Below are positions 1 to 64,000 of a stretch of 64,000 bases of DNA, in pieces. Position 1 is the stretch's first letter. Each line of letters begins with the position of its first letter. The stretch spans positions 1-64,000 of the forward strand of contig NC_017068.1 in NCBI RefSeq assembly GCF_000284095.1, read 5' to 3'. The notes beneath the pieces are model-generated. The model saw nothing but the letters and a program-made list of their open reading frames with translations, ran no database searches and had not been told where the DNA came from. The DNA is from Selenomonas ruminantium subsp. lactilytica TAM6421. GTDB lineage: Bacteria; Bacillota; Negativicutes; Selenomonadales; Selenomonadaceae. The translations under genes and the position numbers were made by a program.

Positions 1-271
1 TGTGGATAATTTCGCAGGAAAAGCCTCTATCCACAGAAAAACTGTTGATAACTCCCTATTATTTTGGTAAGATATTGTTGATAATTTTGCGGAAAACTTC
101 ACAAGCACTGATTTCTGGGAGGATTTGACTCCCTCATTTTTATCCCATTTTCGCGCCTCACCCCCTGCGGAACCTTCAGTTATCCACACCTGTGGATAAT
201 AATGTGGATAAAGTTATACACTTGTGGAAAAAAATTCCTACATACTTTATATGCAGAAAGGAACTTGCTAC
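1..271. other. oriC: oriC, upstream DnaA-box region
   Basis: This non-coding stretch before dnaA carries perfect 9-mer DnaA boxes (TTATCCACA or its complement) at 1-9, 180-188, 191-199 and 203-211, plus one-mismatch copies such as 27-35. The boxes at 180-211 are packed almost end to end on both strands immediately upstream of the dnaA ribosome binding site. The region is probably one half of a bipartite origin, as in Bacillus where boxes flank dnaA, and is likely also the autoregulatory dnaA promoter. The window begins inside a box, so further boxes may lie upstream. The boxes are seen directly; the origin role is inferred from gene context. Confidence 0.85.
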
Positions 272-1699
272 ATGGAGCAGACACAGCTGAAAGCTGTCTG
301 GGCCCAGATCCTGGATAAGATGAAAGAACAGGAACTAGTTGGCCCCTCAGCCTATAATTGGCTAAATCCCGTTGAGCCGATCTCCCTGACCGAAGAAACC
401 TTAGAACTTGGAACGCAGACCGAAATGGCCAAAGAATGGATTGCCGAACGGTATCTTATTTTTATTGAAGACGCGGCGAAGGCCGTTTTTGGTGTGCCCA
501 AAAAAGTGATCCTGACGGTACAGGAAAGCGCAGCACCGGAAGAAGAACCGGCACCTGTCACCCGCTCCGGCAAAAAAGAAAAGCCGGATCAGGGCAGCCT
601 GTTTACTGAAGGCAATGCCCCGGCCGAACACCTGGCAACGCCTGTAGAAGTCCCCATTGTGGCGCCGGGTGACAACTCCTCGTTGAACCCCAAATATACC
701 TTTGATACCTTCGTTACCGGCAAGTCCAATAATTTTGCCCATGCCGCGGCCATGGCTGTGGCCGACAAGCCGGGCAAGACCTACAATCCCTTCTTTATGT
801 ATGGTGGCGTGGGACTTGGCAAAACCCATCTGATGCACGCCATCGGCAACCGGGTACTCAAGAACCATCCGGAGATGCGGGTGCTCTATGTCTCCAGTGA
901 GCAGTTCACCAATGAGATCATCCAGGCCATCCAGCAGGGCACTTCGGATAAGTTCCGTCAGAAATACCGGAATATCGACGTCTTGCTGATTGACGATATC
1001 CAGTTTATTTCCGGCAAGACCAGTACCCAGGAAGAATTCTTCCATACCTTCAATACCTTATATGATGCCCAAAAGCAAGTCATCATCTCGTCCGACCGTC
1101 CGCCCCGTGAAGTGGAACGCCTTGAAGAACGCCTGCGCTCCCGTTTTGACTGGGGCCTGACCACAGATATCCAGGCACCGGATCTGGAAACCCGTATCGC
1201 CATTCTCAAGAACAAGGCCCAAAGCGATCACTTCAATATCCCCGACGATGTGATGGTCTATATCGCCAGCCGCATCGACAGCAATATCCGTGAGCTGGAA
1301 GGTGCCCTGACAAGATTAGAGGCTTATGCATCGCTGACCAAGCGGGCAGTGAATACCGATCTCGTGGCCGAAGCACTGAAGGATATTTTCCCGAATGGCA
1401 AGGCCAAGGAAGTCACCATGGATATCATCCAGGAAATCGTGGCTTCTTATTTCAAAATAAAGATAGAAGACCTTCATTCCAAGAAGCGCACGCGCAACAT
1501 CGCGTATCCACGCCAGATTGCCATGTATCTCTGCCGGGAGATGACGGAAAACTCCCTGCCCCAGATCGGCAACTTCTTCGGCGGCCGGGATCATACCACC
1601 GTTATCCATGCCTATGACAAGATCAATCAGGACAAGGAAACGGATAACCGCCTCAGCGGCATATTGAATGAACTGATGGATCGCATCCAGAAGGTCTGA
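272..1699 (+). CDS. dnaA: Chromosomal replication initiator DnaA
   Basis: DnaA binds 9-mer boxes at oriC, oligomerises with ATP and opens the duplex for helicase loading. The 475-residue protein has the N-terminal helicase-interaction domain (about residues 1-85), a variable linker rich in Glu/Pro, and an AAA+ domain with Walker A GGVGLGKTH near residue 178 and Walker B LLIDDIQ near 238. The C-terminal DNA-binding signature GGRDHTTVIHAY lies near 437. I chose the ATG at 272 because GAAAGGA lies about 9 bases upstream; a GTG at 224 would add 16 residues unlike the family start and has no ribosome binding site. Length fits the family. DnaA boxes on both sides point to autoregulation. Confidence 0.97.
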   Translation: MEQTQLKAVWAQILDKMKEQELVGPSAYNWLNPVEPISLTEETLELGTQTEMAKEWIAERYLIFIEDAAKAVFGVPKKVILTVQESAAPEEEPAPVTRSGKKEKPDQGSLFTEGNAPAEHLATPVEVPIVAPGDNSSLNPKYTFDTFVTGKSNNFAHAAAMAVADKPGKTYNPFFMYGGVGLGKTHLMHAIGNRVLKNHPEMRVLYVSSEQFTNEIIQAIQQGTSDKFRQKYRNIDVLLIDDIQFISGKTSTQEEFFHTFNTLYDAQKQVIISSDRPPREVERLEERLRSRFDWGLTTDIQAPDLETRIAILKNKAQSDHFNIPDDVMVYIASRIDSNIRELEGALTRLEAYASLTKRAVNTDLVAEALKDIFPNGKAKEVTMDIIQEIVASYFKIKIEDLHSKKRTRNIAYPRQIAMYLCREMTENSLPQIGNFFGGRDHTTVIHAYDKINQDKETDNRLSGILNELMDRIQKV

Positions 1700-1977
1700 G
1701 ATACTCCACGCCCTTATGCACAATGAGGGCGTGGATAACTTTGTGGAAATAAAAAGTATTAACTTGTGGGCAGAATGTGGATAAATTGTTTCACGCTTTT
1801 CCCCGTGGATTATGTGGATAACTGATAGACTCTTTTTCAACAGTTTACTAACAGTCTCCTTGTCGATAAAATATGTCATGTCCGCACTTTTCCACATTTC
1901 CACAGGCCCTACTACTACTACGGCTATTTATTTATATATTTAAAGAGTAATATTAAAAAAAGAAAGGACATCGCCCC
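1700..1977. other. oriC: oriC, dnaA-dnaN unwinding region
   Basis: The gap between dnaA and dnaN holds perfect DnaA boxes at 1776-1784 and 1813-1821 and near matches at 1730-1738, 1888-1896 and 1896-1904. The last pair is followed by GGCCC, four to five CTA triplets (1909-1921) and then an AT-only tract from about 1924 to 1960. This order (boxes, GC-rich spacer, DnaA-trio repeats, AT-rich DNA) matches the basal unwinding system described for Bacillus subtilis oriC. The opening site is therefore predicted at about 1905-1960, just ahead of the dnaN ribosome binding site. The elements are visible; the unwinding role is inferred. Confidence 0.8.
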
Positions 1978-3090
1978 ATGAAAATAACCTGTGCCAAGAG
2001 CGAACTGACCAACGCCATGCAAATCGCCACCAAGGCAGTAGCTTCCAAACCACAGACACCAATCTTATCCGCAACCTATATGAAAGCAGAGAATGGTGTA
2101 TTGGAAATCCATGCCACCAACAATGAGATTGGCCTCCTTTGCCGTACCCAGGCTGATGTGGAAAGACCAGGCGAGATTGCCATCAATGGCCGCTATTTCC
2201 TGGATGTTATCCGCAAGATGCCTGGGGATAGTGTAACCATAGACTTCAATAAAGATGAAAATATTGTTTACATCAATTCCAATCAGGCTAATTTCACCCT
2301 GCGCAGCATGAATGCCGCTGAATTCCCCAAGGTAAAACCCATTGAAAGCAACGTAGATTTCACCATCAAAGATAATGTACTGCGTTCTTTGATCAAAAAG
2401 ACGGTCTTTGCCTGTGCCAAAGATGAATCCCGTCCTGTTTTCACGGGCTGCTATCTGGACATCAATGACAGCAAAGTCACCATGGCTGCTACCAATATGC
2501 ATAGGTTGGCTGTGAAATATGAACAGTTCCCGGAACAGCTGGGCAATATCAAAATCATCATTCCCTCCAGCACGCTGCTGGAACTCATGCACAATCTGAA
2601 CTCGGATATTCCCAGCGATATCAAGGTCAGCTGTAACTTCAATCAGATCAGTTTTGCCTTTGATGACATCTATATGACTTCTCGTCTGATTGAGGGCGCT
2701 TACCCGGATTATCAGCATGTTATCCCCAAGGAGCACGCTACTTTGGTGACACTGGACTCTGTGGAATTCAACTCTGCCGTTGATCGTGTTTCCTTGATTT
2801 CCCGTGGCGGCGATTACAATATCGTCAAGCTGGATTTCAGCAATGGCCAGCTGAAGATCACTTCTTATAATCCGGAAGTCGGTACGGCTGAAGAAACCAT
2901 TCCGGCAGCGATTGAAGGTCCGGACATCACCCTTTCCTTCAATGGTCAGTATCTGATGGATGTACTGAAAGTCATCGACAGCAAGAACTGTGAGCTTCGT
3001 CTGACCCAGCCTCTGGCGCCCATGACGGTCAAAGAGGAAAAAGACGATGCCTTTATCTATGTGGTAACACCGGTACGGACGAAGAACTAA
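1978..3090 (+). CDS. dnaN: DNA polymerase III beta sliding clamp
   Basis: DnaN forms the ring-shaped dimer that tethers polymerase III and other replication and repair proteins to DNA. The 370-residue length and the three repeated clamp folds agree with the family: it opens MKITCAKSELTNAMQIATKAV and ends in the usual short hydrophobic tail after LTQPLAPMTVK. The ATG at 1978 is preceded by AAAGGA about 10 bases upstream. It sits directly downstream of the origin unwinding region and 13 bases before the S4-domain gene, in the conserved origin order. Nothing unusual was seen. Confidence 0.97.
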   Translation: MKITCAKSELTNAMQIATKAVASKPQTPILSATYMKAENGVLEIHATNNEIGLLCRTQADVERPGEIAINGRYFLDVIRKMPGDSVTIDFNKDENIVYINSNQANFTLRSMNAAEFPKVKPIESNVDFTIKDNVLRSLIKKTVFACAKDESRPVFTGCYLDINDSKVTMAATNMHRLAVKYEQFPEQLGNIKIIIPSSTLLELMHNLNSDIPSDIKVSCNFNQISFAFDDIYMTSRLIEGAYPDYQHVIPKEHATLVTLDSVEFNSAVDRVSLISRGGDYNIVKLDFSNGQLKITSYNPEVGTAEETIPAAIEGPDITLSFNGQYLMDVLKVIDSKNCELRLTQPLAPMTVKEEKDDAFIYVVTPVRTKN

Positions 3091-3103
3091 GGAGGTTATC
3101 CCC

Positions 3104-3319
3104 ATGCAGATTGAAGATATTGCCATTGAGACGGAAGAGATTCAGCTGGATCAGTTCCTGAAATGGGCCGGCGTACTGCCTTCGGGCGGCGAAGTCAAGG
3201 CACTGATTGCCGAAGGCCTTATCAAACGCAATGGCGAAGTAGAAACAGCCCGCCGCCGCAAGCTCCATCGTGGTGATGTAGTGGAAATCGAAGGCATGGG
3301 AGCCTGGCGGGTGCAGTAA
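3104..3319 (+). CDS. yaaA: S4-domain RNA-binding protein YaaA/RlbA
   Basis: This 71-residue protein is almost wholly an S4 RNA-binding domain (LDQFLKWAGVLPSGGEVKALI, then RNGEVETARRRKLHRGDVVEI). The YaaA/RlbA family lies between dnaN and recF in many Firmicutes and has been linked to ribosome biogenesis, although its exact target is poorly defined. The start has a strong AGGAGG 8 bases upstream. Its stop codon overlaps the recF start (TAATG), so the two are translationally coupled. Identification rests on both domain and position. Confidence 0.9.
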   Translation: MQIEDIAIETEEIQLDQFLKWAGVLPSGGEVKALIAEGLIKRNGEVETARRRKLHRGDVVEIEGMGAWRVQ

Positions 3320-4422
3320 TGCATATTTATACATTACGCCTTAGAAATTATCGGAACTATGAAGCCCTGGAGCTGACATTCGACCCGAATATCAATGTTT
3401 TCTTAGGACCAAATGCCCAAGGAAAGACCAATATCATTGAGGCGGTATACTATGCTTCGTTGGGACATTCGCATCGTACCCATACGGATGCAGACCTGAT
3501 CCGCTGGGAGCAGCCGGAAGCATTGGTACAATTGGGCTTCAGCCGTCTTGGGGTGGAAAATAAGCTGGAGTTTCAGTTCAGCCGCGTCAAACGGCGGCGT
3601 ATCCTGCTCAATGACCACCCTATCCGCCCCAAGGATTTGGTGGGCAGTCTGAACACTGTCCTTTTTTCTCCTGAGGATCTGTTTCTGATCAAGGGAGCGC
3701 CGGCCCTGCGCCGGCGTTTTTTGGACGGGGAGATCAGTCAGGCCAGTCCCGCTTACTATCATGAGCTGACCAAATACAATAAGATTGTCACCCAGCGCAA
3801 TAACCTGTTGAAGAAGATCCGGGAGCACAAAGCCGGTACGGACATGTTGGATCTCTGGGATGTGCAATTGGCGGCCAGTGCGGTGAAGATCACCCGGAAA
3901 CGTCAGGAGGCCGTCAGGAAGCTCAATATGCTGGCCAATCTCATGCAGCGGCGCATTTCCGGTAATCTGGAAAACCTGGCGATTACCTACGAAATCCATG
4001 GTGCTGAAGGGGCAAGCGTGACAAATGACCTGGAATCATGGTATAATAAAGAGCTTGCAAGTCATCGGGATGTGGATATTATCCGCGGTTCTACAGGCAG
4101 AGGGCCGCATCTGGATGATATCATCCTGATGGTTAATGGCATCAACCTGCGTTCTTTTGGATCGCAGGGACAGCAGCGTACCGGTGTATTGTCTTTGAAG
4201 CTGGCGGAGTTGGAATTTTTGCGATCGGAAACCGGGGAATATCCGGTTCTGTTGCTGGATGATGTGATGAGTGAGCTGGATGCTTCCAGGCGGGGACAGC
4301 TGATGGATTTCATCTTCCGGGAGCGGATACAGACGATGATTACGGCCACGGATGGGGCTTATTTCCCGCAGGAGCGGATTGGCACTTACTATCAGGTGGC
4401 AGCTGGGCAGATTACGAGGTAG
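3319..4422 (+). CDS. recF: DNA replication and repair protein RecF
   Basis: RecF is an SMC-like ATPase that helps load RecA onto gapped DNA at stalled forks. The 367-residue protein shows Walker A GPNAQGKTN near residue 34 and, near the C terminus, an ABC-type signature (FGSQGQQRT) followed by Walker B LLLDDVMSELD. Length is typical. The start overlaps the stop of the S4-domain gene by one base and the next gene follows after 3 bases, so it lies inside an operon. No anomalies. Confidence 0.96.
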   Translation: MHIYTLRLRNYRNYEALELTFDPNINVFLGPNAQGKTNIIEAVYYASLGHSHRTHTDADLIRWEQPEALVQLGFSRLGVENKLEFQFSRVKRRRILLNDHPIRPKDLVGSLNTVLFSPEDLFLIKGAPALRRRFLDGEISQASPAYYHELTKYNKIVTQRNNLLKKIREHKAGTDMLDLWDVQLAASAVKITRKRQEAVRKLNMLANLMQRRISGNLENLAITYEIHGAEGASVTNDLESWYNKELASHRDVDIIRGSTGRGPHLDDIILMVNGINLRSFGSQGQQRTGVLSLKLAELEFLRSETGEYPVLLLDDVMSELDASRRGQLMDFIFRERIQTMITATDGAYFPQERIGTYYQVAAGQITR

Positions 4423-4425
4423 GCC

Positions 4426-5382
4426 ATGGGTGCGAAAGGCAGTTTGAAAGCGCGTTCTCCGGGATTGGAACGTCCGGACAGCATTATCCGCAAGACGCTT
4501 CATCATATGGGGGAGCATTGCGAAAAAAAGTATTATATGCACTGGGTACTCTGGCATTGGCCGGATATTGTGGGAGATTTCATCGCTCATAATACAAAAG
4601 TACAGGGAATCCGCAAGGAGACTTTGTATATCTATAGCGCTAATTCTGCTTTGCGGAATGAATTGCAGATGATGATGCCGCAGATCGTGCAGTCCGTAAA
4701 TAACTTTGCTGGACAGAGATTGATTGCCAATGTGGCCTTTACCAAGGAATGGACGAAGGCTGACAGTGAAGGTATTGAGGAAATCCGATTGGCACCGACA
4801 GAGCAGGAAGAAAATCTGGGCAAAGAACGACGCAGCGTACCCTTGACGCCTGAGGAAATGCAGGCGGCGGAAAAGCTGGTCGCTGAGGCTGATGATGCGG
4901 ATATTGCTCAGGCCATTGCCGGTCTGTACCGCAGGCATCTGCAGATGCAAAAGCTCAAGCTGGCCAAGAATTATCAGAAATGTCCTCAATGTGGTCAGCT
5001 GATGGAGCCGGAGCGCACAATCTGTGCGGATTGTGCCGCCAAGCAGCAGGAAAGGATAAGAGCTGCGGTGCGCCAGGTATTACGGGACATGCCCTGGGGC
5101 AGATACCCCGATGTCAAGGAGTATGTGCCGGAATGTACGCCCAAGATCGTCAATGAACAGCGATCTATGATGGTGCAGCAATTGGCTGCAGATGTGGATG
5201 TCAACGATAAGACGAGCATGAAGGCCAGGACACTGGTAATGCTTTACCGCTGTCTGCCGCCGGAGCAGCTGAACGAAGATAATATAACCCGGGCATTGTA
5301 TGCCCTGCGTTTTGACCTGCATAGGCCCAAGGATTATAAAGCCCCCAAGCGCTATGAGGTAATCAAGCTGGGGAGGAGGTAA
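4426..5382 (+). CDS. DUF721/DciA-like protein with added zinc ribbon
   Basis: The N-terminal part (about residues 15-110) matches the DUF721 domain: it contains an HWVLWHWPDIVGDFIAHNT block and the ETLYIYSANSALRNELQ segment. DUF721 defines DciA, the widespread ancestral partner or loader of replicative helicase DnaB. At 318 residues this protein is much longer than a bare DciA. A four-cysteine zinc ribbon (C186, C189, C200, C203) is followed by about 115 residues I do not recognise, basic near the end. It begins 3 bases after recF. Replicative helicase gene dnaB lies 8 kb downstream, which supports a replication role by context. The function of the C-terminal half is unknown. Confidence 0.75.
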   Translation: MGAKGSLKARSPGLERPDSIIRKTLHHMGEHCEKKYYMHWVLWHWPDIVGDFIAHNTKVQGIRKETLYIYSANSALRNELQMMMPQIVQSVNNFAGQRLIANVAFTKEWTKADSEGIEEIRLAPTEQEENLGKERRSVPLTPEEMQAAEKLVAEADDADIAQAIAGLYRRHLQMQKLKLAKNYQKCPQCGQLMEPERTICADCAAKQQERIRAAVRQVLRDMPWGRYPDVKEYVPECTPKIVNEQRSMMVQQLAADVDVNDKTSMKARTLVMLYRCLPPEQLNEDNITRALYALRFDLHRPKDYKAPKRYEVIKLGRR

Positions 5383-5385
5383 CAT

Positions 5386-7742
<2,357 letters not shown>

Positions 7743-7748
7743 TTTTTT

Positions 7749-7790
7749 AACTTCCACCTGAGCCTTCCGGCTCGGGTGGAAGTTTTCTTA
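7749..7790 (+). terminator. Intrinsic terminator after gyrB
   Basis: CTTCCACC-TGAGCC, a TTCC loop, then GGCTCG-GGTGGAAG form a long GC-rich stem (7751-7782) followed by TTTTCTTA. It closes the origin-proximal operon 9 bases after the gyrB stop. Confidence 0.9.
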
Positions 7791-7802
7791 GTACCTGCTT
7801 TC

Positions 7803-7831
7803 AAGACATACCCAACCTTTTCTGCTATAAT
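7803..7831 (+). promoter_or_regulatory. Candidate sigma-A promoter for DUF2232-gdpP operon
   Basis: AAGACA (7803-7808) and a perfect TATAAT (7826-7831) are 17 bases apart, about 30 bases before the next gene and just after the gyrB terminator. Confidence 0.6.
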
Positions 7832-7861
7832 GTAGTTTGGTTTATGAGAAAGGATGACAAT

Positions 7862-8824
7862 ATGAGCGAGCATAGAATCACTCCTTTGACTGAGAGTGGG
7901 TTACTTACGGCACTCAGTGTGGTGCTGGCTTTGATGGCGGTTTATCTGCCTTTTATTGGCTTTTTGCTGGTGCTGTTCTGGCCTCTGCCGCTGATTGTTC
8001 TGGTGGTGCGCCATGGTTGGCGCTGGGGGATTCTGGCTGCTGTGGCGGCGGGAATTCTGGTGGGCCTATTGGTGGAGCCTTTGCTTTCCTTACGGTTAGT
8101 CATTGCCTTTGCTCCGGCAGGCATTTTGTTGGGCTGGGCCTTTGCCAAGGGCTGGTCCGGGGTTCGTACTTTTGTATTGACACTGCTGGCGGCAATTGCC
8201 GGTCAGGCGGCAGCTATAGGCCTGCTATTCTGGGTGACGGATGTTAATCCGCTGGCCATGCAGGTGGATATTTTGCAATCGTCCTTTGATTCGTCATTGC
8301 AGCTCTATGAAAGCATGGGCGTCAGCGGGGAGGAACTCGCCAAGACGCGGGACGATATCGAGCAGGGAATGAAGATGCTCAATTATTTATTCCCGCTGGT
8401 CTTTATCCTGATGGGGCTTTTCTATACGGTTGTCTCGTATATAGCGGGCGGCAGGATTTTGAAAAGGCTGGGGCATACGGTTCCTCAGTTCCCGCCTTTC
8501 AGTGAATGGAGACTGCCGCAGGCCTTCTTATACTTGTTTGGCTTTGCGCTGGTGGGCCTTTATTGGGGTGGTACCCGGGAGATTACCTGGTTGTATCAGT
8601 TATCCCTGAATGCCAATGTGCTGGCGATTATGGCCGGCCTGCTGCAGGGAATCGTCTTGGTTCACTGTCTGTTGCGCCATTATAAAGTGAGCCTGCCCCT
8701 GCGGATCGTGCTCTATGTATTCATTATCATGAATCCTTTTTTGGCTCAGGTTACGGCCATGACCGGGCTTATCGATATGCTCTTTGACTATCGGCGGCGA
8801 TTTGCCGCCCGCAACCAGAAATGA
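7862..8824 (+). CDS. DUF2232 (YybS-like) membrane protein
   Basis: This is a polytopic membrane protein of about 320 residues with roughly eight hydrophobic segments and a short soluble loop near residues 145-165. It matches the DUF2232/YybS family in length, in its TESGLLTALSVVLALMAVYLP start and in position directly before gdpP. YybS is an S-component-like or transporter-like family with no settled function. The ATG at 7862 has AAAGGA 9 bases upstream; an in-frame ATG at 7844 overlaps that signal. It ends 10 bases before gdpP. Possible link to c-di-AMP or sporulation-type physiology is only by neighbourhood. Confidence 0.8.
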   Translation: MSEHRITPLTESGLLTALSVVLALMAVYLPFIGFLLVLFWPLPLIVLVVRHGWRWGILAAVAAGILVGLLVEPLLSLRLVIAFAPAGILLGWAFAKGWSGVRTFVLTLLAAIAGQAAAIGLLFWVTDVNPLAMQVDILQSSFDSSLQLYESMGVSGEELAKTRDDIEQGMKMLNYLFPLVFILMGLFYTVVSYIAGGRILKRLGHTVPQFPPFSEWRLPQAFLYLFGFALVGLYWGGTREITWLYQLSLNANVLAIMAGLLQGIVLVHCLLRHYKVSLPLRIVLYVFIIMNPFLAQVTAMTGLIDMLFDYRRRFAARNQK

Positions 8825-8834
8825 GGTGCGCTCG

Positions 8835-10844
8835 ATGCCACGAAACCTTTCGGCATGGATAGATTTAACCATACATCTTTTAGTCATGCTGGTGCTGATC
8901 GGCGTGTTGTCTTATTACAATTTCTATATCGCTGCCATTGCCGGAGTTGTTTGGCTGGCATTAGCTTCCTTTGCCCGGGAGCGTTGTGCGGACAGGTCCA
9001 GGCGTTTTGAGCGCTATTGCCGCAATGTGGTGCGCAATATCAATGAAATGCTCAACTATGCCGTGGATGAGCTGCCACAGGCCATTATAATTGTCAATGA
9101 GGACGGGCGGTTGCAATGGTGTAATGACCGCATCACGGCATATCTGGAAACGAAACCGGAACAGGATACGGATGTGAAGGATATCTGGCCGGGCATCATC
9201 ATTGCACCGGTTTGGGGGCAGGAAGGCGAATACGTCTTTGCCCACGAGGATAAGTATTATCATGTGTTTTATCATCCTGTGAAGCTGGCTCCGCGTCAGG
9301 AGCAGCTGATGACGCTGTACATTCAGGATGTTTCGGCACATGAACAGTTGAAGAACACCTATCAGCAGAGCCGTACCGTGCTGGTATATATCCAGATCGA
9401 CAACTATGATGAAGTCATGCAGGGGCAGACGGAAGCAGAACGCACGTCGCTGCTGCTGGCGGTAAATCAGACGCTGGATAAATGGATGAAGAATCTGGGC
9501 GGCTTTATGCGCCGTGTGTCGGAAGACCTTTATGTGGTGATTCTGACACGTCAGGGGCTGGATCAGGCCATGAATGAAAAATTCGATGTGCTGGATAAGG
9601 CCCGCCAGCTCCAGAGCACCAACCGCCTGCCTGTAACTCTGTCCATGGGCGTAGCTGTGGCAGAAAATCAGACCATGGCCGAGCTTGGCGCCCAGGCCCA
9701 GGCCGGTCTCGATCTGGCCTTAGGCCGTGGCGGCGATCAGGTGGCTGTGCAGATGAATGGCAAGACGCAGTTCTTTGGCGGCCGGGCTAAGGCCGTGGAG
9801 AAACATACCCGCGTCAAGGCCCGAGTGGTGGCACATGCTGTCCGGGAAATCATGGAAGGGGCGGATGAGATCTTCATCATGGGCCACCATAATGAGGACT
9901 TTGACTGCTTCGGTGCGGCCATGGGCGTGGCGAAGATGGCCCGTCAGTTGGAGAAGACATACCATATTGTCCTGTCGGATATGAACGATGGTATTGACAA
10001 ATTCTATGATTTGCTTAAAGATAAAGAAGAGTACGCGGATGTCTTTGTACATGCCGAGGATATCAAGAATTCCACGGCTCTCAATCCTGTATTGATCGTT
10101 GTGGATACCCATATCCCCCATCTGGTGGCCGATCCTACCTTGTTGGAACGGGTGCCTCAGGTCGTGGTCATCGACCATCATCGCCGCAGTGAGAACTTCA
10201 TCAAGAGTCCGCTGCTGGTTTATATCGAGCCGGGCGCCAGCTCCACCAGTGAGCTAATAACGGAGCTTTTGATGTACTTTGGCGATGATATCCGTTTGGG
10301 CAGGCTGGATGCCACGGCCTTGTATTCCGGCATTGTGGTGGATACCAAGAATTTTGCCGTGCAGACCGGCGTGCGTACCTTTGATGCGGCTGCTTATCTG
10401 CGGCGCAGCGGGGCGGATCCCGTGATGGTACGTCATCTGTTCCGGTCGGATTATGATACGACGGTAGCTTTGGCCCGCACGAAAGCACGGGCGGAACTGT
10501 TCCCCGGCGGCCTTATTATCTCGACCATCCCGGAAAAGATTCCCAATATCCAGGTTATCGCCGCTCAGGCGGCAGATAGTTTGCTGCGGATTGAAAATGT
10601 GCGCATGAGCATATTGATCTTCCAGCTTACCGATGATACCATTGGCCTGAGTGCCCGTTCCACTGGCGAGCTCAATGTCCAGGTCATCATGGAGGCTTTT
10701 GGCGGCGGCGGCCATCAGAATGTGGCCGGTGCTCAGGTCAAGGATGGCGATCTGGCTGAGATAAAGGCCAAGGTTATCGAAATCAGTGAAAAATATATCG
10801 AGGAGAATGATAAAGATGAAAGTGATTCTACAGCAGGACATTAA
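8835..10844 (+). CDS. gdpP: Cyclic-di-AMP phosphodiesterase GdpP
   Basis: GdpP hydrolyses c-di-AMP to pApA at the membrane. The 669-residue protein has two N-terminal transmembrane helices (about residues 10-50), a PAS-like domain (about 80-170) and a degenerate GGDEF domain (about 175-305). A DHH phosphoesterase domain follows, with HHNEDFDCFG near 350 and the DHH triad VIDHHRR near 446, then DHHA1 ending in GGGGHQNVAGA near 622. The GGDEF signature itself is lost, as usual in this family. The start at 8835 lies 10 bases after the DUF2232 stop. The gene overlaps rplI by 29 bases. All catalytic motifs look intact. Confidence 0.95.
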   Translation: MPRNLSAWIDLTIHLLVMLVLIGVLSYYNFYIAAIAGVVWLALASFARERCADRSRRFERYCRNVVRNINEMLNYAVDELPQAIIIVNEDGRLQWCNDRITAYLETKPEQDTDVKDIWPGIIIAPVWGQEGEYVFAHEDKYYHVFYHPVKLAPRQEQLMTLYIQDVSAHEQLKNTYQQSRTVLVYIQIDNYDEVMQGQTEAERTSLLLAVNQTLDKWMKNLGGFMRRVSEDLYVVILTRQGLDQAMNEKFDVLDKARQLQSTNRLPVTLSMGVAVAENQTMAELGAQAQAGLDLALGRGGDQVAVQMNGKTQFFGGRAKAVEKHTRVKARVVAHAVREIMEGADEIFIMGHHNEDFDCFGAAMGVAKMARQLEKTYHIVLSDMNDGIDKFYDLLKDKEEYADVFVHAEDIKNSTALNPVLIVVDTHIPHLVADPTLLERVPQVVVIDHHRRSENFIKSPLLVYIEPGASSTSELITELLMYFGDDIRLGRLDATALYSGIVVDTKNFAVQTGVRTFDAAAYLRRSGADPVMVRHLFRSDYDTTVALARTKARAELFPGGLIISTIPEKIPNIQVIAAQAADSLLRIENVRMSILIFQLTDDTIGLSARSTGELNVQVIMEAFGGGGHQNVAGAQVKDGDLAEIKAKVIEISEKYIEENDKDESDSTAGH

Positions 10845-11259
10845 GAAATTAGGCAAAAAAGGCGAAATCGTGGAAGTTTCCGAAGGCTATGGCCGTAACT
10901 TCCTGCTGCCCCGTAAGGCTGCAGTCCTCGCCAATGCTGAAAATATGAATGTTGCTAAGGCTCAGGCTGGTTCCAAGGCCCGCAAGGAGGCTATGGCTAC
11001 GGATGAGGCTAAGCTGATGGCTGCCCAGCTGGAAAAAGTTTCCGTGACGATCCCCGTGAAGATCGGCGAGAACGGCAAATTGTTTGGCTCGGTGACAGGC
11101 AAGGATGTGGCTGATGCTTTGAAGAAGGAAAAGATTGATATTGACCGTCGTAAGATCTCCATCAAGGGTGAAGTTACGGGTGCCGGCGAATATGAAGCCG
11201 TGATAAAGGTACATCCGGCCATTACCAGCACCATCAAGGTTAATGTTGTGGCAGGTTGA
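10816..11259 (+). CDS. rplI: 50S ribosomal protein L9
   Basis: L9 binds 23S rRNA and bridges ribosomes. The 147-residue protein has the signature N-terminal rRNA-binding block (MKVILQQDIKKLGKKGEIVEV then GYGRNFLLPRKAA), a long connecting helix rich in Ala/Lys, and the C-terminal domain. The start at 10816 lies inside the end of gdpP, with GAGGAG about 10 bases upstream, so the gene overlaps its neighbour by 29 bases and is probably coupled to it. The next gene starts directly after its stop. Confidence 0.96.
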   Translation: MKVILQQDIKKLGKKGEIVEVSEGYGRNFLLPRKAAVLANAENMNVAKAQAGSKARKEAMATDEAKLMAAQLEKVSVTIPVKIGENGKLFGSVTGKDVADALKKEKIDIDRRKISIKGEVTGAGEYEAVIKVHPAITSTIKVNVVAG

Positions 11260-11260
11260 T

Positions 11261-13249
11261 ATGAAGTTACTGGATTTTATTCGCAACTTATTTACGAAAA
11301 AACAGGAGCAGGCATTGCCTGCTCCTGCTTCGCGCAATGCAACCCCGTTAGATCGCCAGATTGAGGCCCTCTATGCCATTCTGGTGGATGTTATGGGCAC
11401 GGAGAAGCTGGTGATTCAGGCGGGCAAGATGAAGGCCCTGGATTTGATGCGCTCCGATGATCCCTGTGAGCGCGTATTGGCCTTGCAGCGGATTCTGGGA
11501 GAAGATCCCCTGATCTCTCCTGCGCCTAAGGCCGAACAGGTTCCTCAGATCATGGAAGCCCTTTCTGAGCGGGTGGCCGATATTGTAGCCCGCCGCAATG
11601 TGGAGGATTCCATTGAGAAAAAGGTTACGGAGAAGCTGGAAAAGGAACATGCGGACTATGTAAACGATATCCGTCAGCAGATCATGAAGGACGAAAAGGG
11701 CGGCAATGAGTCGCCACAGGATAAGGAAAAAAGAGAAAAGCTGGAAAAACTGGAGAGCATCAAGCTCACCCAGTCCATTATGGAACTGTTGCGGCCTCAG
11801 GATTTTTCGGAAATCGTGGGCCAGGAGCGGGCCGTCAAATCCCTGATGGCCAAGCTCAGTTCCCCTTATCCGCAGCATCTGCTGCTCTACGGCCCTCCTG
11901 GCGTCGGCAAGACCACGGCAGCCCGGCTGGTGCTGGAGGCAGCCAAGAAAAAGGCGGTTTCTCCTTTCGGGGAGGAGGCGCCCTTTGTGGAAACGGACGG
12001 TACGACTTTGCGCTGGGACCCGCGTGATATTACCAACCCGTTATTGGGCTCTGTCCATGATCCCATCTATCAAGGCGCACAGAAGACTCTGGCTGACCGC
12101 GGTATTCCTGAACCCAAACCGGGATTGGTTACAGATGCCCATGGCGGCATCCTGTTCATCGATGAAATCGGTGAAATGGATGAGATGCTGCAGAATAAGC
12201 TGTTGAAAGTTCTGGAAGATAAGCGGGCCTATTTTGAATCGGCTTACTACGATCCTACGGACCCCAAGGTGCCGCCTTATATCAAGAAGCTCTTTGAAGA
12301 AGGGGCTCCGGCGGATTTCGTGCTGATTGGCGCCACTACCCGCGATGCAGGGCATATCAATCCTGCCCTGCGTTCCCGCTGTGCGGAAATCTATTTTGAA
12401 CCATTGACGCCGAAGCATATTGAAGAGATCGTGCGCAATGCCGCAGCTAAGCTCCATGTGAATGTCAGCGATGAAGTAGCCGCACTGATCAGTGAATACA
12501 CCATTGAAGGCCGCAAGGCCATCAATATCCTGGCTGATGCCTACAGTCTGGCCTTGGAGCGTTGTGGCATCGGTGAGGATTTCAAGGTGGAGGATCTGGG
12601 CACGGAAAATGGGCCATCTGTAGAGATCAGCAAGGCTGATATCTACGAGGTTACCCAGGTCAGCCGTCTGACGCCCTATGTGACCAAGAAGGCCTCTGAT
12701 AATGCAATCCAGGGCCATATATTTGGTTTGGGCGTAGCCGGTTTCCTAGGTTCTGCCATTGAATTGGAAGCTGTGGCCTTCCCGGCCAAGGAAAAGGGCA
12801 AGGGAACGGTCCGCTTCAATGAGACGGCGGGTTCCATGGCAAAGGATTCTGTGTTCAATGCTGCTTCCGTAATGCGGAAGCTGACAGGCAAGGATTTGCA
12901 TGATTACGATGTGCATATCAATGTGATCGGCGGCGGCAATATCGATGGCCCCAGCGCGGGCACAGCGATTCTTGCCGTGATTACCAGTGCTGTGACGGGA
13001 AAAAAAATCCGTCAGGATGTGGCGGTAACGGGTGAAATATCATTGGCAGGCCGGGTACGCCCTGTGGGCGGCGTCTTTGAAAAGGCCTATGGCGCCAAGC
13101 AGGCTGGTATTAAGACACTGGTCATTCCTCAGGAGAACAGCAAGGATATTCCCCAGGAACATCTGGGGCTGGATATCCATCCTGTAGCCATGGCAGAGGA
13201 AGCCTTCCGCTATATCTTTGAGCCTGAATTGGATAAGGAAGAGGAGTAA
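11261..13249 (+). CDS. lonC: Lon-family ATP-dependent protease LonC
   Basis: This 662-residue protein joins an AAA+ ATPase to a C-terminal Lon serine-lysine peptidase. Walker A GPPGVGKTT is near residue 211 and Walker B ILFIDEIGEM near 293. The peptidase has the catalytic serine in GPSAG (S565) and the lysine 43 residues later (K608 in GGVFEK). The N terminus lacks the substrate-binding domain of LonA and instead has a coiled-coil-like charged segment (about residues 110-170), as expected for LonC-type proteases. It follows rplI by one base and precedes dnaB, the arrangement seen in related anaerobes. LonB is the main alternative name. Confidence 0.88.
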   Translation: MKLLDFIRNLFTKKQEQALPAPASRNATPLDRQIEALYAILVDVMGTEKLVIQAGKMKALDLMRSDDPCERVLALQRILGEDPLISPAPKAEQVPQIMEALSERVADIVARRNVEDSIEKKVTEKLEKEHADYVNDIRQQIMKDEKGGNESPQDKEKREKLEKLESIKLTQSIMELLRPQDFSEIVGQERAVKSLMAKLSSPYPQHLLLYGPPGVGKTTAARLVLEAAKKKAVSPFGEEAPFVETDGTTLRWDPRDITNPLLGSVHDPIYQGAQKTLADRGIPEPKPGLVTDAHGGILFIDEIGEMDEMLQNKLLKVLEDKRAYFESAYYDPTDPKVPPYIKKLFEEGAPADFVLIGATTRDAGHINPALRSRCAEIYFEPLTPKHIEEIVRNAAAKLHVNVSDEVAALISEYTIEGRKAINILADAYSLALERCGIGEDFKVEDLGTENGPSVEISKADIYEVTQVSRLTPYVTKKASDNAIQGHIFGLGVAGFLGSAIELEAVAFPAKEKGKGTVRFNETAGSMAKDSVFNAASVMRKLTGKDLHDYDVHINVIGGGNIDGPSAGTAILAVITSAVTGKKIRQDVAVTGEISLAGRVRPVGGVFEKAYGAKQAGIKTLVIPQENSKDIPQEHLGLDIHPVAMAEEAFRYIFEPELDKEEE

Positions 13250-13253
13250 GAAA

Positions 13254-14582
13254 ATGGCATTGCCAGAACGTGTACCTCCCCAGAATATAGAAGCCGAGCA
13301 GGCAGTTCTGGGGGCCATGCTCATAAAGAAAGAAGCTATCATCGAGGTACAGGAAATCCTGCAGCCCGATGATTTTTATCGGGAAACCCATCGTATTATC
13401 TATGAGGCCATGGTGCGCCTGCAGAACAATGACGAAGCGGTGGACCTGGTTACCCTGACCGAGGAATTGCGTAAGACCGACATGCTGGACAAGGTGGGCG
13501 GCCTGGGCTTCATCACCCAGCTGGCCAATATCGTAGGCACAGCGGCCAATGTCAGCTACCATGCCAAGATCGTCAAGGAAAAGGCAGAACTGCGGAATCT
13601 CATCAATGTGGCCACGGAAATCGCCGGCAAGGCCTATGAGGACAGTGATGAGGTAGAGAATATCATGGATGAGGCGGAGAAGAAGATTCTCGCCGTGGCC
13701 AGCCGTCAGGGTGGCGGTGCGTTTGAGTCCATGAAGAATATCGTCATGCGCACCTTTGAGCGCATCAATGTGCTCTATGAGTCGAAAGGCGGTCTTACTG
13801 GTCTGAGTTCCGGTTTCAAGGATCTGGACCGGCTCACGGCAGGTCTGCAGAAGTCTGACCTTATTCTGGTGGCAGCGCGCCCTTCCATGGGTAAGACGGC
13901 CTTTACGCTGAATATCGCCAGTTATGTGGGGCTTCATGGCAGCAGCGTGGCCTTTTTCTCGTTGGAAATGAGCAAGGAGCAGCTGATGCAGCGTATGCTC
14001 TGCTCAGAGGGCGGCATTGATGCCTCCAAGCTGCGTACGGGGCAGTTGGATGAGGTGGAATGGAACAAGCTGGTGGCCGTGGCGGATAAGATGAGCCGGG
14101 CGCCTATCTATATTGATGATACGGCAGGCATCACCGTTATGGAGCTGCGTTCCAAGGCACGCCGTTTGAAGGCAGAGCATGGCCTTGACCTCATCATCAT
14201 CGACTATCTGCAGCTCATGCAGGGGCGGGCCAGCAAGAACAGCGACAACCGTCAACAGGAAATCTCGGAGATTTCCCGTTCCTTGAAGGCATTGGCACGT
14301 GAACTGGATGTGCCGGTCATCGCCCTGTCCCAGCTCTCCCGTTCCGTGGAAAGCCGCCAGATCAAAAAGCCGATGCTCTCCGACCTGCGCGAATCCGGTT
14401 CCTTGGAGCAGGATGCGGATATCGTTATGTTCCTCTATCGCGAGGATTACTACGATAAAGATACGGAGAACAAGAACATCACCGAAATCATCGTGGCCAA
14501 GCACCGTAACGGCCCGGTGGACAGCATCCAGCTCTTCTTCCAGAAAGAGTTCACGAAATTCCGCGATTTGCTGGTGCAATAA
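13254..14582 (+). CDS. dnaB: Replicative DNA helicase DnaB
   Basis: DnaB is the hexameric 5'-to-3' helicase of the replisome. The 442-residue protein has the N-terminal primase-contact domain (PPQNIEAEQAVLGAMLIKKE near residue 8) and the RecA-like motor. Walker A ARPSMGKTAF lies near residue 208, Walker B IIIDYLQLM near 310, and DLRESGSLEQDAD near 375. The ATG at 13254 has GAGGAG 8 bases upstream and lies 4 bases after the lonC stop. No intein is present. Transcription probably ends in the hairpin at 14670-14727. Confidence 0.97.
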   Translation: MALPERVPPQNIEAEQAVLGAMLIKKEAIIEVQEILQPDDFYRETHRIIYEAMVRLQNNDEAVDLVTLTEELRKTDMLDKVGGLGFITQLANIVGTAANVSYHAKIVKEKAELRNLINVATEIAGKAYEDSDEVENIMDEAEKKILAVASRQGGGAFESMKNIVMRTFERINVLYESKGGLTGLSSGFKDLDRLTAGLQKSDLILVAARPSMGKTAFTLNIASYVGLHGSSVAFFSLEMSKEQLMQRMLCSEGGIDASKLRTGQLDEVEWNKLVAVADKMSRAPIYIDDTAGITVMELRSKARRLKAEHGLDLIIIDYLQLMQGRASKNSDNRQQEISEISRSLKALARELDVPVIALSQLSRSVESRQIKKPMLSDLRESGSLEQDADIVMFLYREDYYDKDTENKNITEIIVAKHRNGPVDSIQLFFQKEFTKFRDLLVQ

Positions 14583-14598
14583 GTCAGTTCGTTCGTGG

Positions 14599-14803
14599 CT
14601 GGCGGGGCGGCTGGGGTGGTGTTCACGCTGCGCTAAGACTGCAGGCTAAAAATAATTTTTGCCTTTTATAAAACTCACAGCATCTAAACTCACTGCGTTC
14701 AGACAAAGATGCTGTGAGTTTTCTTATATGTGGGCAAAAATTATTTTCTTAACGCCGGCAGTCAAACGCTCCGCTTAGAACACCACCCCAGCCGCCCCGC
14801 CAG
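14599..14803. repeat. Three-tier foldback (nested inverted repeat)
   Basis: Three perfect inverted pairs are nested around one centre. The outer arms are 26 bp (14599-14624 with 14778-14803, GC-rich), the middle arms 15 bp (14649-14663 with 14733-14747, AT-rich) and the inner arms 16 bp (14670-14685 with 14707-14722). Partly matching segments (GACTGC/GGC) connect outer and middle arms. The inner hairpin plus TTTTCTT (14719-14725) can serve as the dnaB terminator. The length and perfect outer ends suggest a miniature foldback element rather than a simple terminator. No target-site duplication is obvious. Confidence 0.8.
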
Positions 14804-14896
14804 AAGCATCGTGCCAGTGATATTGTTGATGGACGTAGTACCAATTGGCGAAGCAGTAACTTTGACTGATTTTGACGGATTTTTGCAAGTTTCATC

Positions 14897-14948
14897 TTGA
14901 CAAAGTAAGAGAAAGCTTGTAGACTGTAAATATGAAATTGGTTTCATA
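14897..14948 (+). promoter_or_regulatory. Sucrose operon promoter with palindromic operator
   Basis: TTGACA (14897-14902), a 17-base spacer and TAGACT (14920-14925) form a promoter. Just downstream, TATGAAA-TTGG-TTTCATA (14931-14948) is a palindrome with perfect 7-bp arms, placed where a LacI/ScrR-type repressor would block initiation. No repressor gene lies next to the operon, so the regulator is probably encoded elsewhere. Confidence 0.7.
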
Positions 14949-15006
14949 CAGATTTTTTACAGGTTTTATTCTTAGAAGCGCGAATTTATAAAAGGAGGCT
15001 TTTCCT

Positions 15007-16848
15007 ATGAAGGAAATTCGTTTGGACAGCCCGCTTAACGGCGAATTGGTGGAACTGTCCCAGGTAAACGATCCGGCTTTTGCCAGCGGGGCCATGGGCT
15101 TTGGTGCGGCAGTGAAGAACCCGGAAGGCAAGGTATATGCACCCGTTGATGGTGAGATTACGGTACTTTTTGAGACGAAACATGCCATCGGCATCCATGG
15201 TGTGAACGGTGAGGATCTGCTGATCCATGTTGGTCTCGATACGGTAAAACTCAACGGTGAGCATTTCACGGCTCATGTGGAGCAGGGCGCACAGGTCAAG
15301 AAAGGCCAGCTTCTGCTCGAATTTGATGCCGAAGCAATCAAGGCTGCCGGCTATGATGTTACGACGCCTTTCGTTGTAACCAATTCCAGCGAATTCGAGA
15401 AGATTACCATCGCTCTGGGCGATAAGGAAATCGTCTGCGCTCAGGCTGAGGAAAAAGCCGCTGCAGTGACGTCTGATGATGAATACGCTGACCTGCCGAA
15501 GGAAGCCCGCGTAGCCAAGCTCATCGAGAAATATGTGGGCGGCATGGACAACGTACGCAATGCCGAGCACTGCGCTACGCGCCTGCGCCTGATCATCAAC
15601 GACAAATCCAAGATCGATGAAAAGGCCATCGAAAATATCGACGGTGTCAAGGGCCAGTTCTTTGCAGCTGCCCAGTATCAGATCATTCTGGGCACGGGCT
15701 TTGTGGACAAGGTCTTCGCTGAGTTCGTCAAAGGCACGAATTTCTCCGGTGTCAGCAACAAGGAAGAAGCTTATGCGCAGATGACGCCGCTGCAGAAGAT
15801 TTCCCGTACGCTGGGTGACGTATTCGTTCCCATCATCCCCGTACTCGTAGCAACAGGTCTTTTCATGGGCCTGCGCGGTGCTGCTCAGAGCCTGGGTGTT
15901 CAGTTCAGCCCCAACGTGCTGCTGCTGAGCCAGATCCTCACGGATACGGCCTTCATCTTCCTGCCGGCCCTCGTTTGCTGGTCCACCATGAAGCGCTTTG
16001 GCGGCACGCCGGTTATCGGTCTTGTTCTCGGCCTCATGCTCGTAGGCCCGCAGCTGCCTAACGCTTGGGCAGTAGCCGGCGGCGATGTGAAACCCATTCC
16101 GATGGAAGTCTTTGGTATGACCATTGGTATCGTTGGTTATCAGGGTTCCGTTCTGCCTGCATTGGTTCTCGGTATCTTTGCTGCTAAGCTCCAGAAGGCA
16201 CTTAAATCAATTGTTCCTGATATTATCGATCTGATTGTTACGCCGTTCGTTACGCTCTTTATTTCCATGATTCTCGGTATTTTGATCATCGGGCCCATCA
16301 TGCACTCTCTGGAAACTACCATTTTCGGCGCTGTTTCTGCCTTCCTGCAGATGCCCATGGGCATTGGCGGCTTCATCGTAGGCGGCCTGCAGCAGGTTAT
16401 CGTAGTATTCGGTGTCCATCATGTCTTCAATGCTCTCGAAGTGCAGCTGCTGGCTACTACGGGTGTTGACCCCTTCAATGCCATCATCACGGGCGCTATC
16501 GTGGCCCAGGGTGGTGCAGCTGTGGCTGTTGCCATGAAGACTGAGGACAAGAAGAAACGTGCTCTCTACATTTCCTCCGCAGTGCCTGCATTCCTGGGCA
16601 TCACGGAACCGGCCATCTTCGGTATCAACCTGCGCTTCATGAAGCCGTTCCTCTATGCACTGGTGGGCGGTGCCTGCGCCGGTGGCGTGGCTAGCTTCCT
16701 GCATCTGGCAGGTACGGGCATGGGGATCACGGTTCTGCCGGGTACGCTCCTCTACCTTGACCATCTGCTGGAATACATAATCGTAAACCTTATCGGTTTT
16801 GGTGTAGCGTTTGCTTTGACCTTCACGCTCTTCAAACCGGAAGAATAA
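15007..16848 (+). CDS. PTS sucrose-type permease EIIABC
   Basis: This is a single-chain phosphotransferase permease of 613 residues that imports and phosphorylates a sugar, most likely sucrose because a sucrose-6-phosphate hydrolase gene follows. A Glc-type EIIA domain comes first (about residues 1-150, phospho-accepting His74 in LLIHVGLDTV). EIIB follows (about 165-245, phospho-accepting Cys189 in NAEHCATRLRL), then a glucose/sucrose-superfamily EIIC membrane domain (about 265-610). Better known sucrose permeases carry EIIA, if at all, at the C terminus, so this A-B-C order is a permutation. AAAGGAGG precedes the start. A terminator separates it from the hydrolase gene. Confidence 0.88.
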   Translation: MKEIRLDSPLNGELVELSQVNDPAFASGAMGFGAAVKNPEGKVYAPVDGEITVLFETKHAIGIHGVNGEDLLIHVGLDTVKLNGEHFTAHVEQGAQVKKGQLLLEFDAEAIKAAGYDVTTPFVVTNSSEFEKITIALGDKEIVCAQAEEKAAAVTSDDEYADLPKEARVAKLIEKYVGGMDNVRNAEHCATRLRLIINDKSKIDEKAIENIDGVKGQFFAAAQYQIILGTGFVDKVFAEFVKGTNFSGVSNKEEAYAQMTPLQKISRTLGDVFVPIIPVLVATGLFMGLRGAAQSLGVQFSPNVLLLSQILTDTAFIFLPALVCWSTMKRFGGTPVIGLVLGLMLVGPQLPNAWAVAGGDVKPIPMEVFGMTIGIVGYQGSVLPALVLGIFAAKLQKALKSIVPDIIDLIVTPFVTLFISMILGILIIGPIMHSLETTIFGAVSAFLQMPMGIGGFIVGGLQQVIVVFGVHHVFNALEVQLLATTGVDPFNAIITGAIVAQGGAAVAVAMKTEDKKKRALYISSAVPAFLGITEPAIFGINLRFMKPFLYALVGGACAGGVASFLHLAGTGMGITVLPGTLLYLDHLLEYIIVNLIGFGVAFALTFTLFKPEE

Positions 16849-16854
16849 AGGATT

Positions 16855-16880
16855 GGGGAAGGCTATGCCTTCCCCTTTTT
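16855..16880 (+). terminator. Intrinsic terminator between PTS gene and hydrolase
   Basis: GGGGAAGGC-TAT-GCCTTCCCC (16855-16875) followed by TTTTT. It lies 7 bases after the permease stop and only about 20 bases before the hydrolase start, so it should lower hydrolase expression relative to the permease unless there is read-through. Confidence 0.88.
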
Positions 16881-16900
16881 GGTAAAGGAAGGTGAATACC

Positions 16901-18346
16901 ATGGAAAAATTCAATAAACAGGAAATAGATGCGAAATTAAAGGAAAATTTCCCTTTGGAACACCGCTGGCATAACCGCTTCCATCTGGAAATGCCCTTTG
17001 GCCTGATCAATGATCCAAACGGGCTGGCTTATTATGATGGGAAATATCATATCTTCTATCAGTGGAATCCGCTGGGGTGTGAGCATAAGAACAAATGCTG
17101 GGCCCATACGGCTACGCGGGATTTCGTCCATTACAGCACGCCGGAACTGGCTTTGTGGCCCAATGATGTACACGATAAAGACGGCTGCTACTCCGGCTGC
17201 GGCACGGTGGAAGACGGACGCCTCAGAGTGCTCTACACCTGCAACCGCAAGGAAGATGGCGTGCGCATTCCGGCTCAGCGTTTTGGCAGCCTGAAGGGCG
17301 ATAAGGTGGAGAAGGAGGAAATCATCGTTCCCGACCATCCGGAAGGCATCACAGGCCATTTCCGCGATCCTTATATCTTTACCCGCCGGGGCAAGCGCTA
17401 CTTTGTGATCGGAGCCCAGCGGGAAGCCGATGAAACAGGCACGGTGCTGATTTACGAAGAAACGGCAGAGGGCTGGAAGAACTTGGGCGAGATCAAGAAC
17501 CGTCTGGGGGATTTCGGTTATATGTGGGAATGTCCCAACCTCGTGCAGTTCGGCAGCTATGATGTGCTGATCTTCTGCCCCCAGGGCCTTGACGCGCGGG
17601 AGTTTGACCGTCAGAACATCTATCAGGCAGGTTATATTGCCGGCCATCTTTCCCTGGACAGCATGGACATGATGCAGCATACGAAATTCCAGGAACTGGA
17701 TCGCGGCTTTGATTTTTATGCCCCGCAGGTGCTCACCCATGAGGGGCGCCAGATCCTGATCGGCTGGATGGGGATGCCGGATAAGGATAACGAGTATCCT
17801 ACGGCAGAACAGGGCTGGCAGTACAGCCTGACCATGCCCCGGGAACTGCGGCTGCGTCAGGGCCATATCTATTCCCGCCCGGCCCGGGAAATGAAGGATC
17901 TGCGCATTGCCGAAACGGCAGTGGAGCTGGAGGCAGAACATGTCTGTGAGATCAGCCGTCCGCTCTTTGACACGGCGGAAATCCTGCTGGATATGGATCT
18001 CGGTGAAAGCAAGGAAATCGTGACCACCCTGGCTTACGGCACGGAGAAATTGCGCTTTATCTATGACCGCAAGGAACAGACCATGTCCATTGACCGCAAT
18101 GAAATGAAAAACGGCGGCCGGGGCGTGCGCCGCTTCAAGCTCTTTGCCGATGAAAACCTGTCCCTGCAGATCTTTGTGGACAAGACGGCGGTGGAAGTAT
18201 TCTTCCAACATGGTGAAGAAGCCGCCAGCATCCTGGTATTCCCGGAGAAGAATATCCGTCCGGAACTGACGGTGGCTGCCGATGGGGAACTCAAATCCCT
18301 GAATGGCAAGATCTGGCAGCTGGACAGCTTTAAATTCAACAAATAA
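16901..18346 (+). CDS. sacA: Sucrose-6-phosphate hydrolase (GH32)
   Basis: This glycoside hydrolase family 32 enzyme cleaves sucrose-6-phosphate to glucose-6-phosphate and fructose in the cytoplasm. The three catalytic blocks are present: nucleophile Asp38 in LINDPNG, Asp156 in FRDPY, and acid/base Glu near 210 in MWECPN. The five-blade propeller is followed by the C-terminal beta-sandwich (from about 340). There is no signal peptide. Length is 481 residues, normal for the family. AAGGAAGGTG lies 7 bases before the ATG at 16901. The fructose released could feed the fructose metabolism genes at 47-51 kb. Confidence 0.94.
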   Translation: MEKFNKQEIDAKLKENFPLEHRWHNRFHLEMPFGLINDPNGLAYYDGKYHIFYQWNPLGCEHKNKCWAHTATRDFVHYSTPELALWPNDVHDKDGCYSGCGTVEDGRLRVLYTCNRKEDGVRIPAQRFGSLKGDKVEKEEIIVPDHPEGITGHFRDPYIFTRRGKRYFVIGAQREADETGTVLIYEETAEGWKNLGEIKNRLGDFGYMWECPNLVQFGSYDVLIFCPQGLDAREFDRQNIYQAGYIAGHLSLDSMDMMQHTKFQELDRGFDFYAPQVLTHEGRQILIGWMGMPDKDNEYPTAEQGWQYSLTMPRELRLRQGHIYSRPAREMKDLRIAETAVELEAEHVCEISRPLFDTAEILLDMDLGESKEIVTTLAYGTEKLRFIYDRKEQTMSIDRNEMKNGGRGVRRFKLFADENLSLQIFVDKTAVEVFFQHGEEAASILVFPEKNIRPELTVAADGELKSLNGKIWQLDSFKFNK

Positions 18347-18352
18347 AAATAA

Positions 18353-18395
18353 AGGAATAAGCCCCTGAAACCATTGGTTTCAGGGGCTTATTCCT
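18353..18395. terminator. Bidirectional terminator, 20-bp perfect stem
   Basis: AGGAATAAGCCCCTGAAACC, an ATT loop, and its exact complement form a 20-bp stem. The minus-strand side runs into TTTATTTTTATTT, so it terminates the small minus-strand gene as well as sacA. Confidence 0.85.
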
Positions 18396-18423
18396 GTCAG
18401 AAAACGGCTGGGGAAGCCGTACG

Positions 18424-18657
18424 TCAGTTGTTTACTGCGCGATCTTCGAACGTTTCTTTCAGAGGAATTCGTCTAATTCGGTCGAAGGGGATTGACTCAA
18501 ACGAATAACGAATGTCGAGATACGCATCAGTCCGATTGAAGATGACCTTCTTCAGGGAAAATTTTGAGGTCTTCTTGATCCGGTTGATATAATACTGCGC
18601 ATCTTCCGCCGAAAATGTTCCGTTCTCGATAATAACGCGGACGTTATCGACTATCAT
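18424..18657 (-). CDS. Small protein of unknown function (77 aa)
   Basis: I do not recognise this family. The 77-residue product (starts MIVDNVRVIIENG, ends FEDRAVNN) is soluble and basic, with alternating strand- and helix-like segments and no membrane or metal motif. The ATG at 18657 is supported by GGAGGTG about 9 bases upstream. A longer reading to 18732 would run through a structured leader and is less likely. It stands alone, convergent with sacA and divergent from the manganese riboswitch operon. The clear ribosome binding site makes it a likely real gene. Confidence 0.7.
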   Translation of the reverse strand: MIVDNVRVIIENGTFSAEDAQYYINRIKKTSKFSLKKVIFNRTDAYLDIRYSFESIPFDRIRRIPLKETFEDRAVNN

Positions 18658-18686
18658 GGGGAAACACCTCCAACAAATAAAACATC

Positions 18687-18730
18687 GCATAAGCTGCCTA
18701 TTGGGGATTATCAGGGACGGCTGCTTATGC
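18687..18730 (-). promoter_or_regulatory. Stem-loop leader of the small minus-strand gene
   Basis: GCATAAGCtGCC at 18687-18698 pairs with GGCtGCTTATGC at 18719-18730 (11 of 12 positions) in the presumed 5' leader, just upstream of the ribosome binding site. The 20-base loop region (TATTGGGGATTATCAGGGAC) is mostly unpaired. Its role is unknown. Confidence 0.4.
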
Positions 18731-19022
18731 ATTCCTTGTTGTTAGCGAAGCAAAGGAATAGAGTATTCTTCAACAACTCAATATACAGTATACACTAAGA
18801 TATGATGATTGTGAAGTACCAAAAGTTACCAATATTCCCCATAAGTCCTAATTTTGATGGAATTATTTCCAGTAATTCGGTTTTAAGTAACAATCTCGCC
18901 TGTTTTTGACGGTTTTTGGCGTTTTTGGCAGGATTTTTGTCATTAGGTCATATAAATAATTATAATCAGTCAAAAATGCAACATTGATTAAAGTTATTTG
19001 TTATAGTTGATGCGGAAAAGTA
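18731..19022. other. AT-rich intergenic stretch, nothing recognised
   Basis: This 290-base stretch lies between the divergent small gene and the riboswitch promoter. I see no gene, repeat or clear operator. It has poly-T runs (TTTTTGACGGTTTTTGGCG) and low GC. It probably only holds the two divergent promoters. Confidence 0.5.
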
Positions 19023-19050
19023 TTGACTTTTGGCCCGGGTATGATAAACT
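19023..19050 (+). promoter_or_regulatory. Promoter of the terC-htpX transcript
   Basis: TTGACT (19023-19028) and TAAACT (19045-19050) are 16 bases apart, with alternative TATAAA just downstream. Transcription would begin immediately before the riboswitch aptamer. Confidence 0.5.
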
Positions 19051-19060
19051 ATAAATGTAT

Positions 19061-19201
19061 CCCGAACAAGGGGAGTAGCTGAACGGTCAGATATCGTCAA
19101 TACGGTGCAGGACACCCGGTATGGCCGGCTATGATTATTTAGTAAGCGAGACCTTGTCTTGCAGGAGCTTTTTCAAGTTATCTGTAAGGCAAGGTCTTTT
19201 T
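19061..19201 (+). promoter_or_regulatory. yybP-ykoY manganese riboswitch with terminator platform
   Basis: The 5' conserved element AAGGGGAGTAGC (19068-19079) and the 3' element AAGCGAGACCTTG (about 19144-19155) are the hallmarks of the yybP-ykoY Mn(II)-sensing aptamer. The expression platform is a terminator: arm 19149-19164 pairs with 19182-19197 at 14 of 16 positions and is followed by TTTTT. Its 5' arm overlaps the conserved GAGACC of the aptamer, so metal binding would prevent the terminator and switch expression on. A terC-family exporter gene follows, the classic partner of this riboswitch. Class is established knowledge; the match was made by eye. Confidence 0.9.
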
Positions 19202-19232
19202 GTACAATGAAGAAGGAGTTGGAAGGTTAGAA

Positions 19233-19952
19233 ATGGAAAATATCTTTGCAGGGATGTTTAGTCCCGAATGGTTTGCAGCATTGTCGGGGATATTGTTGTT
19301 GGATATCCTGCTTTCCGGGGATAATGCGATCCTGATCGCTCTGGCCTGCAAGAATCTGCCGGAGCATAATAAGAAGAAGGCAATTTTTATCGGTGGTTTT
19401 GGCGCCGTATTCATCCGTATCGTATGTACCCTGTTTGCCACCAGTGTGCTGGCTGCACCTTATATCGAGTTTATCGGCGGGGCGGCTCTTCTGTATATCG
19501 CCGTGAAACTGGTGACGGATCACAAGGACAATACGGAGGAAGGCGAGGCACCGGCCAGCTTTGGCGCTGCGGTGCGTACGATTCTGATTGCTGACTTCAT
19601 CATGAGCATCGACAATATCCTGTCTTTGGCCGGAGTGGCCAATACTGTGCCGGAGGGCAAATGGAGTCTGATCATCGTCGGCCTGCTGATCTCCATCCCC
19701 ATTGTTTTATGCGGGGCCCAGATCTTCCTCAAGCTGATGCAGAAAGTACCTGCCCTGATCTATGCAGGCGCGGCAATCCTGGGCTGGACGGCGGCAGAAC
19801 TGATGACGGCGGATAAAGGCTTAGGCATGTATCTCATCGACTATGCGCTGGGGCTGAAAATCCTCTTTGTGGCTTTAGTCCTAGGTATCGGTTATTATCT
19901 GAATCAGAAGTATAAGAAGGAAAATAAGTTAGGAGTGACGGAACATGAATAA
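19233..19952 (+). CDS. TerC-family membrane protein, probable Mn(II) exporter
   Basis: This 239-residue protein has seven or so membrane helices and the two acidic TerC signatures, DILLSGDNAIL (about residues 20-30) and DFIMSIDNIL (about 124-133). TerC proteins such as YkoY and YceF of Bacillus and Alx of E. coli help export manganese. The upstream manganese riboswitch strongly supports that role here. The ATG at 19233 follows GGAAGG; an earlier in-frame start at 19200 lies inside the terminator. It overlaps htpX by 8 bases. Confidence 0.9.
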   Translation: MENIFAGMFSPEWFAALSGILLLDILLSGDNAILIALACKNLPEHNKKKAIFIGGFGAVFIRIVCTLFATSVLAAPYIEFIGGAALLYIAVKLVTDHKDNTEEGEAPASFGAAVRTILIADFIMSIDNILSLAGVANTVPEGKWSLIIVGLLISIPIVLCGAQIFLKLMQKVPALIYAGAAILGWTAAELMTADKGLGMYLIDYALGLKILFVALVLGIGYYLNQKYKKENKLGVTEHE

Positions 19953-20793
19953 CCTCAAAACCCTGATGTTGATGGTGCTGCTTGGTGCTATGATGATTTT
20001 CATCGGCGGTATGGTGGGTGGCAAAAGTGGTATGATGATTATGCTGATGATTTCCTTGGGAATGAATATGTTTTCCTATTGGTTCAGCGACAGCATGGTC
20101 CTCAAGATGTATAATGCCCGGGAAGTGAGCCGGGCAGATGCACCGCAGCTCTATGGTCTGGTGGAGAATCTTGCCGCCAATGCCCAGCTGCCCATGCCCC
20201 GGGTGTATATCATCAATGAAGACACGCCTAATGCCTTTGCTACGGGGCGCAATCCTTCCCATGCGGCGGTAGCCGTGACCACGGGCATCATGCAGGCTTT
20301 GGATTACAATGAACTCTCCGGTGTATTAGGCCATGAGCTGGCCCATGTCAAGAACCGGGATATCCTGACGGGGACGATTGCGGCTATGATGGCCACGGTC
20401 ATATCCTATGCTGCCCAGTTCGTTGCTTTCTTTGGCGGGCGCAGTGACGATGATGAGGGTGGTAATCCCATTGCGGCTTTGCTGATGGTCATTCTGGCAC
20501 CGATTGCCGCCAGCCTTATCCAAATGGCTATTTCCCGTTCTCGGGAATATGAGGCTGACCATGACGGTGCTGTGATTTGCGGCAATGCCAATTATCTGGC
20601 CGATGCCCTGGAAAAAATCGAGTATTATGCCCTGCATGGCCGCCAGATGAGCGATGCCACACCGGCTACAGCCCATATGTTCATCATCAACCCCTTCTCC
20701 GGGGCCATGTCTTCCATGAAGAAACTATTCAGCACCCATCCGGAAACCCGCGAGCGCATTGCGCGCCTGCGTGCCCAGGCTAACGGACGCTGA
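19945..20793 (+). CDS. htpX: Membrane zinc metalloprotease HtpX
   Basis: HtpX degrades damaged membrane proteins. The 282-residue protein has two N-terminal membrane helices (about residues 5-50), the zinc motif HELAH at 130-134 with the third ligand Glu203 in SREYEADHDGA, and two more helices between them. Length is normal. It overlaps terC by 8 bases and so probably shares the manganese-responsive transcript, which suggests envelope protein quality control is induced with manganese efflux in this organism. That coupling is inference from the overlap. Confidence 0.93.
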   Translation: MNNLKTLMLMVLLGAMMIFIGGMVGGKSGMMIMLMISLGMNMFSYWFSDSMVLKMYNAREVSRADAPQLYGLVENLAANAQLPMPRVYIINEDTPNAFATGRNPSHAAVAVTTGIMQALDYNELSGVLGHELAHVKNRDILTGTIAAMMATVISYAAQFVAFFGGRSDDDEGGNPIAALLMVILAPIAASLIQMAISRSREYEADHDGAVICGNANYLADALEKIEYYALHGRQMSDATPATAHMFIINPFSGAMSSMKKLFSTHPETRERIARLRAQANGR

Positions 20794-20796
20794 TAA

Positions 20797-20835
20797 AAAA
20801 ATCTGACCGGTCAAAATTTGACCGGTCAGATTTTT
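20797..20835. terminator. Bidirectional terminator between htpX and the kinase-like gene
   Basis: AAAAATCTGACCGGTCAAA, a single A, then its exact complement ending in TTTTT. The 19-bp palindrome overlaps the stop codon of the minus-strand gene and ends both convergent transcripts. Confidence 0.9.
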
Positions 20836-21430
20836 ATTTTGTCATTTCGATGAATTGTGCCTGCGGCAGCGGCATGGTCAATCCCATGATCGACAGGATC
20901 TGGATCAGTGCCGTTTCCTTGTCGCAGGTGTTGCGGATGATATGGGTACATATCTTCCAAAGATCGAATTCCTTGTTGTTCTCTGCATACTGCAGGTGAT
21001 ATTTTATTTCGTCGTTGTTATACCCCTGCCGCAACAGGCGGTCTACCAAAGTGACATAATCCACCATCAGGAAGATTGTGGCCAGTTTTTTCTTGATCAG
21101 CTTGTTCATAGGCTTGAGCCCAGTGATTTCGAGGATCATCATGCTGATGGTATGATCCCGCAGGGAATTTAGAATATCATCTTTCCGATAGCCGTAGGAT
21201 TCACCTTTATGGGTGAATTCCACAACCAGATCCAGCTGGGAAAATTCCTCCCGGCTGACGGTTTTATAGAAATCTTCCCGGTGTACCTGGCATCGGTTGG
21301 TTTTATGTTCGCTGAAATCCTGTGTAGTGTAGACCGGAATAAAGTGTATCCCCATTTTTTTCAGTTCGGCGGCCATGGTGGCTTTGCCGGAAGCTTGCGC
21401 ACCCATCAGTGCGTAGATCTTGTTTTCCAT
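20834..21430 (-). CDS. Guanylate-kinase-like P-loop protein
   Basis: The 198-residue protein begins MENKIYALMGAQASGKATM: a Walker A loop in the style of guanylate kinase (GPSGxGK[GS]T). It continues with an IPVYTTQDF segment that resembles the GMP-binding T[ST]R region. The C-terminal half (DYVTLVDRLLRQGYNNDEIKYHL) looks like the kinase lid and helix. The usual GK motif TRxxRxGExxGxDY is only partly kept, so it may phosphorylate another substrate or be a divergent paralogue of housekeeping Gmk. It is monocistronic, with a strong promoter and a terminator-like hairpin in its leader. I chose the ATG at 21430; one 7 codons earlier is possible. Confidence 0.7.
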   Translation of the reverse strand: MENKIYALMGAQASGKATMAAELKKMGIHFIPVYTTQDFSEHKTNRCQVHREDFYKTVSREEFSQLDLVVEFTHKGESYGYRKDDILNSLRDHTISMMILEITGLKPMNKLIKKKLATIFLMVDYVTLVDRLLRQGYNNDEIKYHLQYAENNKEFDLWKICTHIIRNTCDKETALIQILSIMGLTMPLPQAQFIEMTK

Positions 21431-21547
21431 CTTTATACGTCCCTTTTTCACATAGAAAACACAAAAGCGGGAACTACCGAACGTTCCCGCTTTTGCCGCC
21501 TCTATACCTTCTGCCTACAACAACATACTAGATGTCGTTGTTCTCCC
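21431..21547 (-). promoter_or_regulatory. Structured leader with attenuator-like hairpin
   Basis: Reading the minus strand from the predicted start near 21547, the first hairpin pairs 21541-21532 with 21526-21517 (9 of 10). A 22-base purine-rich single-stranded segment follows, then a perfect 12-bp hairpin (21494-21483 with 21474-21463) followed by a run TTTTGTGTTTTC. The start codon is 33 bases further on. The second hairpin has the form of an intrinsic terminator although no gene lies upstream on this strand, so it looks like attenuation of the kinase-like gene. I cannot match it to a known riboswitch or T-box. Confidence 0.55.
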
Positions 21548-21553
21548 TCTTTT

Positions 21554-21582
21554 ATAATACAACACTTGCCTATCCATTTCAA
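21554..21582 (-). promoter_or_regulatory. Strong promoter for the guanylate-kinase-like gene
   Basis: On the minus strand, TTGAAA (21582-21577), a 17-base spacer and TATTAT (21559-21554). Both hexamers match consensus at 5 of 6 positions. Confidence 0.75.
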
Positions 21583-21719
21583 GAGAAAAAATGCAATTTC
21601 TGTAAATTTGTGGAAAATGGCATAGAAAAGAGGGATTCAGGGAGAAATGGCGAATAGATAAATTAGCATTCAATCATAGATATAGCAAGAATTTGAGCAA
21701 TTTCTGGGAGGGGTTCACA

Positions 21720-22715
21720 ATGTATTTTTATTGTGAGAAATGTAAGAAGCCATATCCGTTGAACACGCATTCCTATATGTGTGAGTGCGGGGGAATGTTC
21801 CGCCTGCATAAGGATCCGATGGATGAGGTACATGGCGAAATCACTTTGGGGGAAGTGGAAACGCCGCTTTTGCCGCTGAAGGTGGGGAAACTTGACGTGC
21901 TGCTGAAGCTGGAAAACCTGCAGCCCACGGGTTCCTTCAAGGATCGTGGTGCTCATGCGTTGATCAATGAGATCCATTATCTGGGCATCAAGAAGATTGC
22001 TCTGGACTCGGCAGGCAATGCCGGCGCTTCCATTGCTGCTTATGCAGCGGCGGCGGGGATTGAGTGCACGGTCTATGTGCCGGACGATATCTCCCCGGAA
22101 ATGAACAAGCAGATCGAGGCCTATGGGGCAAAGATCGTCAAGGTGCCTAATGGCCGCATGAATGCCTGCGCTGCCGTTAAGAAGAACCTGGGGGATGCCT
22201 ATTATGCTTCCCATGTCTATAATCCCTTGTTCTTCGAGGGTATGCGGTCTATGGCCAAGGAAATGTATAAGCAGCTGGGCAATAAGATTCCGGAATATGT
22301 CATCATGCCCGTGGGCAATGGCACCATGCTGATCGGCCTTTACCTGGGCTTTATGGAACTGGGGCGTCTGCCACATTTCGTGGCGGTGCAGAGTTCTAAG
22401 TGTGCACCGCTCTATGAAGCCTTCAAGGTGGTGGAGGAACAGCCGAAAAAGACCACCATTGCCCATGCCATCCGCATTGAAAGACCGAAGCGCATCACCA
22501 CCATGCTGGAAATCCTCAAGCAGACCGGTGGCGATGTGGTGACCGTGGAGGATGCGGAAATCCTCAAGGCCAAGAAATATTTAGGCTCCAAGGGCGTCTA
22601 TGTGGAGTTGACCTCGGCAGCAGCAGTAGCCGGTGCCGAGAAGTTCTTTGCGGAAGGCAAGCCGGATAACTACAAGGTAGTTATTCCCATGACGGGCAGC
22701 GGCCTGAAACGTTGA
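21720..22715 (+). CDS. Threonine-synthase-like PLP enzyme
   Basis: A fold-type II PLP enzyme of 331 residues. It opens with a small zinc-ribbon-like segment (C5, C8, C21, C23) typical of the threonine synthase subgroup. The PLP lysine is K74 in PTGSFKDRG, followed by the phosphate loop SAGNAGAS and a late glycine-rich GNGTM. Threonine synthase converts O-phosphohomoserine to threonine; no other threonine genes are nearby, so a different beta-elimination or replacement reaction is possible. GGGAGGGG lies 7 bases before the ATG. It is followed after 17 bases by ppx. Confidence 0.75.
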   Translation: MYFYCEKCKKPYPLNTHSYMCECGGMFRLHKDPMDEVHGEITLGEVETPLLPLKVGKLDVLLKLENLQPTGSFKDRGAHALINEIHYLGIKKIALDSAGNAGASIAAYAAAAGIECTVYVPDDISPEMNKQIEAYGAKIVKVPNGRMNACAAVKKNLGDAYYASHVYNPLFFEGMRSMAKEMYKQLGNKIPEYVIMPVGNGTMLIGLYLGFMELGRLPHFVAVQSSKCAPLYEAFKVVEEQPKKTTIAHAIRIERPKRITTMLEILKQTGGDVVTVEDAEILKAKKYLGSKGVYVELTSAAAVAGAEKFFAEGKPDNYKVVIPMTGSGLKR

Positions 22716-22732
22716 CTTATAGGAGAGTTCCT

Positions 22733-23641
22733 ATGCTGCACGGGATAATCGACATTGGTTCCAATACCATCCGCATGGCCGTTTATCTGATAGAAGGCGG
22801 TCATTTCGAACAGCTGATGAAGCGGAAGAATACCGTCGGTCTGGCTTCCTATGTGGAAGATGGCGTCATGCAGCCGGAGGGTATTGATAAGGCTGTGGAG
22901 ATCCTGCAGGAGTATAAGAAACTCCTGCATTGTTTCAAGATCACACAGGTGGCAGCTTTCACCACGGCCGCCCTGCGCAATGCCAAAAACAGCCGGGAGG
23001 CCGTGGGCGAGATTGAACGGCGCACAGGCATAAATATCCGGGTGATCAGCGGCGATGAAGAGGCTACTTTGGACTTTATCGGGGCTACCCATAGCCTGAA
23101 TAATGACTCAGGACTGCTCATTGATATTGGTGGCGGCAGTACGGAGATTGTCACCTATCGGGACAGGCAGATCCAGCATAAGACCAGCCTGCCCATCGGC
23201 TCCCTGGGCTTTGCCAAGAAATACGTCAGTTCCATCCTGCCCACCATGAGTGAGTGTATGGAGATGTATGGGGAAGCGGAGGCTACGGTGGGGGCTGCCG
23301 CAGATTTCTGCAATGTCTGCGAGGCGGAAATCGTAGGCATTGGGGGAACCTTCAAGGGGGCCTGTGCCCTCAACAATGAGCTGTTCAATCTGCCAGCGGC
23401 CAACAGACGGCTGGAAACGCGGAATATCCGCACCCTTATCAGCACATTTGTGACGGATCTGGGGCTGACACAGGAAATGACTGTGGCCCTGATGCGGTCG
23501 GTGCCGGAGCGTATTCAGACCATCATTCCCGGGCTGGTCATCGCCAATGTGCTGGCCCGGCGGTTCCAGAGCCACTGGATTACCTACAGTGATTCAGGGG
23601 TGCGGGAAGGTTATATTTACGATCAGATCATTGGCAAATAA
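22733..23641 (+). CDS. Ppx/GppA-family phosphatase
   Basis: This 302-residue protein belongs to the sugar kinase/actin/hsp70 fold family that includes exopolyphosphatase and pppGpp phosphatase. It has the N-terminal phosphate loop GIIDIGSNTIRMAVYL and the second loop LLIDIGGGSTEIV near residue 125, with catalytic Glu in SGDEEATLDFIGA near 110. Only the Ppx core is present, without the C-terminal HD-like extension of E. coli Ppx. AGGAGAG precedes the ATG at 22733. A strong terminator follows. Substrate (polyphosphate or pppGpp) cannot be told from sequence. Confidence 0.88.
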   Translation: MLHGIIDIGSNTIRMAVYLIEGGHFEQLMKRKNTVGLASYVEDGVMQPEGIDKAVEILQEYKKLLHCFKITQVAAFTTAALRNAKNSREAVGEIERRTGINIRVISGDEEATLDFIGATHSLNNDSGLLIDIGGGSTEIVTYRDRQIQHKTSLPIGSLGFAKKYVSSILPTMSECMEMYGEAEATVGAAADFCNVCEAEIVGIGGTFKGACALNNELFNLPAANRRLETRNIRTLISTFVTDLGLTQEMTVALMRSVPERIQTIIPGLVIANVLARRFQSHWITYSDSGVREGYIYDQIIGK

Positions 23642-23647
23642 TAATGC

Positions 23648-23678
23648 AAAAAACAGGCTGATTGTCAGCCTGTTTTTT
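23648..23678. terminator. Bidirectional terminator after ppx
   Basis: AAAAAACAGGCTGA-TTG-TCAGCCTGTTTTTT, a perfect 14-bp stem serving ppx and the convergent GGDEF gene. Confidence 0.92.
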
Positions 23679-23684
23679 TGTGCG

Positions 23685-25280
23685 TCATTTGGGCAGATTA
23701 TCGAATTCGCCTTCTGCTTCGCCGGCGATGATATAGCAGTCGCGGCCTTTTTCCTTGGCGGCGAACAGGGCCAGGTCGGCGGCATGCAGCAGATGATTGT
23801 AGGTCTTGCCATTCTGCGGGGCTACAGCAATGCCGATGCTGGCGGTCATTTCCAGATTATCGCCGTCCAGAGCAAGTTTCTTGGTCATTTGATTGATTTC
23901 ATCGGCCTTGCGTTTGATGATGCTCAGGTCATTCTGATGGTCAATGATGACGACGAATTCATCCCCATCCAAATGGCCGATGCAGTCATAGGCACGGAAG
24001 ATTTCTTTTAATCCCTGTGCGAATTTCTGCAGAATGCGGTTGCCGTACTGATGGCCTTCGTCCTTGCTGGCTTTTTGGAAGTTATCCAGATCGATGAGGA
24101 AGATGGCAAGCATGCCGGGGGCAAAGGATTCTTCGTATTCCTGCAGGCGTTTGCGGCAATCTGCTTCCACTGCTGTCCGGCTGCATAATCCAGTCAGTAC
24201 ATCTGTTTCCGCCGTTTGTTTCAGGTTATGGCGCATGGCGCGGATTTCATTGATGGCTATGGACATTTCGCCAATTTCGTCTTCAGATAGGAAATTAAGC
24301 TGTGTCTGGCTGTCTTTTCCCTTGGCAATATCCGTGATAACCTGGCAGATTTTGCGGATGGGAGTGGTCAGGCGGGCGGCGACAAAATTGGCCACGATAC
24401 TGAGGAGGATCAGCAGCAATAAGCCGATGATACCGGCCTTGGCAACTTCATTGTTGATGCTCTGGTAGATAACACTGCAAGGCTGGGTCGTGACGATTAC
24501 CCAATTCGTTATGGGATGATGTGCGTAAGTTACGATATATTCCTTGTCATGCAGCTCCGTGAGGATGCTGCCATGGTCACTGTCCAAAAGGCGAATGATA
24601 TGCTTGTATTCGTCGGCATCGTCACCGGCTTTGACATTATCGGAGGAATGGGCAATGATCTTGTTTTCCCTGTCCATAACCATACAATTTATATTGTTAT
24701 CGCTCTGCGTCTGGAGATAAGTCTCAAAACTGTCCAGGCTGTAGTTGCGCTGCAGAACACCAATGACCTGATGGTTGCTATCAAAGACCGGCACGGTCAG
24801 CACGACGATCATCTTGCCTGTGGACATGCTGACAATCACGTCGGAGACAAAATTATGTCCTGCCATGGCTTCCTGAAAATGATGGCGTTGGGCGGCATTG
24901 ATAAGGGGAGTGTTATCACTGCGGATCACCTGCTGGCCATTGGTTTTTGTGAGGGCCGTGAGGTTTTTGTCGTGAAAGAGTTCATCATTATTGCGGAAGA
25001 GCTGCCGGATCAGTGTTTCTCCTTCTGGTGTGGGATTTTTCAGGTAGTTTTGGATAACCGGGGCACCGGCCAATGTCTGCAGCGCGTAAAAATTATTCTG
25101 CAGCAGGTTGCTCAGGTGTTCGCTGACCAGGTTGTTGTTCATCCAGCCAGTTTCCTGTGCGTGTCTTTCCATATGGGTGGTGAGACGCAGGCCTCCGTAG
25201 ACGAGAATTGACAGCAGAGGCAGCATGCCCATAATGATCAGAAGTATAAGTAATTTTTTATGAATACTTTTTTTATTCAT
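23685..25280 (-). CDS. Membrane GGDEF protein with dCACHE-type sensor
   Basis: The 531-residue protein has a signal-anchor helix (about residues 8-30), a periplasmic double-Cache-like sensor (about 35-275), a second membrane helix (about 285-310), a HAMP segment and a GGDEF domain (about 370-520). Diguanylate cyclases make c-di-GMP. Here the active-site loop reads LDGDEF instead of the usual GGDEF or GGEEF, and GHQYGN replaces GHxxGD, so activity is uncertain. An RxxD (RAYD) five residues before the loop matches the inhibitory c-di-GMP site, so it may still bind c-di-GMP. Start at 25280 follows AGAGGTG. It is divergent from the Tad pilus operon. Confidence 0.85.
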   Translation of the reverse strand: MNKKSIHKKLLILLIIMGMLPLLSILVYGGLRLTTHMERHAQETGWMNNNLVSEHLSNLLQNNFYALQTLAGAPVIQNYLKNPTPEGETLIRQLFRNNDELFHDKNLTALTKTNGQQVIRSDNTPLINAAQRHHFQEAMAGHNFVSDVIVSMSTGKMIVVLTVPVFDSNHQVIGVLQRNYSLDSFETYLQTQSDNNINCMVMDRENKIIAHSSDNVKAGDDADEYKHIIRLLDSDHGSILTELHDKEYIVTYAHHPITNWVIVTTQPCSVIYQSINNEVAKAGIIGLLLLILLSIVANFVAARLTTPIRKICQVITDIAKGKDSQTQLNFLSEDEIGEMSIAINEIRAMRHNLKQTAETDVLTGLCSRTAVEADCRKRLQEYEESFAPGMLAIFLIDLDNFQKASKDEGHQYGNRILQKFAQGLKEIFRAYDCIGHLDGDEFVVIIDHQNDLSIIKRKADEINQMTKKLALDGDNLEMTASIGIAVAPQNGKTYNHLLHAADLALFAAKEKGRDCYIIAGEAEGEFDNLPK

Positions 25281-25440
25281 CTGCGACACCTCTTTTGTAA
25301 CGGATTATCCGATAATTTAGATATTTATAACATTATACCGCTGTTTGGGCTTTTTGGCTATGGACAAAAAGAATTTCTGAAGATAATCTGAAAAAATTAA
25401 CAGATAATATACAAATGTCTATTATGAATGTGCAAAAATA

Positions 25441-25469
25441 TTGCGAAAATGGGGCTGAAGTGCTATAAT
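25441..25469 (+). promoter_or_regulatory. Promoter of the Tad pilus operon
   Basis: TTGCGA (25441-25446), 17 bases, and a perfect TATAAT (25464-25469), about 85 bases before the cpaB start. No other strong promoter was seen before the pilin gene, so this may drive the whole operon. Confidence 0.7.
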
Positions 25470-25553
25470 AAGAAAAAAGTTACATTGTTAAAATAATACA
25501 GATAATTTCTCTAATCTTTAGTGCTAACAGATGCAGAATTGAGGGTGAGGCCG

Positions 25554-26504
25554 ATGTTTTCCAAGTTTATGGATGTGCTTAATGATTTGCAGCCCAAACA
25601 GCTGCTTATGCTGGCGGGAGGAACTGCAGTAGTTATATTTATTGCTGTTTATTTTGCGCTGACCGGCATGGCGCGTAACAACAATGAAATCGCTGCCAAA
25701 GTTAATCCTGTAAATCAGCCGGCCACCATTCAGGTGGTGATGGCCCGGGAGGATATACCATCCCATACGGTTATCCAGGACGATATGCTGGAGCTGCGGG
25801 ATGTGCCTGTAGATGCTATTCCCAAGGGGGCAATGATGAACACCAGCGAGGTGGTGGGGCAGCCGGCGGCATCCAATATCTATGCGGGAGATGTCATCAC
25901 CCTGTCCAAGCTTATGGTGGACAAGCAAAAGACCGGTTTTGTGGGGGAAATCCCGGAGAACTGCCGGGCTGTGTCCGTGGGCATCTCTGAGATTACCGGG
26001 GTGGCCGGTTTTGCCAAACCAGGGGATTACGTGGATGTAATTCTGGTGGAGAAAGGCACAAACGGAGCTACCAGCCATTTTCTGCTGAAGAATGTCCTGT
26101 TGCTGGGAATCAACCAGAATGCGTCCCAGGACAAGGATAGCGGTAAGACCGATAAAGATAATAATGCCAAGAAAAGCAAACCGGCTATTGCTACTTTGGC
26201 CTTGGAACCTGATGATATGCTGCAGCTTATCTCGGCAGCAGCCGTGGGAGAAATCTATCTGGCCTTGCGTCCCTTCCACGCTCAGGATACAGGGAATTTC
26301 CTGAATGCCTATACGACAAACCGGTCGGAACGGAGCAGTGCGACAGCAGCAAGTCCTGCACCGGCCAGGTCAGAGTCCCCGCGGGTGGTTTACCAGGCGG
26401 CGCCCGCTGCTCCGGCAGCAGCGCCCAGCGCGCCGGCCGTTACGACGGCGCCGTCTTCCGGGGGATATGAAGTCATTCAGGGTGATAAAGTAGTTGCGAA
26501 TTGA
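25554..26504 (+). CDS. cpaB: Flp pilus assembly protein CpaB/RcpC
   Basis: This 316-residue inner-membrane protein has one N-terminal helix (about residues 15-40), an SAF domain (about 60-130, VVMAREDIPSHTVIQDDMLELRDVP), the RcpC/CpaB domain (to about 255), and a Pro/Ala-rich flexible tail. CpaB is a periplasmic component of the Tad secretion machine, probably linking the secretin to the inner-membrane platform. Start at 25554 follows GAGGGTGAGG. It is the first gene of the pilus operon and runs into cpaC with 11 bases between them. Confidence 0.9.
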   Translation: MFSKFMDVLNDLQPKQLLMLAGGTAVVIFIAVYFALTGMARNNNEIAAKVNPVNQPATIQVVMAREDIPSHTVIQDDMLELRDVPVDAIPKGAMMNTSEVVGQPAASNIYAGDVITLSKLMVDKQKTGFVGEIPENCRAVSVGISEITGVAGFAKPGDYVDVILVEKGTNGATSHFLLKNVLLLGINQNASQDKDSGKTDKDNNAKKSKPAIATLALEPDDMLQLISAAAVGEIYLALRPFHAQDTGNFLNAYTTNRSERSSATAASPAPARSESPRVVYQAAPAAPAAAPSAPAVTTAPSSGGYEVIQGDKVVAN

Positions 26505-26515
26505 GGGTGGTCGGT

Positions 26516-28063
26516 TTGAAAGGGAAAGTAAAGGGATTGATCAGCGGTATATTGGCAGGCTGCTGCCTCTGGGGTACGGCAGCAGCTGCGGACTTGTTGT
26601 CTGTAGGGGAGCATAGCTCCCGTTATATGTCCATGCCAGGAGGCATTACGAGGATTGCCATAGGTGATCCGAATATTGCCACCATTGTCCAGGTTCCTTC
26701 CTCCCGCAGTGAGTTCCTGGTGGTGGCCCATAAGGCCGGCACTACATCGCTGTTTGTCTGGACAGAGGATGGTTCCCGCTATGAGTATATTGTGGGCGTG
26801 TCGCCTGAGGACGTGGGACAGGCCAAGGTAATTCAGGAAGCCATCAACCTGCCGGGGGTGCGGGTTAAAATGGTCGGTGGCAAGGTATTGCTCTCCGGCA
26901 CGGTGGAAAATCAGTATGAACGCAATTATGCCGTGCGGACGGCCCAGTTATTTGTAAATGGCAATGACGGCAACGCGAATATTACCGTAGGCAGCAATGC
27001 CAATGTGCGGTTGGATACACAGAGTTCTGCCAAGACCTCGGGCAGCGGCACTGTAGGCGGCAATACACTGAATGCCACAGGCGCGGTTATCGATCTTCTG
27101 CATATGAAGCATCCTTCCCAGATCAAACTGGAAGCACAGGTCATCGCCATCAATCCTGAGGAAAACAAGGATTTGGGCTTTGTCTATGGCAATGGTTCCG
27201 GTTCCAACCTCCTTAGTGCACCGGGAGTGTTCTATGCGGGCGAGAGCTATGGTTCCGACGGGACTCATTTCCGCAATAATCCATGGAAGTGGCTTACGGA
27301 TCACCGGGGGGATATTAACGTGGCCCTGCGGGCTCTGGTCACCCAGAACAAGGCCAAGATCCTGTCGCGGCCTAGCATTACCACCATGAGTGGCGAGGCG
27401 GCGGTTATTCAGGTGGGCGGGGAGATTCCCTATACCACAAGGGACAGCAACGGCAATCCGAACACATCCTTCAAGGATTATGGTATTATCCTGCAGTTCA
27501 AACCGGTGGTGGATGCAGAAAACCGTATTGTTTCTGCCATCCATACGGAGGTCAGTATGCCCAGCGGGGAAACGGTGGACAATCAGCCCATTCTGGATCG
27601 GCGGCGGGCGGATGCCGTAGTCACGGTGGCTTCTGGTTCCACCATGGTCATCGGCGGCCTCATGGACTCCCGTGATTACAAGACAGTGCGCAAGTTCCCC
27701 TTTTTAGGGGATGTGCCCATTATTGGTGAGTTTTTCAAATATACTTCCCATACCCGTGACCGGCAGGAACTGATTATTCTGGTGACCACAAGTCTGGTGA
27801 ATGAGGAAAGCAGTTCTCAGGCAGAGATGTCCAAGGATATGCAGGATTTTTACGCCAAGAGCCGTAAGGAAAAGGCGGCCATGAACAAGGTGGATCTCAA
27901 TGAAGAGCCGACGCCCCAGACTGAGGCACCGGAAATGGCAGCAGAGGCTGTTGATACTGCCCAGGAAAAAGTGGCGGCCGGACAGGCAGCAGCCGAAATG
28001 GCGCAGGATTCCAATTCCGTGTTGGGCAGATATTTGCATCGGGATGTTCTGCCGAAAAAATAA
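26516..28063 (+). CDS. cpaC: Flp pilus outer-membrane secretin CpaC/RcpA
   Basis: This 515-residue protein is the type II/III-family secretin that forms the outer-membrane channel for the Flp pilus. It has a signal peptide (to about residue 25, GTAAAA), the N-terminal pilus-assembly domain (about 28-95), a BON-like domain (about 100-150) and the secretin core with ALVTQNKAKILSRPSITT and VPIIGEFFKYT motifs. A long Glu/Ala-rich tail ends the protein. The start is probably the TTG at 26516, with GAGGGTGG 6 bases upstream. Its presence argues for a two-membrane envelope. Confidence 0.92.
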   Translation: MKGKVKGLISGILAGCCLWGTAAAADLLSVGEHSSRYMSMPGGITRIAIGDPNIATIVQVPSSRSEFLVVAHKAGTTSLFVWTEDGSRYEYIVGVSPEDVGQAKVIQEAINLPGVRVKMVGGKVLLSGTVENQYERNYAVRTAQLFVNGNDGNANITVGSNANVRLDTQSSAKTSGSGTVGGNTLNATGAVIDLLHMKHPSQIKLEAQVIAINPEENKDLGFVYGNGSGSNLLSAPGVFYAGESYGSDGTHFRNNPWKWLTDHRGDINVALRALVTQNKAKILSRPSITTMSGEAAVIQVGGEIPYTTRDSNGNPNTSFKDYGIILQFKPVVDAENRIVSAIHTEVSMPSGETVDNQPILDRRRADAVVTVASGSTMVIGGLMDSRDYKTVRKFPFLGDVPIIGEFFKYTSHTRDRQELIILVTTSLVNEESSSQAEMSKDMQDFYAKSRKEKAAMNKVDLNEEPTPQTEAPEMAAEAVDTAQEKVAAGQAAAEMAQDSNSVLGRYLHRDVLPKK

Positions 28064-28090
28064 CAGCGGACAGAGGAAGGAGTTAATGAT

Positions 28091-28945
28091 ATGCAAGGTC
28101 AAAGAAGTATCATTATCGCTGTATTCAGTACATCCTCTGGCAGTGGCAAGACGATTACCGCGATCAATCTGGCAGCAGGACTGGCCGAGGAAGGCTATCG
28201 TACCTGCTTGGTTGATCTGGATCTGCAGTTCGGCGATGTGATGGGATATCTGGACATGGTCAGCGATATTACGCTGGCCGATGCCCAACGGGCGATTTTA
28301 CAGGATGAGGAGAATTTTCGCATCGATGATTATCTGACAGAATACAGATGCGGCGAAACATCCTTTGCTGTTCTGCCTCCCCCAAGGGAAATAAACGATG
28401 CGTATCAGGTAAGTGTGGAGGCCGTGGAAAAAATTATCGGCTCCATGAAGGGCTTTAACTTTATCGTTCTGGATATGACGGCAGTTTTCAGCACGCTGAA
28501 TCTGTCGTTGCTGGACATGAGCACGGTTATTACCTATGTGGGGGTTATGGATTTTTTGCCGGCAGTCAAGAATTACAAGGTCGGTTATGATACCTTGCTG
28601 CGCTTCCAATATGAGGAGCGCAAGATTTGCCTGGTGGAGAATGAGGCTGATCCTGACCGTTATATTAAGGCCCAGGATGTGGAACGGCTGCTGGGGGCAG
28701 AGTTTTTTCATCATCTCCCCTACGATTATCAGGCGATTACCACTTCCATCCGTATGGGCAGACCGCTGCTCTATTCCGTACCTTTATCCCCGTTGACACA
28801 GAGTTATTGGCGGTTGGTGGACAGATTTACCAACCGTCGGAACACAGAGGATCAGCATAAGGAAAATTCCCAGCAGGAAAAGAAGAATTTTATTTCCAGG
28901 TTATGGCGGAAAGTCAACAGGCAAAAGGCCTATTTGGCAAGATAA
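28091..28945 (+). CDS. MinD/ParA-like ATPase of the Tad locus (first TadZ-like)
   Basis: This 284-residue P-loop protein has the loop STSSGSGKTITAINLAAGLAEEG at the N terminus and the switch-like CLVDLDLQFGDV. It thus resembles the ATPase half of CpaE/TadZ, but lacks the receiver-like domain. The early signature Lys of deviant Walker A loops (KGGxGKT) is replaced by Ser, although the catalytic-loop Lys-Thr is kept. TadZ proteins locate the pilus machine at the pole. The basic C-terminal tail (about residues 255-284) may bind membrane or nucleic acid. It precedes a full-length TadZ-like gene. Confidence 0.8.
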   Translation: MQGQRSIIIAVFSTSSGSGKTITAINLAAGLAEEGYRTCLVDLDLQFGDVMGYLDMVSDITLADAQRAILQDEENFRIDDYLTEYRCGETSFAVLPPPREINDAYQVSVEAVEKIIGSMKGFNFIVLDMTAVFSTLNLSLLDMSTVITYVGVMDFLPAVKNYKVGYDTLLRFQYEERKICLVENEADPDRYIKAQDVERLLGAEFFHHLPYDYQAITTSIRMGRPLLYSVPLSPLTQSYWRLVDRFTNRRNTEDQHKENSQQEKKNFISRLWRKVNRQKAYLAR

Positions 28946-28960
28946 AGGCAGGTGACGGAT

Positions 28961-30067
28961 TTGAGTTATCGTGTGGTTCTGGTGGAACGTAATGATGAGA
29001 TGCTCTCCCTTATGGCAGGTACCCTGAAAGCTGATGATGAATTTGACCTGGCTTCGACCTACCATGATGTAGAAATGGCTTTGGGGCAGAGCAGTGTCTT
29101 CCGCCCAAATCTGTTTCTGCTGGATGTGGACGATTCCCGCGCTGTGGAGCTGGTTCCTAATTTTATCGAGACTTATCCCAAAGCCCATGTGCTGGGGCTG
29201 ATGGAAAACTGGAAAGCCGATGTGGCTGAGAAGGTATTGGCGGCAGGCGGTGACGGCTGCATGCTGAAGCCCTTCCACACACCGGATATCCGTAAGGCGC
29301 TGGAAATCGCCACGCGGCGGGGCCAGCTCAAGCCAACCCGGACCATGGCGTTCTTCAGCCCCAAGGGGCATGCTGGTCAGACCACCATGGCCACGATATT
29401 GGCCTTGGAACTGGCCAAAAAAAGCGGAGAGTCGGTGGCTCTTATCGATGCGGATCTGCAGTTTGGGGATGTGGCGATGTTCTTTGATGCCGTTCCCCAG
29501 CACAATGTGGTAGAGGCCACCCATGATATAAAGCTGCTGACACCGGCGACATTGGAGCCTTATTTCCATCCATTAGGCAATGGCGTTTGGATTATGAGTG
29601 GCCCTTTGCAGCCGGAACATGCAGAACTGGTGGAGGCTGACAGATTGATCGATGTGGTGCGGATGGCGGGCAGCCTGTTCCGGTATGTCTTGCTGGATCT
29701 GCCCATGGGCTTTAATCCCATTTCCCTGGCTCTGGCGGAATGTGCCGATACAGATTTTATTGTTTCCATGGTGAACAGTGGTCATGAAGTATGGCATATG
29801 AAGCGTTCCATGAAGATGCTGCATATGTGGGATTCCTATGGGAAGAAAATCTATCCTGTATTTTCCGGCGTGCAGAACTGTACACCGGCACATAAGGCGA
29901 AGCTGGAGGGGGAACTGGGGCGCAAGGTGATGATGATATTGCCACAGGAGCGGCGCATCGTTGATGTTACCGGCAGCGGCAGGATCATGAAGGATTTGCC
30001 GGAGCATACCCCATATGTGCAGGCCCTTGCCGGCCTGGCCGATGATATCGTCAGCGGCAGGAGGTGA
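28961..30067 (+). CDS. cpaE: CpaE/TadZ localisation ATPase
   Basis: This 368-residue protein joins a degenerate response-regulator receiver domain (about residues 1-120) to a MinD-like ATPase (about 125-365). The ATPase loop reads FSPKGHAGQTTMA: Gln replaces the Walker A lysine, as in the atypical TadZ class that binds ATP with little hydrolysis. Receiver aspartate LFLLDVDD is present but the domain probably does not signal by phosphorylation. The start is likely the TTG at 28961, with AGGTG upstream; GTG at 28952 overlaps that site. It overlaps tadB's upstream region by a few bases. Confidence 0.85.
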   Translation: MSYRVVLVERNDEMLSLMAGTLKADDEFDLASTYHDVEMALGQSSVFRPNLFLLDVDDSRAVELVPNFIETYPKAHVLGLMENWKADVAEKVLAAGGDGCMLKPFHTPDIRKALEIATRRGQLKPTRTMAFFSPKGHAGQTTMATILALELAKKSGESVALIDADLQFGDVAMFFDAVPQHNVVEATHDIKLLTPATLEPYFHPLGNGVWIMSGPLQPEHAELVEADRLIDVVRMAGSLFRYVLLDLPMGFNPISLALAECADTDFIVSMVNSGHEVWHMKRSMKMLHMWDSYGKKIYPVFSGVQNCTPAHKAKLEGELGRKVMMILPQERRIVDVTGSGRIMKDLPEHTPYVQALAGLADDIVSGRR

Positions 30068-30072
30068 GGGGC

Positions 30073-31035
30073 ATGGTTATCTTTTCGTCAATTATTGCGG
30101 CTTTGGCTGCCTCACTGTTGGTCGTTATTGCCGTCATCTACGTGCAGCATATCCGGCGGATGAATGTCTATTATCGCCTGCGGCGCCATCGCATTATCAC
30201 GGCCGGCCAGATGGATACGGAAAAGCCATATATGATTGAGCGGCTGCGCCGTTGGCTGAAAGAGGCAGCGGCCCCCATTGCCGAGCGTGGTCCGGTGCAG
30301 GTTTTGGATTTTCGCATGCGGCAGGCAGGAATTCCCCTGTTGGGCGGCGAATTTATGGTTTTATTAGCAGGCAGTGCCGGCGTGGTGTTCATTATCGCCT
30401 GGATGCTGACTTTGCAAGCGGGGGTGTCCTTGCTTTGGGCAGTGTTGGCTGCTGTCTCGCTTTGGGTAATGGTTTCCTGGCGGATATATCGCCGCCGCAA
30501 TGCCTTTACCGAGCAGCTGGGTGATTGTCTGACCACCGTGGCCAATGCCCTGCGGGCGGGATATAGTTTTCCGCAGGCTGTGGATGTGGTGGTTCGGGAA
30601 ATGGAGCCGCCCATCAGCGATGAATTTGCTCAGGTTTCCCGAGAAGTGGCCATGAGTGTTCCCTTGGAAGCCGCACTGGAGGCCATGAGCCGGCGGGTGG
30701 GCAGTGCTGATTTGGATCTGATGGTTACAGCGGTGCTGATTCAGCGGGAAGTGGGCGGCAATCTGGCCCAGATTCTCGACAGTATCAGTGATACCATTCA
30801 GGAGCGCGTGCGCATGAAGCGGGAGATCTTCTCCCTGACGGCACAGGGCCGGTTATCGGCCTGGGTACTGTTGGTTATCCCCTGGGTTATGGCGCTGCTG
30901 CTTTATATTTTCAAGCCGGAACAGTTGATGCTGCTGGTCAATGATCCTTTTGGGCGCTTGGCGCTGGCGGGGTCGTTTATTCTGGAGATTATCGGCTATG
31001 TGGTGATTCAGAGGATCGTTCATGTAGACGTATAA
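30073..31035 (+). CDS. tadB: Tad inner-membrane platform protein TadB
   Basis: TadB and TadC form the inner-membrane platform on which the TadA ATPase works. The 320-residue protein has an N-terminal helix, a paired hydrophobic segment (about residues 100-140), the T2SSF domain (about 160-285, LGDCLTTVANALRAGYSFPQAV and EVGGNLAQILDSISDTIQERVRMKREI), and a C-terminal pair of helices. AGGAGGTG precedes the ATG at 30073. In this operon tadB comes before the pilin and tadA, unlike the common tadA-tadB-tadC order. Confidence 0.92.
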   Translation: MVIFSSIIAALAASLLVVIAVIYVQHIRRMNVYYRLRRHRIITAGQMDTEKPYMIERLRRWLKEAAAPIAERGPVQVLDFRMRQAGIPLLGGEFMVLLAGSAGVVFIIAWMLTLQAGVSLLWAVLAAVSLWVMVSWRIYRRRNAFTEQLGDCLTTVANALRAGYSFPQAVDVVVREMEPPISDEFAQVSREVAMSVPLEAALEAMSRRVGSADLDLMVTAVLIQREVGGNLAQILDSISDTIQERVRMKREIFSLTAQGRLSAWVLLVIPWVMALLLYIFKPEQLMLLVNDPFGRLALAGSFILEIIGYVVIQRIVHVDV

Positions 31036-31079
31036 TTGAAATAGATGTTGTTGTCTTACAATGAAAGGATGTGGATGAT

Positions 31080-31280
31080 ATGTTCCAGTATATTCGTATT
31101 ATGTGGGGGCAGAAAGCTCAGGGCGTAGTGGAGTACGCGCTGATTTTGGCCTTCGTCGTGGCTATTGCCGTGATTGCCTTAGGGGATAACAGTACGATTG
31201 GCAATGCAGTCAAGAATTTGTTCAATGATACTGGCAATACCATTACCAATGCTAGTAGTTCGGCACCAACCAATAATTGA
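31080..31280 (+). CDS. flp: Flp-type (type IVb) major pilin
   Basis: This 66-residue prepilin has a short leader (MFQYIRIMWGQKA), a QGVVEYALILAFVVAIAVIAL hydrophobic helix with the conserved Glu at mature position 5, and a polar Asn/Thr/Ser-rich tail. The predicted cleavage is after Ala (KA before QGVVEY), where most pilins have Gly; TadE and the pseudopilin here have G before QS. The ATG at 31080 has AAAGGA 10 bases upstream. A hairpin after the stop may enrich pilin message over the downstream genes. It is the likely structural subunit of the pilus. Confidence 0.88.
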   Translation: MFQYIRIMWGQKAQGVVEYALILAFVVAIAVIALGDNSTIGNAVKNLFNDTGNTITNASSSAPTNN

Positions 31281-31297
31281 TGTATGAGTTTTGCAGG

Positions 31298-31330
31298 AAA
31301 GAGCTTCTGAATTATGGGAAGCTCTTTCTT
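31298..31330 (+). terminator. Weak intrinsic terminator after the pilin gene
   Basis: AAAGAGCTT, a 12-base loop and AAGCTCTTT followed by CTT. The short U-run suggests partial read-through into tadE and tadA. Confidence 0.6.
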
Positions 31331-31361
31331 AGCTATAGCAAATGTTTAGGGGGTGAGTCTG

Positions 31362-31811
31362 GTGAAATGGCAGAAAGGGCAGTCGGCAGTGGAGTTTGCC
31401 CTGGTTATACCGTTGTTTCTCCTGCTGATTCTCGGCATGATCTATGGCGGTTTTGTCTATGCTGATTATTTGCAATACAGTACGGCGGTGCGGGAGGCGG
31501 CCAGGGATATTGCCATGCAGTCTGCAGACAAACGGCAGACCTTGATTGATGGACTGAACAGCAATACAGGTACTGTTGTCGGACATTATGCGACGCCGCT
31601 GACAAAGCTTTACAGGCCGCAATTTTCGGCGGAGCTGAAAAGTGATCCGAATAATAATAATGAGCTGCGTTTCGTGACGGTGAAGGTTGAGCTGACCAGA
31701 GATGACAGTGTTTTGGGCGCGCTGAAACCCCTGCCGGAAGAATTGGCGCCGCTGCAGTGCACCATGCCGCTGGAAAAGGAAGCTGCCAGCGTTAATAATA
31801 GCAGCCCCTGA
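31362..31811 (+). CDS. tadE: TadE-like minor pseudopilin
   Basis: This 149-residue protein has the prepilin-type site KG before QSAVEFALVIPLFLLLILGMIYGGFVYADYL, then a TadE-domain helix (STAVREAARDIAM) and a small soluble domain. TadE pseudopilins are needed for Flp assembly. The GTG at 31362 is favoured because AGGGGGTG lies 6 bases before it; GTG 31353 overlaps that site. It stands between pilin and the motor ATPase. Confidence 0.85.
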   Translation: MKWQKGQSAVEFALVIPLFLLLILGMIYGGFVYADYLQYSTAVREAARDIAMQSADKRQTLIDGLNSNTGTVVGHYATPLTKLYRPQFSAELKSDPNNNNELRFVTVKVELTRDDSVLGALKPLPEELAPLQCTMPLEKEAASVNNSSP

Positions 31812-31838
31812 GCTACAGGTCATTGAGGTGGAGATGTT

Positions 31839-33317
31839 ATGTCGCTTTTAAAGCGTTTGGGAAGAACAAAAGAAGATGCCATCAAAGAGGTGGAGGGACG
31901 GCGGGAAAAGAAGCTGTCAGCAGAAGGAAAGCAGGAACAGGATACAGCACGGACCTATTCCCGGATGTCTGAGCAGCGTGTACCTGCTCAGGTCCAAATG
32001 GCCTCGGCTTTTGCCGGCCGACGGCCAGCGGCTGTGCAGATTGACCAGATACAGGAACTGAGGCTGGCCATCCATCGTCGGATCGTGGATGAAATGACGG
32101 TGGCGGAACAGCAATTGATTGCCCAGGGCAAAGAAGCCCGGGAACAGATCAAGAATCTGATATCTGCTTATTTTGACCGGGAAATGGCCACGAATAACTA
32201 TGGCCTGTCCAGAGCTGAGCGCATGTCCATGGTGGACGATATCTGTGATGAATTGCTGGGATTGGGGCCGCTGGAGCCGTTGCTGAAAGATCCGACAATC
32301 ACGGAAATCATGGTCAACGGGCCTAAGGATATCTTCGTAGAACGGGATGGAAAGCTGCTTTTGTCCGATACGCGCTTTTATGACGAAGCGCATCTGATGA
32401 ATATCATTGAGCGGATTCTGGCCCCTTTGGGGCGGCGGGTGGACGAGTCTTCTCCTCTGGTGGATGCACGTCTGTCAGATGGTTCTCGTGTCAATATCAT
32501 CATCCCGCCCCTTTCGCTGGTGGGGCCGGCGGTGACTATCCGTAAATTTTCCCAAAAGGCTCTTTCTGTGGAGAATTTGATTGGCTTTGGCAGTATGAAT
32601 GAGGCCATGGCTGTCTTTTTGGAAGGCTGTGTCAAGGCGCGGCTGAATATTTTGGTGGCCGGGGGCACAGGTTCCGGCAAAACGACAACGCTGAATGTAC
32701 TGTCGTCCTTCATTCCTTCTCGGGAACGCATTGTCACCATCGAGGATGCGGCGGAACTTCGTCTGCAGCAGCGCCATGTGGTAACGCTGGAATCACGTCC
32801 GGCCAATATTGAAGGCACTGGTGCCGTGACTATCCGCGATCTGGTGCGCAATGCCCTGCGCATGCGCCCTGACCGCATTATCGTCGGTGAGGTTCGTTCC
32901 GGTGAGGCTCTGGATATGCTGCAGGCCATGAATACCGGCCATGACGGCTCCCTGACCACGGCCCATGCCAACAGTCCCCGGGATGTGCTCTCCCGTCTGG
33001 AAACCATGACCTTGATGGCGGGAATGGAACTGCCGGTGCGGGCGGTGCGCACCCAGATTTCTTCGGCTATCAATCTCATCATCCAGCAGTCCCGTATTCA
33101 GGATGGCAGCCGCAAGATCACCCATATTACGGAAGTACAGGGCATGGAGGGGGATACCATCATCCTGCAGGATCTTTTCCGCTATGTGCAGGATTACATT
33201 GATGAGGATGGCAGGTCTGTGGGGCATTTTGAAGCTACGGGCTTCACGCCGCAATTTATGGAGAAATTCCGCATCAACGGGGTGGATTTGCCCCGGGATA
33301 TATTCCGCAGAGGCTGA
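31839..33317 (+). CDS. tadA: Tad pilus motor ATPase TadA/CpaF
   Basis: TadA is the type II/IV secretion ATPase that powers pilus extension and retraction. The 492-residue protein has a variable basic N terminus (about residues 1-60), the CpaF N-terminal domain, Walker A GGTGSGKTT near 275, an Asp box/Walker B region at RIIVGEVRSGEAL near 347 and the His box TTAHANSPRDVL near 370. AGGTGGAG precedes the ATG. It is followed after 12 bases by tadC. Confidence 0.94.
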   Translation: MSLLKRLGRTKEDAIKEVEGRREKKLSAEGKQEQDTARTYSRMSEQRVPAQVQMASAFAGRRPAAVQIDQIQELRLAIHRRIVDEMTVAEQQLIAQGKEAREQIKNLISAYFDREMATNNYGLSRAERMSMVDDICDELLGLGPLEPLLKDPTITEIMVNGPKDIFVERDGKLLLSDTRFYDEAHLMNIIERILAPLGRRVDESSPLVDARLSDGSRVNIIIPPLSLVGPAVTIRKFSQKALSVENLIGFGSMNEAMAVFLEGCVKARLNILVAGGTGSGKTTTLNVLSSFIPSRERIVTIEDAAELRLQQRHVVTLESRPANIEGTGAVTIRDLVRNALRMRPDRIIVGEVRSGEALDMLQAMNTGHDGSLTTAHANSPRDVLSRLETMTLMAGMELPVRAVRTQISSAINLIIQQSRIQDGSRKITHITEVQGMEGDTIILQDLFRYVQDYIDEDGRSVGHFEATGFTPQFMEKFRINGVDLPRDIFRRG

Positions 33318-33329
33318 GGGGGGAGCAGG

Positions 33330-34307
33330 ATGATTTTTTTTCTATCGTTGCTGGTGACAACGCTCTTTATGATGATGCTTGCCCTGCTGGTATATGCCGC
33401 CAGAAGGCCGCAGATGCAGACCAGGCGCCATCTGGAGAAGATGATTGCCAAAGCCGAGGCCCAGCGGATGGCTGCCAGACAGCAGAAGCGCAAGGTGACC
33501 GTGGATGTATCTAAGGATGATGCCTATTATCTGCGGGACAAGACCTTCCGTGAACGTGTAATCCGTCCCCTGATGGCCAGCACAGAAGCGTGGCTGATGC
33601 AGTTTGCTCCCCGGGAATTAAGCCATATGCTGGAAAATATGCTGCTGCATCTGGGTGTGCAGGACAAATGGAGTGTGCAGCGGTTGGCAGCCTGCTGGGT
33701 TATGGCTGTAGCTTTGGGTGGCTTGCTGGGCATTTTTTTCATTCATATCTTTAATCTGTCGTACTTATCTCAAAAAATTGCAATCGTGGCAATTGGGCTG
33801 GCATTTGGGGGAGCTGTTCCCTTTGCCTTGCTGCAGTCAGCCATCCGGCGACGGCAGGCAGCTCTGCGCAAGCAGCTGCCGGAATTCCTGGATTTCCTTT
33901 GTGTCAGTGTGCAGGCTGGCTTGTCCTTTGATGGGGCCGTGGCTAAAATCGTGCACCGCATGAAGGGGCCGCTGATGGATGAATTCCGCCGGATGCTGCG
34001 GGATATGAGCATGGGCATGAACCGCCAGCGGACGCTGAACCAACTGGCCAGACGTTGTGATCTGGAGGAACTTTATCTCTTTACTGCGTCTGTGATTCAG
34101 GCGGAACATCTAGGTACCAGCATGTCCCGGACACTGAAACAGCAGGCGGATAATATGCGGGACAGGCATCGGCAGAATGTGCGGGCGGCAGCGCTGAAAG
34201 CCCCTGTGAAGATAATTTTCCCGATGATCCTGTTTATTTTCCCTTCTATTTTTGTTATGGTGATTTTCCCATCGGCTTTAACTTTGCTGAGATCTCTGAG
34301 CAAGTAG
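33330..34307 (+). CDS. tadC: Tad inner-membrane platform protein TadC
   Basis: TadC pairs with TadB. The 325-residue protein has an N-terminal helix, two central helices (about residues 115-175), a T2SSF domain (about 180-285, LPEFLDFLCVSVQAGLSFDGAVAKI and EAEHLGTSMSRTLKQQADNMRDRHRQ-like segments) and a last helix pair. GGGGGGAG lies upstream of the ATG. It is directly followed by the pseudopilin gene. Confidence 0.92.
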   Translation: MIFFLSLLVTTLFMMMLALLVYAARRPQMQTRRHLEKMIAKAEAQRMAARQQKRKVTVDVSKDDAYYLRDKTFRERVIRPLMASTEAWLMQFAPRELSHMLENMLLHLGVQDKWSVQRLAACWVMAVALGGLLGIFFIHIFNLSYLSQKIAIVAIGLAFGGAVPFALLQSAIRRRQAALRKQLPEFLDFLCVSVQAGLSFDGAVAKIVHRMKGPLMDEFRRMLRDMSMGMNRQRTLNQLARRCDLEELYLFTASVIQAEHLGTSMSRTLKQQADNMRDRHRQNVRAAALKAPVKIIFPMILFIFPSIFVMVIFPSALTLLRSLSK

Positions 34308-34334
34308 AATTTTTTGTATGGAGGTGTGGACAGG

Positions 34335-35141
34335 ATGATGAGCAGGTTACGGCAAATAGTGCAGGGGGAAAAGGGGCAGTCCGTGGTAGAGTGGGGACTG
34401 GTGGCGCTTTTTGCAGTGGGGATGTTCTTTATGTTCCATGATTCCAGTCTGCTCCCCCAGGTAAGTAAAACATATGACCGTGTGGGGAGCTATTTAAGCG
34501 GTACACCTTTAAGCAGTACGATCCCCACAGCAGAGGACATTATTAGATATGGCACCATAAGTAATACGGAGCTGTCGAAGGTAGACAATGCGCAGCGGAT
34601 AGCATTGGATGAGGCAAGCCTGAGAAATCTGGCACGCGCTTTTTTGGGCAAGGATGCGTCAGCATCTAGCGGTATGTTTATAAATGATCTCAAATTTAAA
34701 AATTACAAATATAATTCTGAGAAAGGGTTAAAACAAGGAATCCTGCTTTTTGACTATAACATCAAAAGTACAGGTGAAAATGGGGCAGTCAAGACCGAAT
34801 TTTCTGGTAATGAGGTGTCTAAGGATAATATTGTCAACTGGCTGGAGGGAAACTATACGATCTCATCGGAGAAAAATAAGACACTGGAGTCGGATCAGCG
34901 GTACTTTTTCTCCGATGACCTCATTGACCCTTATGGGATAAAGGATAATACCGTGCAAAATAATGAGACATGGGCGGTTAGTGTGCGTTGTGCCTTTGAA
35001 GTTAGTCAGGGAAAGGTCAGTGCTGTCCATATTTGGGCTAGCCGCAATAAAAAAGATAAAAGCAATAATAAGGTTGACTATCCTGATGGCTGGATTCGCC
35101 AGGGGGCGGAGGGCTTGGTGGATATCGTAGTTACGGAATAG
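34335..35141 (+). CDS. Large pseudopilin-like protein of the Tad locus
   Basis: This 268-residue protein begins with a prepilin-type segment (EKG before QSVVEWGLVALFAVGMFFMF) and continues as a soluble domain that I do not recognise, rich in Lys, Asn and Asp. The conserved Glu at mature position 5 is present. It probably fills a TadF-like minor pilin role. GGAGG lies 10 bases before the ATG at 34335. Its GC content and codon use are lower than in tadA or tadC, and the same holds for the following tadG, so these two surface-exposed genes look faster evolving. Confidence 0.65.
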   Translation: MMSRLRQIVQGEKGQSVVEWGLVALFAVGMFFMFHDSSLLPQVSKTYDRVGSYLSGTPLSSTIPTAEDIIRYGTISNTELSKVDNAQRIALDEASLRNLARAFLGKDASASSGMFINDLKFKNYKYNSEKGLKQGILLFDYNIKSTGENGAVKTEFSGNEVSKDNIVNWLEGNYTISSEKNKTLESDQRYFFSDDLIDPYGIKDNTVQNNETWAVSVRCAFEVSQGKVSAVHIWASRNKKDKSNNKVDYPDGWIRQGAEGLVDIVVTE

Positions 35142-35152
35142 AAGGTGGGATC

Positions 35153-36832
35153 ATGAAAGGAAAGTTGGCTGAAAAAGGGACAGTACTTGTCTTTGTGGCG
35201 CTGGCGCTGCCTTTTTTGATTCTTTTTGCCGGTATGGCCATTGATATCGGACGTGGGTATCTGCATAAATCCTATATGCAGAATGCAGCTGATGCGGCGG
35301 CTTTGGCAGGCGTGGAATTAGTAGGTGACCAGAAGGCAAGGCTTATCCCTGTATCCGATGTGCCGGCTTTGGCCCAGAATATCAATTCAGAGTCCAGTGC
35401 GTAGGCAGATGCAGGGGCAAATCGACTTTTAGCCTTGGATACTGATGGCAAGTGGCAAACCGGTGGCAGTAATATTAAAACAGAACTGCGTAAGAAAGTC
35501 ATATTGCATGCTAACAATCCGATATTACAAACTCAAAATCGTGAGATTTCCCAATATTACTATAAAGTGGAACTGACGGATGAAATAGGGTTTCAGTTTG
35601 CAAGGATATTCTTGCCGGAGGCACTTCTGCCTGATGGTTGGAAAGTAAAAGCAGAGACATGGGCTACCGCGAAAAATACAGCTTCTGCCTTGGCTGGTGT
35701 GGATTTGTATACACAGGCTTCAGAGGTGGCGGATGCATATAACTTTGCCACCTTTCAGAATCTGGAGGAACACTACAAGGGCAAAAGCTATGAGGAAATC
35801 AAGCAAATGAGCTTCACCAATAAAGGCCCTACCTATAACGCCGATGGCACTCGTCAGGAAGTCTTCAATATGGACGGTGAGGCAACGATCAACAATAATA
35901 TGAGAAGCCTGATGATAAATTTCAAGCCTGATTTTCAATCGGAGAACAAGTTAACTGACAATTGGGATTTGGACAAGATTGACACTATGACACCGGAAGA
36001 TGCACGAGTTGTTTTATACGATAATGGCATAAAACTTACCAACTGGCGGATAGTGGACAGCAATGGTGATGTGTTAGAGGAGAATGAAGGCGGTGTTTCC
36101 TTATGGGGGAAATTCTACGACAAGCTGACAAATCTGTTTGGTGAGGAAACGGCAAAAACTTTGGTGTTTTCCCGCATCGGTTCGGTAATTAACGTGATCA
36201 ATCCTTATAAAGTGCGGAATCTGTCCAGTTTATCCCCAGCGGAGATTTCCTATAATATATATACGGATGAGCCTAATGAGCTGGACCCGCTGTTTGTCCG
36301 CATTGAAAGTGAGGAATATAATACGCAAAGCGGAAACAAATGGGTGACAAATACGGTACGGGATATCAGCATCAATATCAAGGCAGATAATACCATAAAA
36401 TCTAACGATAAATATCTTTACCGGCCCATGATTTTTGTCTATGATGGCCCTGTGGGGGAAGATGAAGATGGAGATGGGATAGGTGAACGTGGCGTGGGAC
36501 GAAAGTCCAGAACCGTGACCCTGAATCTGGAGGCTGATTTCCGGGGGATTATCTATGCGCCTAACAGTCCCGTGCATGTGGAGGGCAATAATCATAAGTT
36601 TCAGGGCATAATCATTGCCCAGAGTATTGTGGATGCTGCTGGCAATGTCATAACAATGCCGGAAATACAATCGTCAGAAACGGATGCGGATTTACAGATC
36701 TTTTATCAAAATTCTGAAATTAATTTAGGTGATGCGCAATATGATGATTTCGGTGTCGTGAGATTGACGAAATATAACAACCCGCAGAAGGATGTATTCT
36801 ATCTGAAAGGCAGAGCTAGTATAACCATTTAA
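35153..36832 (+). pseudogene. tadG: TadG-like pilus protein, interrupted by an in-frame amber codon
   Basis: The reading frame from ATG 35153 encodes a TadG-type start (basic leader, LVFVALALPFLILFAGMAIDIGRGYL helix, then MQNAADAAALAGV). It stops at a TAG at 35402-35404 (codon 84) and then stays open in the same frame to 36832. The full length would be 559 residues. A single C-to-T change (CAG to TAG) explains the break; the sequence on both sides (INSESSA, then ADAGANRLLALD) is a normal TadG continuation. The C-terminal part holds a secreted domain with Gly/Asn-rich strands. A TTG at 35435 could allow re-initiation but would lack the membrane anchor. Sequencing error, true nonsense mutation or suppression remain possible. 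Confidence 0.8.
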
Positions 36833-36859
36833 AATATACATCAATGAAACAAAAAGCAT

Positions 36860-36888
36860 TTGCCTATGCGTAAGGCAAATGCTATAAT
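36860..36888 (+). promoter_or_regulatory. Promoter of the candidate antisense antitoxin RNA
   Basis: TTGCCT (36860-36865), 17 bases, and perfect TATAAT (36883-36888) on the plus strand. No open frame follows before the terminator at 36943-36983. Confidence 0.7.
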
Positions 36889-36893
36889 ATACC

Positions 36894-36984
36894 TAAAGAA
36901 GGTGCCGCCTAGCGGCCGCCCTCAGACGAATTTACTTTTTTGATAAACCGCCAAAGTTTGAGCGCTAGGGCGGTTTATTTTTTC
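36894..36984 (+). ncRNA. Candidate antisense antitoxin RNA (type I TA)
   Basis: A short transcript of about 90 bases is predicted from the TATAAT at 36883 to the hairpin and T-run at 36943-36983. It begins with GC-rich sequence (GGTGCCGCCTAGCGGCCGCC) and encodes no protein. Its 3' end is complementary to the last codons and the terminator of the convergent toxin message. Convergent RNAs sharing one terminator match the Fst/RNAI-RNAII type of type I toxin-antitoxin locus. No transcript evidence is available. Confidence 0.6.
36943..36983. terminator. Shared bidirectional terminator of the toxin-antitoxin pair
   Basis: ATAAACCGCC (36943-36952) pairs with GGCGGTTTAT (36969-36978), followed on the plus strand by TTTTT. 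On the minus strand the toxin stop codon lies inside the stem, which is followed by ATCAAAAAAG, so the minus-strand U-run is poor. Confidence 0.75.
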
Positions 36985-37037
36985 ATTTCTATGAGGATGA
37001 GCAGAATCAGAAGTAGTACAACAATTAACTCATTCAT
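36975..37037 (-). CDS. Candidate 20-residue type I toxin peptide
   Basis: The minus strand encodes a 20-residue peptide that begins MNELIVVLLL and ends IEMKK: one polar N-terminal turn, a 13-residue run of Leu/Ile/Val, and a charged end. This is the usual make-up of membrane-acting type I toxins of the Fst/Ldr/Ibs kind. The start codon follows GGGGGTACGCCT. The message has its own promoter (37092-37120) and a leader with an internal hairpin that could hide the ribosome binding site. The only other feature in this gap is a convergent antisense RNA. I do not recognise the exact family. Toxicity is inferred from composition and layout. Confidence 0.65.
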   Translation of the reverse strand: MNELIVVLLLILLILIEMKK

Positions 37038-37091
37038 AGGCGTACCCCCAGTTGAGGGCATATATTGACCGCCAAACAGCACCTGATTTAG

Positions 37092-37120
37092 ATATTATAC
37101 GATTGTCAAAGGTCTGTCAA
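37092..37120 (-). promoter_or_regulatory. Promoter of the candidate toxin message
   Basis: On the minus strand, perfect TTGACA (37120-37115), 17 bases, then TAATAT (37097-37092). A TATAAT overlaps at 15-base spacing. Confidence 0.7.
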
Positions 37121-37141
37121 TGCTTATTTTATCGGCATTGA

Positions 37142-37170
37142 TGGACTTTTTTGTGTGAAAATGTTATAAT
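37142..37170 (+). promoter_or_regulatory. Promoter of gyrA
   Basis: TGGACT (37142-37147), 17 bases, and perfect TATAAT (37165-37170), 70 bases before the gyrA start. Confidence 0.6.
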
Positions 37171-37239
37171 AAGAAGCTAGTAATTTTGTTAATCAAGATA
37201 ATTTTTACGATAATGAAAGTAAGATTTTGAGGTGAGATT

Positions 37240-39669
37240 GTGGAGTTTGAACAGGGAAAAATTGTCCCCGTCAATCTGGAACACGAGATGAAGAACTGCT
37301 ACATCGACTATGCGATGAGCGTTATTGTAGCTCGTGCCCTGCCAGATGTGCGGGACGGCTTGAAGCCGGTACACCGCCGTATTCTCTACGCCATGCAGGA
37401 AGCGGGCATGGGCTCTGGGAAGCCCTATAAGAAATCGGCCCGTATCGTCGGTGAAGTTTTGGGTAAATATCACCCCCATGGTGATACGTCTGTTTATGAT
37501 GCCATTGTCCGCATGGCGCAGGATTTCTCCATGCGTTATATGTTGGCTGATGGTCACGGCAACTTCGGTTCCGTAGACGGCGACCCTGCCGCTGCCATGC
37601 GTTATACGGAAGTCCGCATGTCGAAGATTTCCGAGATGATGCTGCAGGATATCGACAAAGAAACCGTAGACTTCGTTCCCAACTATGATGAATCCCTGAA
37701 GGAACCCTCCGTGCTGCCGGCCAAGTTCCCGCAGCTACTGGTCAATGGTACCTCCGGTATCGCCGTAGGTATGGCTACAAATATCCCGCCCCACAATATG
37801 CGGGAGGTTATCGATGGCACCCTGATGCTCATTGACAATCCGGATACCACCATTGAGGAACTCATGACGGTCATCAAGGGACCGGATTTCCCCACGGCCG
37901 GTCTTATCCTGGGCAAAGAGGGCATCAAACAGGCCTACACTACGGGCCGTGGCATCGTCAAGATGCGCGCTAATGCTCATATTGAAACCCTGAGCAACGG
38001 CAAGCCCCGTATCGTGGTGACAGAACTTCCGTATCAGGTCAACAAGGCACGTCTGATCGAAAAGATTGCCCAGCTCGTCCGCGACAAGCAGATTGAGGGT
38101 ATCACTGACCTGCGGGATGAATCGGACCGCAATGGTATGCATATCGTCATCGATCTGCGCCGGGATGCCAATGCCAATGTCATCCTGAACCAGCTCTTCA
38201 AGCACACGCAGCTGCAGGACAGCTTCGGTGTCATCATGCTGGCCCTCGTAGACGGCAAGCCGCAGGTACTGAACCTCAAGCAGGTGCTCCATTATTATAT
38301 CAAGCATCAGGAAGAGGTCATCACCCGCCGTACTCAGTACGAATTGAAAAAGGCTGAAGCCCGCGCCCATATTTTGGAAGGCTTGACCATTGCCCTCGAC
38401 CATCTCGATGCGGTGATCACCACCATCCGCGAGAGCCGCACGGCGGATATCGCCAAGGAAGCGCTGATGACTGGGTTCAAGCTCTCCGATAAGCAGGCAC
38501 AGGCAATTCTCGACCTCCGTCTCCAGCGCCTGACCGGTCTGGAACGGGAAAAGATCGAGGAAGAATATCAGGAAACATTGAAAGCCATCGAAAACTTCAA
38601 AGCTATCCTGGCTGATGAACAGAAGATCCTGAACATCATCAAGGAAGAGCTCACAGCTGTCAAAGAGAAGTTCGGTGATGACCGTCGTACGAAGCTCACC
38701 ATTGATACTTCGGAAATTGATGTGGAAGATCTCATCGCCGAAGAAGATGTGGTTATCACTTTGACGCATAACAATTATATCAAGCGGATGCCGCTGGATA
38801 CCTATCGACGTCAGAACCGTGGCGGCAAGGGCATCAAGGGCATGGGCACGAAGGAAACGGATTTCGTGGAAAATCTGCTGATCACCACGACACACCATAC
38901 CATCCTGTTCTTCACTACCCGCGGCCGCGTATACAGCCTCAAGGCCTACGAGATTGCCGAATCCAGCCGTACCGCCAAAGGAACGGCTATCATCAATCTC
39001 CTGCAGCTCGATCAGGGCGAGAAGATCACGGCAGTCATTCAGGTCAAGGGCTTTGATCCGGACCGCTACCTCTTCATGGCTACACGCAAGGGTATCGTCA
39101 AGAAGACCTCCCTGTCCGAGTTCAGCAACCTGCGCAAGAATGGCCTCAACGCCATCAACCTCGATGATGATGATGACCTCATGGGCGTCAAATTCACGGA
39201 TGGTGAAAGCTATCTGATGCTGGGCACGAAGCTGGGCAAGGCCATCGCCTTCTCCGAGGACGATGTCCGTGCCATGGGCAGAACCGCCCGCGGCGTCAAG
39301 GGCATTACCCTGTCCATGGGCGATGAAGTGGTAGGCATGGATATCCTTGTACGCAATGCCGAGGTTCTCACGGTTACGGAATGCGGCTACGGCAAGCGTA
39401 CCAGCACCGACGAATACCGCGCTCAGACCCGTGGCGGCAAAGGCCTTATCAACATGAAGGTCACGGAAAAGACCGGCTATGTGGTGGGCATCAAGGTGGT
39501 TCGTCCGGAACACGAGCTCATGCTCATCACCACTGACGGTATCGTGATCCGCACCAATGTCAATGACATCTCCGTCATCAGCCGCAACACCCAGGGCGTC
39601 AAGCTCATGACTACGGCAGAGAATGACAAGGTTGCGTCTATGGCTACGCTGGAGCAGAAAGACAACTAA
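37240..39669 (+). CDS. gyrA: DNA gyrase subunit A
   Basis: GyrA carries the DNA breakage-reunion activity of gyrase. The 809-residue protein has the catalytic tyrosine in [10 protein letters not shown] near residue 122, the quinolone region [17 protein letters not shown] near 79-95 and the six-bladed C-terminal DNA-wrapping domain. The GyrA box QNRGGKG, near 526, differs by one residue from QRRGGKG. The start is a GTG at 37240 after GAGGTGAG. It is not next to gyrB, from which about 30 kb of genes separate it, and is transcribed alone. The protein looks intact. Confidence 0.97.
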
Positions 39670-39681
39670 ATTGAAGTAAGG

Positions 39682-39712
39682 AAAAGAGGAATCATCATGG
39701 TTCCTCTTTTTG
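39682..39712 (+). terminator. Intrinsic terminator after gyrA
   Basis: AAAAGAGGAA, a 9-base loop and TTCCTCTTTTT just after the gyrA stop. Confidence 0.88.
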
Positions 39713-39778
39713 TTGCTTCAATTTATTAAGAGTGGTAAAATTAAATTGTAGTATTGCGACTTTACAGGAGGGATATGT

Positions 39779-40294
39779 ATGGATTTTATGAAACTGGCCA
39801 AAGAGCGTTTTTCCGTCCGCAAGTTCACGGATCAGCCGGTGGAACAGGAAAAGCTGGATGTGATCCTGGAGGCAGGGCGCGTGGCACCTACGGCCTGCAA
39901 TAAGCAGCCTCAGAAGGTATATGTACTTCGGAGCGAGGAAGCGCTGGCGAAAATCAACAGCCTCTGCAAGTGTATTTTCGGTGCCAAGACTGTGCTGATG
40001 ATTACCTGTGACAAGAATCTGGAATGGCAGAATCCCTTGGAAGCGGGCGTCTGCGCCGGGGTTCAGGATATCAGCATCGCTGCCACCCATATGATGCTGG
40101 CGGCCTGGGAACAGGGCATCGGCTCCTGCTGGGTGAATTACTTCGCTCCCACGGAAATCGCCAAGGCCTTCAATCTGCCCGACAATGAGCAGCTGGTGCT
40201 GCTGATGCCCCTTGGCTATGCGGCCGAAGGTGTCAAACCTGCTCCACTCCATGAAGCCTCCCGTGACATCAAGGAAATGGTGACATATCTTTAA
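39779..40294 (+). CDS. Nitroreductase-family flavoprotein
   Basis: This 171-residue protein is a short FMN-dependent nitroreductase. The flavin-contact segments RFSVRKFTDQPV near residue 10, GRVAPTACNKQPQ near 33, and LGYAAEG near 150 are present. Such enzymes reduce quinones, nitro compounds or flavins with NAD(P)H; substrate cannot be told. AGGAGGG lies 7 bases before the ATG. It is a single gene between two strong terminators. Confidence 0.88.
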   Translation: MDFMKLAKERFSVRKFTDQPVEQEKLDVILEAGRVAPTACNKQPQKVYVLRSEEALAKINSLCKCIFGAKTVLMITCDKNLEWQNPLEAGVCAGVQDISIAATHMMLAAWEQGIGSCWVNYFAPTEIAKAFNLPDNEQLVLLMPLGYAAEGVKPAPLHEASRDIKEMVTYL

Positions 40295-40297
40295 AGC

Positions 40298-40345
40298 AAA
40301 AAATCCGCTGAAATCAGTTCATTTGCTGATTTCAGCGGATTTTTT
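40298..40345. terminator. Bidirectional terminator, 20-bp perfect stem
   Basis: AAAAAATCCGCTGAAATCAG pairs exactly with CTGATTTCAGCGGATTTTTT around an 8-base loop. It serves the nitroreductase and malic enzyme genes. Confidence 0.93.
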
Positions 40346-40352
40346 GGTTTGT

Positions 40353-41585
40353 TTATTTTTTCAACAGTTCACGGGTATGTTCGGCCACCATTTCCGGAGT
40401 GATATCCCAGTTGCGGGCCACGCCAGTAGTGCGGGCGGCCTGAGCTACTGCGGCAGCTACAGTGGGGGCTACATCGGGGTTGAAGGGGCTGGCGATGATA
40501 TGGTCTTCGTCCAGTTCTGACGGGCTTATCAGGGAGGCGATGGCCCGGGCAGCAGCCATCTTCATCTCCTCGTTGATGGTGCTGGCCTGTACGTCCAGTG
40601 CACCGCGGAAGATGCCCGGGAAGGCCAGCAGGTTGTTGACCTGATTGGGGAAGTCAGAGCGGCCTGTGCAGACAATGCGGGCCCCGGCTTCTTTTGCCAG
40701 ATGGGGCAGGATTTCCGGTTCGGGGTTGGCCATGCCCATGACGATGGCATCCGGAGCCATCGTGCGCACCATATCCTGGGTGACACAGCCCGCCACGGAT
40801 ACGCCGATAAAGACATCCGCCTTGCGGATCACGGCGTTCAAGGGGCCTGCTTCATGGGTGGGATTAGTTATTTTTGCAATATCGTCCTTATAGGGATTCA
40901 TGCCGTTGGGACGGCCTTCATAGATGGCCCCGCGGGAGTCGCAGAGGATGATATTGCGGCCGCCGGCACTGTGGATCAGGCGGGTAATGGCCTGTCCCGC
41001 GGCGCCGGCACCATTGATGACGAATTTTGCCGTGGTAAAGTCCTTGCCTACGATCTTGAAGGCGTTGATCAGGGCAGACACCACCACAATGGCCGTTCCG
41101 TGCTGGTCATCATGGAATACAGGGATATCGAGGGTTTTCCGGAGTTCTTTTTCGATATCAAAACACTGCGGGGCCTTGATATCCTCCAGATTGATGCCGC
41201 CAAAGCTCGGTGCCATCAGCTGGACGGCCTTGATGACTTCCATGGGGACTTCGGTGTCCAAAGCGATGGGGACGGCATCTACACCGGCGAATGCCTTGAA
41301 GAGGATGGCCTTGCCTTCCATTACGGGCATCCCCGCCTGGGCACCGATATTGCCAAGGCCCAATACGGCACTGCCGTTGGTCACTACGCCTACCATATTC
41401 CCCTTGCTGGTATAGTCATAGGCCTTGCGCTTGTCTTCCTTGATGGCCAGGCAAGGCGCAGCTACGCCCGGGCTATAGGCCAGCGTCAGATCTTCTCTGC
41501 TGGTCAGGGGAACTTTGCTGGTGATGGCCAGCTTTCCTTGGTGTTCTTTATGTAATTTTAAAGCATTTTCGTTTACGTTACTCAT
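40353..41585 (-). CDS. NAD(P)-dependent malic enzyme
   Basis: Malic enzyme converts malate to pyruvate and CO2. The 410-residue protein has the N-terminal malic domain with LAYSPGVAAPC near 35 and the metal-binding segment FHDDQHGTAIV near 158. A NAD(P)-binding Rossmann domain (GAGAAGQAI near 190) follows. It lacks the phosphotransacetylase-like extension of the large MaeB type, so it is the short bacterial form. The ATG at 41585 follows GGAAAGGAAG. A candidate promoter, TTGTGA-17-TATGCT, lies at 41639-41611 on the minus strand. It supports pyruvate or NADPH supply in a fermenter. NAD versus NADP is not decided. Confidence 0.92.
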   Translation of the reverse strand: MSNVNENALKLHKEHQGKLAITSKVPLTSREDLTLAYSPGVAAPCLAIKEDKRKAYDYTSKGNMVGVVTNGSAVLGLGNIGAQAGMPVMEGKAILFKAFAGVDAVPIALDTEVPMEVIKAVQLMAPSFGGINLEDIKAPQCFDIEKELRKTLDIPVFHDDQHGTAIVVVSALINAFKIVGKDFTTAKFVINGAGAAGQAITRLIHSAGGRNIILCDSRGAIYEGRPNGMNPYKDDIAKITNPTHEAGPLNAVIRKADVFIGVSVAGCVTQDMVRTMAPDAIVMGMANPEPEILPHLAKEAGARIVCTGRSDFPNQVNNLLAFPGIFRGALDVQASTINEEMKMAAARAIASLISPSELDEDHIIASPFNPDVAPTVAAAVAQAARTTGVARNWDITPEMVAEHTRELLKK

Positions 41586-41797
41586 AATGTACTTCCTTTC
41601 CGTTTCCAAGAGCATATTGTAAGCAAACTGCATTCACAAGTCTGTATGTTTTGTTACAATTTACAGTTATTGTTAAAAAGTGAGAGATATATATTGCAAC
41701 TGTAATATATAACATTATAAACATCCTGCACGAAAAGACAAATATAAATTTTTAATAGAAACAATAGATATACACTATGAATACTGGCTATAAAAGC
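41586..41797. other. AT-rich gap upstream of malic enzyme
   Basis: Apart from the malic enzyme promoter (41611-41639, minus strand) I see no gene or clear site. The sequence is very AT-rich with an inverted TTGCAACTGTAATATATAAC-type block near 41695. Confidence 0.5.
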
Positions 41798-41874
41798 AAA
41801 AATCCGGTATGTCTTTTCCTGCTGTCAGGACGGTCGGGCCGTCAAAGGGCAGGGAAAATTCATACCGGATTTTT
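41798..41874. terminator. Large branched terminator between malic enzyme and LCP genes
   Basis: AAAAATCCGGTATG (41798-41811) pairs with CATACCGGATTTTT (41861-41874). Inside the stem, TTTTCCTGC and GCAGGGAAAA pair imperfectly, and GACGGTCGGGCCGTC forms a small hairpin. It probably ends the LCP transcript on the minus strand. Confidence 0.8.
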
Positions 41875-41899
41875 ATGGTTATGATAGATATTTACGCAA

Positions 41900-43165
41900 T
41901 CAACGGGTTTTGCCTACGCCAGCGCTGGGCGTAGGGGCTGAGGTTTCAGCATTGTCTGCAGCAGGAACGGACTGACGGCGGGATGGACGCGTGGTTTCGC
42001 TGGTATCGCGTTCCAAGCGTTCTTCCGTGCGGCTGCGTTCACTGCGATCAATGGTTTCCCGTTCGCCTGTACGTTTATCCGTGTCGGTCTTATCCTCGCG
42101 GCGGCGGCTCTTGCTGCTGTCGGAAGGTCTTGCTCGGCCAATAGAGGTATCGCTGGCTGGTACTTCGCTGGCGCCTGCCGGTATGCTGCTTTCGTATTCC
42201 CGGATATCCGCTTCCATCTTGGTCTTGTAACGGCCGCTCAGGGAAACGCCCAAGGTGTCTGCTACCGTCATGCGCAGCTTGTTCAGATTGGGAATCCAAT
42301 AGCTGACACCATCGATATACATGGGCTTGCCAGGGACCATATCGGTTTTGAGGCCGTTTTCCTTGGATTCCTTCAGTGTGCCGACAAACTCCAGGATCTG
42401 GCGCAGGCTCAGGTCCGTGTCGATGGATTCCATGATTTCCTTAACGACAGACGGCAGTTTGGGAATGATGGCCGGGGACAGAACCTTGTCCATGCAGGCC
42501 CGTACGAAGTCCTGCTGACGGCGGATACGGCCCAGGTCACCTTCCTCATCCCGATAGCGCACATAGGTAACGGCTTTGGCACCATCCATATGCTGCATGC
42601 CGGGCTGGAAATCGATGATGAGGCCGCCGTCATCATCCCAGGGATCTTCGTAATGCATACGTTTGGGGACGTCGATATCAATGCCGCCGATGGCATCAAT
42701 GATCTTTTTGAAAGACTTGGTGTTGATGATTATGTAGTGGTCAATATTCACGCCCAGCAGATTTTCCACGGTATCTTGGGAAAGGCTCTGCTTGCCATAG
42801 GCATAAGCTGCATTGACCTTGTCGAAGCCATGTCCCTTGATCTTTACGCGGGTGTCACGGGGCACAGACAGCAGGGATGCCTGCTTGGTCTTGGGATCGA
42901 TGGAGGCAATCATCAGGGTATCGCTGCGTCCCACATCATCGTCGCGTTCGTCCACCCCCATGATCATGATGGTGGCTTTATCCTTGGCAGTCAAAAGCTC
43001 CTCATGTTTTACGTTGGTGGTTGGTTTTTCGAGCAGGCTGTTACTGGCAAAATAAGCACCACCCAAAGCGGCACCTAAAAATACCAGCACCATGACAATC
43101 CAGGGCCAGATACGATGCTTTTTTTTCGTCTTGCGCGGTGGAATATTGGACGTTTGCAAAATCAT
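41900..43165 (-). CDS. LCP-family (LytR-CpsA-Psr) cell-wall ligase
   Basis: LCP proteins transfer polymers such as teichoic acid or capsule to peptidoglycan. The 421-residue protein has a basic cytoplasmic start, one membrane helix (about residues 20-42) and the LCP domain (about 60-285). The key charged residues are in VDERDDDVGRSDTLM, SVPRDTRV and VRYRDEEGDLGRIRRQQ. The last 90 residues are a disordered Arg/Ser/Asp/Thr tail, longer than usual. The ATG at 43165 is almost touching its AAGAAGGT site, so a TTG six bases downstream (43159) may be the real start. Promoter TTGATT-16-TATAAT lies at 43241-43214. Confidence 0.9.
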   Translation of the reverse strand: MILQTSNIPPRKTKKKHRIWPWIVMVLVFLGAALGGAYFASNSLLEKPTTNVKHEELLTAKDKATIMIMGVDERDDDVGRSDTLMIASIDPKTKQASLLSVPRDTRVKIKGHGFDKVNAAYAYGKQSLSQDTVENLLGVNIDHYIIINTKSFKKIIDAIGGIDIDVPKRMHYEDPWDDDGGLIIDFQPGMQHMDGAKAVTYVRYRDEEGDLGRIRRQQDFVRACMDKVLSPAIIPKLPSVVKEIMESIDTDLSLRQILEFVGTLKESKENGLKTDMVPGKPMYIDGVSYWIPNLNKLRMTVADTLGVSLSGRYKTKMEADIREYESSIPAGASEVPASDTSIGRARPSDSSKSRRREDKTDTDKRTGERETIDRSERSRTEERLERDTSETTRPSRRQSVPAADNAETSAPTPSAGVGKTR

Positions 43166-43213
43166 ACCTTCTTTTCTAGCGATTTATTCATCGAATTCAG
43201 TACATACATAATA

Positions 43214-43241
43214 ATTATATCGCAGGTTTCTTATAAATCAA
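43214..43241 (-). promoter_or_regulatory. Promoter of the LCP gene
   Basis: Minus-strand TTGATT (43241-43236), 16 bases, and perfect TATAAT (43219-43214). Confidence 0.65.
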
Positions 43242-43320
43242 TTAAGTCTAGCAAAGAAAGATGAAAAAAGCAAGGGGAATTGAGAAAAAGTGTTACAATA
43301 TTAGGGAAAGGGTGATGAGT

Positions 43321-43785
43321 ATGGCAAAAGAGATTGAACGGAAATTTTTAGTTAAGGACAACTGGCAGCCCCAGGGGGCAGGTATGAAGATTGCACAAGG
43401 TTATCTGTCCACAGTGCCGGAGAGAACCGTCCGGGTGAGAATCAAGGATGACAAGGGCTATTTGACCATCAAGGGGAAGAATGAAGGCATTAGCCGGGCG
43501 GAATTTGAATATGAGATTCCCCTGCAGGATGCGGAAGCACTGCTGCGACTGGCAGAGCAGCCGGTGCTGGAAAAAACGCGCTATCTGGAAAAGCAGGGTG
43601 ATTTTCTTTGGGAAATCGATGTGTTTGCCGGTGATAACGAAGGATTGGTGGTGGCAGAAATCGAACTGCCGACGGAAGAGACCGTGTTCAGTCGTCCCAG
43701 TTGGCTCGGTGAGGAAGTTTCCGGCGATGTCCGCTACTATAATGCAAACTTAATAAAAATGCCCTATTCATTGTGGAAAAAGTGA
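43321..43785 (+). CDS. CYTH-domain triphosphatase
   Basis: This 154-residue protein is a compact CYTH domain with the metal-binding ExExK motif at its start (KEIERKFLV) and later tunnel residues (VRVRIKDDKGYLTIK, EFEYEIP, FLWEIDVF, VVAEIELP). Small bacterial CYTH proteins usually hydrolyse inorganic triphosphate or thiamine triphosphate rather than act as adenylate cyclases. The ATG at 43321 is preferred to one two codons upstream because AAAGGGTG is then 9 bases away. It stands just before the second DnaA-box cluster. Confidence 0.88.
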   Translation: MAKEIERKFLVKDNWQPQGAGMKIAQGYLSTVPERTVRVRIKDDKGYLTIKGKNEGISRAEFEYEIPLQDAEALLRLAEQPVLEKTRYLEKQGDFLWEIDVFAGDNEGLVVAEIELPTEETVFSRPSWLGEEVSGDVRYYNANLIKMPYSLWKK

Positions 43786-44162
43786 TTTTTTGTAAAGTTA
43801 TACACAGATACATGGTTATCCACAAAAAATAAGCAGGATGTTGGGGATAAAAGCACAAAATATAGCTGAATTGGCCTTGTCAAGAGGGATATATAGGGTT
43901 ATCCACGGTTTTATCCACATTATCCACAGTTGTGAGGGATTTTCTTGTAAACAAATCACACATGCTGCTTATATATTATTGTAGGAAATAGTAATGTATA
44001 GTTAATGGGTTTATATTTATCCACAACTGTGGATTATTATGTGGATAAACTGTTACATTGTATACTTTGCGCCTTGTGGACAGCAGGAATTTTGCCGTTG
44101 AGGGCGAATTTATATCAAGAATAAGGCATGATTATTGTAGCATTTATGGGAGGTGATGAGGC
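43786..44162. promoter_or_regulatory. Second DnaA-box cluster (8 boxes)
   Basis: In this 377-base gap, perfect 9-mer boxes TTATCCACA lie at 43816-43824, 43911-43919, 43920-43928, 44017-44025 and, inverted, 44040-44048. One-mismatch copies lie at 43798-43806, 43899-43907 and 44028-44036. The density matches or exceeds oriC itself, 42 kb away. No DnaA-trio repeats or long AT tract equal to the 1909-1960 region are visible, so it is more like a DnaA-titration or reactivation locus than a second origin. It may also regulate mgtC or other adjacent genes. The boxes are seen; the function is inferred. Confidence 0.8.
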
Positions 44163-44843
44163 ATGATTTCAGAATGGGAGCTTCTTCTGCGTCTGGTTCT
44201 CTCCTGTGTCTTGGGCGGAATCATCGGCTATGAACGGCAATCCCGGCGTAAATCGGCTGGTCTGCGTACGAATGTGCTGGTCTGCCTTGGCTCTTGTCTC
44301 ATCATGGTCATGTCTGTGGAGATGTATCAGGAGGTCGAGGGCAAGACAAATGCCGATCCGGCCCGACTGGCGGCGCAGGTGGTCAGCGGCATCGGCTTTT
44401 TAGGTGCCGGGGCCATCATGAAGGAAGGGCTGTCTGTAACAGGACTGACCACGGCTGCCTGCCTATGGGTGGTGGCTGGTGTAGGTTTGGCTGTAGGGGC
44501 CGGGTTCTATGCCGGGGCCCTTATCAGTACGGCGTTGGTCTTTGTGACGCTGGGCAGGCTTTCCCGTATCGATGACTGGGTGGATCATGAAAAAAATCTA
44601 TCCCTCAATATACATACGGTGGACAGGCCGGGTCAGCTCATGCGCATCAGCCGTTGTCTGGAAGACCTGCAGCTGCGGGTACGGGGGGTAAAAGTCAAAG
44701 CTGATGAGGATGAGGCTGAGGAAACCGGTGAGCGCAGCATGTATATCGATCTGGAGATTTTCAACAAGCAGAGCATCAAGAGCATCATCATTGTGGACGC
44801 TGTACGGCAGATCGATGGTGTGATCCGGGTGGATGTGGTATAG
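44163..44843 (+). CDS. mgtC: MgtC/SapB-family membrane protein
   Basis: This 226-residue protein has four or five N-terminal membrane helices (about residues 5-135) with the family signatures GGIIGYERQSRRKSAGLRT and GIGFLGAGAIMKEGLSVTGLTTAA, and a cytoplasmic ACT-like domain (about 145-226). MgtC proteins relate to growth in low magnesium and acid, and modulate ATP synthase or other partners; the target here is unknown. GGGAGGTGA precedes the ATG. It lies directly after the DnaA-box cluster, so its promoter region probably overlaps those boxes. Confidence 0.9.
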   Translation: MISEWELLLRLVLSCVLGGIIGYERQSRRKSAGLRTNVLVCLGSCLIMVMSVEMYQEVEGKTNADPARLAAQVVSGIGFLGAGAIMKEGLSVTGLTTAACLWVVAGVGLAVGAGFYAGALISTALVFVTLGRLSRIDDWVDHEKNLSLNIHTVDRPGQLMRISRCLEDLQLRVRGVKVKADEDEAEETGERSMYIDLEIFNKQSIKSIIIVDAVRQIDGVIRVDVV

Positions 44844-44935
44844 GGATTTTATTTTTTCCGCTAAAAGGATTTTTCCTGCCGATGGAGAATAGCAGAAGTA
44901 AGTGGAAGTAGCTTTGGAAAAGGAGTGAAGGGAAA

Positions 44936-45352
44936 ATGAATCCGGAAATCGTGGATACCATGGTGCGGGCGGCTATGCAGGTGATGGATAATGCCTATGT
45001 ACCTTATGGCAAGGCGGCCATCGGCGCTTGTGTATTGGCCAGCGATGGTACCTTCTATACAGGCTGCAATATTGAAAATGCCGTGCCGCGTCTGTCTGTC
45101 TTCGCAGAGGAAGTGGCCATGTACCGGGCGGTGGCAGATGGCAAGCGGGAATTTGATGCCATTGTTGTGATTGCCGATACAGAGAGACCTTTTGTGCCAA
45201 ATGGAGCTGTCTGTCAGCTGCTGGCAGAGTTCGATGTACAGGAAATCATTATGGCGAATATGGACGGTGTGGTAGAGACCGCGAAACTGACGGATCTGTT
45301 GCCCCATGCTAAAGCGCCAATGGATAACGCCCTGCGCCCTGTAGAAGAATAA
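44936..45352 (+). CDS. Cytidine-deaminase-like protein lacking zinc cysteines
   Basis: The 138-residue protein has the length and fold pattern of homotetrameric cytidine deaminase (YVPYGKAAIGACVLASDGTFYTGCNIENA at the start of the active site). The catalytic Glu58 remains, but all three zinc cysteines are gone. The CAE motif reads FAE (Phe56), and PCxxC reads PNGAV with Asn89 and Val92; a Cys93 follows one position too late. Zinc binding as in known Cdd enzymes is not possible. It may be a non-catalytic nucleoside-binding protein or have a different chemistry. The ORF is intact with a good ribosome binding site. Confidence 0.85.
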   Translation: MNPEIVDTMVRAAMQVMDNAYVPYGKAAIGACVLASDGTFYTGCNIENAVPRLSVFAEEVAMYRAVADGKREFDAIVVIADTERPFVPNGAVCQLLAEFDVQEIIMANMDGVVETAKLTDLLPHAKAPMDNALRPVEE

Positions 45353-45363
45353 AATTAAAGTTT

Positions 45364-45403
45364 GGCCCCCTTTCTTTCGATATATTAGGAAAGAAAGGGG
45401 GCC
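45364..45403 (+). promoter_or_regulatory. Perfect hairpin that encloses a ribosome binding site
   Basis: GGCCCCCTTTCTTTC (45364-45378) pairs exactly with GAAAGAAAGGGGGCC (45389-45403) around a 10-base loop. The 3' arm contains the AAAGGGGG ribosome binding site of the next gene, whose ATG is 7 bases on. No U-run follows the stem (TTTA only). It may terminate the cytidine-deaminase-like transcript, but its location favours control of translation start. Confidence 0.75.
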
Positions 45404-45409
45404 TTTATC

Positions 45410-45880
45410 ATGTCAGATATGGGATTGGAAGCTCTTTTGACCTTGCAGAATCTGGCCAATAAAAGTTATAAACGTACGGAAACGAATCAGACAACAGAGA
45501 AGGGCGGGCAGGAAAGCTATCAGGATATTTGGGCCAAGGTGCAAAAGGAGCAGGAGGAATGGGATAAGACCTTGAATGAATACGATCTGACGAAATATAA
45601 GTTAGGGCTGATGGACAGCTTTTGGTCAGATCGCCATAAATCCCAGGACTATCTCTACAGTTATTACAAGCGCCAGCAAAGAAGCCTCAATCAGCAGGCC
45701 ATCAATGAGATTACACAGAACATCGTCTGGCTGAATCAGCTCAACAACAGCGGCCTCTTAAACGGCAATATCGACACCGAAGCCGCCCAGGCCACCAGCA
45801 AGGTGCTGCAGACGGCCCTGCAGACCACCATGCTGGCCAGTATCCGCAACTTCCAGATTAATTCGTTCCTGGGGATTTAA
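45410..45880 (+). CDS. Protein of unknown function (156 aa)
   Basis: I do not recognise this protein. It is 156 residues, soluble, rich in Gln, Asn, Leu and Tyr, with helix-forming segments and no membrane span, signal peptide or metal motif. The middle (FWSDRHKSQDYLYSYYKRQQRSLNQQAIN) and Gln/Thr-rich end (ATSKVLQTALQTTMLASIRNF) suggest coiled helices. Its ribosome binding site is buried in a perfect 15-bp hairpin. It is convergent with the purine permease gene, with a 4-base overlap of the two stop regions. Confidence 0.7.
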   Translation: MSDMGLEALLTLQNLANKSYKRTETNQTTEKGGQESYQDIWAKVQKEQEEWDKTLNEYDLTKYKLGLMDSFWSDRHKSQDYLYSYYKRQQRSLNQQAINEITQNIVWLNQLNNSGLLNGNIDTEAAQATSKVLQTALQTTMLASIRNFQINSFLGI

Positions 45881-47184
45881 GCGCGCATGACAAGGTTTAT
45901 GAGGAAAGCAAGGCTGATTACGCCCATTACCCAGCTGACTTCCTTATGCCGCCCAGTGCAGACCTTGAGCAGAACATAACTGATGAAACCGAAGGCAAAG
46001 CCGCTGGCGATGCTGTAGGTCAGGGGCATCATGATGATGGTCAGGAAGGCAGGGACACCGTCGGTGAGATCATTGAAGTCGATTTCCTTGACGGCAGAAA
46101 TCATCAGGGCGCCAATCAGGATCAGGGCAGAGGCTGTAGCATAGCCGGGAACCAGTGCAATTAGGGGGGCAAACAGCAGCAGGGAGAGGAAGCCAAAGGA
46201 TACGGTTACGGCGGTGAGCCCTGTGCGGCCGCCGGCTTCAATGCCTGTGGCGCTTTCCAGATAGGTGGTAACGGTTGATGTACCCACAAGTGCACTGCCG
46301 ATGGTGGCAAAGGCATTCATGGTCAGAGCTTTGTCGAGATCGGGGATTTCACCATCCTCCTTTACCATTTTCGCCCGGCGTGTCAGGCTGATCAGGGTGC
46401 CGATATTATCGAAGAGCTCTACCATGGTGAAGGTGAAGATGATGGAGACAATGCCATAATCCCAGGCACCGGCAATATCCAGCTGGCCTAAGGAGGCGCT
46501 GACGGAGGGGATATTGAAGCTGATGATATCTTCAATGCCATGGGGGGCAGGTGAACAGCCAAAGGCCATCGATAGCAGGGTGGTCACGGCAATGCTTATC
46601 AGGATAGCGCCCTGTACGCCGCGCACCATCAGGATGACCGTGAGGGCCAGTGTAAACATGGCGAATATAGGGGCCGGCTGGGTGATATCACCCAAAGCCA
46701 CAAAGGTTGATGCGTCAGCCTGCAGCACCCCGGCACTTTTGAGCCCGATAAAGGCGATGAACAGGCCGATGCCCACGGTGATGGCCGATTTCAGGGTATC
46801 CGGCACGGCTCGGATAATGGCCTGCAGGATGCCGCCACAGGTCAGCAGCAGGAATACCAGGCCGGAAAAGAACACAGCGCCCAGTGCCACAGTCCAATGC
46901 AGGCCGAGGCTGCCGCAGACATAGTAGGAGAAAAAAGCGGTAAGTCCTAAGCCGGGGGCTAGGGCAACAGGATAGTTGACCAAAACCCCCATGAAGAAGG
47001 TGGAGATGGCGGTAATCCAGATGGTGGCGGCAATGGCTGCCTCCCGGGACATACCGGCATCGGCGAGCATATGGGGATTGACAAAGACGATATAGGCCAG
47101 GGCAATGAAGGTCGTGAGCCCGGCAAAAAATTCCGTGCGCACCGTCGTCTGGCGGTCGCGCAGCTTGAATAGGCGGTCTAACAT
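45877..47184 (-). CDS. NCS2-family purine permease
   Basis: This 435-residue transporter has 12 to 14 membrane helices and the AzgA/GhxP-subgroup marks (FFAGLTTFIALAYIVFVNPHMLADAGM at the start and VTTYLESATGIEAGGRTGLTAV near 310). It probably imports adenine, guanine or hypoxanthine with protons. TTAGGAGGATGT precedes the ATG at 47184. No purine riboswitch is visible in the 80-base leader; instead the fructose operon terminator lies there. It stands near the cytidine-deaminase-like gene, so a loose nucleoside theme is possible. Confidence 0.92.
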   Translation of the reverse strand: MLDRLFKLRDRQTTVRTEFFAGLTTFIALAYIVFVNPHMLADAGMSREAAIAATIWITAISTFFMGVLVNYPVALAPGLGLTAFFSYYVCGSLGLHWTVALGAVFFSGLVFLLLTCGGILQAIIRAVPDTLKSAITVGIGLFIAFIGLKSAGVLQADASTFVALGDITQPAPIFAMFTLALTVILMVRGVQGAILISIAVTTLLSMAFGCSPAPHGIEDIISFNIPSVSASLGQLDIAGAWDYGIVSIIFTFTMVELFDNIGTLISLTRRAKMVKEDGEIPDLDKALTMNAFATIGSALVGTSTVTTYLESATGIEAGGRTGLTAVTVSFGFLSLLLFAPLIALVPGYATASALILIGALMISAVKEIDFNDLTDGVPAFLTIIMMPLTYSIASGFAFGFISYVLLKVCTGRHKEVSWVMGVISLAFLINLVMRA

Positions 47185-47205
47185 ACATCCTCCTAAAATT
47201 TACAA

Positions 47206-47242
47206 ATAAGCAGCTCATCAATGACCTCGATGAGCTGCTTAT
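47206..47242. terminator. Intrinsic terminator after fruA
   Basis: ATAAGCAGCTCATC pairs exactly with GATGAGCTGCTTAT around a 9-base loop; minus-strand reading runs into TTTGTAAATTTT, a weak U-run. Confidence 0.8.
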
Positions 47243-47263
47243 CTTTATGATACTGCTTTGATT

Positions 47264-49162
47264 TTATTCTTTGATGGGCTTCTTTAGTACGGACAGCACG
47301 AGGCAGCCAACTACAGCACCGATGATGATTGCGGCCAGATACATGGCAGCATTGCCGATGGTCGGCACTACGAAGATACCGCCATGGGGAGCACGCAGGG
47401 TGCAGTCAAAGGCCATGGACAGGGCACCAGCCGTAGCGGAGCCGATGAATACGGACGGAATCACGCGCAGGGGGTCACCAGCAGCAAACGGGATAGCACC
47501 TTCGGTGATGAAGGACATACCCATGACGTAGTTGGTGATACCAGCTTTGCGTTCGCTTTCGGTGAAGCGGTTCTTGAAGAAGGTGGTGCAAAGGGCGATA
47601 GCCAGAGGCGGAACCATACCACCGGCCATAACAGCGGCCATGACATGGTATTCGCCGGAAGCTAAGAGGCCCGTACCCGTTACGTAAGCAGCCTTGTTGA
47701 TGGGGCCGCCCATGTCGATGGCCATCATGCCGCCCATGACGATACCCAGGAAGATACGGGCATTCGGATCCATGTTCTTCAGGGTGTCAACCAGCCAGGT
47801 GTTGATGGCACCAACTGGCGGAGCAATGATGAACATGCTGATGAAGCCGATGATCAGGATACCGAAGAAGGGATAGAGCAGAACGGGCTTGATGCCGTCC
47901 AGAGATTCCGGCAGGCAGGAGAAGGCTTTCTTCAGGAAGTTTACAGCGTAACCGGCAACGAAACCAGCTACGAGAGCGCCGAGGAAGCCGGAACCCGTGG
48001 TACCAGCCAAAGCACCGCCGACGAAACCAACAGCAAGGCCCGGACGGTCTGCGATGGACATGGCGATGAAGCCGGCGAGGATCGGCAGCATGAAGCCGAA
48101 GGATGCACCGCCGATATCCATGAAGAACTTAGCCAGCGGCGTATTGGAACCGAACTTGCTCGGATCGATGGAATAGTCATCGAACAGGAAGGCCATGGCA
48201 ATCAGGATACCACCGCCAACGACGAAGGGCAGCATGTGGCTGACACCGTTCATCAGGTGCTTGTAGATCTGGCGCCCCAGGCTTTCGCCGGATACGTCAG
48301 CAGCGCCGTCGCTTTCGTCAGCGCCGGAAGCATGATAGATGGGAGCATTGCCGGACATAGCACGGTCGAGGAGTTCGTCCGCCTTGTTGATGCCGTCGGC
48401 AACTTTGGTGATGATGGTCGGTTTGCCATCGAAACGGGCCATCGCGACGTTCTTATCAGCAGCGACGATGATAGCGTCAGCTTTGGCGATTTCTTCAGCC
48501 GTCAACACGTTCTTTGCACCGCCGGAGCCATTGGTCTCAACCTTGATGGTGATGCCGCGTTTCTTGGCGTGCTGTTCGAGGCTTTCAGCGGCCATGAAGG
48601 TATGGGCAATGCCGGTGGGGCAGGCAGTTACAGCCAATACCTGGATATGGTCAGCTTTCGGAGCTTCTTCAGCAGGAGCATCTGCAGCAGCCGGGGCAAC
48701 GAATTTGCCATCTTCCTTGGCATCGATGAGTTTCAGGAACTCATCTTTGCTCTTGGCAGCGATCAGGGCTTCCTTGAAGTCCGGGTCCATGATCATGGTA
48801 GCCAGCTTGGACAGGATAGCCAGATGGTCATCATTGGCAGAGTCCGGAGCAGCGATCATGAAGAACAGGCGGCTCGGCAGGCCATCCATGGAAGCAAAGT
48901 CCATGCCGGCAGGAACCGTCATAGCGGCAAGGCCGGCAGCCTTGACGCCAGCACTCTTGGCATGGGGAGTGGCGATACCATCGCCAAGGCCAGTGGTGCC
49001 GGATTCTTCACGGGCAAATACGTCTTTCTTGTACTGTTCTTTGTCGGACAGGTTACCGCCGGCTTCCATCAGATCAGCCAACTGATTGATGGCGGCAGTT
49101 TTGTCCGCGGGGGATGCGCCAAGAACGATGCTCTCGCTCTTGAGCAGGTCAGTGATACGCAT
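47264..49162 (-). CDS. fruA: PTS fructose permease EIIABC
   Basis: This 632-residue permease takes up fructose as fructose-1-phosphate. The N-terminal EIIA domain (about 1-150) has phospho-His67 in GIATPHAKS, the EIIB domain (about 172-275) has Cys181 in VTACPTGIAHTFMA and the EIIC membrane domain (about 295-630) follows. Flexible Ala/Pro/Glu linkers join the parts. GGAGAG precedes the ATG. It is the last gene of fruR-fruK-fruA, controlled by the promoter at 50915-50943. Fructose released by sucrose-6-phosphate hydrolase in the cytoplasm would not use this entry route but would join the same pool. Confidence 0.95.
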   Translation of the reverse strand: MRITDLLKSESIVLGASPADKTAAINQLADLMEAGGNLSDKEQYKKDVFAREESGTTGLGDGIATPHAKSAGVKAAGLAAMTVPAGMDFASMDGLPSRLFFMIAAPDSANDDHLAILSKLATMIMDPDFKEALIAAKSKDEFLKLIDAKEDGKFVAPAAADAPAEEAPKADHIQVLAVTACPTGIAHTFMAAESLEQHAKKRGITIKVETNGSGGAKNVLTAEEIAKADAIIVAADKNVAMARFDGKPTIITKVADGINKADELLDRAMSGNAPIYHASGADESDGAADVSGESLGRQIYKHLMNGVSHMLPFVVGGGILIAMAFLFDDYSIDPSKFGSNTPLAKFFMDIGGASFGFMLPILAGFIAMSIADRPGLAVGFVGGALAGTTGSGFLGALVAGFVAGYAVNFLKKAFSCLPESLDGIKPVLLYPFFGILIIGFISMFIIAPPVGAINTWLVDTLKNMDPNARIFLGIVMGGMMAIDMGGPINKAAYVTGTGLLASGEYHVMAAVMAGGMVPPLAIALCTTFFKNRFTESERKAGITNYVMGMSFITEGAIPFAAGDPLRVIPSVFIGSATAGALSMAFDCTLRAPHGGIFVVPTIGNAAMYLAAIIIGAVVGCLVLSVLKKPIKE

Positions 49163-49220
49163 AATGTTCTCTCCTTTGTAAAAAAATTATATTTATGATG
49201 CCTAAAAGGCGAGATCCCAA

Positions 49221-50129
49221 TTATTCGATGGTGGCCAGCAGTGCTTCAACTTCCGGACGGGTAGCGAGGTTTTCGCTGAAGGCGGAAGCAGAACCCGTAG
49301 CTACACCCATATGGAAAGCTTTCTCGAAGTCACCATTGGATTCCATGTAACCAGTGATGAAGCCGGCTACCATGGAGTCACCAGCGCCAACGGAGTTGAT
49401 GAGCTTGCCTTTCGGTGCCGGGCACTTGAAGGATTTGCCTTCAGCCGTCAAGAGGATGGCACCGTCGCCAGCCATGGAAATCAGTACGTTCTGCGCGCCT
49501 TTTTCCTGCAGTTTCTTGGCATAGGTGATGATCTCTTCATCGGTGGTCAGCTTTACGCCGAACATATCGCCAAGCTCATGGTTGTTGGGCTTGATCAGGA
49601 ACGGATGATACTGCAGCACGTTGAGCAGCAGTTTCTTTTCCGCATCTACCACGATGCGGATGCCCTTGCCGTCGAGACGGGCCATGATGCGCTGATAGAT
49701 GTCATCCGGCAGCGTCTTGGGGATGGAACCTGCCAGCACCAGCGTATCGCCTTCCACGAGCTTGTCGAGCTGGGCAAAGAGTTCCTGCTGTTTGGCTTCG
49801 CTGATGTCCGGGCCCTGGCCGTTGATTTCCGTTTCCGTGCTGGCCTTGGCCTTCACGTTGATGCGGGAGAAGCCTTCATCAAGCTGTACGAAATCGCTCT
49901 TGACGCCGAAGTCCTTGAGCTGGCGCTTGATTTCTTCGCCGGTGAAGCCGGCCACAAAACCCAGGGCACTGTTGTCATGGCCCAGGTTCTTGAGCACGAT
50001 GGACACGTTGATGCCCTTGCCGCCAGCCAGTACCTGTTCGTAGTTCACGCGGTTGATCTCACCAGCCGTGAAGTTGTCCAGGCGCACGATGTAATCCAAA
50101 GATGGATTGAAGGTTACAGTGTAAATCAT
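49221..50129 (-). CDS. fruK: 1-phosphofructokinase
   Basis: FruK phosphorylates fructose-1-phosphate to fructose-1,6-bisphosphate. The 302-residue PfkB-family enzyme has the N-terminal GGKGINVSIVLKNLGHD and the C-terminal GAGDSMVAGFITG with catalytic Asp. AAGGAGAA precedes the ATG. The gene starts 3 bases after fruR and ends 58 bases before fruA. Confidence 0.95.
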   Translation of the reverse strand: MIYTVTFNPSLDYIVRLDNFTAGEINRVNYEQVLAGGKGINVSIVLKNLGHDNSALGFVAGFTGEEIKRQLKDFGVKSDFVQLDEGFSRINVKAKASTETEINGQGPDISEAKQQELFAQLDKLVEGDTLVLAGSIPKTLPDDIYQRIMARLDGKGIRIVVDAEKKLLLNVLQYHPFLIKPNNHELGDMFGVKLTTDEEIITYAKKLQEKGAQNVLISMAGDGAILLTAEGKSFKCPAPKGKLINSVGAGDSMVAGFITGYMESNGDFEKAFHMGVATGSASAFSENLATRPEVEALLATIE

Positions 50130-50132
50130 CTT

Positions 50133-50879
50133 TCATTCTCCTTCAATAACAGTTGTGTAGTCACGATATTTCTTATCTTCCAGCCGTCCTGTGATGATGG
50201 TGGCGCTGGAGATATGAGCAAAAGTAATCGGGGAAATCTTGTTGAATTTTGACTGGTCAGCCAAAACATAGGCGTTCTTGCAACGGGCCAGTGCTGCACT
50301 CTTGATGGTGCCTTCGTCAGCATCCGGGGTGGAGAAGCCGGATTTCGGGCTGATGCCGTTGGTGCCAAAAAATCCCTTGGTAAAGTTGTAACATTTCAAA
50401 TTATTTAAAGCTTCTGTACCTACTACCGCTTCCGTTACGGCCTTTACTGCTCCGCCAATGATAAAGACTTTGAAGCCTTTGGCGGCCAGCTTGGCTGCGT
50501 GCTGCATGCCGTTCGTGACAAATACGGCACTGGTTTCAGTCAGAAAGTCGATTAAGTGCAAGGTGGTGGAACCGGCATCGATATACACAAAATCTTTGCG
50601 TTTGATCATTCCAGCCGCCTTGCGGGCGATGGCAATCTTTTCCTCAGGGAAAAGATCGTTCTTGGTTTTCATGTCTTCCTCGGCACTGGTGTAGTTGTTG
50701 TCGATGGAAGTGGCCCCGCCATACACCTTGTAGAGCCTGCCGCTCTTGTGCAGGGCGGTGAGGTCCCGGCGCACCGTGGACTCCGAAGCATCCAAAGCGC
50801 GGGTGAGGTCAAGGACGGTAACAGCCTTTTTTTCATTCAGGATGCGCAGGATGGTGGCATAACGCTCTTCTGTCAGCAT
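50133..50879 (-). CDS. fruR: DeoR-family fructose repressor FruR
   Basis: This 248-residue regulator has the DeoR-type helix-turn-helix (ERYATILRILNEKKAVTVLDLTRAL and SESTVRRDLTALHKSGRLYKVYGGA) and a C-terminal sugar-phosphate-sensing domain. It probably senses fructose-1-phosphate. The ATG at 50879 follows GGGGAGAG. It is the first gene of the fructose operon and probably binds the direct repeats in its own promoter. Confidence 0.92.
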   Translation of the reverse strand: MLTEERYATILRILNEKKAVTVLDLTRALDASESTVRRDLTALHKSGRLYKVYGGATSIDNNYTSAEEDMKTKNDLFPEEKIAIARKAAGMIKRKDFVYIDAGSTTLHLIDFLTETSAVFVTNGMQHAAKLAAKGFKVFIIGGAVKAVTEAVVGTEALNNLKCYNFTKGFFGTNGISPKSGFSTPDADEGTIKSAALARCKNAYVLADQSKFNKISPITFAHISSATIITGRLEDKKYRDYTTVIEGE

Positions 50880-50914
50880 GGCTATCACTCTCCCCAAAAA
50901 TTGATGTTTTATAT

Positions 50915-50950
50915 ATCATACAACTAAAGTCAGTCAAAGTCAATCAAAGG
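50915..50950 (-). promoter_or_regulatory. Fructose operon promoter with direct-repeat operator
   Basis: On the minus strand, TTGACT (50943-50938), 17 bases, TATGAT (50920-50915). The -35 region lies in the tandem repeat TGATTGACTT-TGACTGACTT, a layout typical of DeoR-family FruR operators. Confidence 0.75.
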
Positions 50951-51112
50951 TACGAAAAAACAAGCATAAAGTTGCTAAATCCCGCCAAAAACTGCCGACA
51001 AAGTACGTTTGTATTTTAGTGCGGTACAGAAATAAACAGAAAAAAGAGGAATATTGGATATATAGATGGTATAATATATTTTAGATATAGTATAAACGGG
51101 AGTGTGAGGCGT

Positions 51113-52012
51113 ATGGAAGAACAGGCAAGTTATCATGCAGGTAATAAACCGAAAATCGTGCAACATCGTAAAGCATCTTTTTATTTAAAAAAATATGCGA
51201 TGATCTTTGTAGGGGCAATCATTGCTGCAATTGGGCTGGAATTATTCCTTATTCCGAATAATGTCATTGATGGCGGCATCGTGGGTGTGTCCATCATGAT
51301 GCAGACGCTTACAGGCATGAGCCTGGGGGTGTTTCTGGTACTGCTTAATATTCCGTTTCTATTTATGGGCTATAAGCAGATTGGCAAGAACTTTGCCATT
51401 GCGACGATGATTGCTATCTGTTTTCTGTCTGTTTGGTCAGAAATCTTTGGTCCTGTGGCCAAGGTTACGGATGATCCTTTTCTTGCGGCCATTTTTGGCG
51501 GCATCATCGACGGACTGGGGGTAGGACTTATCATCCGGGCTGGTGGCAGTCTGGATGGTACGGAGATTGTGGCGATTATCATGGATAAGAAGTCAGTGTT
51601 CTCTGTAGGTGAAGTCGTTATGTTTATCAACCTCTTTATCCTGTCCAGTGCCGGACTCCTCTATGGCTGGGATAAGGCGATGTATTCGCTGGTCGCTTAC
51701 TTTGTCATCTCGAAGATGATTGATGTGGTGATCAAGGGGCTCGATGAAAGCTATGCGGTCATGATCGTGACCAACGAGCATGATGAGATCACTTCTGCCC
51801 TGAATGACCGTCTGGGGCGTGGCGTTACCCTGCTGCATGGTGCTGGCGGTTATACGGGGGAAAGCAAGGAGGTTCTCTACTGCGTGGTGACGCGTCTGGA
51901 AGTGGACAAGCTCAAGGAGATTGTTTTGGACAAAGATGAAAGTGCCTTTGTTACGATAAATGCCGTACATGATATTGTGGGCGGGCGCTTTAAGAAGAAG
52001 TCAATCCATTAA
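51113..52012 (+). CDS. YitT-family membrane protein (DUF2179)
   Basis: This 299-residue protein has five or six membrane helices (about residues 30-215) and a C-terminal cytoplasmic DUF2179 domain (GVTLLHGAGGYTGESKEVLYCVVTRLE). YitT proteins are common in Firmicutes, with unknown transport role. The ATG at 51113 has GGGAGTGTGAGG upstream. It is followed after 12 bases by a secreted protein gene, possibly cotranscribed. Confidence 0.88.
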   Translation: MEEQASYHAGNKPKIVQHRKASFYLKKYAMIFVGAIIAAIGLELFLIPNNVIDGGIVGVSIMMQTLTGMSLGVFLVLLNIPFLFMGYKQIGKNFAIATMIAICFLSVWSEIFGPVAKVTDDPFLAAIFGGIIDGLGVGLIIRAGGSLDGTEIVAIIMDKKSVFSVGEVVMFINLFILSSAGLLYGWDKAMYSLVAYFVISKMIDVVIKGLDESYAVMIVTNEHDEITSALNDRLGRGVTLLHGAGGYTGESKEVLYCVVTRLEVDKLKEIVLDKDESAFVTINAVHDIVGGRFKKKSIH

Positions 52013-52024
52013 GGGGGCTTGAAG

Positions 52025-52642
52025 ATGAAGAAATTGGCGATGTTCCTAAGCCTGTTGGTTTGCTTTTGCCTGCTGGGGGCAGGAACGGCAGAAGCCACCA
52101 GGGAACCGGGGCCTTTTCGGGTGGCACAGTTTCCCCTGCAGGTGCAAAGCCGCATGGTGCCATCTCAGGCAGTCTACGACCGCCTGGAAAAACTGGTGGA
52201 CCGCAGTATGCATATTCCCTTGAATGGCACATTAAAAGCCGTCCATTACATTCCGGAAAGGGAATGCCAGACGGCTTGGGAAGGTGTGCGGGCCGGAGTT
52301 GGGCATAAGGAACGGCTGAAAAATCTGATGCAGCCTTTGGCTGAAAAATTGCATGCTGATTTAGTGGTGATGCCCATCCTGAGCGGATATGAGCAATATG
52401 AAATTATGAGCTGGCACCGCTGGGGCCGCCGTATTACCCATAGTTATGCGTGCGTGCAGATTGTGGGCTACGACCGATTGAAGGATGAAGCGTTCAGCAA
52501 GACTGTTTCACGGCGCTTTGATGATGAGTATTCCTCACAGGGAGATGTGAACCGCCTGGCTTATGAGGCGATGGATGCAGCCCTGCGTGAGGCGCAGATC
52601 CATGACCGGATATGGGAAAGGAAGCGTCAGCGGGTTGGCTAG
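52025..52642 (+). CDS. Secreted protein of unknown function
   Basis: The 205-residue product has a clear signal peptide (MKKLAMFLSLLVCFCLLGAGTAEA) and a soluble domain of about 180 residues that I do not recognise. The mature part contains LEKLVDRSMHIPLNGTLKAVHYIP and AEKLHADLVVMPILSGYEQY, giving an alpha/beta pattern. AAGGGGGC precedes the ATG at 52025. Its C terminus is basic. No cysteine remains in the mature part except C135-type single residues, so it is not disulfide-rich. Confidence 0.65.
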   Translation: MKKLAMFLSLLVCFCLLGAGTAEATREPGPFRVAQFPLQVQSRMVPSQAVYDRLEKLVDRSMHIPLNGTLKAVHYIPERECQTAWEGVRAGVGHKERLKNLMQPLAEKLHADLVVMPILSGYEQYEIMSWHRWGRRITHSYACVQIVGYDRLKDEAFSKTVSRRFDDEYSSQGDVNRLAYEAMDAALREAQIHDRIWERKRQRVG

Positions 52643-52647
52643 GCAGG

Positions 52648-53211
52648 TCACGGATAGCCATTCATCACCACATCAACCTTGCCCGTGCGGGGATGAAAAA
52701 TAAGCCCATGGATGGGAACATCTGCGGGGATCAGCGGATTGAGGCGGATGCGTTCCACCGTATCGATGACATTTTGTTCGGGATGGTGGAATTCATCCGC
52801 CCATTCCGTCAGTTCCTTTTTTATCATATGGATAGCTTCTTTGGAAATGCCCCGTTCCAGCATGGATTTTATGAGACTTTCCGAGGTAGTATTGGCCATG
52901 CCGCATTCGTGATGGCCAATGACAAAGATTTCCCTGACGCCTAATTCATAGATGCACACCAGCAGGCTTCTGATGGTGCCATCAAATACGCCGGTAATGC
53001 CATTGCCGGCGGTTTTTATTACCTTGGCTTCGCCGCGGCCAATACCCAGCGCCGGTTCCAGAAAATTCACCAGCCGGGTATCCATGCAGGTGATCAGGGC
53101 CACCTGCTTCTGGGGCAGCTTGCTTTTTTTCTGGTCTTCCTGGGTATAGTCTGTGGGGGGATGGGCACAGAATTCCGCGTTGGCGGCCAGCATACTGTCG
53201 AGAATGGACAT
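52648..53211 (-). CDS. Beta-class carbonic anhydrase
   Basis: This 187-residue zinc enzyme interconverts CO2 and bicarbonate. Zinc ligands are Cys42 in TCMDTRL (with Asp44-Arg46 dyad) and His100 and Cys103 in GHHECG. It is a short beta-CA, as in several anaerobes. The ATG at 53211 follows AAGGAAAG. It lies 20 bases after another minus-strand gene and may be cotranscribed with it. Bicarbonate would serve carboxylations, for example in fermentation to propionate or succinate. Confidence 0.92.
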   Translation of the reverse strand: MSILDSMLAANAEFCAHPPTDYTQEDQKKSKLPQKQVALITCMDTRLVNFLEPALGIGRGEAKVIKTAGNGITGVFDGTIRSLLVCIYELGVREIFVIGHHECGMANTTSESLIKSMLERGISKEAIHMIKKELTEWADEFHHPEQNVIDTVERIRLNPLIPADVPIHGLIFHPRTGKVDVVMNGYP

Positions 53212-53231
53212 ATTCTTTCCTTCTTTCTTCA

Positions 53232-53795
53232 TCAGCCAAGGAGGCCTGGACGGATTTTTATGTTCTGACCGTTATGCAGGGTTATTTTCTGCACGAGGCA
53301 GCTGCGCATGCCCACCATGAACAGTTCGAATTCATCTGTATGGGGGAGTTTTTGCATTAATTCGTCCCGGCTCATCTTTTCCGTCAGGTTTTGGTTTTGT
53401 TCCTGACCATTGGGATCGAGGATCATGATATAATAGTTGGCCGCGGGAACATCTTTGAATTCAAATTGTCCCTGTTCATTGGTGACTGCGTGGTAAATGG
53501 GCTGGTTTGCGGGAATGGTTCCCTGCTGATACCATTTCTGTACGTCGGCGTAGGGGAGCGTGTTCAGATTGATGCTCCGCTCAATCAGCCATACATCGGC
53601 TTTTTCTATATGCCGGCGGTTTTTCGGTGCACTCATATCCCACATCATGCCGGCGCCGCTTTCTCCCTTGGCAACGTGCATGCCCCGCTCCGAGTTGGGC
53701 AGATAGACCTGGCCGCTGATGGAACCGGCAGCTGCGGCTATGGCGTTAAGGCTCAGCAAGAGCGAGAATGCTAAGATGGCGGCAATTCGTTTCAT
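53232..53795 (-). CDS. Secreted protein with carboxypeptidase-regulatory-like fold
   Basis: The 187-residue product has a signal peptide (KRIAAILAFSLLLSLNAIAAAAG) and then a beta-sandwich-like domain: GSISGQVYLP at the start and TNEQGQFEFKDVPAANYYIMILDPNG in the middle are typical of carboxypeptidase-regulatory or prealbumin-like folds. Function is unknown. AGGAGG precedes the ATG at 53795. It precedes the carbonic anhydrase gene by 20 bases. Confidence 0.7.
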   Translation of the reverse strand: MKRIAAILAFSLLLSLNAIAAAAGSISGQVYLPNSERGMHVAKGESGAGMMWDMSAPKNRRHIEKADVWLIERSINLNTLPYADVQKWYQQGTIPANQPIYHAVTNEQGQFEFKDVPAANYYIMILDPNGQEQNQNLTEKMSRDELMQKLPHTDEFELFMVGMRSCLVQKITLHNGQNIKIRPGLLG

Positions 53796-53946
53796 ATACA
53801 TCAACCTCCTATTGGTCTTTGCAGATAGTTTTCGCTTTTCGTGGGAAAAATCCTGCTGCATTTGCCTGGGAGATTATTTTGCGGTACACTAGATAGCGAC
53901 GGTATGCACGCGGCAAGGTGCAACTGTACGAAAGGAGATTCAGGCT

Positions 53947-54216
53947 ATGACAAATTGGGAAAAGTATCAGCAGATCCGCCGGGAAGCTGCCTATACGGGG
54001 CTGGCGCTGCTGGTGCTTATTTTATTTTTGTGCTGGGCGGGCTTTGGGCTCAGCGATGTGGAGTATGAAATATTTGGCTTACCTTTATGGACGGTGACGT
54101 CCAGTATCGGCGTTTGGTTCTTTGCGATTGTGTTGGTGAAGCTGTTACTGAGATATGTCTTCCGGGATATGTCTTTGGATCAAGAAGAGGAAAAGGAGGC
54201 AGATCGGCATGAGTAA
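53947..54216 (+). CDS. yhdT: YhdT-like small membrane protein (DUF997)
   Basis: This 89-residue protein has two membrane helices (about residues 15-35 and 45-70) and an acidic Glu/Asp-rich tail. It matches YhdT, which lies directly before the pantothenate symporter gene panF in E. coli; here too it overlaps panF by 8 bases. It is probably an accessory subunit of that symporter. AAGGAGAT precedes the ATG. Confidence 0.85.
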   Translation: MTNWEKYQQIRREAAYTGLALLVLILFLCWAGFGLSDVEYEIFGLPLWTVTSSIGVWFFAIVLVKLLLRYVFRDMSLDQEEEKEADRHE

Positions 54217-55708
54217 TGGCGGTAATCCGGCAGCGCTGTTGCCGCTGCTTATCTTTATGGCTGTGATGATCGGCATTGGCTTCTATGTGCGGCAGGTGCA
54301 GGCCCGAGGTTTTGGCAGGAATTTCGTCCAGCAGTATTTTATCGGCAATCATGATTTGGGCGGTTTTGTGCTGGCCATGACCACGGTGGCGACTTATAGC
54401 TCGGTCAGCTCCTTTGTGGGCGGCCCGGGGATGGCCTGGCAGATCGGCTTTGGCTGGATCTATATGGCCGTGGTGCAGGTTACGGCCATATTCCTGGTGC
54501 TGGGCATCTTTGGCAAGCGGGTGGCGTTGCTCTCCCGCAAATTCGATGCCGTAACGGTGGTGGATATTATCCGCGAGCGTTTCCAGTCGGATGGGCTGGC
54601 AAGCTTAGCGGCCTTCATTATCGTCCTGTTCTTCTGTGCAACCATGACGGCCCAGTTCGTAGGCGGTGCCAAATTGTTTGCGGCGGTGACGGGTTACAGC
54701 TATGAGATGGGGCTCCTGCTCTTTGGCCTGGCGGTGGTGGTCTATACCACCGTGGGCGGCTTCCGGGCCGTGGCTTTGACCGATACCTGCTGTGCGGTCA
54801 TCATGATGGTGGGGATCGTACTGCTGCTCTATCATGTGCTGGATGCAGGCGGCGGCTATACGGCGATTATGGATAATCTCCATAACAACCATCCGGAAAT
54901 GTTTGAGCCGTACTCCGGCGGTCATATGCCGGCGGGGCTTTATCTTACCCAGTGGATCTTGGTGGGGATTTGTACCATTGCCCTGCCGCAGTCGGTGGTG
55001 CGCGGTATCAGCTACAAGGATACTGCCAGCCTGCATCGGGCCATGCTGATTGGCACTGTGGTGGTGGGCTTTATGAATATCGGTATCAATTTCACGGGTA
55101 TTTTGGCCCATGGCGTGCTGACAGGGGATTTAGCTTCCTATGGTGGCGTGGATAATATCATTCCTAGGACTATAGTCACAGTTATGCCGCCGGCTTTGGT
55201 GGGACTGGCCATCATCGGCCCCCTGGCGGCTTCGATTTCGACGATTTCCGGGCTGCTGATTGTGGCGTCTTCGGCCATCATCAAGGACGTTTATCTGCAT
55301 AACCAGCATAAGAGGGGCAAAGAACCGGGGACGAAACAGCTGCGCCTGCTGTCTATGCTGGCTACGGCTGTCATCGGCGTGGTGGTCTTTGTTATTGCGC
55401 TGACACCGCCGAGCCTGATCTGGATCATCAATATGTTCGCCTTTGGCGGCCTGGAAACAGCCTTCTTCTGGATGCTGCTGCTGGGGCTCTTCTGGCGGCG
55501 GGCCAATAAGCTGGGGGCTATCCTTTCCATGGGCGGCGGCACTTTGGTGTACTGCCTGACGCAGGGGCTGGGTTTCAAGGTCATGGGCCTGCATCAGATT
55601 ACCATCGGCATCACAGCTTCCCTGCTGTTCTTCCTGCTTGGCACTTATCTAGGCAAGCCGCAGGATGAGCGGGTTTTGGCGGAATTTTTCCCTTATAGGA
55701 AAAATTAA
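54209..55708 (+). CDS. panF: Sodium/pantothenate symporter
   Basis: PanF belongs to the sodium:solute symporter family and imports pantothenate for coenzyme A. The 499-residue protein has about 13 helices and the family blocks TVATYSSVSSFVGGPGMAWQIGFGW near 55 and IIGPLAASISTISGLLIVASSAIIKD near 335. AAAGGAGG lies 10 bases before the ATG at 54209, inside the end of yhdT. The YhdT-PanF pairing strengthens the assignment. Confidence 0.9.
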   Translation: MSNGGNPAALLPLLIFMAVMIGIGFYVRQVQARGFGRNFVQQYFIGNHDLGGFVLAMTTVATYSSVSSFVGGPGMAWQIGFGWIYMAVVQVTAIFLVLGIFGKRVALLSRKFDAVTVVDIIRERFQSDGLASLAAFIIVLFFCATMTAQFVGGAKLFAAVTGYSYEMGLLLFGLAVVVYTTVGGFRAVALTDTCCAVIMMVGIVLLLYHVLDAGGGYTAIMDNLHNNHPEMFEPYSGGHMPAGLYLTQWILVGICTIALPQSVVRGISYKDTASLHRAMLIGTVVVGFMNIGINFTGILAHGVLTGDLASYGGVDNIIPRTIVTVMPPALVGLAIIGPLAASISTISGLLIVASSAIIKDVYLHNQHKRGKEPGTKQLRLLSMLATAVIGVVVFVIALTPPSLIWIINMFAFGGLETAFFWMLLLGLFWRRANKLGAILSMGGGTLVYCLTQGLGFKVMGLHQITIGITASLLFFLLGTYLGKPQDERVLAEFFPYRKN

Positions 55709-55878
55709 TATATACATAGAAAAAAGATTTTTATAAGGGCTTTGAGATGAGTAAAAAAATCTTGCCTAATTAGGACTTTTGGGGTAAAATCATGATGTAA
55801 TTTTTGTATAGACAGATGTATATCAGGAAATCATGTGGGATGTTTTACTGGAAAAGGTTTTAGAGAGGAGAAAGAAAG

Positions 55879-56163
55879 ATGATTGTTGCGGTAAATAATG
55901 CGACAAACAAATTGTTCAAGTTCAAAGCGGGCCGGTATAACCTGAAAGAACAGGCAGCCTGGAAGTCGCGGACGGCATTTGTGGAGGATACGTTGCAGGA
56001 GATCATCCGCGAAGCAGCCAATAGGGAAGCAAAGGTATTTGCGAAATGTTGCTATGGCATTGAACTGGGCAAGAGTGAAGCTGAGGATCGCTATCTGTTG
56101 TCCTATGGTGATGCTGTGAGCTATTGGAAACACTTTGATGCACGGGTGTATCAGATTGCATAA
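55879..56163 (+). CDS. Small protein of unknown function (94 aa)
   Basis: I do not recognise this protein. The 94 residues are soluble, basic and helix-rich, opening MIVAVNNATNKLFKFKAGRYNLKEQ and with two adjacent cysteines (AKCCYG). AGAGAGGAGAAAG precedes the ATG. It stands alone, ending in a strong terminator, with an AT-rich 170-base leader in which I see no known element. Confidence 0.65.
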   Translation: MIVAVNNATNKLFKFKAGRYNLKEQAAWKSRTAFVEDTLQEIIREAANREAKVFAKCCYGIELGKSEAEDRYLLSYGDAVSYWKHFDARVYQIA

Positions 56164-56174
56164 GATAAACGAAG

Positions 56175-56210
56175 AGCCCCTGAAGCTGGGATGATGCTTC
56201 AGGGGCTTTT
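56175..56210 (+). terminator. Intrinsic terminator after the 94-residue gene
   Basis: AGCCCCTGAAGC, a 9-base loop, GCTTCAGGGGCT, then TTTT. Confidence 0.9.
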
Positions 56211-56247
56211 TAGTACGTAGTTGAGTGGTGCAGGCCGGGAGGGGCTT

Positions 56248-56562
56248 TTACAGTAGCATAAACTCTACCCCAAAAACTACAATGCAGCAGGCAGCGGCCA
56301 CTTTGAACAGGCTGAATCCCTTCCAGGCCAGTCCGATGCCGATGACAAGGGCTGCCAGCCCTGCCCAGGGGCTGCGGGTGGCCAGGGTGATGGCGGGGAA
56401 GGTCATTACCGCCAAGGTCACATAGGGGACATAGAACAGGAATGAGCGCAGGAAAAGGTTTTTGATGGGCCGGCGGATCAGCGTCACGGGGAGGATGCGG
56501 ATGGCCAGGGTTACGGCGCTCATTACGAGCAAGTAAATATAGATATCATGCTGCATGGTCAT
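56248..56562 (-). CDS. azlD: Branched-chain amino acid exporter small subunit AzlD
   Basis: This 104-residue protein has four hydrophobic segments and the AzlD pattern (AIRILPVTLIRRPIKNLFLRSFLFYVPYVTLAVM). AzlC and AzlD together export branched-chain amino acids or analogues. It overlaps azlC by 17 bases. Confidence 0.88.
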   Translation of the reverse strand: MTMQHDIYIYLLVMSAVTLAIRILPVTLIRRPIKNLFLRSFLFYVPYVTLAVMTFPAITLATRSPWAGLAALVIGIGLAWKGFSLFKVAAACCIVVFGVEFMLL

Positions 56563-57304
56563 TTGCTCCTTCCGCAGGTTTTTTTTCGTTTTTTACGGGA
56601 TGCAGGATAGCACCGATGGCGGCGATGGCTACGGTAAGGATAATGGTGCGGGTTCCTCCGGAAAGTTCGCTGATAAGGGGAAGATAAGTGCAGGCGAAGC
56701 TGGCAGCGAAACTTGCGGCAACCAGTGCACCGATGATCTTATTGTCCCGGGCAGGCGGGATGATAACCCAGATGAACATGCCGAAGAGGGCCACGCTCAG
56801 GGCGCTGACAGCAGCTTCCGGCAGCATATTGCCGGCCATGACGCCTAAGGCTGTGCCCACGGACCAGCCGGGCAGGGCCACACTCATGGCACCGTAATTA
56901 TAGTAGGGATTTAGCGGGCCTTTACGGGCGATGGTGATGCCGAAGATCTCGTCGGTGATATCAAAGCCCACCAGGACACGGTGCAGGATATTGGTGTCCG
57001 GGGAGAACTTCTGACTGACTACACAGCTCATCAGCAAATAGCGGGCATTGGCAACCAGCGTCATCAAGGCCAGTTCCAGATAGGGGGCATCCGCAGCGAT
57101 GATGGTGAAGGCAGCGTATTCCCCGGCCGAAGCGTTGTTGAAAAAGCTGGCCAGGAAGCCTTCGAAAGGGGTAAGGCCCGCATTGCGGGCGGCAATGCCC
57201 AATGTGAAAGACACGACTAAGTAACCCAGCGCAATGGGTAAGCCATCGTGTATTCCATCCACAAAAGCTTCCCGTCGGGGAGACGAAGTAGTAGCAAGCG
57301 TCAT
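56546..57304 (-). CDS. azlC: Branched-chain amino acid exporter large subunit AzlC
   Basis: This 252-residue protein has about seven helices with the AzlC signatures (GIHDGLPIALGYLVVSFTLGIAARNAGLTPFEG and FNNASAGEYAAFTII). Start ATG at 57304 follows AGAAAGAAGG. It is 15 bases after the ThrE-type gene and may form one operon with it, giving an amino acid efflux cluster. Confidence 0.9.
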   Translation of the reverse strand: MTLATTSSPRREAFVDGIHDGLPIALGYLVVSFTLGIAARNAGLTPFEGFLASFFNNASAGEYAAFTIIAADAPYLELALMTLVANARYLLMSCVVSQKFSPDTNILHRVLVGFDITDEIFGITIARKGPLNPYYNYGAMSVALPGWSVGTALGVMAGNMLPEAAVSALSVALFGMFIWVIIPPARDNKIIGALVAASFAASFACTYLPLISELSGGTRTIILTVAIAAIGAILHPVKNEKKPAEGANDHAA

Positions 57305-57319
57305 AAATAACCTTCTTTC

Positions 57320-58648
57320 TTAATCTTCGGTTTCGGCATATCGTTTGGCCAATAATTTGGCAACATTGTCCTGCTTGCGCCGTTCAATCTGCCGGTGGAT
57401 GAAGATATTGGGAATGGCCACGCCCACGGCGATGCCGATAATGATGGTCACGGCATCTACGCCCATGCGGAAGCTGGCAAAGAATTCCTCTGCCGTGATA
57501 AACTGGATATTTAAGAGGGCAAACAGCAGGCGGTAGAGCAGTACCCCGGGAATCATGGGGATGGCTGAGGGGATGGTCATGACGATATTCGGCGTATGGA
57601 ACCAGTGGATGGCCCGGAGGGCAATCAGGCCCACGACGGCTGCCCCGATAAAGGAACCCGCGGTCTGGGAAAGCCCCAAGTCCATCACGGATATATTGCG
57701 CAGCAGCACCGTGATGATGCCCCCGACTGCCACCACGGGCAGGATTCGCTTGGGCACATTGAAGATGATGGAAAAGCCCACAGCGGCAACGGCAGCGGCA
57801 ATGGCCTGTGACAAGTAATGGGTGTCTGGCGTCAGCTGGACACTGGTAAAGTCCGTCACGCCGCAGAGGCGGATGGCAATGACGATGCCGAAGGTCATAC
57901 TGCCGACAACCAGCAGCGTATGCATCGCCCGCGTCATACCAGCGACGATGAAGTTATTGAGCAGGTCATCCACGGCATTGATCAGCGGGATACCTGGCAC
58001 GAGGAACAAGGTACAGGCAATCAAGGGATACCAGTTCAGTCCGCCTGTCAGGAATTGCGTGCTCCAGGCCAGGATTGTCGTCACGAACGAGGTAATGGCG
58101 ATGGTCGCATAGGCATTGAAGGCATAGCGGTTGCAGAGCCGCCGCATATAAAAGCCCAGGCAGGAGCAGATCGCCGTCAGCAGAAAATCCAGCCAGCTGC
58201 CGCCAAACAATTTGCAAAAGCCGCCGCAGGCCGCGCCTGCACCGATGGCCGTGAGCCAGACGGGATAGGCGCGGGGGAGGTTCCGGATATTGTTCAGCTG
58301 GCGCCGGAAAGCTTCGAGGCTGTAATTCTGCGCCAATGCCCGCCAGGTCAGTTTGCTGACTGCGGAAAGCGTGGTCATATTGACGCCGAGTTTCTGGTAT
58401 TTGCAGAACTCCGTATAGGAATGGCGGCTGTCGCTGACATTGAGCATTAGCGTGGTATAGAGCACATGCTGGTGCATATGTTCCTGATCGATGCCCATAA
58501 AGGCTGCCGCCCGCCGCATATCGCGCACCGTGCGGTCACTGTCCGCGCCATTTTCCATCAATAATGCCCCGGTCTGCAGCAGCAGATGCAGCTTCTCGCC
58601 AATCTCCGCAAAGGGCTTATTCAATATTTCATCCTTATCGTCACTCAA
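57320..58648 (-). CDS. ThrE-family threonine/serine exporter-like protein
   Basis: The 442-residue protein has a cytosolic N-terminal domain (about 1-130, with LLMENGADSDRTVRDMRRAA) and about ten membrane helices. It fuses both halves, corresponding to the DUF1212 and DUF3815 parts, that are separate genes in some Firmicutes. ThrE of Corynebacterium exports threonine and serine. The start is probably a TTG at 58648 after GAAAGGATCGGG. It is upstream of azlCD on the same strand. Confidence 0.85.
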   Translation of the reverse strand: MSDDKDEILNKPFAEIGEKLHLLLQTGALLMENGADSDRTVRDMRRAAAFMGIDQEHMHQHVLYTTLMLNVSDSRHSYTEFCKYQKLGVNMTTLSAVSKLTWRALAQNYSLEAFRRQLNNIRNLPRAYPVWLTAIGAGAACGGFCKLFGGSWLDFLLTAICSCLGFYMRRLCNRYAFNAYATIAITSFVTTILAWSTQFLTGGLNWYPLIACTLFLVPGIPLINAVDDLLNNFIVAGMTRAMHTLLVVGSMTFGIVIAIRLCGVTDFTSVQLTPDTHYLSQAIAAAVAAVGFSIIFNVPKRILPVVAVGGIITVLLRNISVMDLGLSQTAGSFIGAAVVGLIALRAIHWFHTPNIVMTIPSAIPMIPGVLLYRLLFALLNIQFITAEEFFASFRMGVDAVTIIIGIAVGVAIPNIFIHRQIERRKQDNVAKLLAKRYAETED

Positions 58649-58757
58649 ACTATCCCGATCCTTTCTTCCTATGTAAACATAATAGTAAATGCATGTAAAC
58701 TATTGTAGGACAGTGAAGGATAGATGTAAAGGTTTCGCGGCAGGAAAAATTACAGCA

Positions 58758-58796
58758 AAAAAGCAGGTTCGCCGTTTATTAGCGAATCTGCCTTTT
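58758..58796 (-). terminator. Terminator after the alanine symporter gene
   Basis: GCAGgTTCGC and GCGAAtCTGC pair (one G-U) around a 9-base loop; minus-strand reading ends in GCTTTTTTGC. Confidence 0.7.
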
Positions 58797-58809
58797 GTCT
58801 TATGCAAAC

Positions 58810-60192
58810 TTATTCTGCGATAGCCGAATGATGAGCTTCATCCTCATCAAGCTCTCCCTTGCGGGACAGGTAGCTTTCCGTTTCTGCCACCACAACGCCG
58901 GACAGGGCGATCAGGGCAATCAGGTTCGGGATAGCCATCAGGCCATTGACGATGTCGGCCAGGATCCAGATGGCTTCGAGTTTGAGGAAACCGCCGCTGG
59001 CGATCAGGGCAATGAAGATGATGCGATAGGGCATAACGCCTTTCGTGCCGAAGAGGTAGATGCAGGCCCGTTCGCCGTAGTAGTTCCAGCCAAGGATCGT
59101 GGTGAAGGCGAAGAGCACGAGGGCAACCGTCAGCAGCATGCTGCCGATATGGCCGTAAGTTGCGGCAAAGGCAGCACTGGTCATGGCGGCACCGGCGGTA
59201 TCACCCTGCCATACGCCGGTCAGCACGAGGGCCAGTCCGGTCATGGTGCAGATGATCAGCGTATCGATGAAGGTACCCGTCATGGAAATCAGGCCCTGTT
59301 CAGCAGGTTCCTTGGTCTTGGCTGCTGCAGCTGCAATGGGGGCAGAACCCAGGCCGGATTCGTTGGAGAACACGCCGCGGGCGATACCGTTCTGCATGGC
59401 CATCATGATGGTGGAACCGGCAAAACCGCCGGCAGCTGCCGTGCCCGTGAAGGCGGTTTCAAATACAAGAGCAATCGCTGCAGGCAGGCTTTCGATGTTC
59501 ATGATGATAAGTCCCAGGCTGATGATGATGTACATAACAGCCATGAAGGGGATGATCTTGGAAGCAACCTTGGCAATGCTCTGCAGGCCGCCGATGGTAA
59601 TGGCGGCAATGAGAATCGTCAATACGGCACCCGTCAGCACCTTGGACAGGCCAAAGGAGATTTCCGCACTGTCCACAATGGCGTTGACCTGCGGGAAGGT
59701 GCCGATGCCGAAGTAAGCAACGAGAATCGTAGCAGCGGCGAAGAAGGTGGCCAAAGGCGCATACTTTTCGCCCATGCCCTTGCGGATGTAATACATGGGG
59801 CCGCCGGCGATATTGCCATTGGCATCAGTGCTGCGGTACTTCACGGCGAGGAGGCCTTCAGCATATTTGGTAGCCATGCCGAAGAAGGCAGCCATCCACA
59901 TCCAGAAGATAGCACCGGGGCCGCCAATCTTCACGGCGGTAGCTACGCCCACGATGTTACCGGTACCCACGGTGGCAGCCAGCGCTACACAAAGGGCCTT
60001 GAAGCTGGAAACATCGCCTTCACCGTGGTTCTTGGCCTTGAAGATCAGGGACAGAGCCTTGGGCAGACGGACTACTTGCAGCAGCTTCAGCCGCAAGGTC
60101 AGATAGATGCCCGTTCCCACCAGCAGGGTGATAAGCGGTGGCCCCCACATAAAGGAGTCAATAGCGTTTAACATCGGGATAAATGATTCCAT
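58810..60192 (-). CDS. AGCS-family alanine (glycine):sodium symporter
   Basis: This 460-residue transporter has about 11 helices and the family marks GPPLITLLVGTGIYLTLRLKLLQ near the start, GTGNIVGVATAVKIGGPGAIFWMW near 85-108, and NESGLGSAPIAAAAA near 270. It imports alanine or glycine with sodium. GAGGAGG precedes the ATG at 60192. It is single, with terminator downstream. Its closeness to the amino acid exporter genes is noteworthy but does not prove joint control. Confidence 0.93.
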   Translation of the reverse strand: MESFIPMLNAIDSFMWGPPLITLLVGTGIYLTLRLKLLQVVRLPKALSLIFKAKNHGEGDVSSFKALCVALAATVGTGNIVGVATAVKIGGPGAIFWMWMAAFFGMATKYAEGLLAVKYRSTDANGNIAGGPMYYIRKGMGEKYAPLATFFAAATILVAYFGIGTFPQVNAIVDSAEISFGLSKVLTGAVLTILIAAITIGGLQSIAKVASKIIPFMAVMYIIISLGLIIMNIESLPAAIALVFETAFTGTAAAGGFAGSTIMMAMQNGIARGVFSNESGLGSAPIAAAAAKTKEPAEQGLISMTGTFIDTLIICTMTGLALVLTGVWQGDTAGAAMTSAAFAATYGHIGSMLLTVALVLFAFTTILGWNYYGERACIYLFGTKGVMPYRIIFIALIASGGFLKLEAIWILADIVNGLMAIPNLIALIALSGVVVAETESYLSRKGELDEDEAHHSAIAE

Positions 60193-60301
60193 AGACAGTG
60201 TCCTCCTCGCACGATACAAAACAGGTTGTGTCTACTGTGAGTAAACACAGGTACGTCTCAAATAAGATAGTCCCTATAATATCATACGGAAAGACATTTG
60301 T

Positions 60302-62071
60302 CTACAGGATTCCGGCCATTTTTAATAAATATTGGGCATTTGTCGTCTGACAGCGGCCATTCTTTATTTTATAGTCGAATTTTATCTTATTTTCCTCATA
60401 GTATTCCGCGAAGTGATAATTTGTCACGGGTATATCATTGGGGGAGGACAGGTCACAGAGTTCAAAGTCATGGGTGGACACCAGGGTGATGGCATAGGGG
60501 CGTGTCAGGCGGGAAATGGCTTCGCGGGCACCGATGATCCGGTCGGCGGAGTTAGTTCCCTTGAAGATCTCGTCAATGCAGATGAACATGGGCAGTTCCT
60601 TTTGGCTGAAGTCCACCATCTGTTTGATGCGCAGAAGTTCGGCATAGAAGGTGGAGATTCCCTGGGACTGATCATCGTGTACCTGTATGGAAGTGAAGAT
60701 GTGCATGGGCGTGCAGGAAAAAGTTTGGGCACAGACTGGAGACCCGGCATAGGCCAGCACGAGAGAACTGGCCAGAGTGCGCATATAGGTGGTCTTGCCG
60801 GACATATTGGAGCCGGTGATAATGCGGGTTTCGGCAGTCAGAACCGTGTCGTTGGGCACGGCTTTCGCTTCCTCCAAGAGCAGAGCGGAAAGAGCAGTGG
60901 TTTTCAATTGGGGCGATCCCTTGAGGATTTGCGGGAAGCAGTATTGTTCGCGGGTGTGCCCCACCATGGCCAGCGAGAGATACAGTTCCATTTCCGCCCA
61001 TTCCTGCAGCCAGCCCTGTAGGTTTTGGGCGGCATCATCCTGCCAGCGGGCAAAGCGGACGGCGCAGTGACAGTCCCAAAGGAGCAGGGCATTGCCCAGG
61101 ACATAGAAGAAGAGATTGCGGCAGAGATTCACATGGTCGGTGAGCCGGGCCAGTTTCTGCAGGGCAGGTGCGCCGTTTTGGGACAGGTCAGCAGCCGGCT
61201 TTGCCAATACCGGGCTTGTAAAGTTTGTCTCTCCCAGACGGATAAACAGGGACTGATAGGCATGGAGTTCCTGATTCAAGGTCAGCAAAGGGGCTAGGAT
61301 GGCCTGATTCTGACGCTGGAAAAGCATGGCGATGGCGAATTGCAGGAGTACGAATAAGCCTGGAATCTGCCAATCCAGCAAATTAGCGGCAGCCATTAGA
61401 ATGCTGCATAAGGTCAGCAGGGGCAATAGCCAGACTGTGCGCTGCAGCATATGGCTGATATGATGGTGACTGCCTGCGGTGATTTCCTTGATTAAAGGGG
61501 CAGTATCGTGATTTATGGGCAGCTGGCGGCTCAAGGCGAGAAGCTCGACGCAGAGCAGCTGGCGGTCGATGAGTTCGGCGGCTGCTTCCTGACGGTTGAG
61601 GATGACAGCGGGGGGCGGCGGAGTGACGGCCAGAGCCTGGGCAAGCCTTGACCGTCCCAAAGCCGTACGGGCACAGCAGAGATATTGGTAGAGGGAGGCT
61701 TTGCCGAAGATATGCAGATCGATATCCTGTGGGCGGCTTTCCTTGCAGAATTCCTCGCCCTTATCGGGCAAGTCCTGCCATTTCCTATCGAAGTGTGAGA
61801 GATAATCTGCCGTTACGTCTAAAGAATTTTTGACAAAGCGAATCTGTTTCTTGATATGGTTGTGCTGCCGTATCAGCCAGCCAAAGAGCACAAGCAAAAG
61901 CACGCCCATGATCCCGGCAATGCTCAGCCCGTCATAAGCCGCTGCAAAGGCGAAGATCAGGGCAAAGAAGCAGGCGGTACGGTAGAGGGTATAGCGGCCG
62001 GCAGCTCTTTCGTAAGCGGCCAGCTGATCCTGTTCTTCAGCCTGCAGGTTGATATAAAAATCCTGTTTCAT
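60302..62071 (-). CDS. Membrane-anchored MutS-like ATPase
   Basis: The 589-residue protein has a MutS-type C-terminal ABC ATPase (Walker A GSNMSGKTTYMR near 417-428, signature-like region QSQGISTFYAEL, Walker B FICIDEIFKGTN). The N-terminal two thirds lack the mismatch-recognition and connector domains. Four helices appear as two pairs (about residues 30-70 and 218-258), predicting a membrane anchor with clamp-like helical arms between. Such membrane MutS homologues occur in several Firmicutes and Bacteroidetes without known function; mismatch repair is unlikely. GGGAGTGG precedes the ATG at 62071. Confidence 0.8.
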   Translation of the reverse strand: MKQDFYINLQAEEQDQLAAYERAAGRYTLYRTACFFALIFAFAAAYDGLSIAGIMGVLLLVLFGWLIRQHNHIKKQIRFVKNSLDVTADYLSHFDRKWQDLPDKGEEFCKESRPQDIDLHIFGKASLYQYLCCARTALGRSRLAQALAVTPPPPAVILNRQEAAAELIDRQLLCVELLALSRQLPINHDTAPLIKEITAGSHHHISHMLQRTVWLLPLLTLCSILMAAANLLDWQIPGLFVLLQFAIAMLFQRQNQAILAPLLTLNQELHAYQSLFIRLGETNFTSPVLAKPAADLSQNGAPALQKLARLTDHVNLCRNLFFYVLGNALLLWDCHCAVRFARWQDDAAQNLQGWLQEWAEMELYLSLAMVGHTREQYCFPQILKGSPQLKTTALSALLLEEAKAVPNDTVLTAETRIITGSNMSGKTTYMRTLASSLVLAYAGSPVCAQTFSCTPMHIFTSIQVHDDQSQGISTFYAELLRIKQMVDFSQKELPMFICIDEIFKGTNSADRIIGAREAISRLTRPYAITLVSTHDFELCDLSSPNDIPVTNYHFAEYYEENKIKFDYKIKNGRCQTTNAQYLLKMAGIL

Positions 62072-62120
62072 GGAATCCACTCCCTTAGATGGTGTTATCA
62101 TTGCTTATTATATCATTATA

Positions 62121-62149
62121 TTGAGAATTATAACTTATTTTGGTATACT
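62121..62149 (+). promoter_or_regulatory. Promoter of the small-gene cluster
   Basis: TTGAGA (62121-62126), 17 bases, TATACT (62144-62149), 22 bases before the first small gene. Confidence 0.65.
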
Positions 62150-62170
62150 TATAGACATTGGAGGGTGAGT

Positions 62171-62338
62171 ATGGACGAGAAAACAGCGGCCATGGCCCGG
62201 TTGCAGGCGAGCATCGATGCCATCAACAAGCGGCTGGCCATCGATTCCAATGATTTGGATTATGAAACCCATCTGCGGCAGAAGCGGCAGTTGCAGCAGA
62301 TTCTGGACCGCATGAAGGAAAAGGCGAAAAAAGCATGA
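62171..62338 (+). CDS. Small protein of unknown function (55 aa)
   Basis: A 55-residue, highly charged, probably all-helical peptide (MDEKTAAMARLQASIDAINKRLAI, ending MKEKAKKA) with heptad-like spacing that suggests a short coiled coil. GGAGGGTGAGT precedes the ATG, and a promoter lies just upstream, so it is likely real. It is divergent from the MutS-like gene. I do not recognise a family. Confidence 0.65.
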   Translation: MDEKTAAMARLQASIDAINKRLAIDSNDLDYETHLRQKRQLQQILDRMKEKAKKA

Positions 62339-62411
62339 TTATCATGTTATTTTCAGTATATCCTGTTAGAATAATAAACATCAAAAAGTCAAGGTTGAAA
62401 GGATGAACAAT

Positions 62412-62687
62412 ATGTCACAGCGTATGACCATGGACGAAGTCTTGAAAGAGTACGGCGTACCCCAGGTGAAACTGGATATTCACGCCACCCGCAGCGAGCT
62501 GTTGAAGCTCCGGGAAAAACTGATGGCGATCCGTGACCTGTCAAATGGCGCGGAGCAGGGCTATCTGGATATTGACTGCAAGCTTTATATCGATGTGGAT
62601 GATATCGACCGCTATCTGTCCGGTGAGCTGGACACGGTGGGGGAAATCTATGCTTTCCCCGAAGATATCAAATCCTATAAGGAATAA
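62412..62687 (+). CDS. Small protein of unknown function (91 aa)
   Basis: A 91-residue acidic protein with an N-terminal helix (SQRMTMDEVLKEYGVPQVKLDIHATRSELLKLREKLMAIRD) and an Asp/Tyr-rich second half (YLDIDCKLYIDVDDIDRYLSGELD). The ATG at 62412 has AAAGGA 8 bases upstream; ATG 62403 overlaps that site. No membrane segment or known motif. It is followed by the next gene after 23 bases. Confidence 0.65.
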   Translation: MSQRMTMDEVLKEYGVPQVKLDIHATRSELLKLREKLMAIRDLSNGAEQGYLDIDCKLYIDVDDIDRYLSGELDTVGEIYAFPEDIKSYKE

Positions 62688-62710
62688 TGACGATTCAAAG
62701 GAGAATTGAC

Positions 62711-63376
62711 ATGAAGATGAAGAAGATCCTCGCGTCCCTGATGGTGGGCGCAATGGTTATGACGACGGTTCCCGTGGTGAATGCTGATCTTGCTGCTACG
62801 GCTTACGCCGCCAAAGGCGGTGCCAAGATGGGCGGCGGCGCCAAGAGTGCACCGAAGGCGGCAGCACCGAAAGCCGCTGCACCCAAGACGAATAATGATA
62901 CCCATAAATCCGTATCTGGCAGTGGTGAGACCTACAAGCCTTCCAAGGATGCCAAGAGTCTCGATAAGAATGCACCGGCAGCCAACAGCAAGAGCAATGC
63001 AAATGCGAATACGGCTGCGAATGCCCAGAGCGGCAGCCGCTGGGGGAATGCCCTGCGCACGGTAGGCCTGCTGGCTGGCGGCATGCTGCTGGGCTCCATG
63101 CTGGGCAATCTCTTGGGCAGCAGCATGCTGGGGGATGTCTTTGGCGTGATTGCCAACGTGGTGATGTTCCTGGCGCTGTTCATGATCCTGCGCTGGGCTT
63201 GGAATAAGTTCCGGAATCGTGGCAAGGAGAATCAGTATGCGTCGCAGATGAGTAATTATAATCGCAGCAACGAGCCGATTGATGTGACGCCGCGCCCGCA
63301 GCAGATAACAGACATCAAAGCCCCCTCTGGGGATTACGATGCCCGTAATATGGCTGATCGTTATCGCAATAAGTAA
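62711..63376 (+). CDS. Secreted or membrane glycine-rich protein
   Basis: The 221-residue product has a signal peptide (KKILASLMVGAMVMTTVPVVNA), a Lys/Ala/Gly/Asn-rich low-complexity stretch (about residues 30-115) and a hydrophobic part from about 120 to 165 with glycine-zipper spacing (LLAGGMLLGSMLGNLLGSSMLGD) and one more helix. A polar tail ends in DYDARNMADRYRNK. The arrangement recalls Tim44-like membrane proteins but the Tim44 domain is not evident. AAAGGAG precedes the ATG. Function unknown. Confidence 0.7.
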   Translation: MKMKKILASLMVGAMVMTTVPVVNADLAATAYAAKGGAKMGGGAKSAPKAAAPKAAAPKTNNDTHKSVSGSGETYKPSKDAKSLDKNAPAANSKSNANANTAANAQSGSRWGNALRTVGLLAGGMLLGSMLGNLLGSSMLGDVFGVIANVVMFLALFMILRWAWNKFRNRGKENQYASQMSNYNRSNEPIDVTPRPQQITDIKAPSGDYDARNMADRYRNK

Positions 63377-63387
63377 TAAAGTTGCCT

Positions 63388-63485
63388 GTACTTTTTCTTT
63401 GGCGCAAAGAAAAAGTACCAAAAAGAAAACGCGGACTGAAATTACATCACGTGATTTACGTCCGCCTGCGCCCGTCCTTGGGCGC
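63388..63485. repeat. Compound palindromic repeat element
   Basis: Three consecutive inverted repeats are found. GTACTTTTTCTTT pairs with AAAGAAAAAGTAC (13 bp, 63388-63418). GCGGAC pairs with GTCCGC (63431-63465) around a second palindrome ATCACGTGAT. GCGCCC pairs with GGGCGC (63468-63485). The first resembles short dispersed repeats seen between genes in many genomes. It may also terminate the preceding gene. No reading frame is present. Confidence 0.6.
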
Positions 63486-63586
63486 TGGGTAACGATTTAC
63501 CACGATTTTTTGGTGAGTCGTAAAACCTTCTCTTTAAGGGAAAGGTGCTCCGTAAAGGGCGGATGAAGTGTAAAAGGAGTATTGTT

Positions 63587-64000
63587 TTGGTTAAAGAATC
63601 TACTTTGAAATGTGTTGAAGATTTGATTATCCGTTATCCGCAGATGGCGGAGTGCCGGGATGATTTGCGGGCGGCTGTGGAGGCTATCTGTGAAAGCTAC
63701 CGCAGCGGGCATAAGCTGATTGCCTGTGGCAATGGGGGCAGTGCCTCTGACTCGGAGCATATTGTCGGGGAACTTATGAAAGGGTTCCTGCTCAAGCGTG
63801 AGATCAAGGGGGAATTGGCAGAGAAGATCCGTCAGCACTGCGGTGATGATGCCCAGTACCTCATTGACAATCTGCAGGGGGCTTTGCCTGCTCTGTCCAT
63901 GGTCAATCAGGTGGCGCTGAATACGGCGTTTGCCAATGACCAGGCGCCGGATCTTTCCTTTGCCCAGCAGCTTTTGGGCATGGGGGATGAGGGGGATGTG
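63587..64000 (+). CDS. SIS-domain sugar isomerase, GmhA-like (partial)
   Basis: The reading frame runs from a TTG at 63587 to the window edge (138 codons). It has the SIS-domain start used by sedoheptulose-7-phosphate isomerase (ACGNGGSASDSEHIVGELMKGFLL near residue 48), which makes the heptose precursor of lipopolysaccharide. An inserted segment (about 70-110, rich in Lys, Glu and Gln) is typical of larger GmhA relatives. AAAAGGAG lies 8 bases before the start. A role in LPS heptose synthesis fits a two-membrane envelope. It lies after the palindromic element and is truncated by the window. Confidence 0.75.
   Translation, partial: MVKESTLKCVEDLIIRYPQMAECRDDLRAAVEAICESYRSGHKLIACGNGGSASDSEHIVGELMKGFLLKREIKGELAEKIRQHCGDDAQYLIDNLQGALPALSMVNQVALNTAFANDQAPDLSFAQQLLGMGDEGDV

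Follow-up and report, generated by a model that had tools for sequence, protein, structure and literature searches.

To our knowledge, clusters of DnaA boxes outside the replication origin have been described in few bacteria. For Bacillus subtilis, the available portions of two sources describe six DnaA-box clusters (DBCs) outside oriC, and report that removing all six leads to early initiation (PMC5295017, PMC13220808). The datA, DARS1 and DARS2 loci of Escherichia coli are also non-coding clusters of DnaA boxes outside oriC; as summarised in part of PMC5295017, their function needs IHF, and that of DARS2 also needs Fis. E. coli DnaA in addition regulates nrdAB (excerpt of PMC8203912), whose promoter region brings three DnaA boxes together with a tandem of NrdR boxes (excerpts of PMC8203912 and PMC12176259). 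NrdR boxes are given in the latter source, as far as the excerpt goes, as 16-bp palindromes lying 15-16 bp apart and overlapping the polymerase site, and an excerpt of a further paper places tandem boxes 'approximately 31-32 bp' apart (PMC2892513).

The locus described here lies in the first 64 kb (hereafter the window, 64,000 nucleotides) of the 3,003,680-bp contig of Selenomonas ruminantium subsp. lactilytica TAM6421, whose genome comprises 3.63 Mb on 10 contigs. It occupies the gap between a CYTH-domain gene and an mgtC-family gene (Table 1). On balance we lean, with slightly better than even confidence, towards reading this gap as an oriC-proximal DnaA-box cluster joined to a DnaA/NrdR operator, placed before mgtC and cdd. 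Like the B. subtilis DBCs, it is a cluster of strong boxes outside the origin, near oriC and one of several on its chromosome (the B. subtilis clusters are called oriC-proximal in the available parts of PMC5295017 and PMC13220808). Unlike them, it adjoins LCP, CYTH and mgtC genes rather than the ywcI/vpr, gcp/ydiF, trmE, ywlC, yqeG/sda and yydA sites given in the part of PMC4447404 at hand, and the available portions of that literature do not mention an NrdR pair. No match to the B. subtilis regulator YabA was found in the Selenomonas genome. With the E. coli nrdAB promoter it would share the combination of DnaA boxes and tandem NrdR boxes; in contrast to that promoter, it has eight or nine DnaA boxes, lies near oriC, and is followed by mgtC and cdd rather than by a ribonucleotide reductase operon. 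Judged from sequence, we would class the element as a DBC by anatomy and as a candidate NrdR operator by spacing and sequence, not by its neighbouring gene, whereas both as a datA/DARS locus and as an oriC it fails on a feature that was looked for.

Table 1. Features of the locus and of the origin region used for comparison (positions in the window).
Feature	Position	Strand	Remarks
LCP (LytR-CpsA-Psr) gene, divergent left neighbour	41900..43165	-	PF03816
CYTH-domain gene, left neighbour	43321..43785	+	PF01928; ORF listed from 43261
DnaA box TTATACACA	43798..43806	+	TTATNCACA in 4/16 aligned sequences
DnaA box TTATCCACA	43816..43824	+	exact in 15/16 aligned sequences
NrdR-box-like site 1, 16-mer GCACAAAATATAGCTG	43853..43868	+	core CAAAATATAG, 43856-43865
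NrdR-box-like site 2, 16-mer GAGGGATATATAGGGT	43884..43899	+	core GGATATATAG, 43887-43896, 8/10
Sub-consensus DnaA box TTATCCACG, triple's first box	43899..43907	+	identical letters in 15/16
DnaA box TTATCCACA, triple's second box	43911..43919	+	exact in 16/16
DnaA box TTATCCACA, triple's third box	43920..43928	+	exact in 10/16
Conserved promoter-like block CTTATATATTATTGTAGGAA, between DnaA modules	43968..43987	+	identity 0.87-0.91, 16 sequences
DnaA box TTATCCACA, first of +,-,- module	44017..44025	+	exact in 16/16
Sub-consensus DnaA box TAATCCACA, head to head with 44017	44028..44036	-	TGTGGATT[AG] on + in 16/16
DnaA box TTATCCACA, last of +,-,- module	44040..44048	-	exact in 16/16
mgtC-family gene carrying an ACT domain, right neighbour	44163..44843	+	PF02308, PF13291
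Cytidine deaminase gene (cdd), second gene rightward	44936..45352	+	PF00383, PF08211
Comparison: +,-,- DnaA module before dnaA	180..211	+	
Comparison: DnaA-trio run CCCTACTACTACTA of oriC	1907..1920	+	

The boxes of the gap span 43798-44048. Five match TTATCCACA exactly, the one at 43798 reads TTATACACA, and three are one-mismatch boxes: those at 43899 and 44028, and another on the minus strand at 43842 (TTATCCCCA), without or with which the total is eight or nine. A preliminary description of the locus had counted eight boxes, five of them perfect, and had held their chance occurrence to be extremely unlikely; the count and the judgement are both borne out. Across the window TTATCCACA occurs 11 times against 0.44 expected by chance, a number reached in none of 100 shuffles, and all 11 sit either in this gap or at oriC. 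The chromosome carries at least 177 boxes of the strict form TTATNCACA among the matches listed (completeness of each list for one strand being judged from row order), and at that density six strict boxes within 251 bp have a Poisson probability of ~1.5e-14. When strict boxes were chained across gaps of up to 500 bp, the CYTH-mgtC gap, with six, was the densest cluster among the matches listed, every other chain, the parts of oriC included, holding at most four. Clusters of four strict boxes lie at 106.8, 121.5, 399.1 and 2821.9 kb (106780-106951, 121502-121863, 399123-399197 and 2821917-2821988; L199-L202), all within 400 kb of oriC, again among the matches listed. The last of these is just downstream of a gene for a YcbB-domain response regulator, and the same is true of a triple in another genome (G020, L196).

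Conservation within the gap follows the boxes. In an alignment of 16 sequences, consisting of the window and 15 loci (L040, L043 and L045 being omitted as near-copies of others), the columns of the eight boxes are 90.5% identical, against 57.2% for the spacer, and the weak boxes at 43899 and 44028 are conserved in their sub-consensus form. The box at 43798 takes the strict form in so few of these sequences that it is probably recent or dispensable. The preliminary description had named a lack of boxes at this place in near relatives as a finding that would refute it. The near relatives of the genome are S. ruminantium strains, and all 17 near loci (L039-L053, L058, L080) keep between four and six strict boxes. 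Eight loci from other Selenomonas species and Centipeda (L064, L066-L069, L071, L072, L118) have two to eight, two Propionispira loci have three each, and one locus titled S. ruminantium, whose mgtC is 72% identical (L061), has none. Upstream box counts for rows L009-L038 were left unused, these rows not being in a common strand orientation.

The core of the triple, allowing up to three mismatches, is present in 94 of 151 genomes of the family, and the same pattern read backwards gave no match in those 151. At least 66 of these 94 genomes have it 203-1059 bp upstream of an LCP gene, the two standing on opposite strands in every one of the 66 (LCP places being listed for 138 of the 151 genomes). 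At the level of the class, with up to two mismatches, 73 of 300 genomes have the triple, 56 of them from this family and 17 from others. Stretches around the 17 out-of-family matches showed no LCP, CYTH or mgtC gene, so that the element with such neighbours is seen only in this family. In another family the triple core recurs in several genomes (L224-L228, from G225, G199, G228, G219 and G231; L232, from G189), and at L224 and L232 it precedes a gene for a family-3 solute-binding protein. Two further families of the class have it just downstream of tsaD (L229 G264, L230 G182, L235 G332, L237 G239), a gene that we take to be the gcp of B. subtilis. The part of PMC4447404 at hand (Table 1 there) places a strong DnaA region of that organism 'downstream of gcp; downstream of ydiF'. 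The DnaA cluster beside tsaD could be of great age; a tie between it and the present locus was rejected, the tsaD gene of our strain being flanked by 1.5-kb stretches free of exact boxes. Genus g42 (L189 G131, L262, L275-L277) stands out for an unusually large number of boxes, ahead of LCP as well as in other places.

When the elements are aligned at their triple, two AT-rich blocks appear upstream of it, at the fixed positions -43 and -12, a pair that the preliminary description had overlooked. In one genus both blocks read CTATATATTG. That sequence matches the NrdR-box core, acaCwAtATaTwGtgt, a consensus that was brought in only once the repeat had been seen. The second site starts 31 bp after the first and touches the first DnaA box of the triple; the spacing is that published for tandem NrdR boxes, and the two cores together depart from consensus at two of 20 positions, the second core, at 8/10, being weak in this genome. 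The genome encodes an NrdR protein scoring over the curated cut-off, with Zn-ribbon and ATP-cone domains. When the two-core pattern at 31 bp was searched against all 3.63 Mb, the best place, with one mismatch, was found to precede nrdD (NRDD and ATP-cone domains) at ~827 kb, which thus carries a pair of its own, and the CYTH-mgtC gap was one of three distinct places with two mismatches. At three mismatches there are 16+14 matches, near the 8+4 of the reversed-pattern control. Independent support for an NrdR identity comes from the published spacing and from the nrdD control, which is a single promoter. NrdR-like pairs also stand beside box groups at 2635669-2635786 (L204) and 399123-399255 (L201), with scores of 17/20 that are near background; that of L204 is also a three-mismatch match in the genome-wide scan.

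The pair was scored in 96 elements drawn from fetched loci only, excluding our own loci L199-L206 and triples near locus ends. Sixty-six of these are distinct elements with LCP, CYTH or mgtC within 1.5 kb (a set separate from the 66 genomes with a triple upstream of LCP), and 30 are triples elsewhere. Both cores score at least 8/10 in 58 of the 66 and in none of the 30; shuffling the upstream 60 bases gave 0.04 qualifying pairs on average, and at most one. Among the 64 elements in which both cores score at least 7, their spacing is 31 bp in 49, 30 bp in 14 and 32 bp in one. A sample of 78 mgtC loci (L039-L118, minus two with less than 500 bp upstream) shows boxes and pair to be present or absent together: at a pair score of at least 17 and two or more strict boxes, 26 loci have both, one has boxes alone, none has the pair alone and 51 have neither. 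With a stricter score of 18, the pair is found upstream of mgtC at 17 of the 78 loci, against none of 74 downstream control stretches. Background in the window is not negligible, with five distinct places where both cores score at least 8 (three in the reversed window), of which that at 43856 is the best, at 18, the others scoring 16-17. Covariation of the two cores within genomes gave a value reached by 317 of 5000 shuffles.

Downstream of the triple, the boxes of the +,-,- module at 44017, 44028 and 44040 are offset by 11 and 12 bp, as are those at 180, 191 and 203 before dnaA. Unlike the present locus, the dnaA upstream region has no NrdR-like pair (cores of at least 8/10, 30-32 bp apart), none occurring in the initial 20 kb of the window. 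With up to four mismatches in total, the module recurs in 38 of the 66 elements, its middle box being weak; its distance from the start of the triple is 98-149 bp, and for 23 of these 38 it is 117-119 bp. The block CTTATATATTATTGTAGGAA, which is conserved and situated between the two DnaA modules, could be a -10 region; a weak -35/-10 match falls at 43948-43977, and a promoter search of the gap returned no strong promoter. Neither an RNA family at gathering score (Rfam scan of 41.5-45.5 kb) nor folding better than that of shuffled sequence in a possible leader at 43975-44165 (z -0.68) was detected.

The element is not bound to any single neighbour, and persists where LCP, CYTH, mgtC or cdd is absent from its side. 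Among the 66 elements, LCP lies leftward in 55 and CYTH leftward in 46, LCP alone adjoins the element in five, and mgtC and/or cdd follow rightward on the plus strand in 55. In the remaining 11 neither mgtC nor cdd was recognised rightward, short flanks perhaps accounting for some of these; one target gene therefore does not explain the persistence of the element. Of 20 non-LCP places fetched (from 58), 11 are just downstream of a same-strand CYTH gene, LCP having no match in the stretches concerned, and six of these 11 have no mgtC match either. That the boxes serve LCP only is rejected by the seven genomes in which the element is at CYTH and LCP is elsewhere (L268-L272, L279, L280), the 3 kb upstream of LCP being devoid of exact boxes in all seven. 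That they serve mgtC only is rejected as well, given their absence from 51 of the 78 mgtC loci and the existence of elements without mgtC. In many loci of genus g13 and of rumen MAGs among L054-L117, mgtC follows CYTH almost without a gap, and there are neither boxes nor an NrdR pair; the triple core was found in none of the g13 genomes searched.

The preliminary description had placed the cluster 42 kb from oriC, and the DnaA-trio run of the origin agrees with this distance. In 13 of the 14 genomes where element and dnaA share a contig, they are 3-61 kb apart, on either side (G071, G029, G011, G005, G152, G003, G134, G138, G098, our own, G146, G110 and G155, that for G134 assuming a closed circle); the exception is G062, at ~420 kb. 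Thirteen of 20 genomes examined had the element on the dnaA contig, and G071, where CYTH and the element are only ~3 kb from dnaA (L183), was added after a chance sighting. Around oriC, however, genes tend to keep their order in any case, and so proximity by itself is moderate evidence.

There are several other explanations for these results. That the gap is a second or former replication origin is suggested by its AT-richness, by the module it shares with the dnaA upstream region, and by a doubled trio in 22 of the 66 homologous elements. The true oriC, however, is bipartite around dnaA, and the CTA run of the dnaA-dnaN gap is kept in 21 of 21 genomes, with at least three repeats in 18. Around our triple (~43749-44127) there is not even a doubled trio, and a run of three occurs in none of the 66 elements. 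The earlier view that the cluster lacks trios is thus upheld, and its companion, that a clear unwinding tract is also lacking, needs qualification, the gap being 65% AT against 62% for the dnaA-dnaN gap. Every 4-kb bin between 4 and 64 kb shows positive GC skew, with no switch, which argues against a second origin, and we regard this reading as extremely improbable. Hardly more probable is a datA- or DARS-like locus that alters the nucleotide state of DnaA. Strong and weak boxes clustered near oriC would fit it, but the E. coli loci depend on IHF (part of PMC5295017), and a search confined to IHF-alpha (TIGR00987) found no match over the cut-off, the best score being 73.7 bits against 120.25.

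Two further explanations were considered. According to one, the gap is purely an oriC-proximal DBC that titrates DnaA and delays initiation, its neighbours and the AT-rich repeat being irrelevant. The survival of the element after the loss of each neighbour in some genus, the parted LCP genes without boxes, the few elements with LCP alone, and the short distance to dnaA on varied sides all favour such an explanation, as do the further four-box clusters, which form a set as in B. subtilis (available parts of PMC5295017 and PMC13220808). It leaves unexplained, however, why an NrdR-like pair is found with 58 of the 66 elements but with not one of the 30 other triples, and why the pair is present at 26 of the 27 mgtC loci with boxes and at none of the other 51; one review, in the part available, also doubts that the B. 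subtilis clusters have a significant role in initiation (PMC5295017). We consider the pure DBC possible, though not probable. According to the other, the gap is an ordinary local operator, at which DnaA alone represses mgtC or LCP, and the AT-rich blocks are -10 and -35 elements rather than NrdR boxes. Promoter-like blocks are indeed present, and in some genera TTGACA-16/17-TATGGT, read by eye, overlaps the second core. A promoter alone, though, does not predict a pair of similar cores spaced by 30-32 bp, nor the recurrence of that pair ahead of nrdD, and we think the ordinary operator quite unlikely.

Our preferred reading, the cluster joined to a DnaA/NrdR operator, agrees in part with the preliminary description, which had proposed a datA, DARS or DBC-type locus or regulation of the flanking genes. 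The DBC type is supported by anatomy, conservation, proximity to oriC and the absence of trios, the datA/DARS type is not, and regulation of the flanking genes is plausible and has been strengthened by the tandem of NrdR-box-like sites that is joined to the cluster. Under the preferred reading, DnaA would bind the upstream triple (43899-43928), the downstream module (44017-44048) and the box at 43816, and NrdR would bind the two tandem boxes abutting the triple. By analogy with the E. coli nrdAB promoter, the element would act first as an operator, and both inputs would bear on mgtC and cdd in this species. Cytidine deaminase is part of pyrimidine salvage. The cluster of strong sites near oriC may also hold DnaA, as proposed for the B. 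subtilis DBCs, and since removal of those leads to early initiation, the element may contribute to DnaA titration. Within the collection searched, we found no paper on the oriC of S. ruminantium, on NrdR in Selenomonas, or on the NrdR regulon together with DnaA; for NrdR and cytidine deaminase there was, judged from the portions available, only apparently unrelated work.

A bolder version of the composite, which we consider unlikely, is that it is a coupling device, in which dATP-bound NrdR beside the triple would alter the amount of DnaA held there or its oligomer state. Such coupling would explain how the composite survives while its neighbours change, and, if true, the dNTP pool would set the timing of initiation directly, independently of the flanking genes. 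Under the DnaA/NrdR operator that we prefer, a target outside the nrd genes, mgtC-cdd in this species, would be added to those of NrdR. The composite would place the controls of DnaA and of dNTPs in a single 200-bp stretch, away from the ribonucleotide reductase genes.
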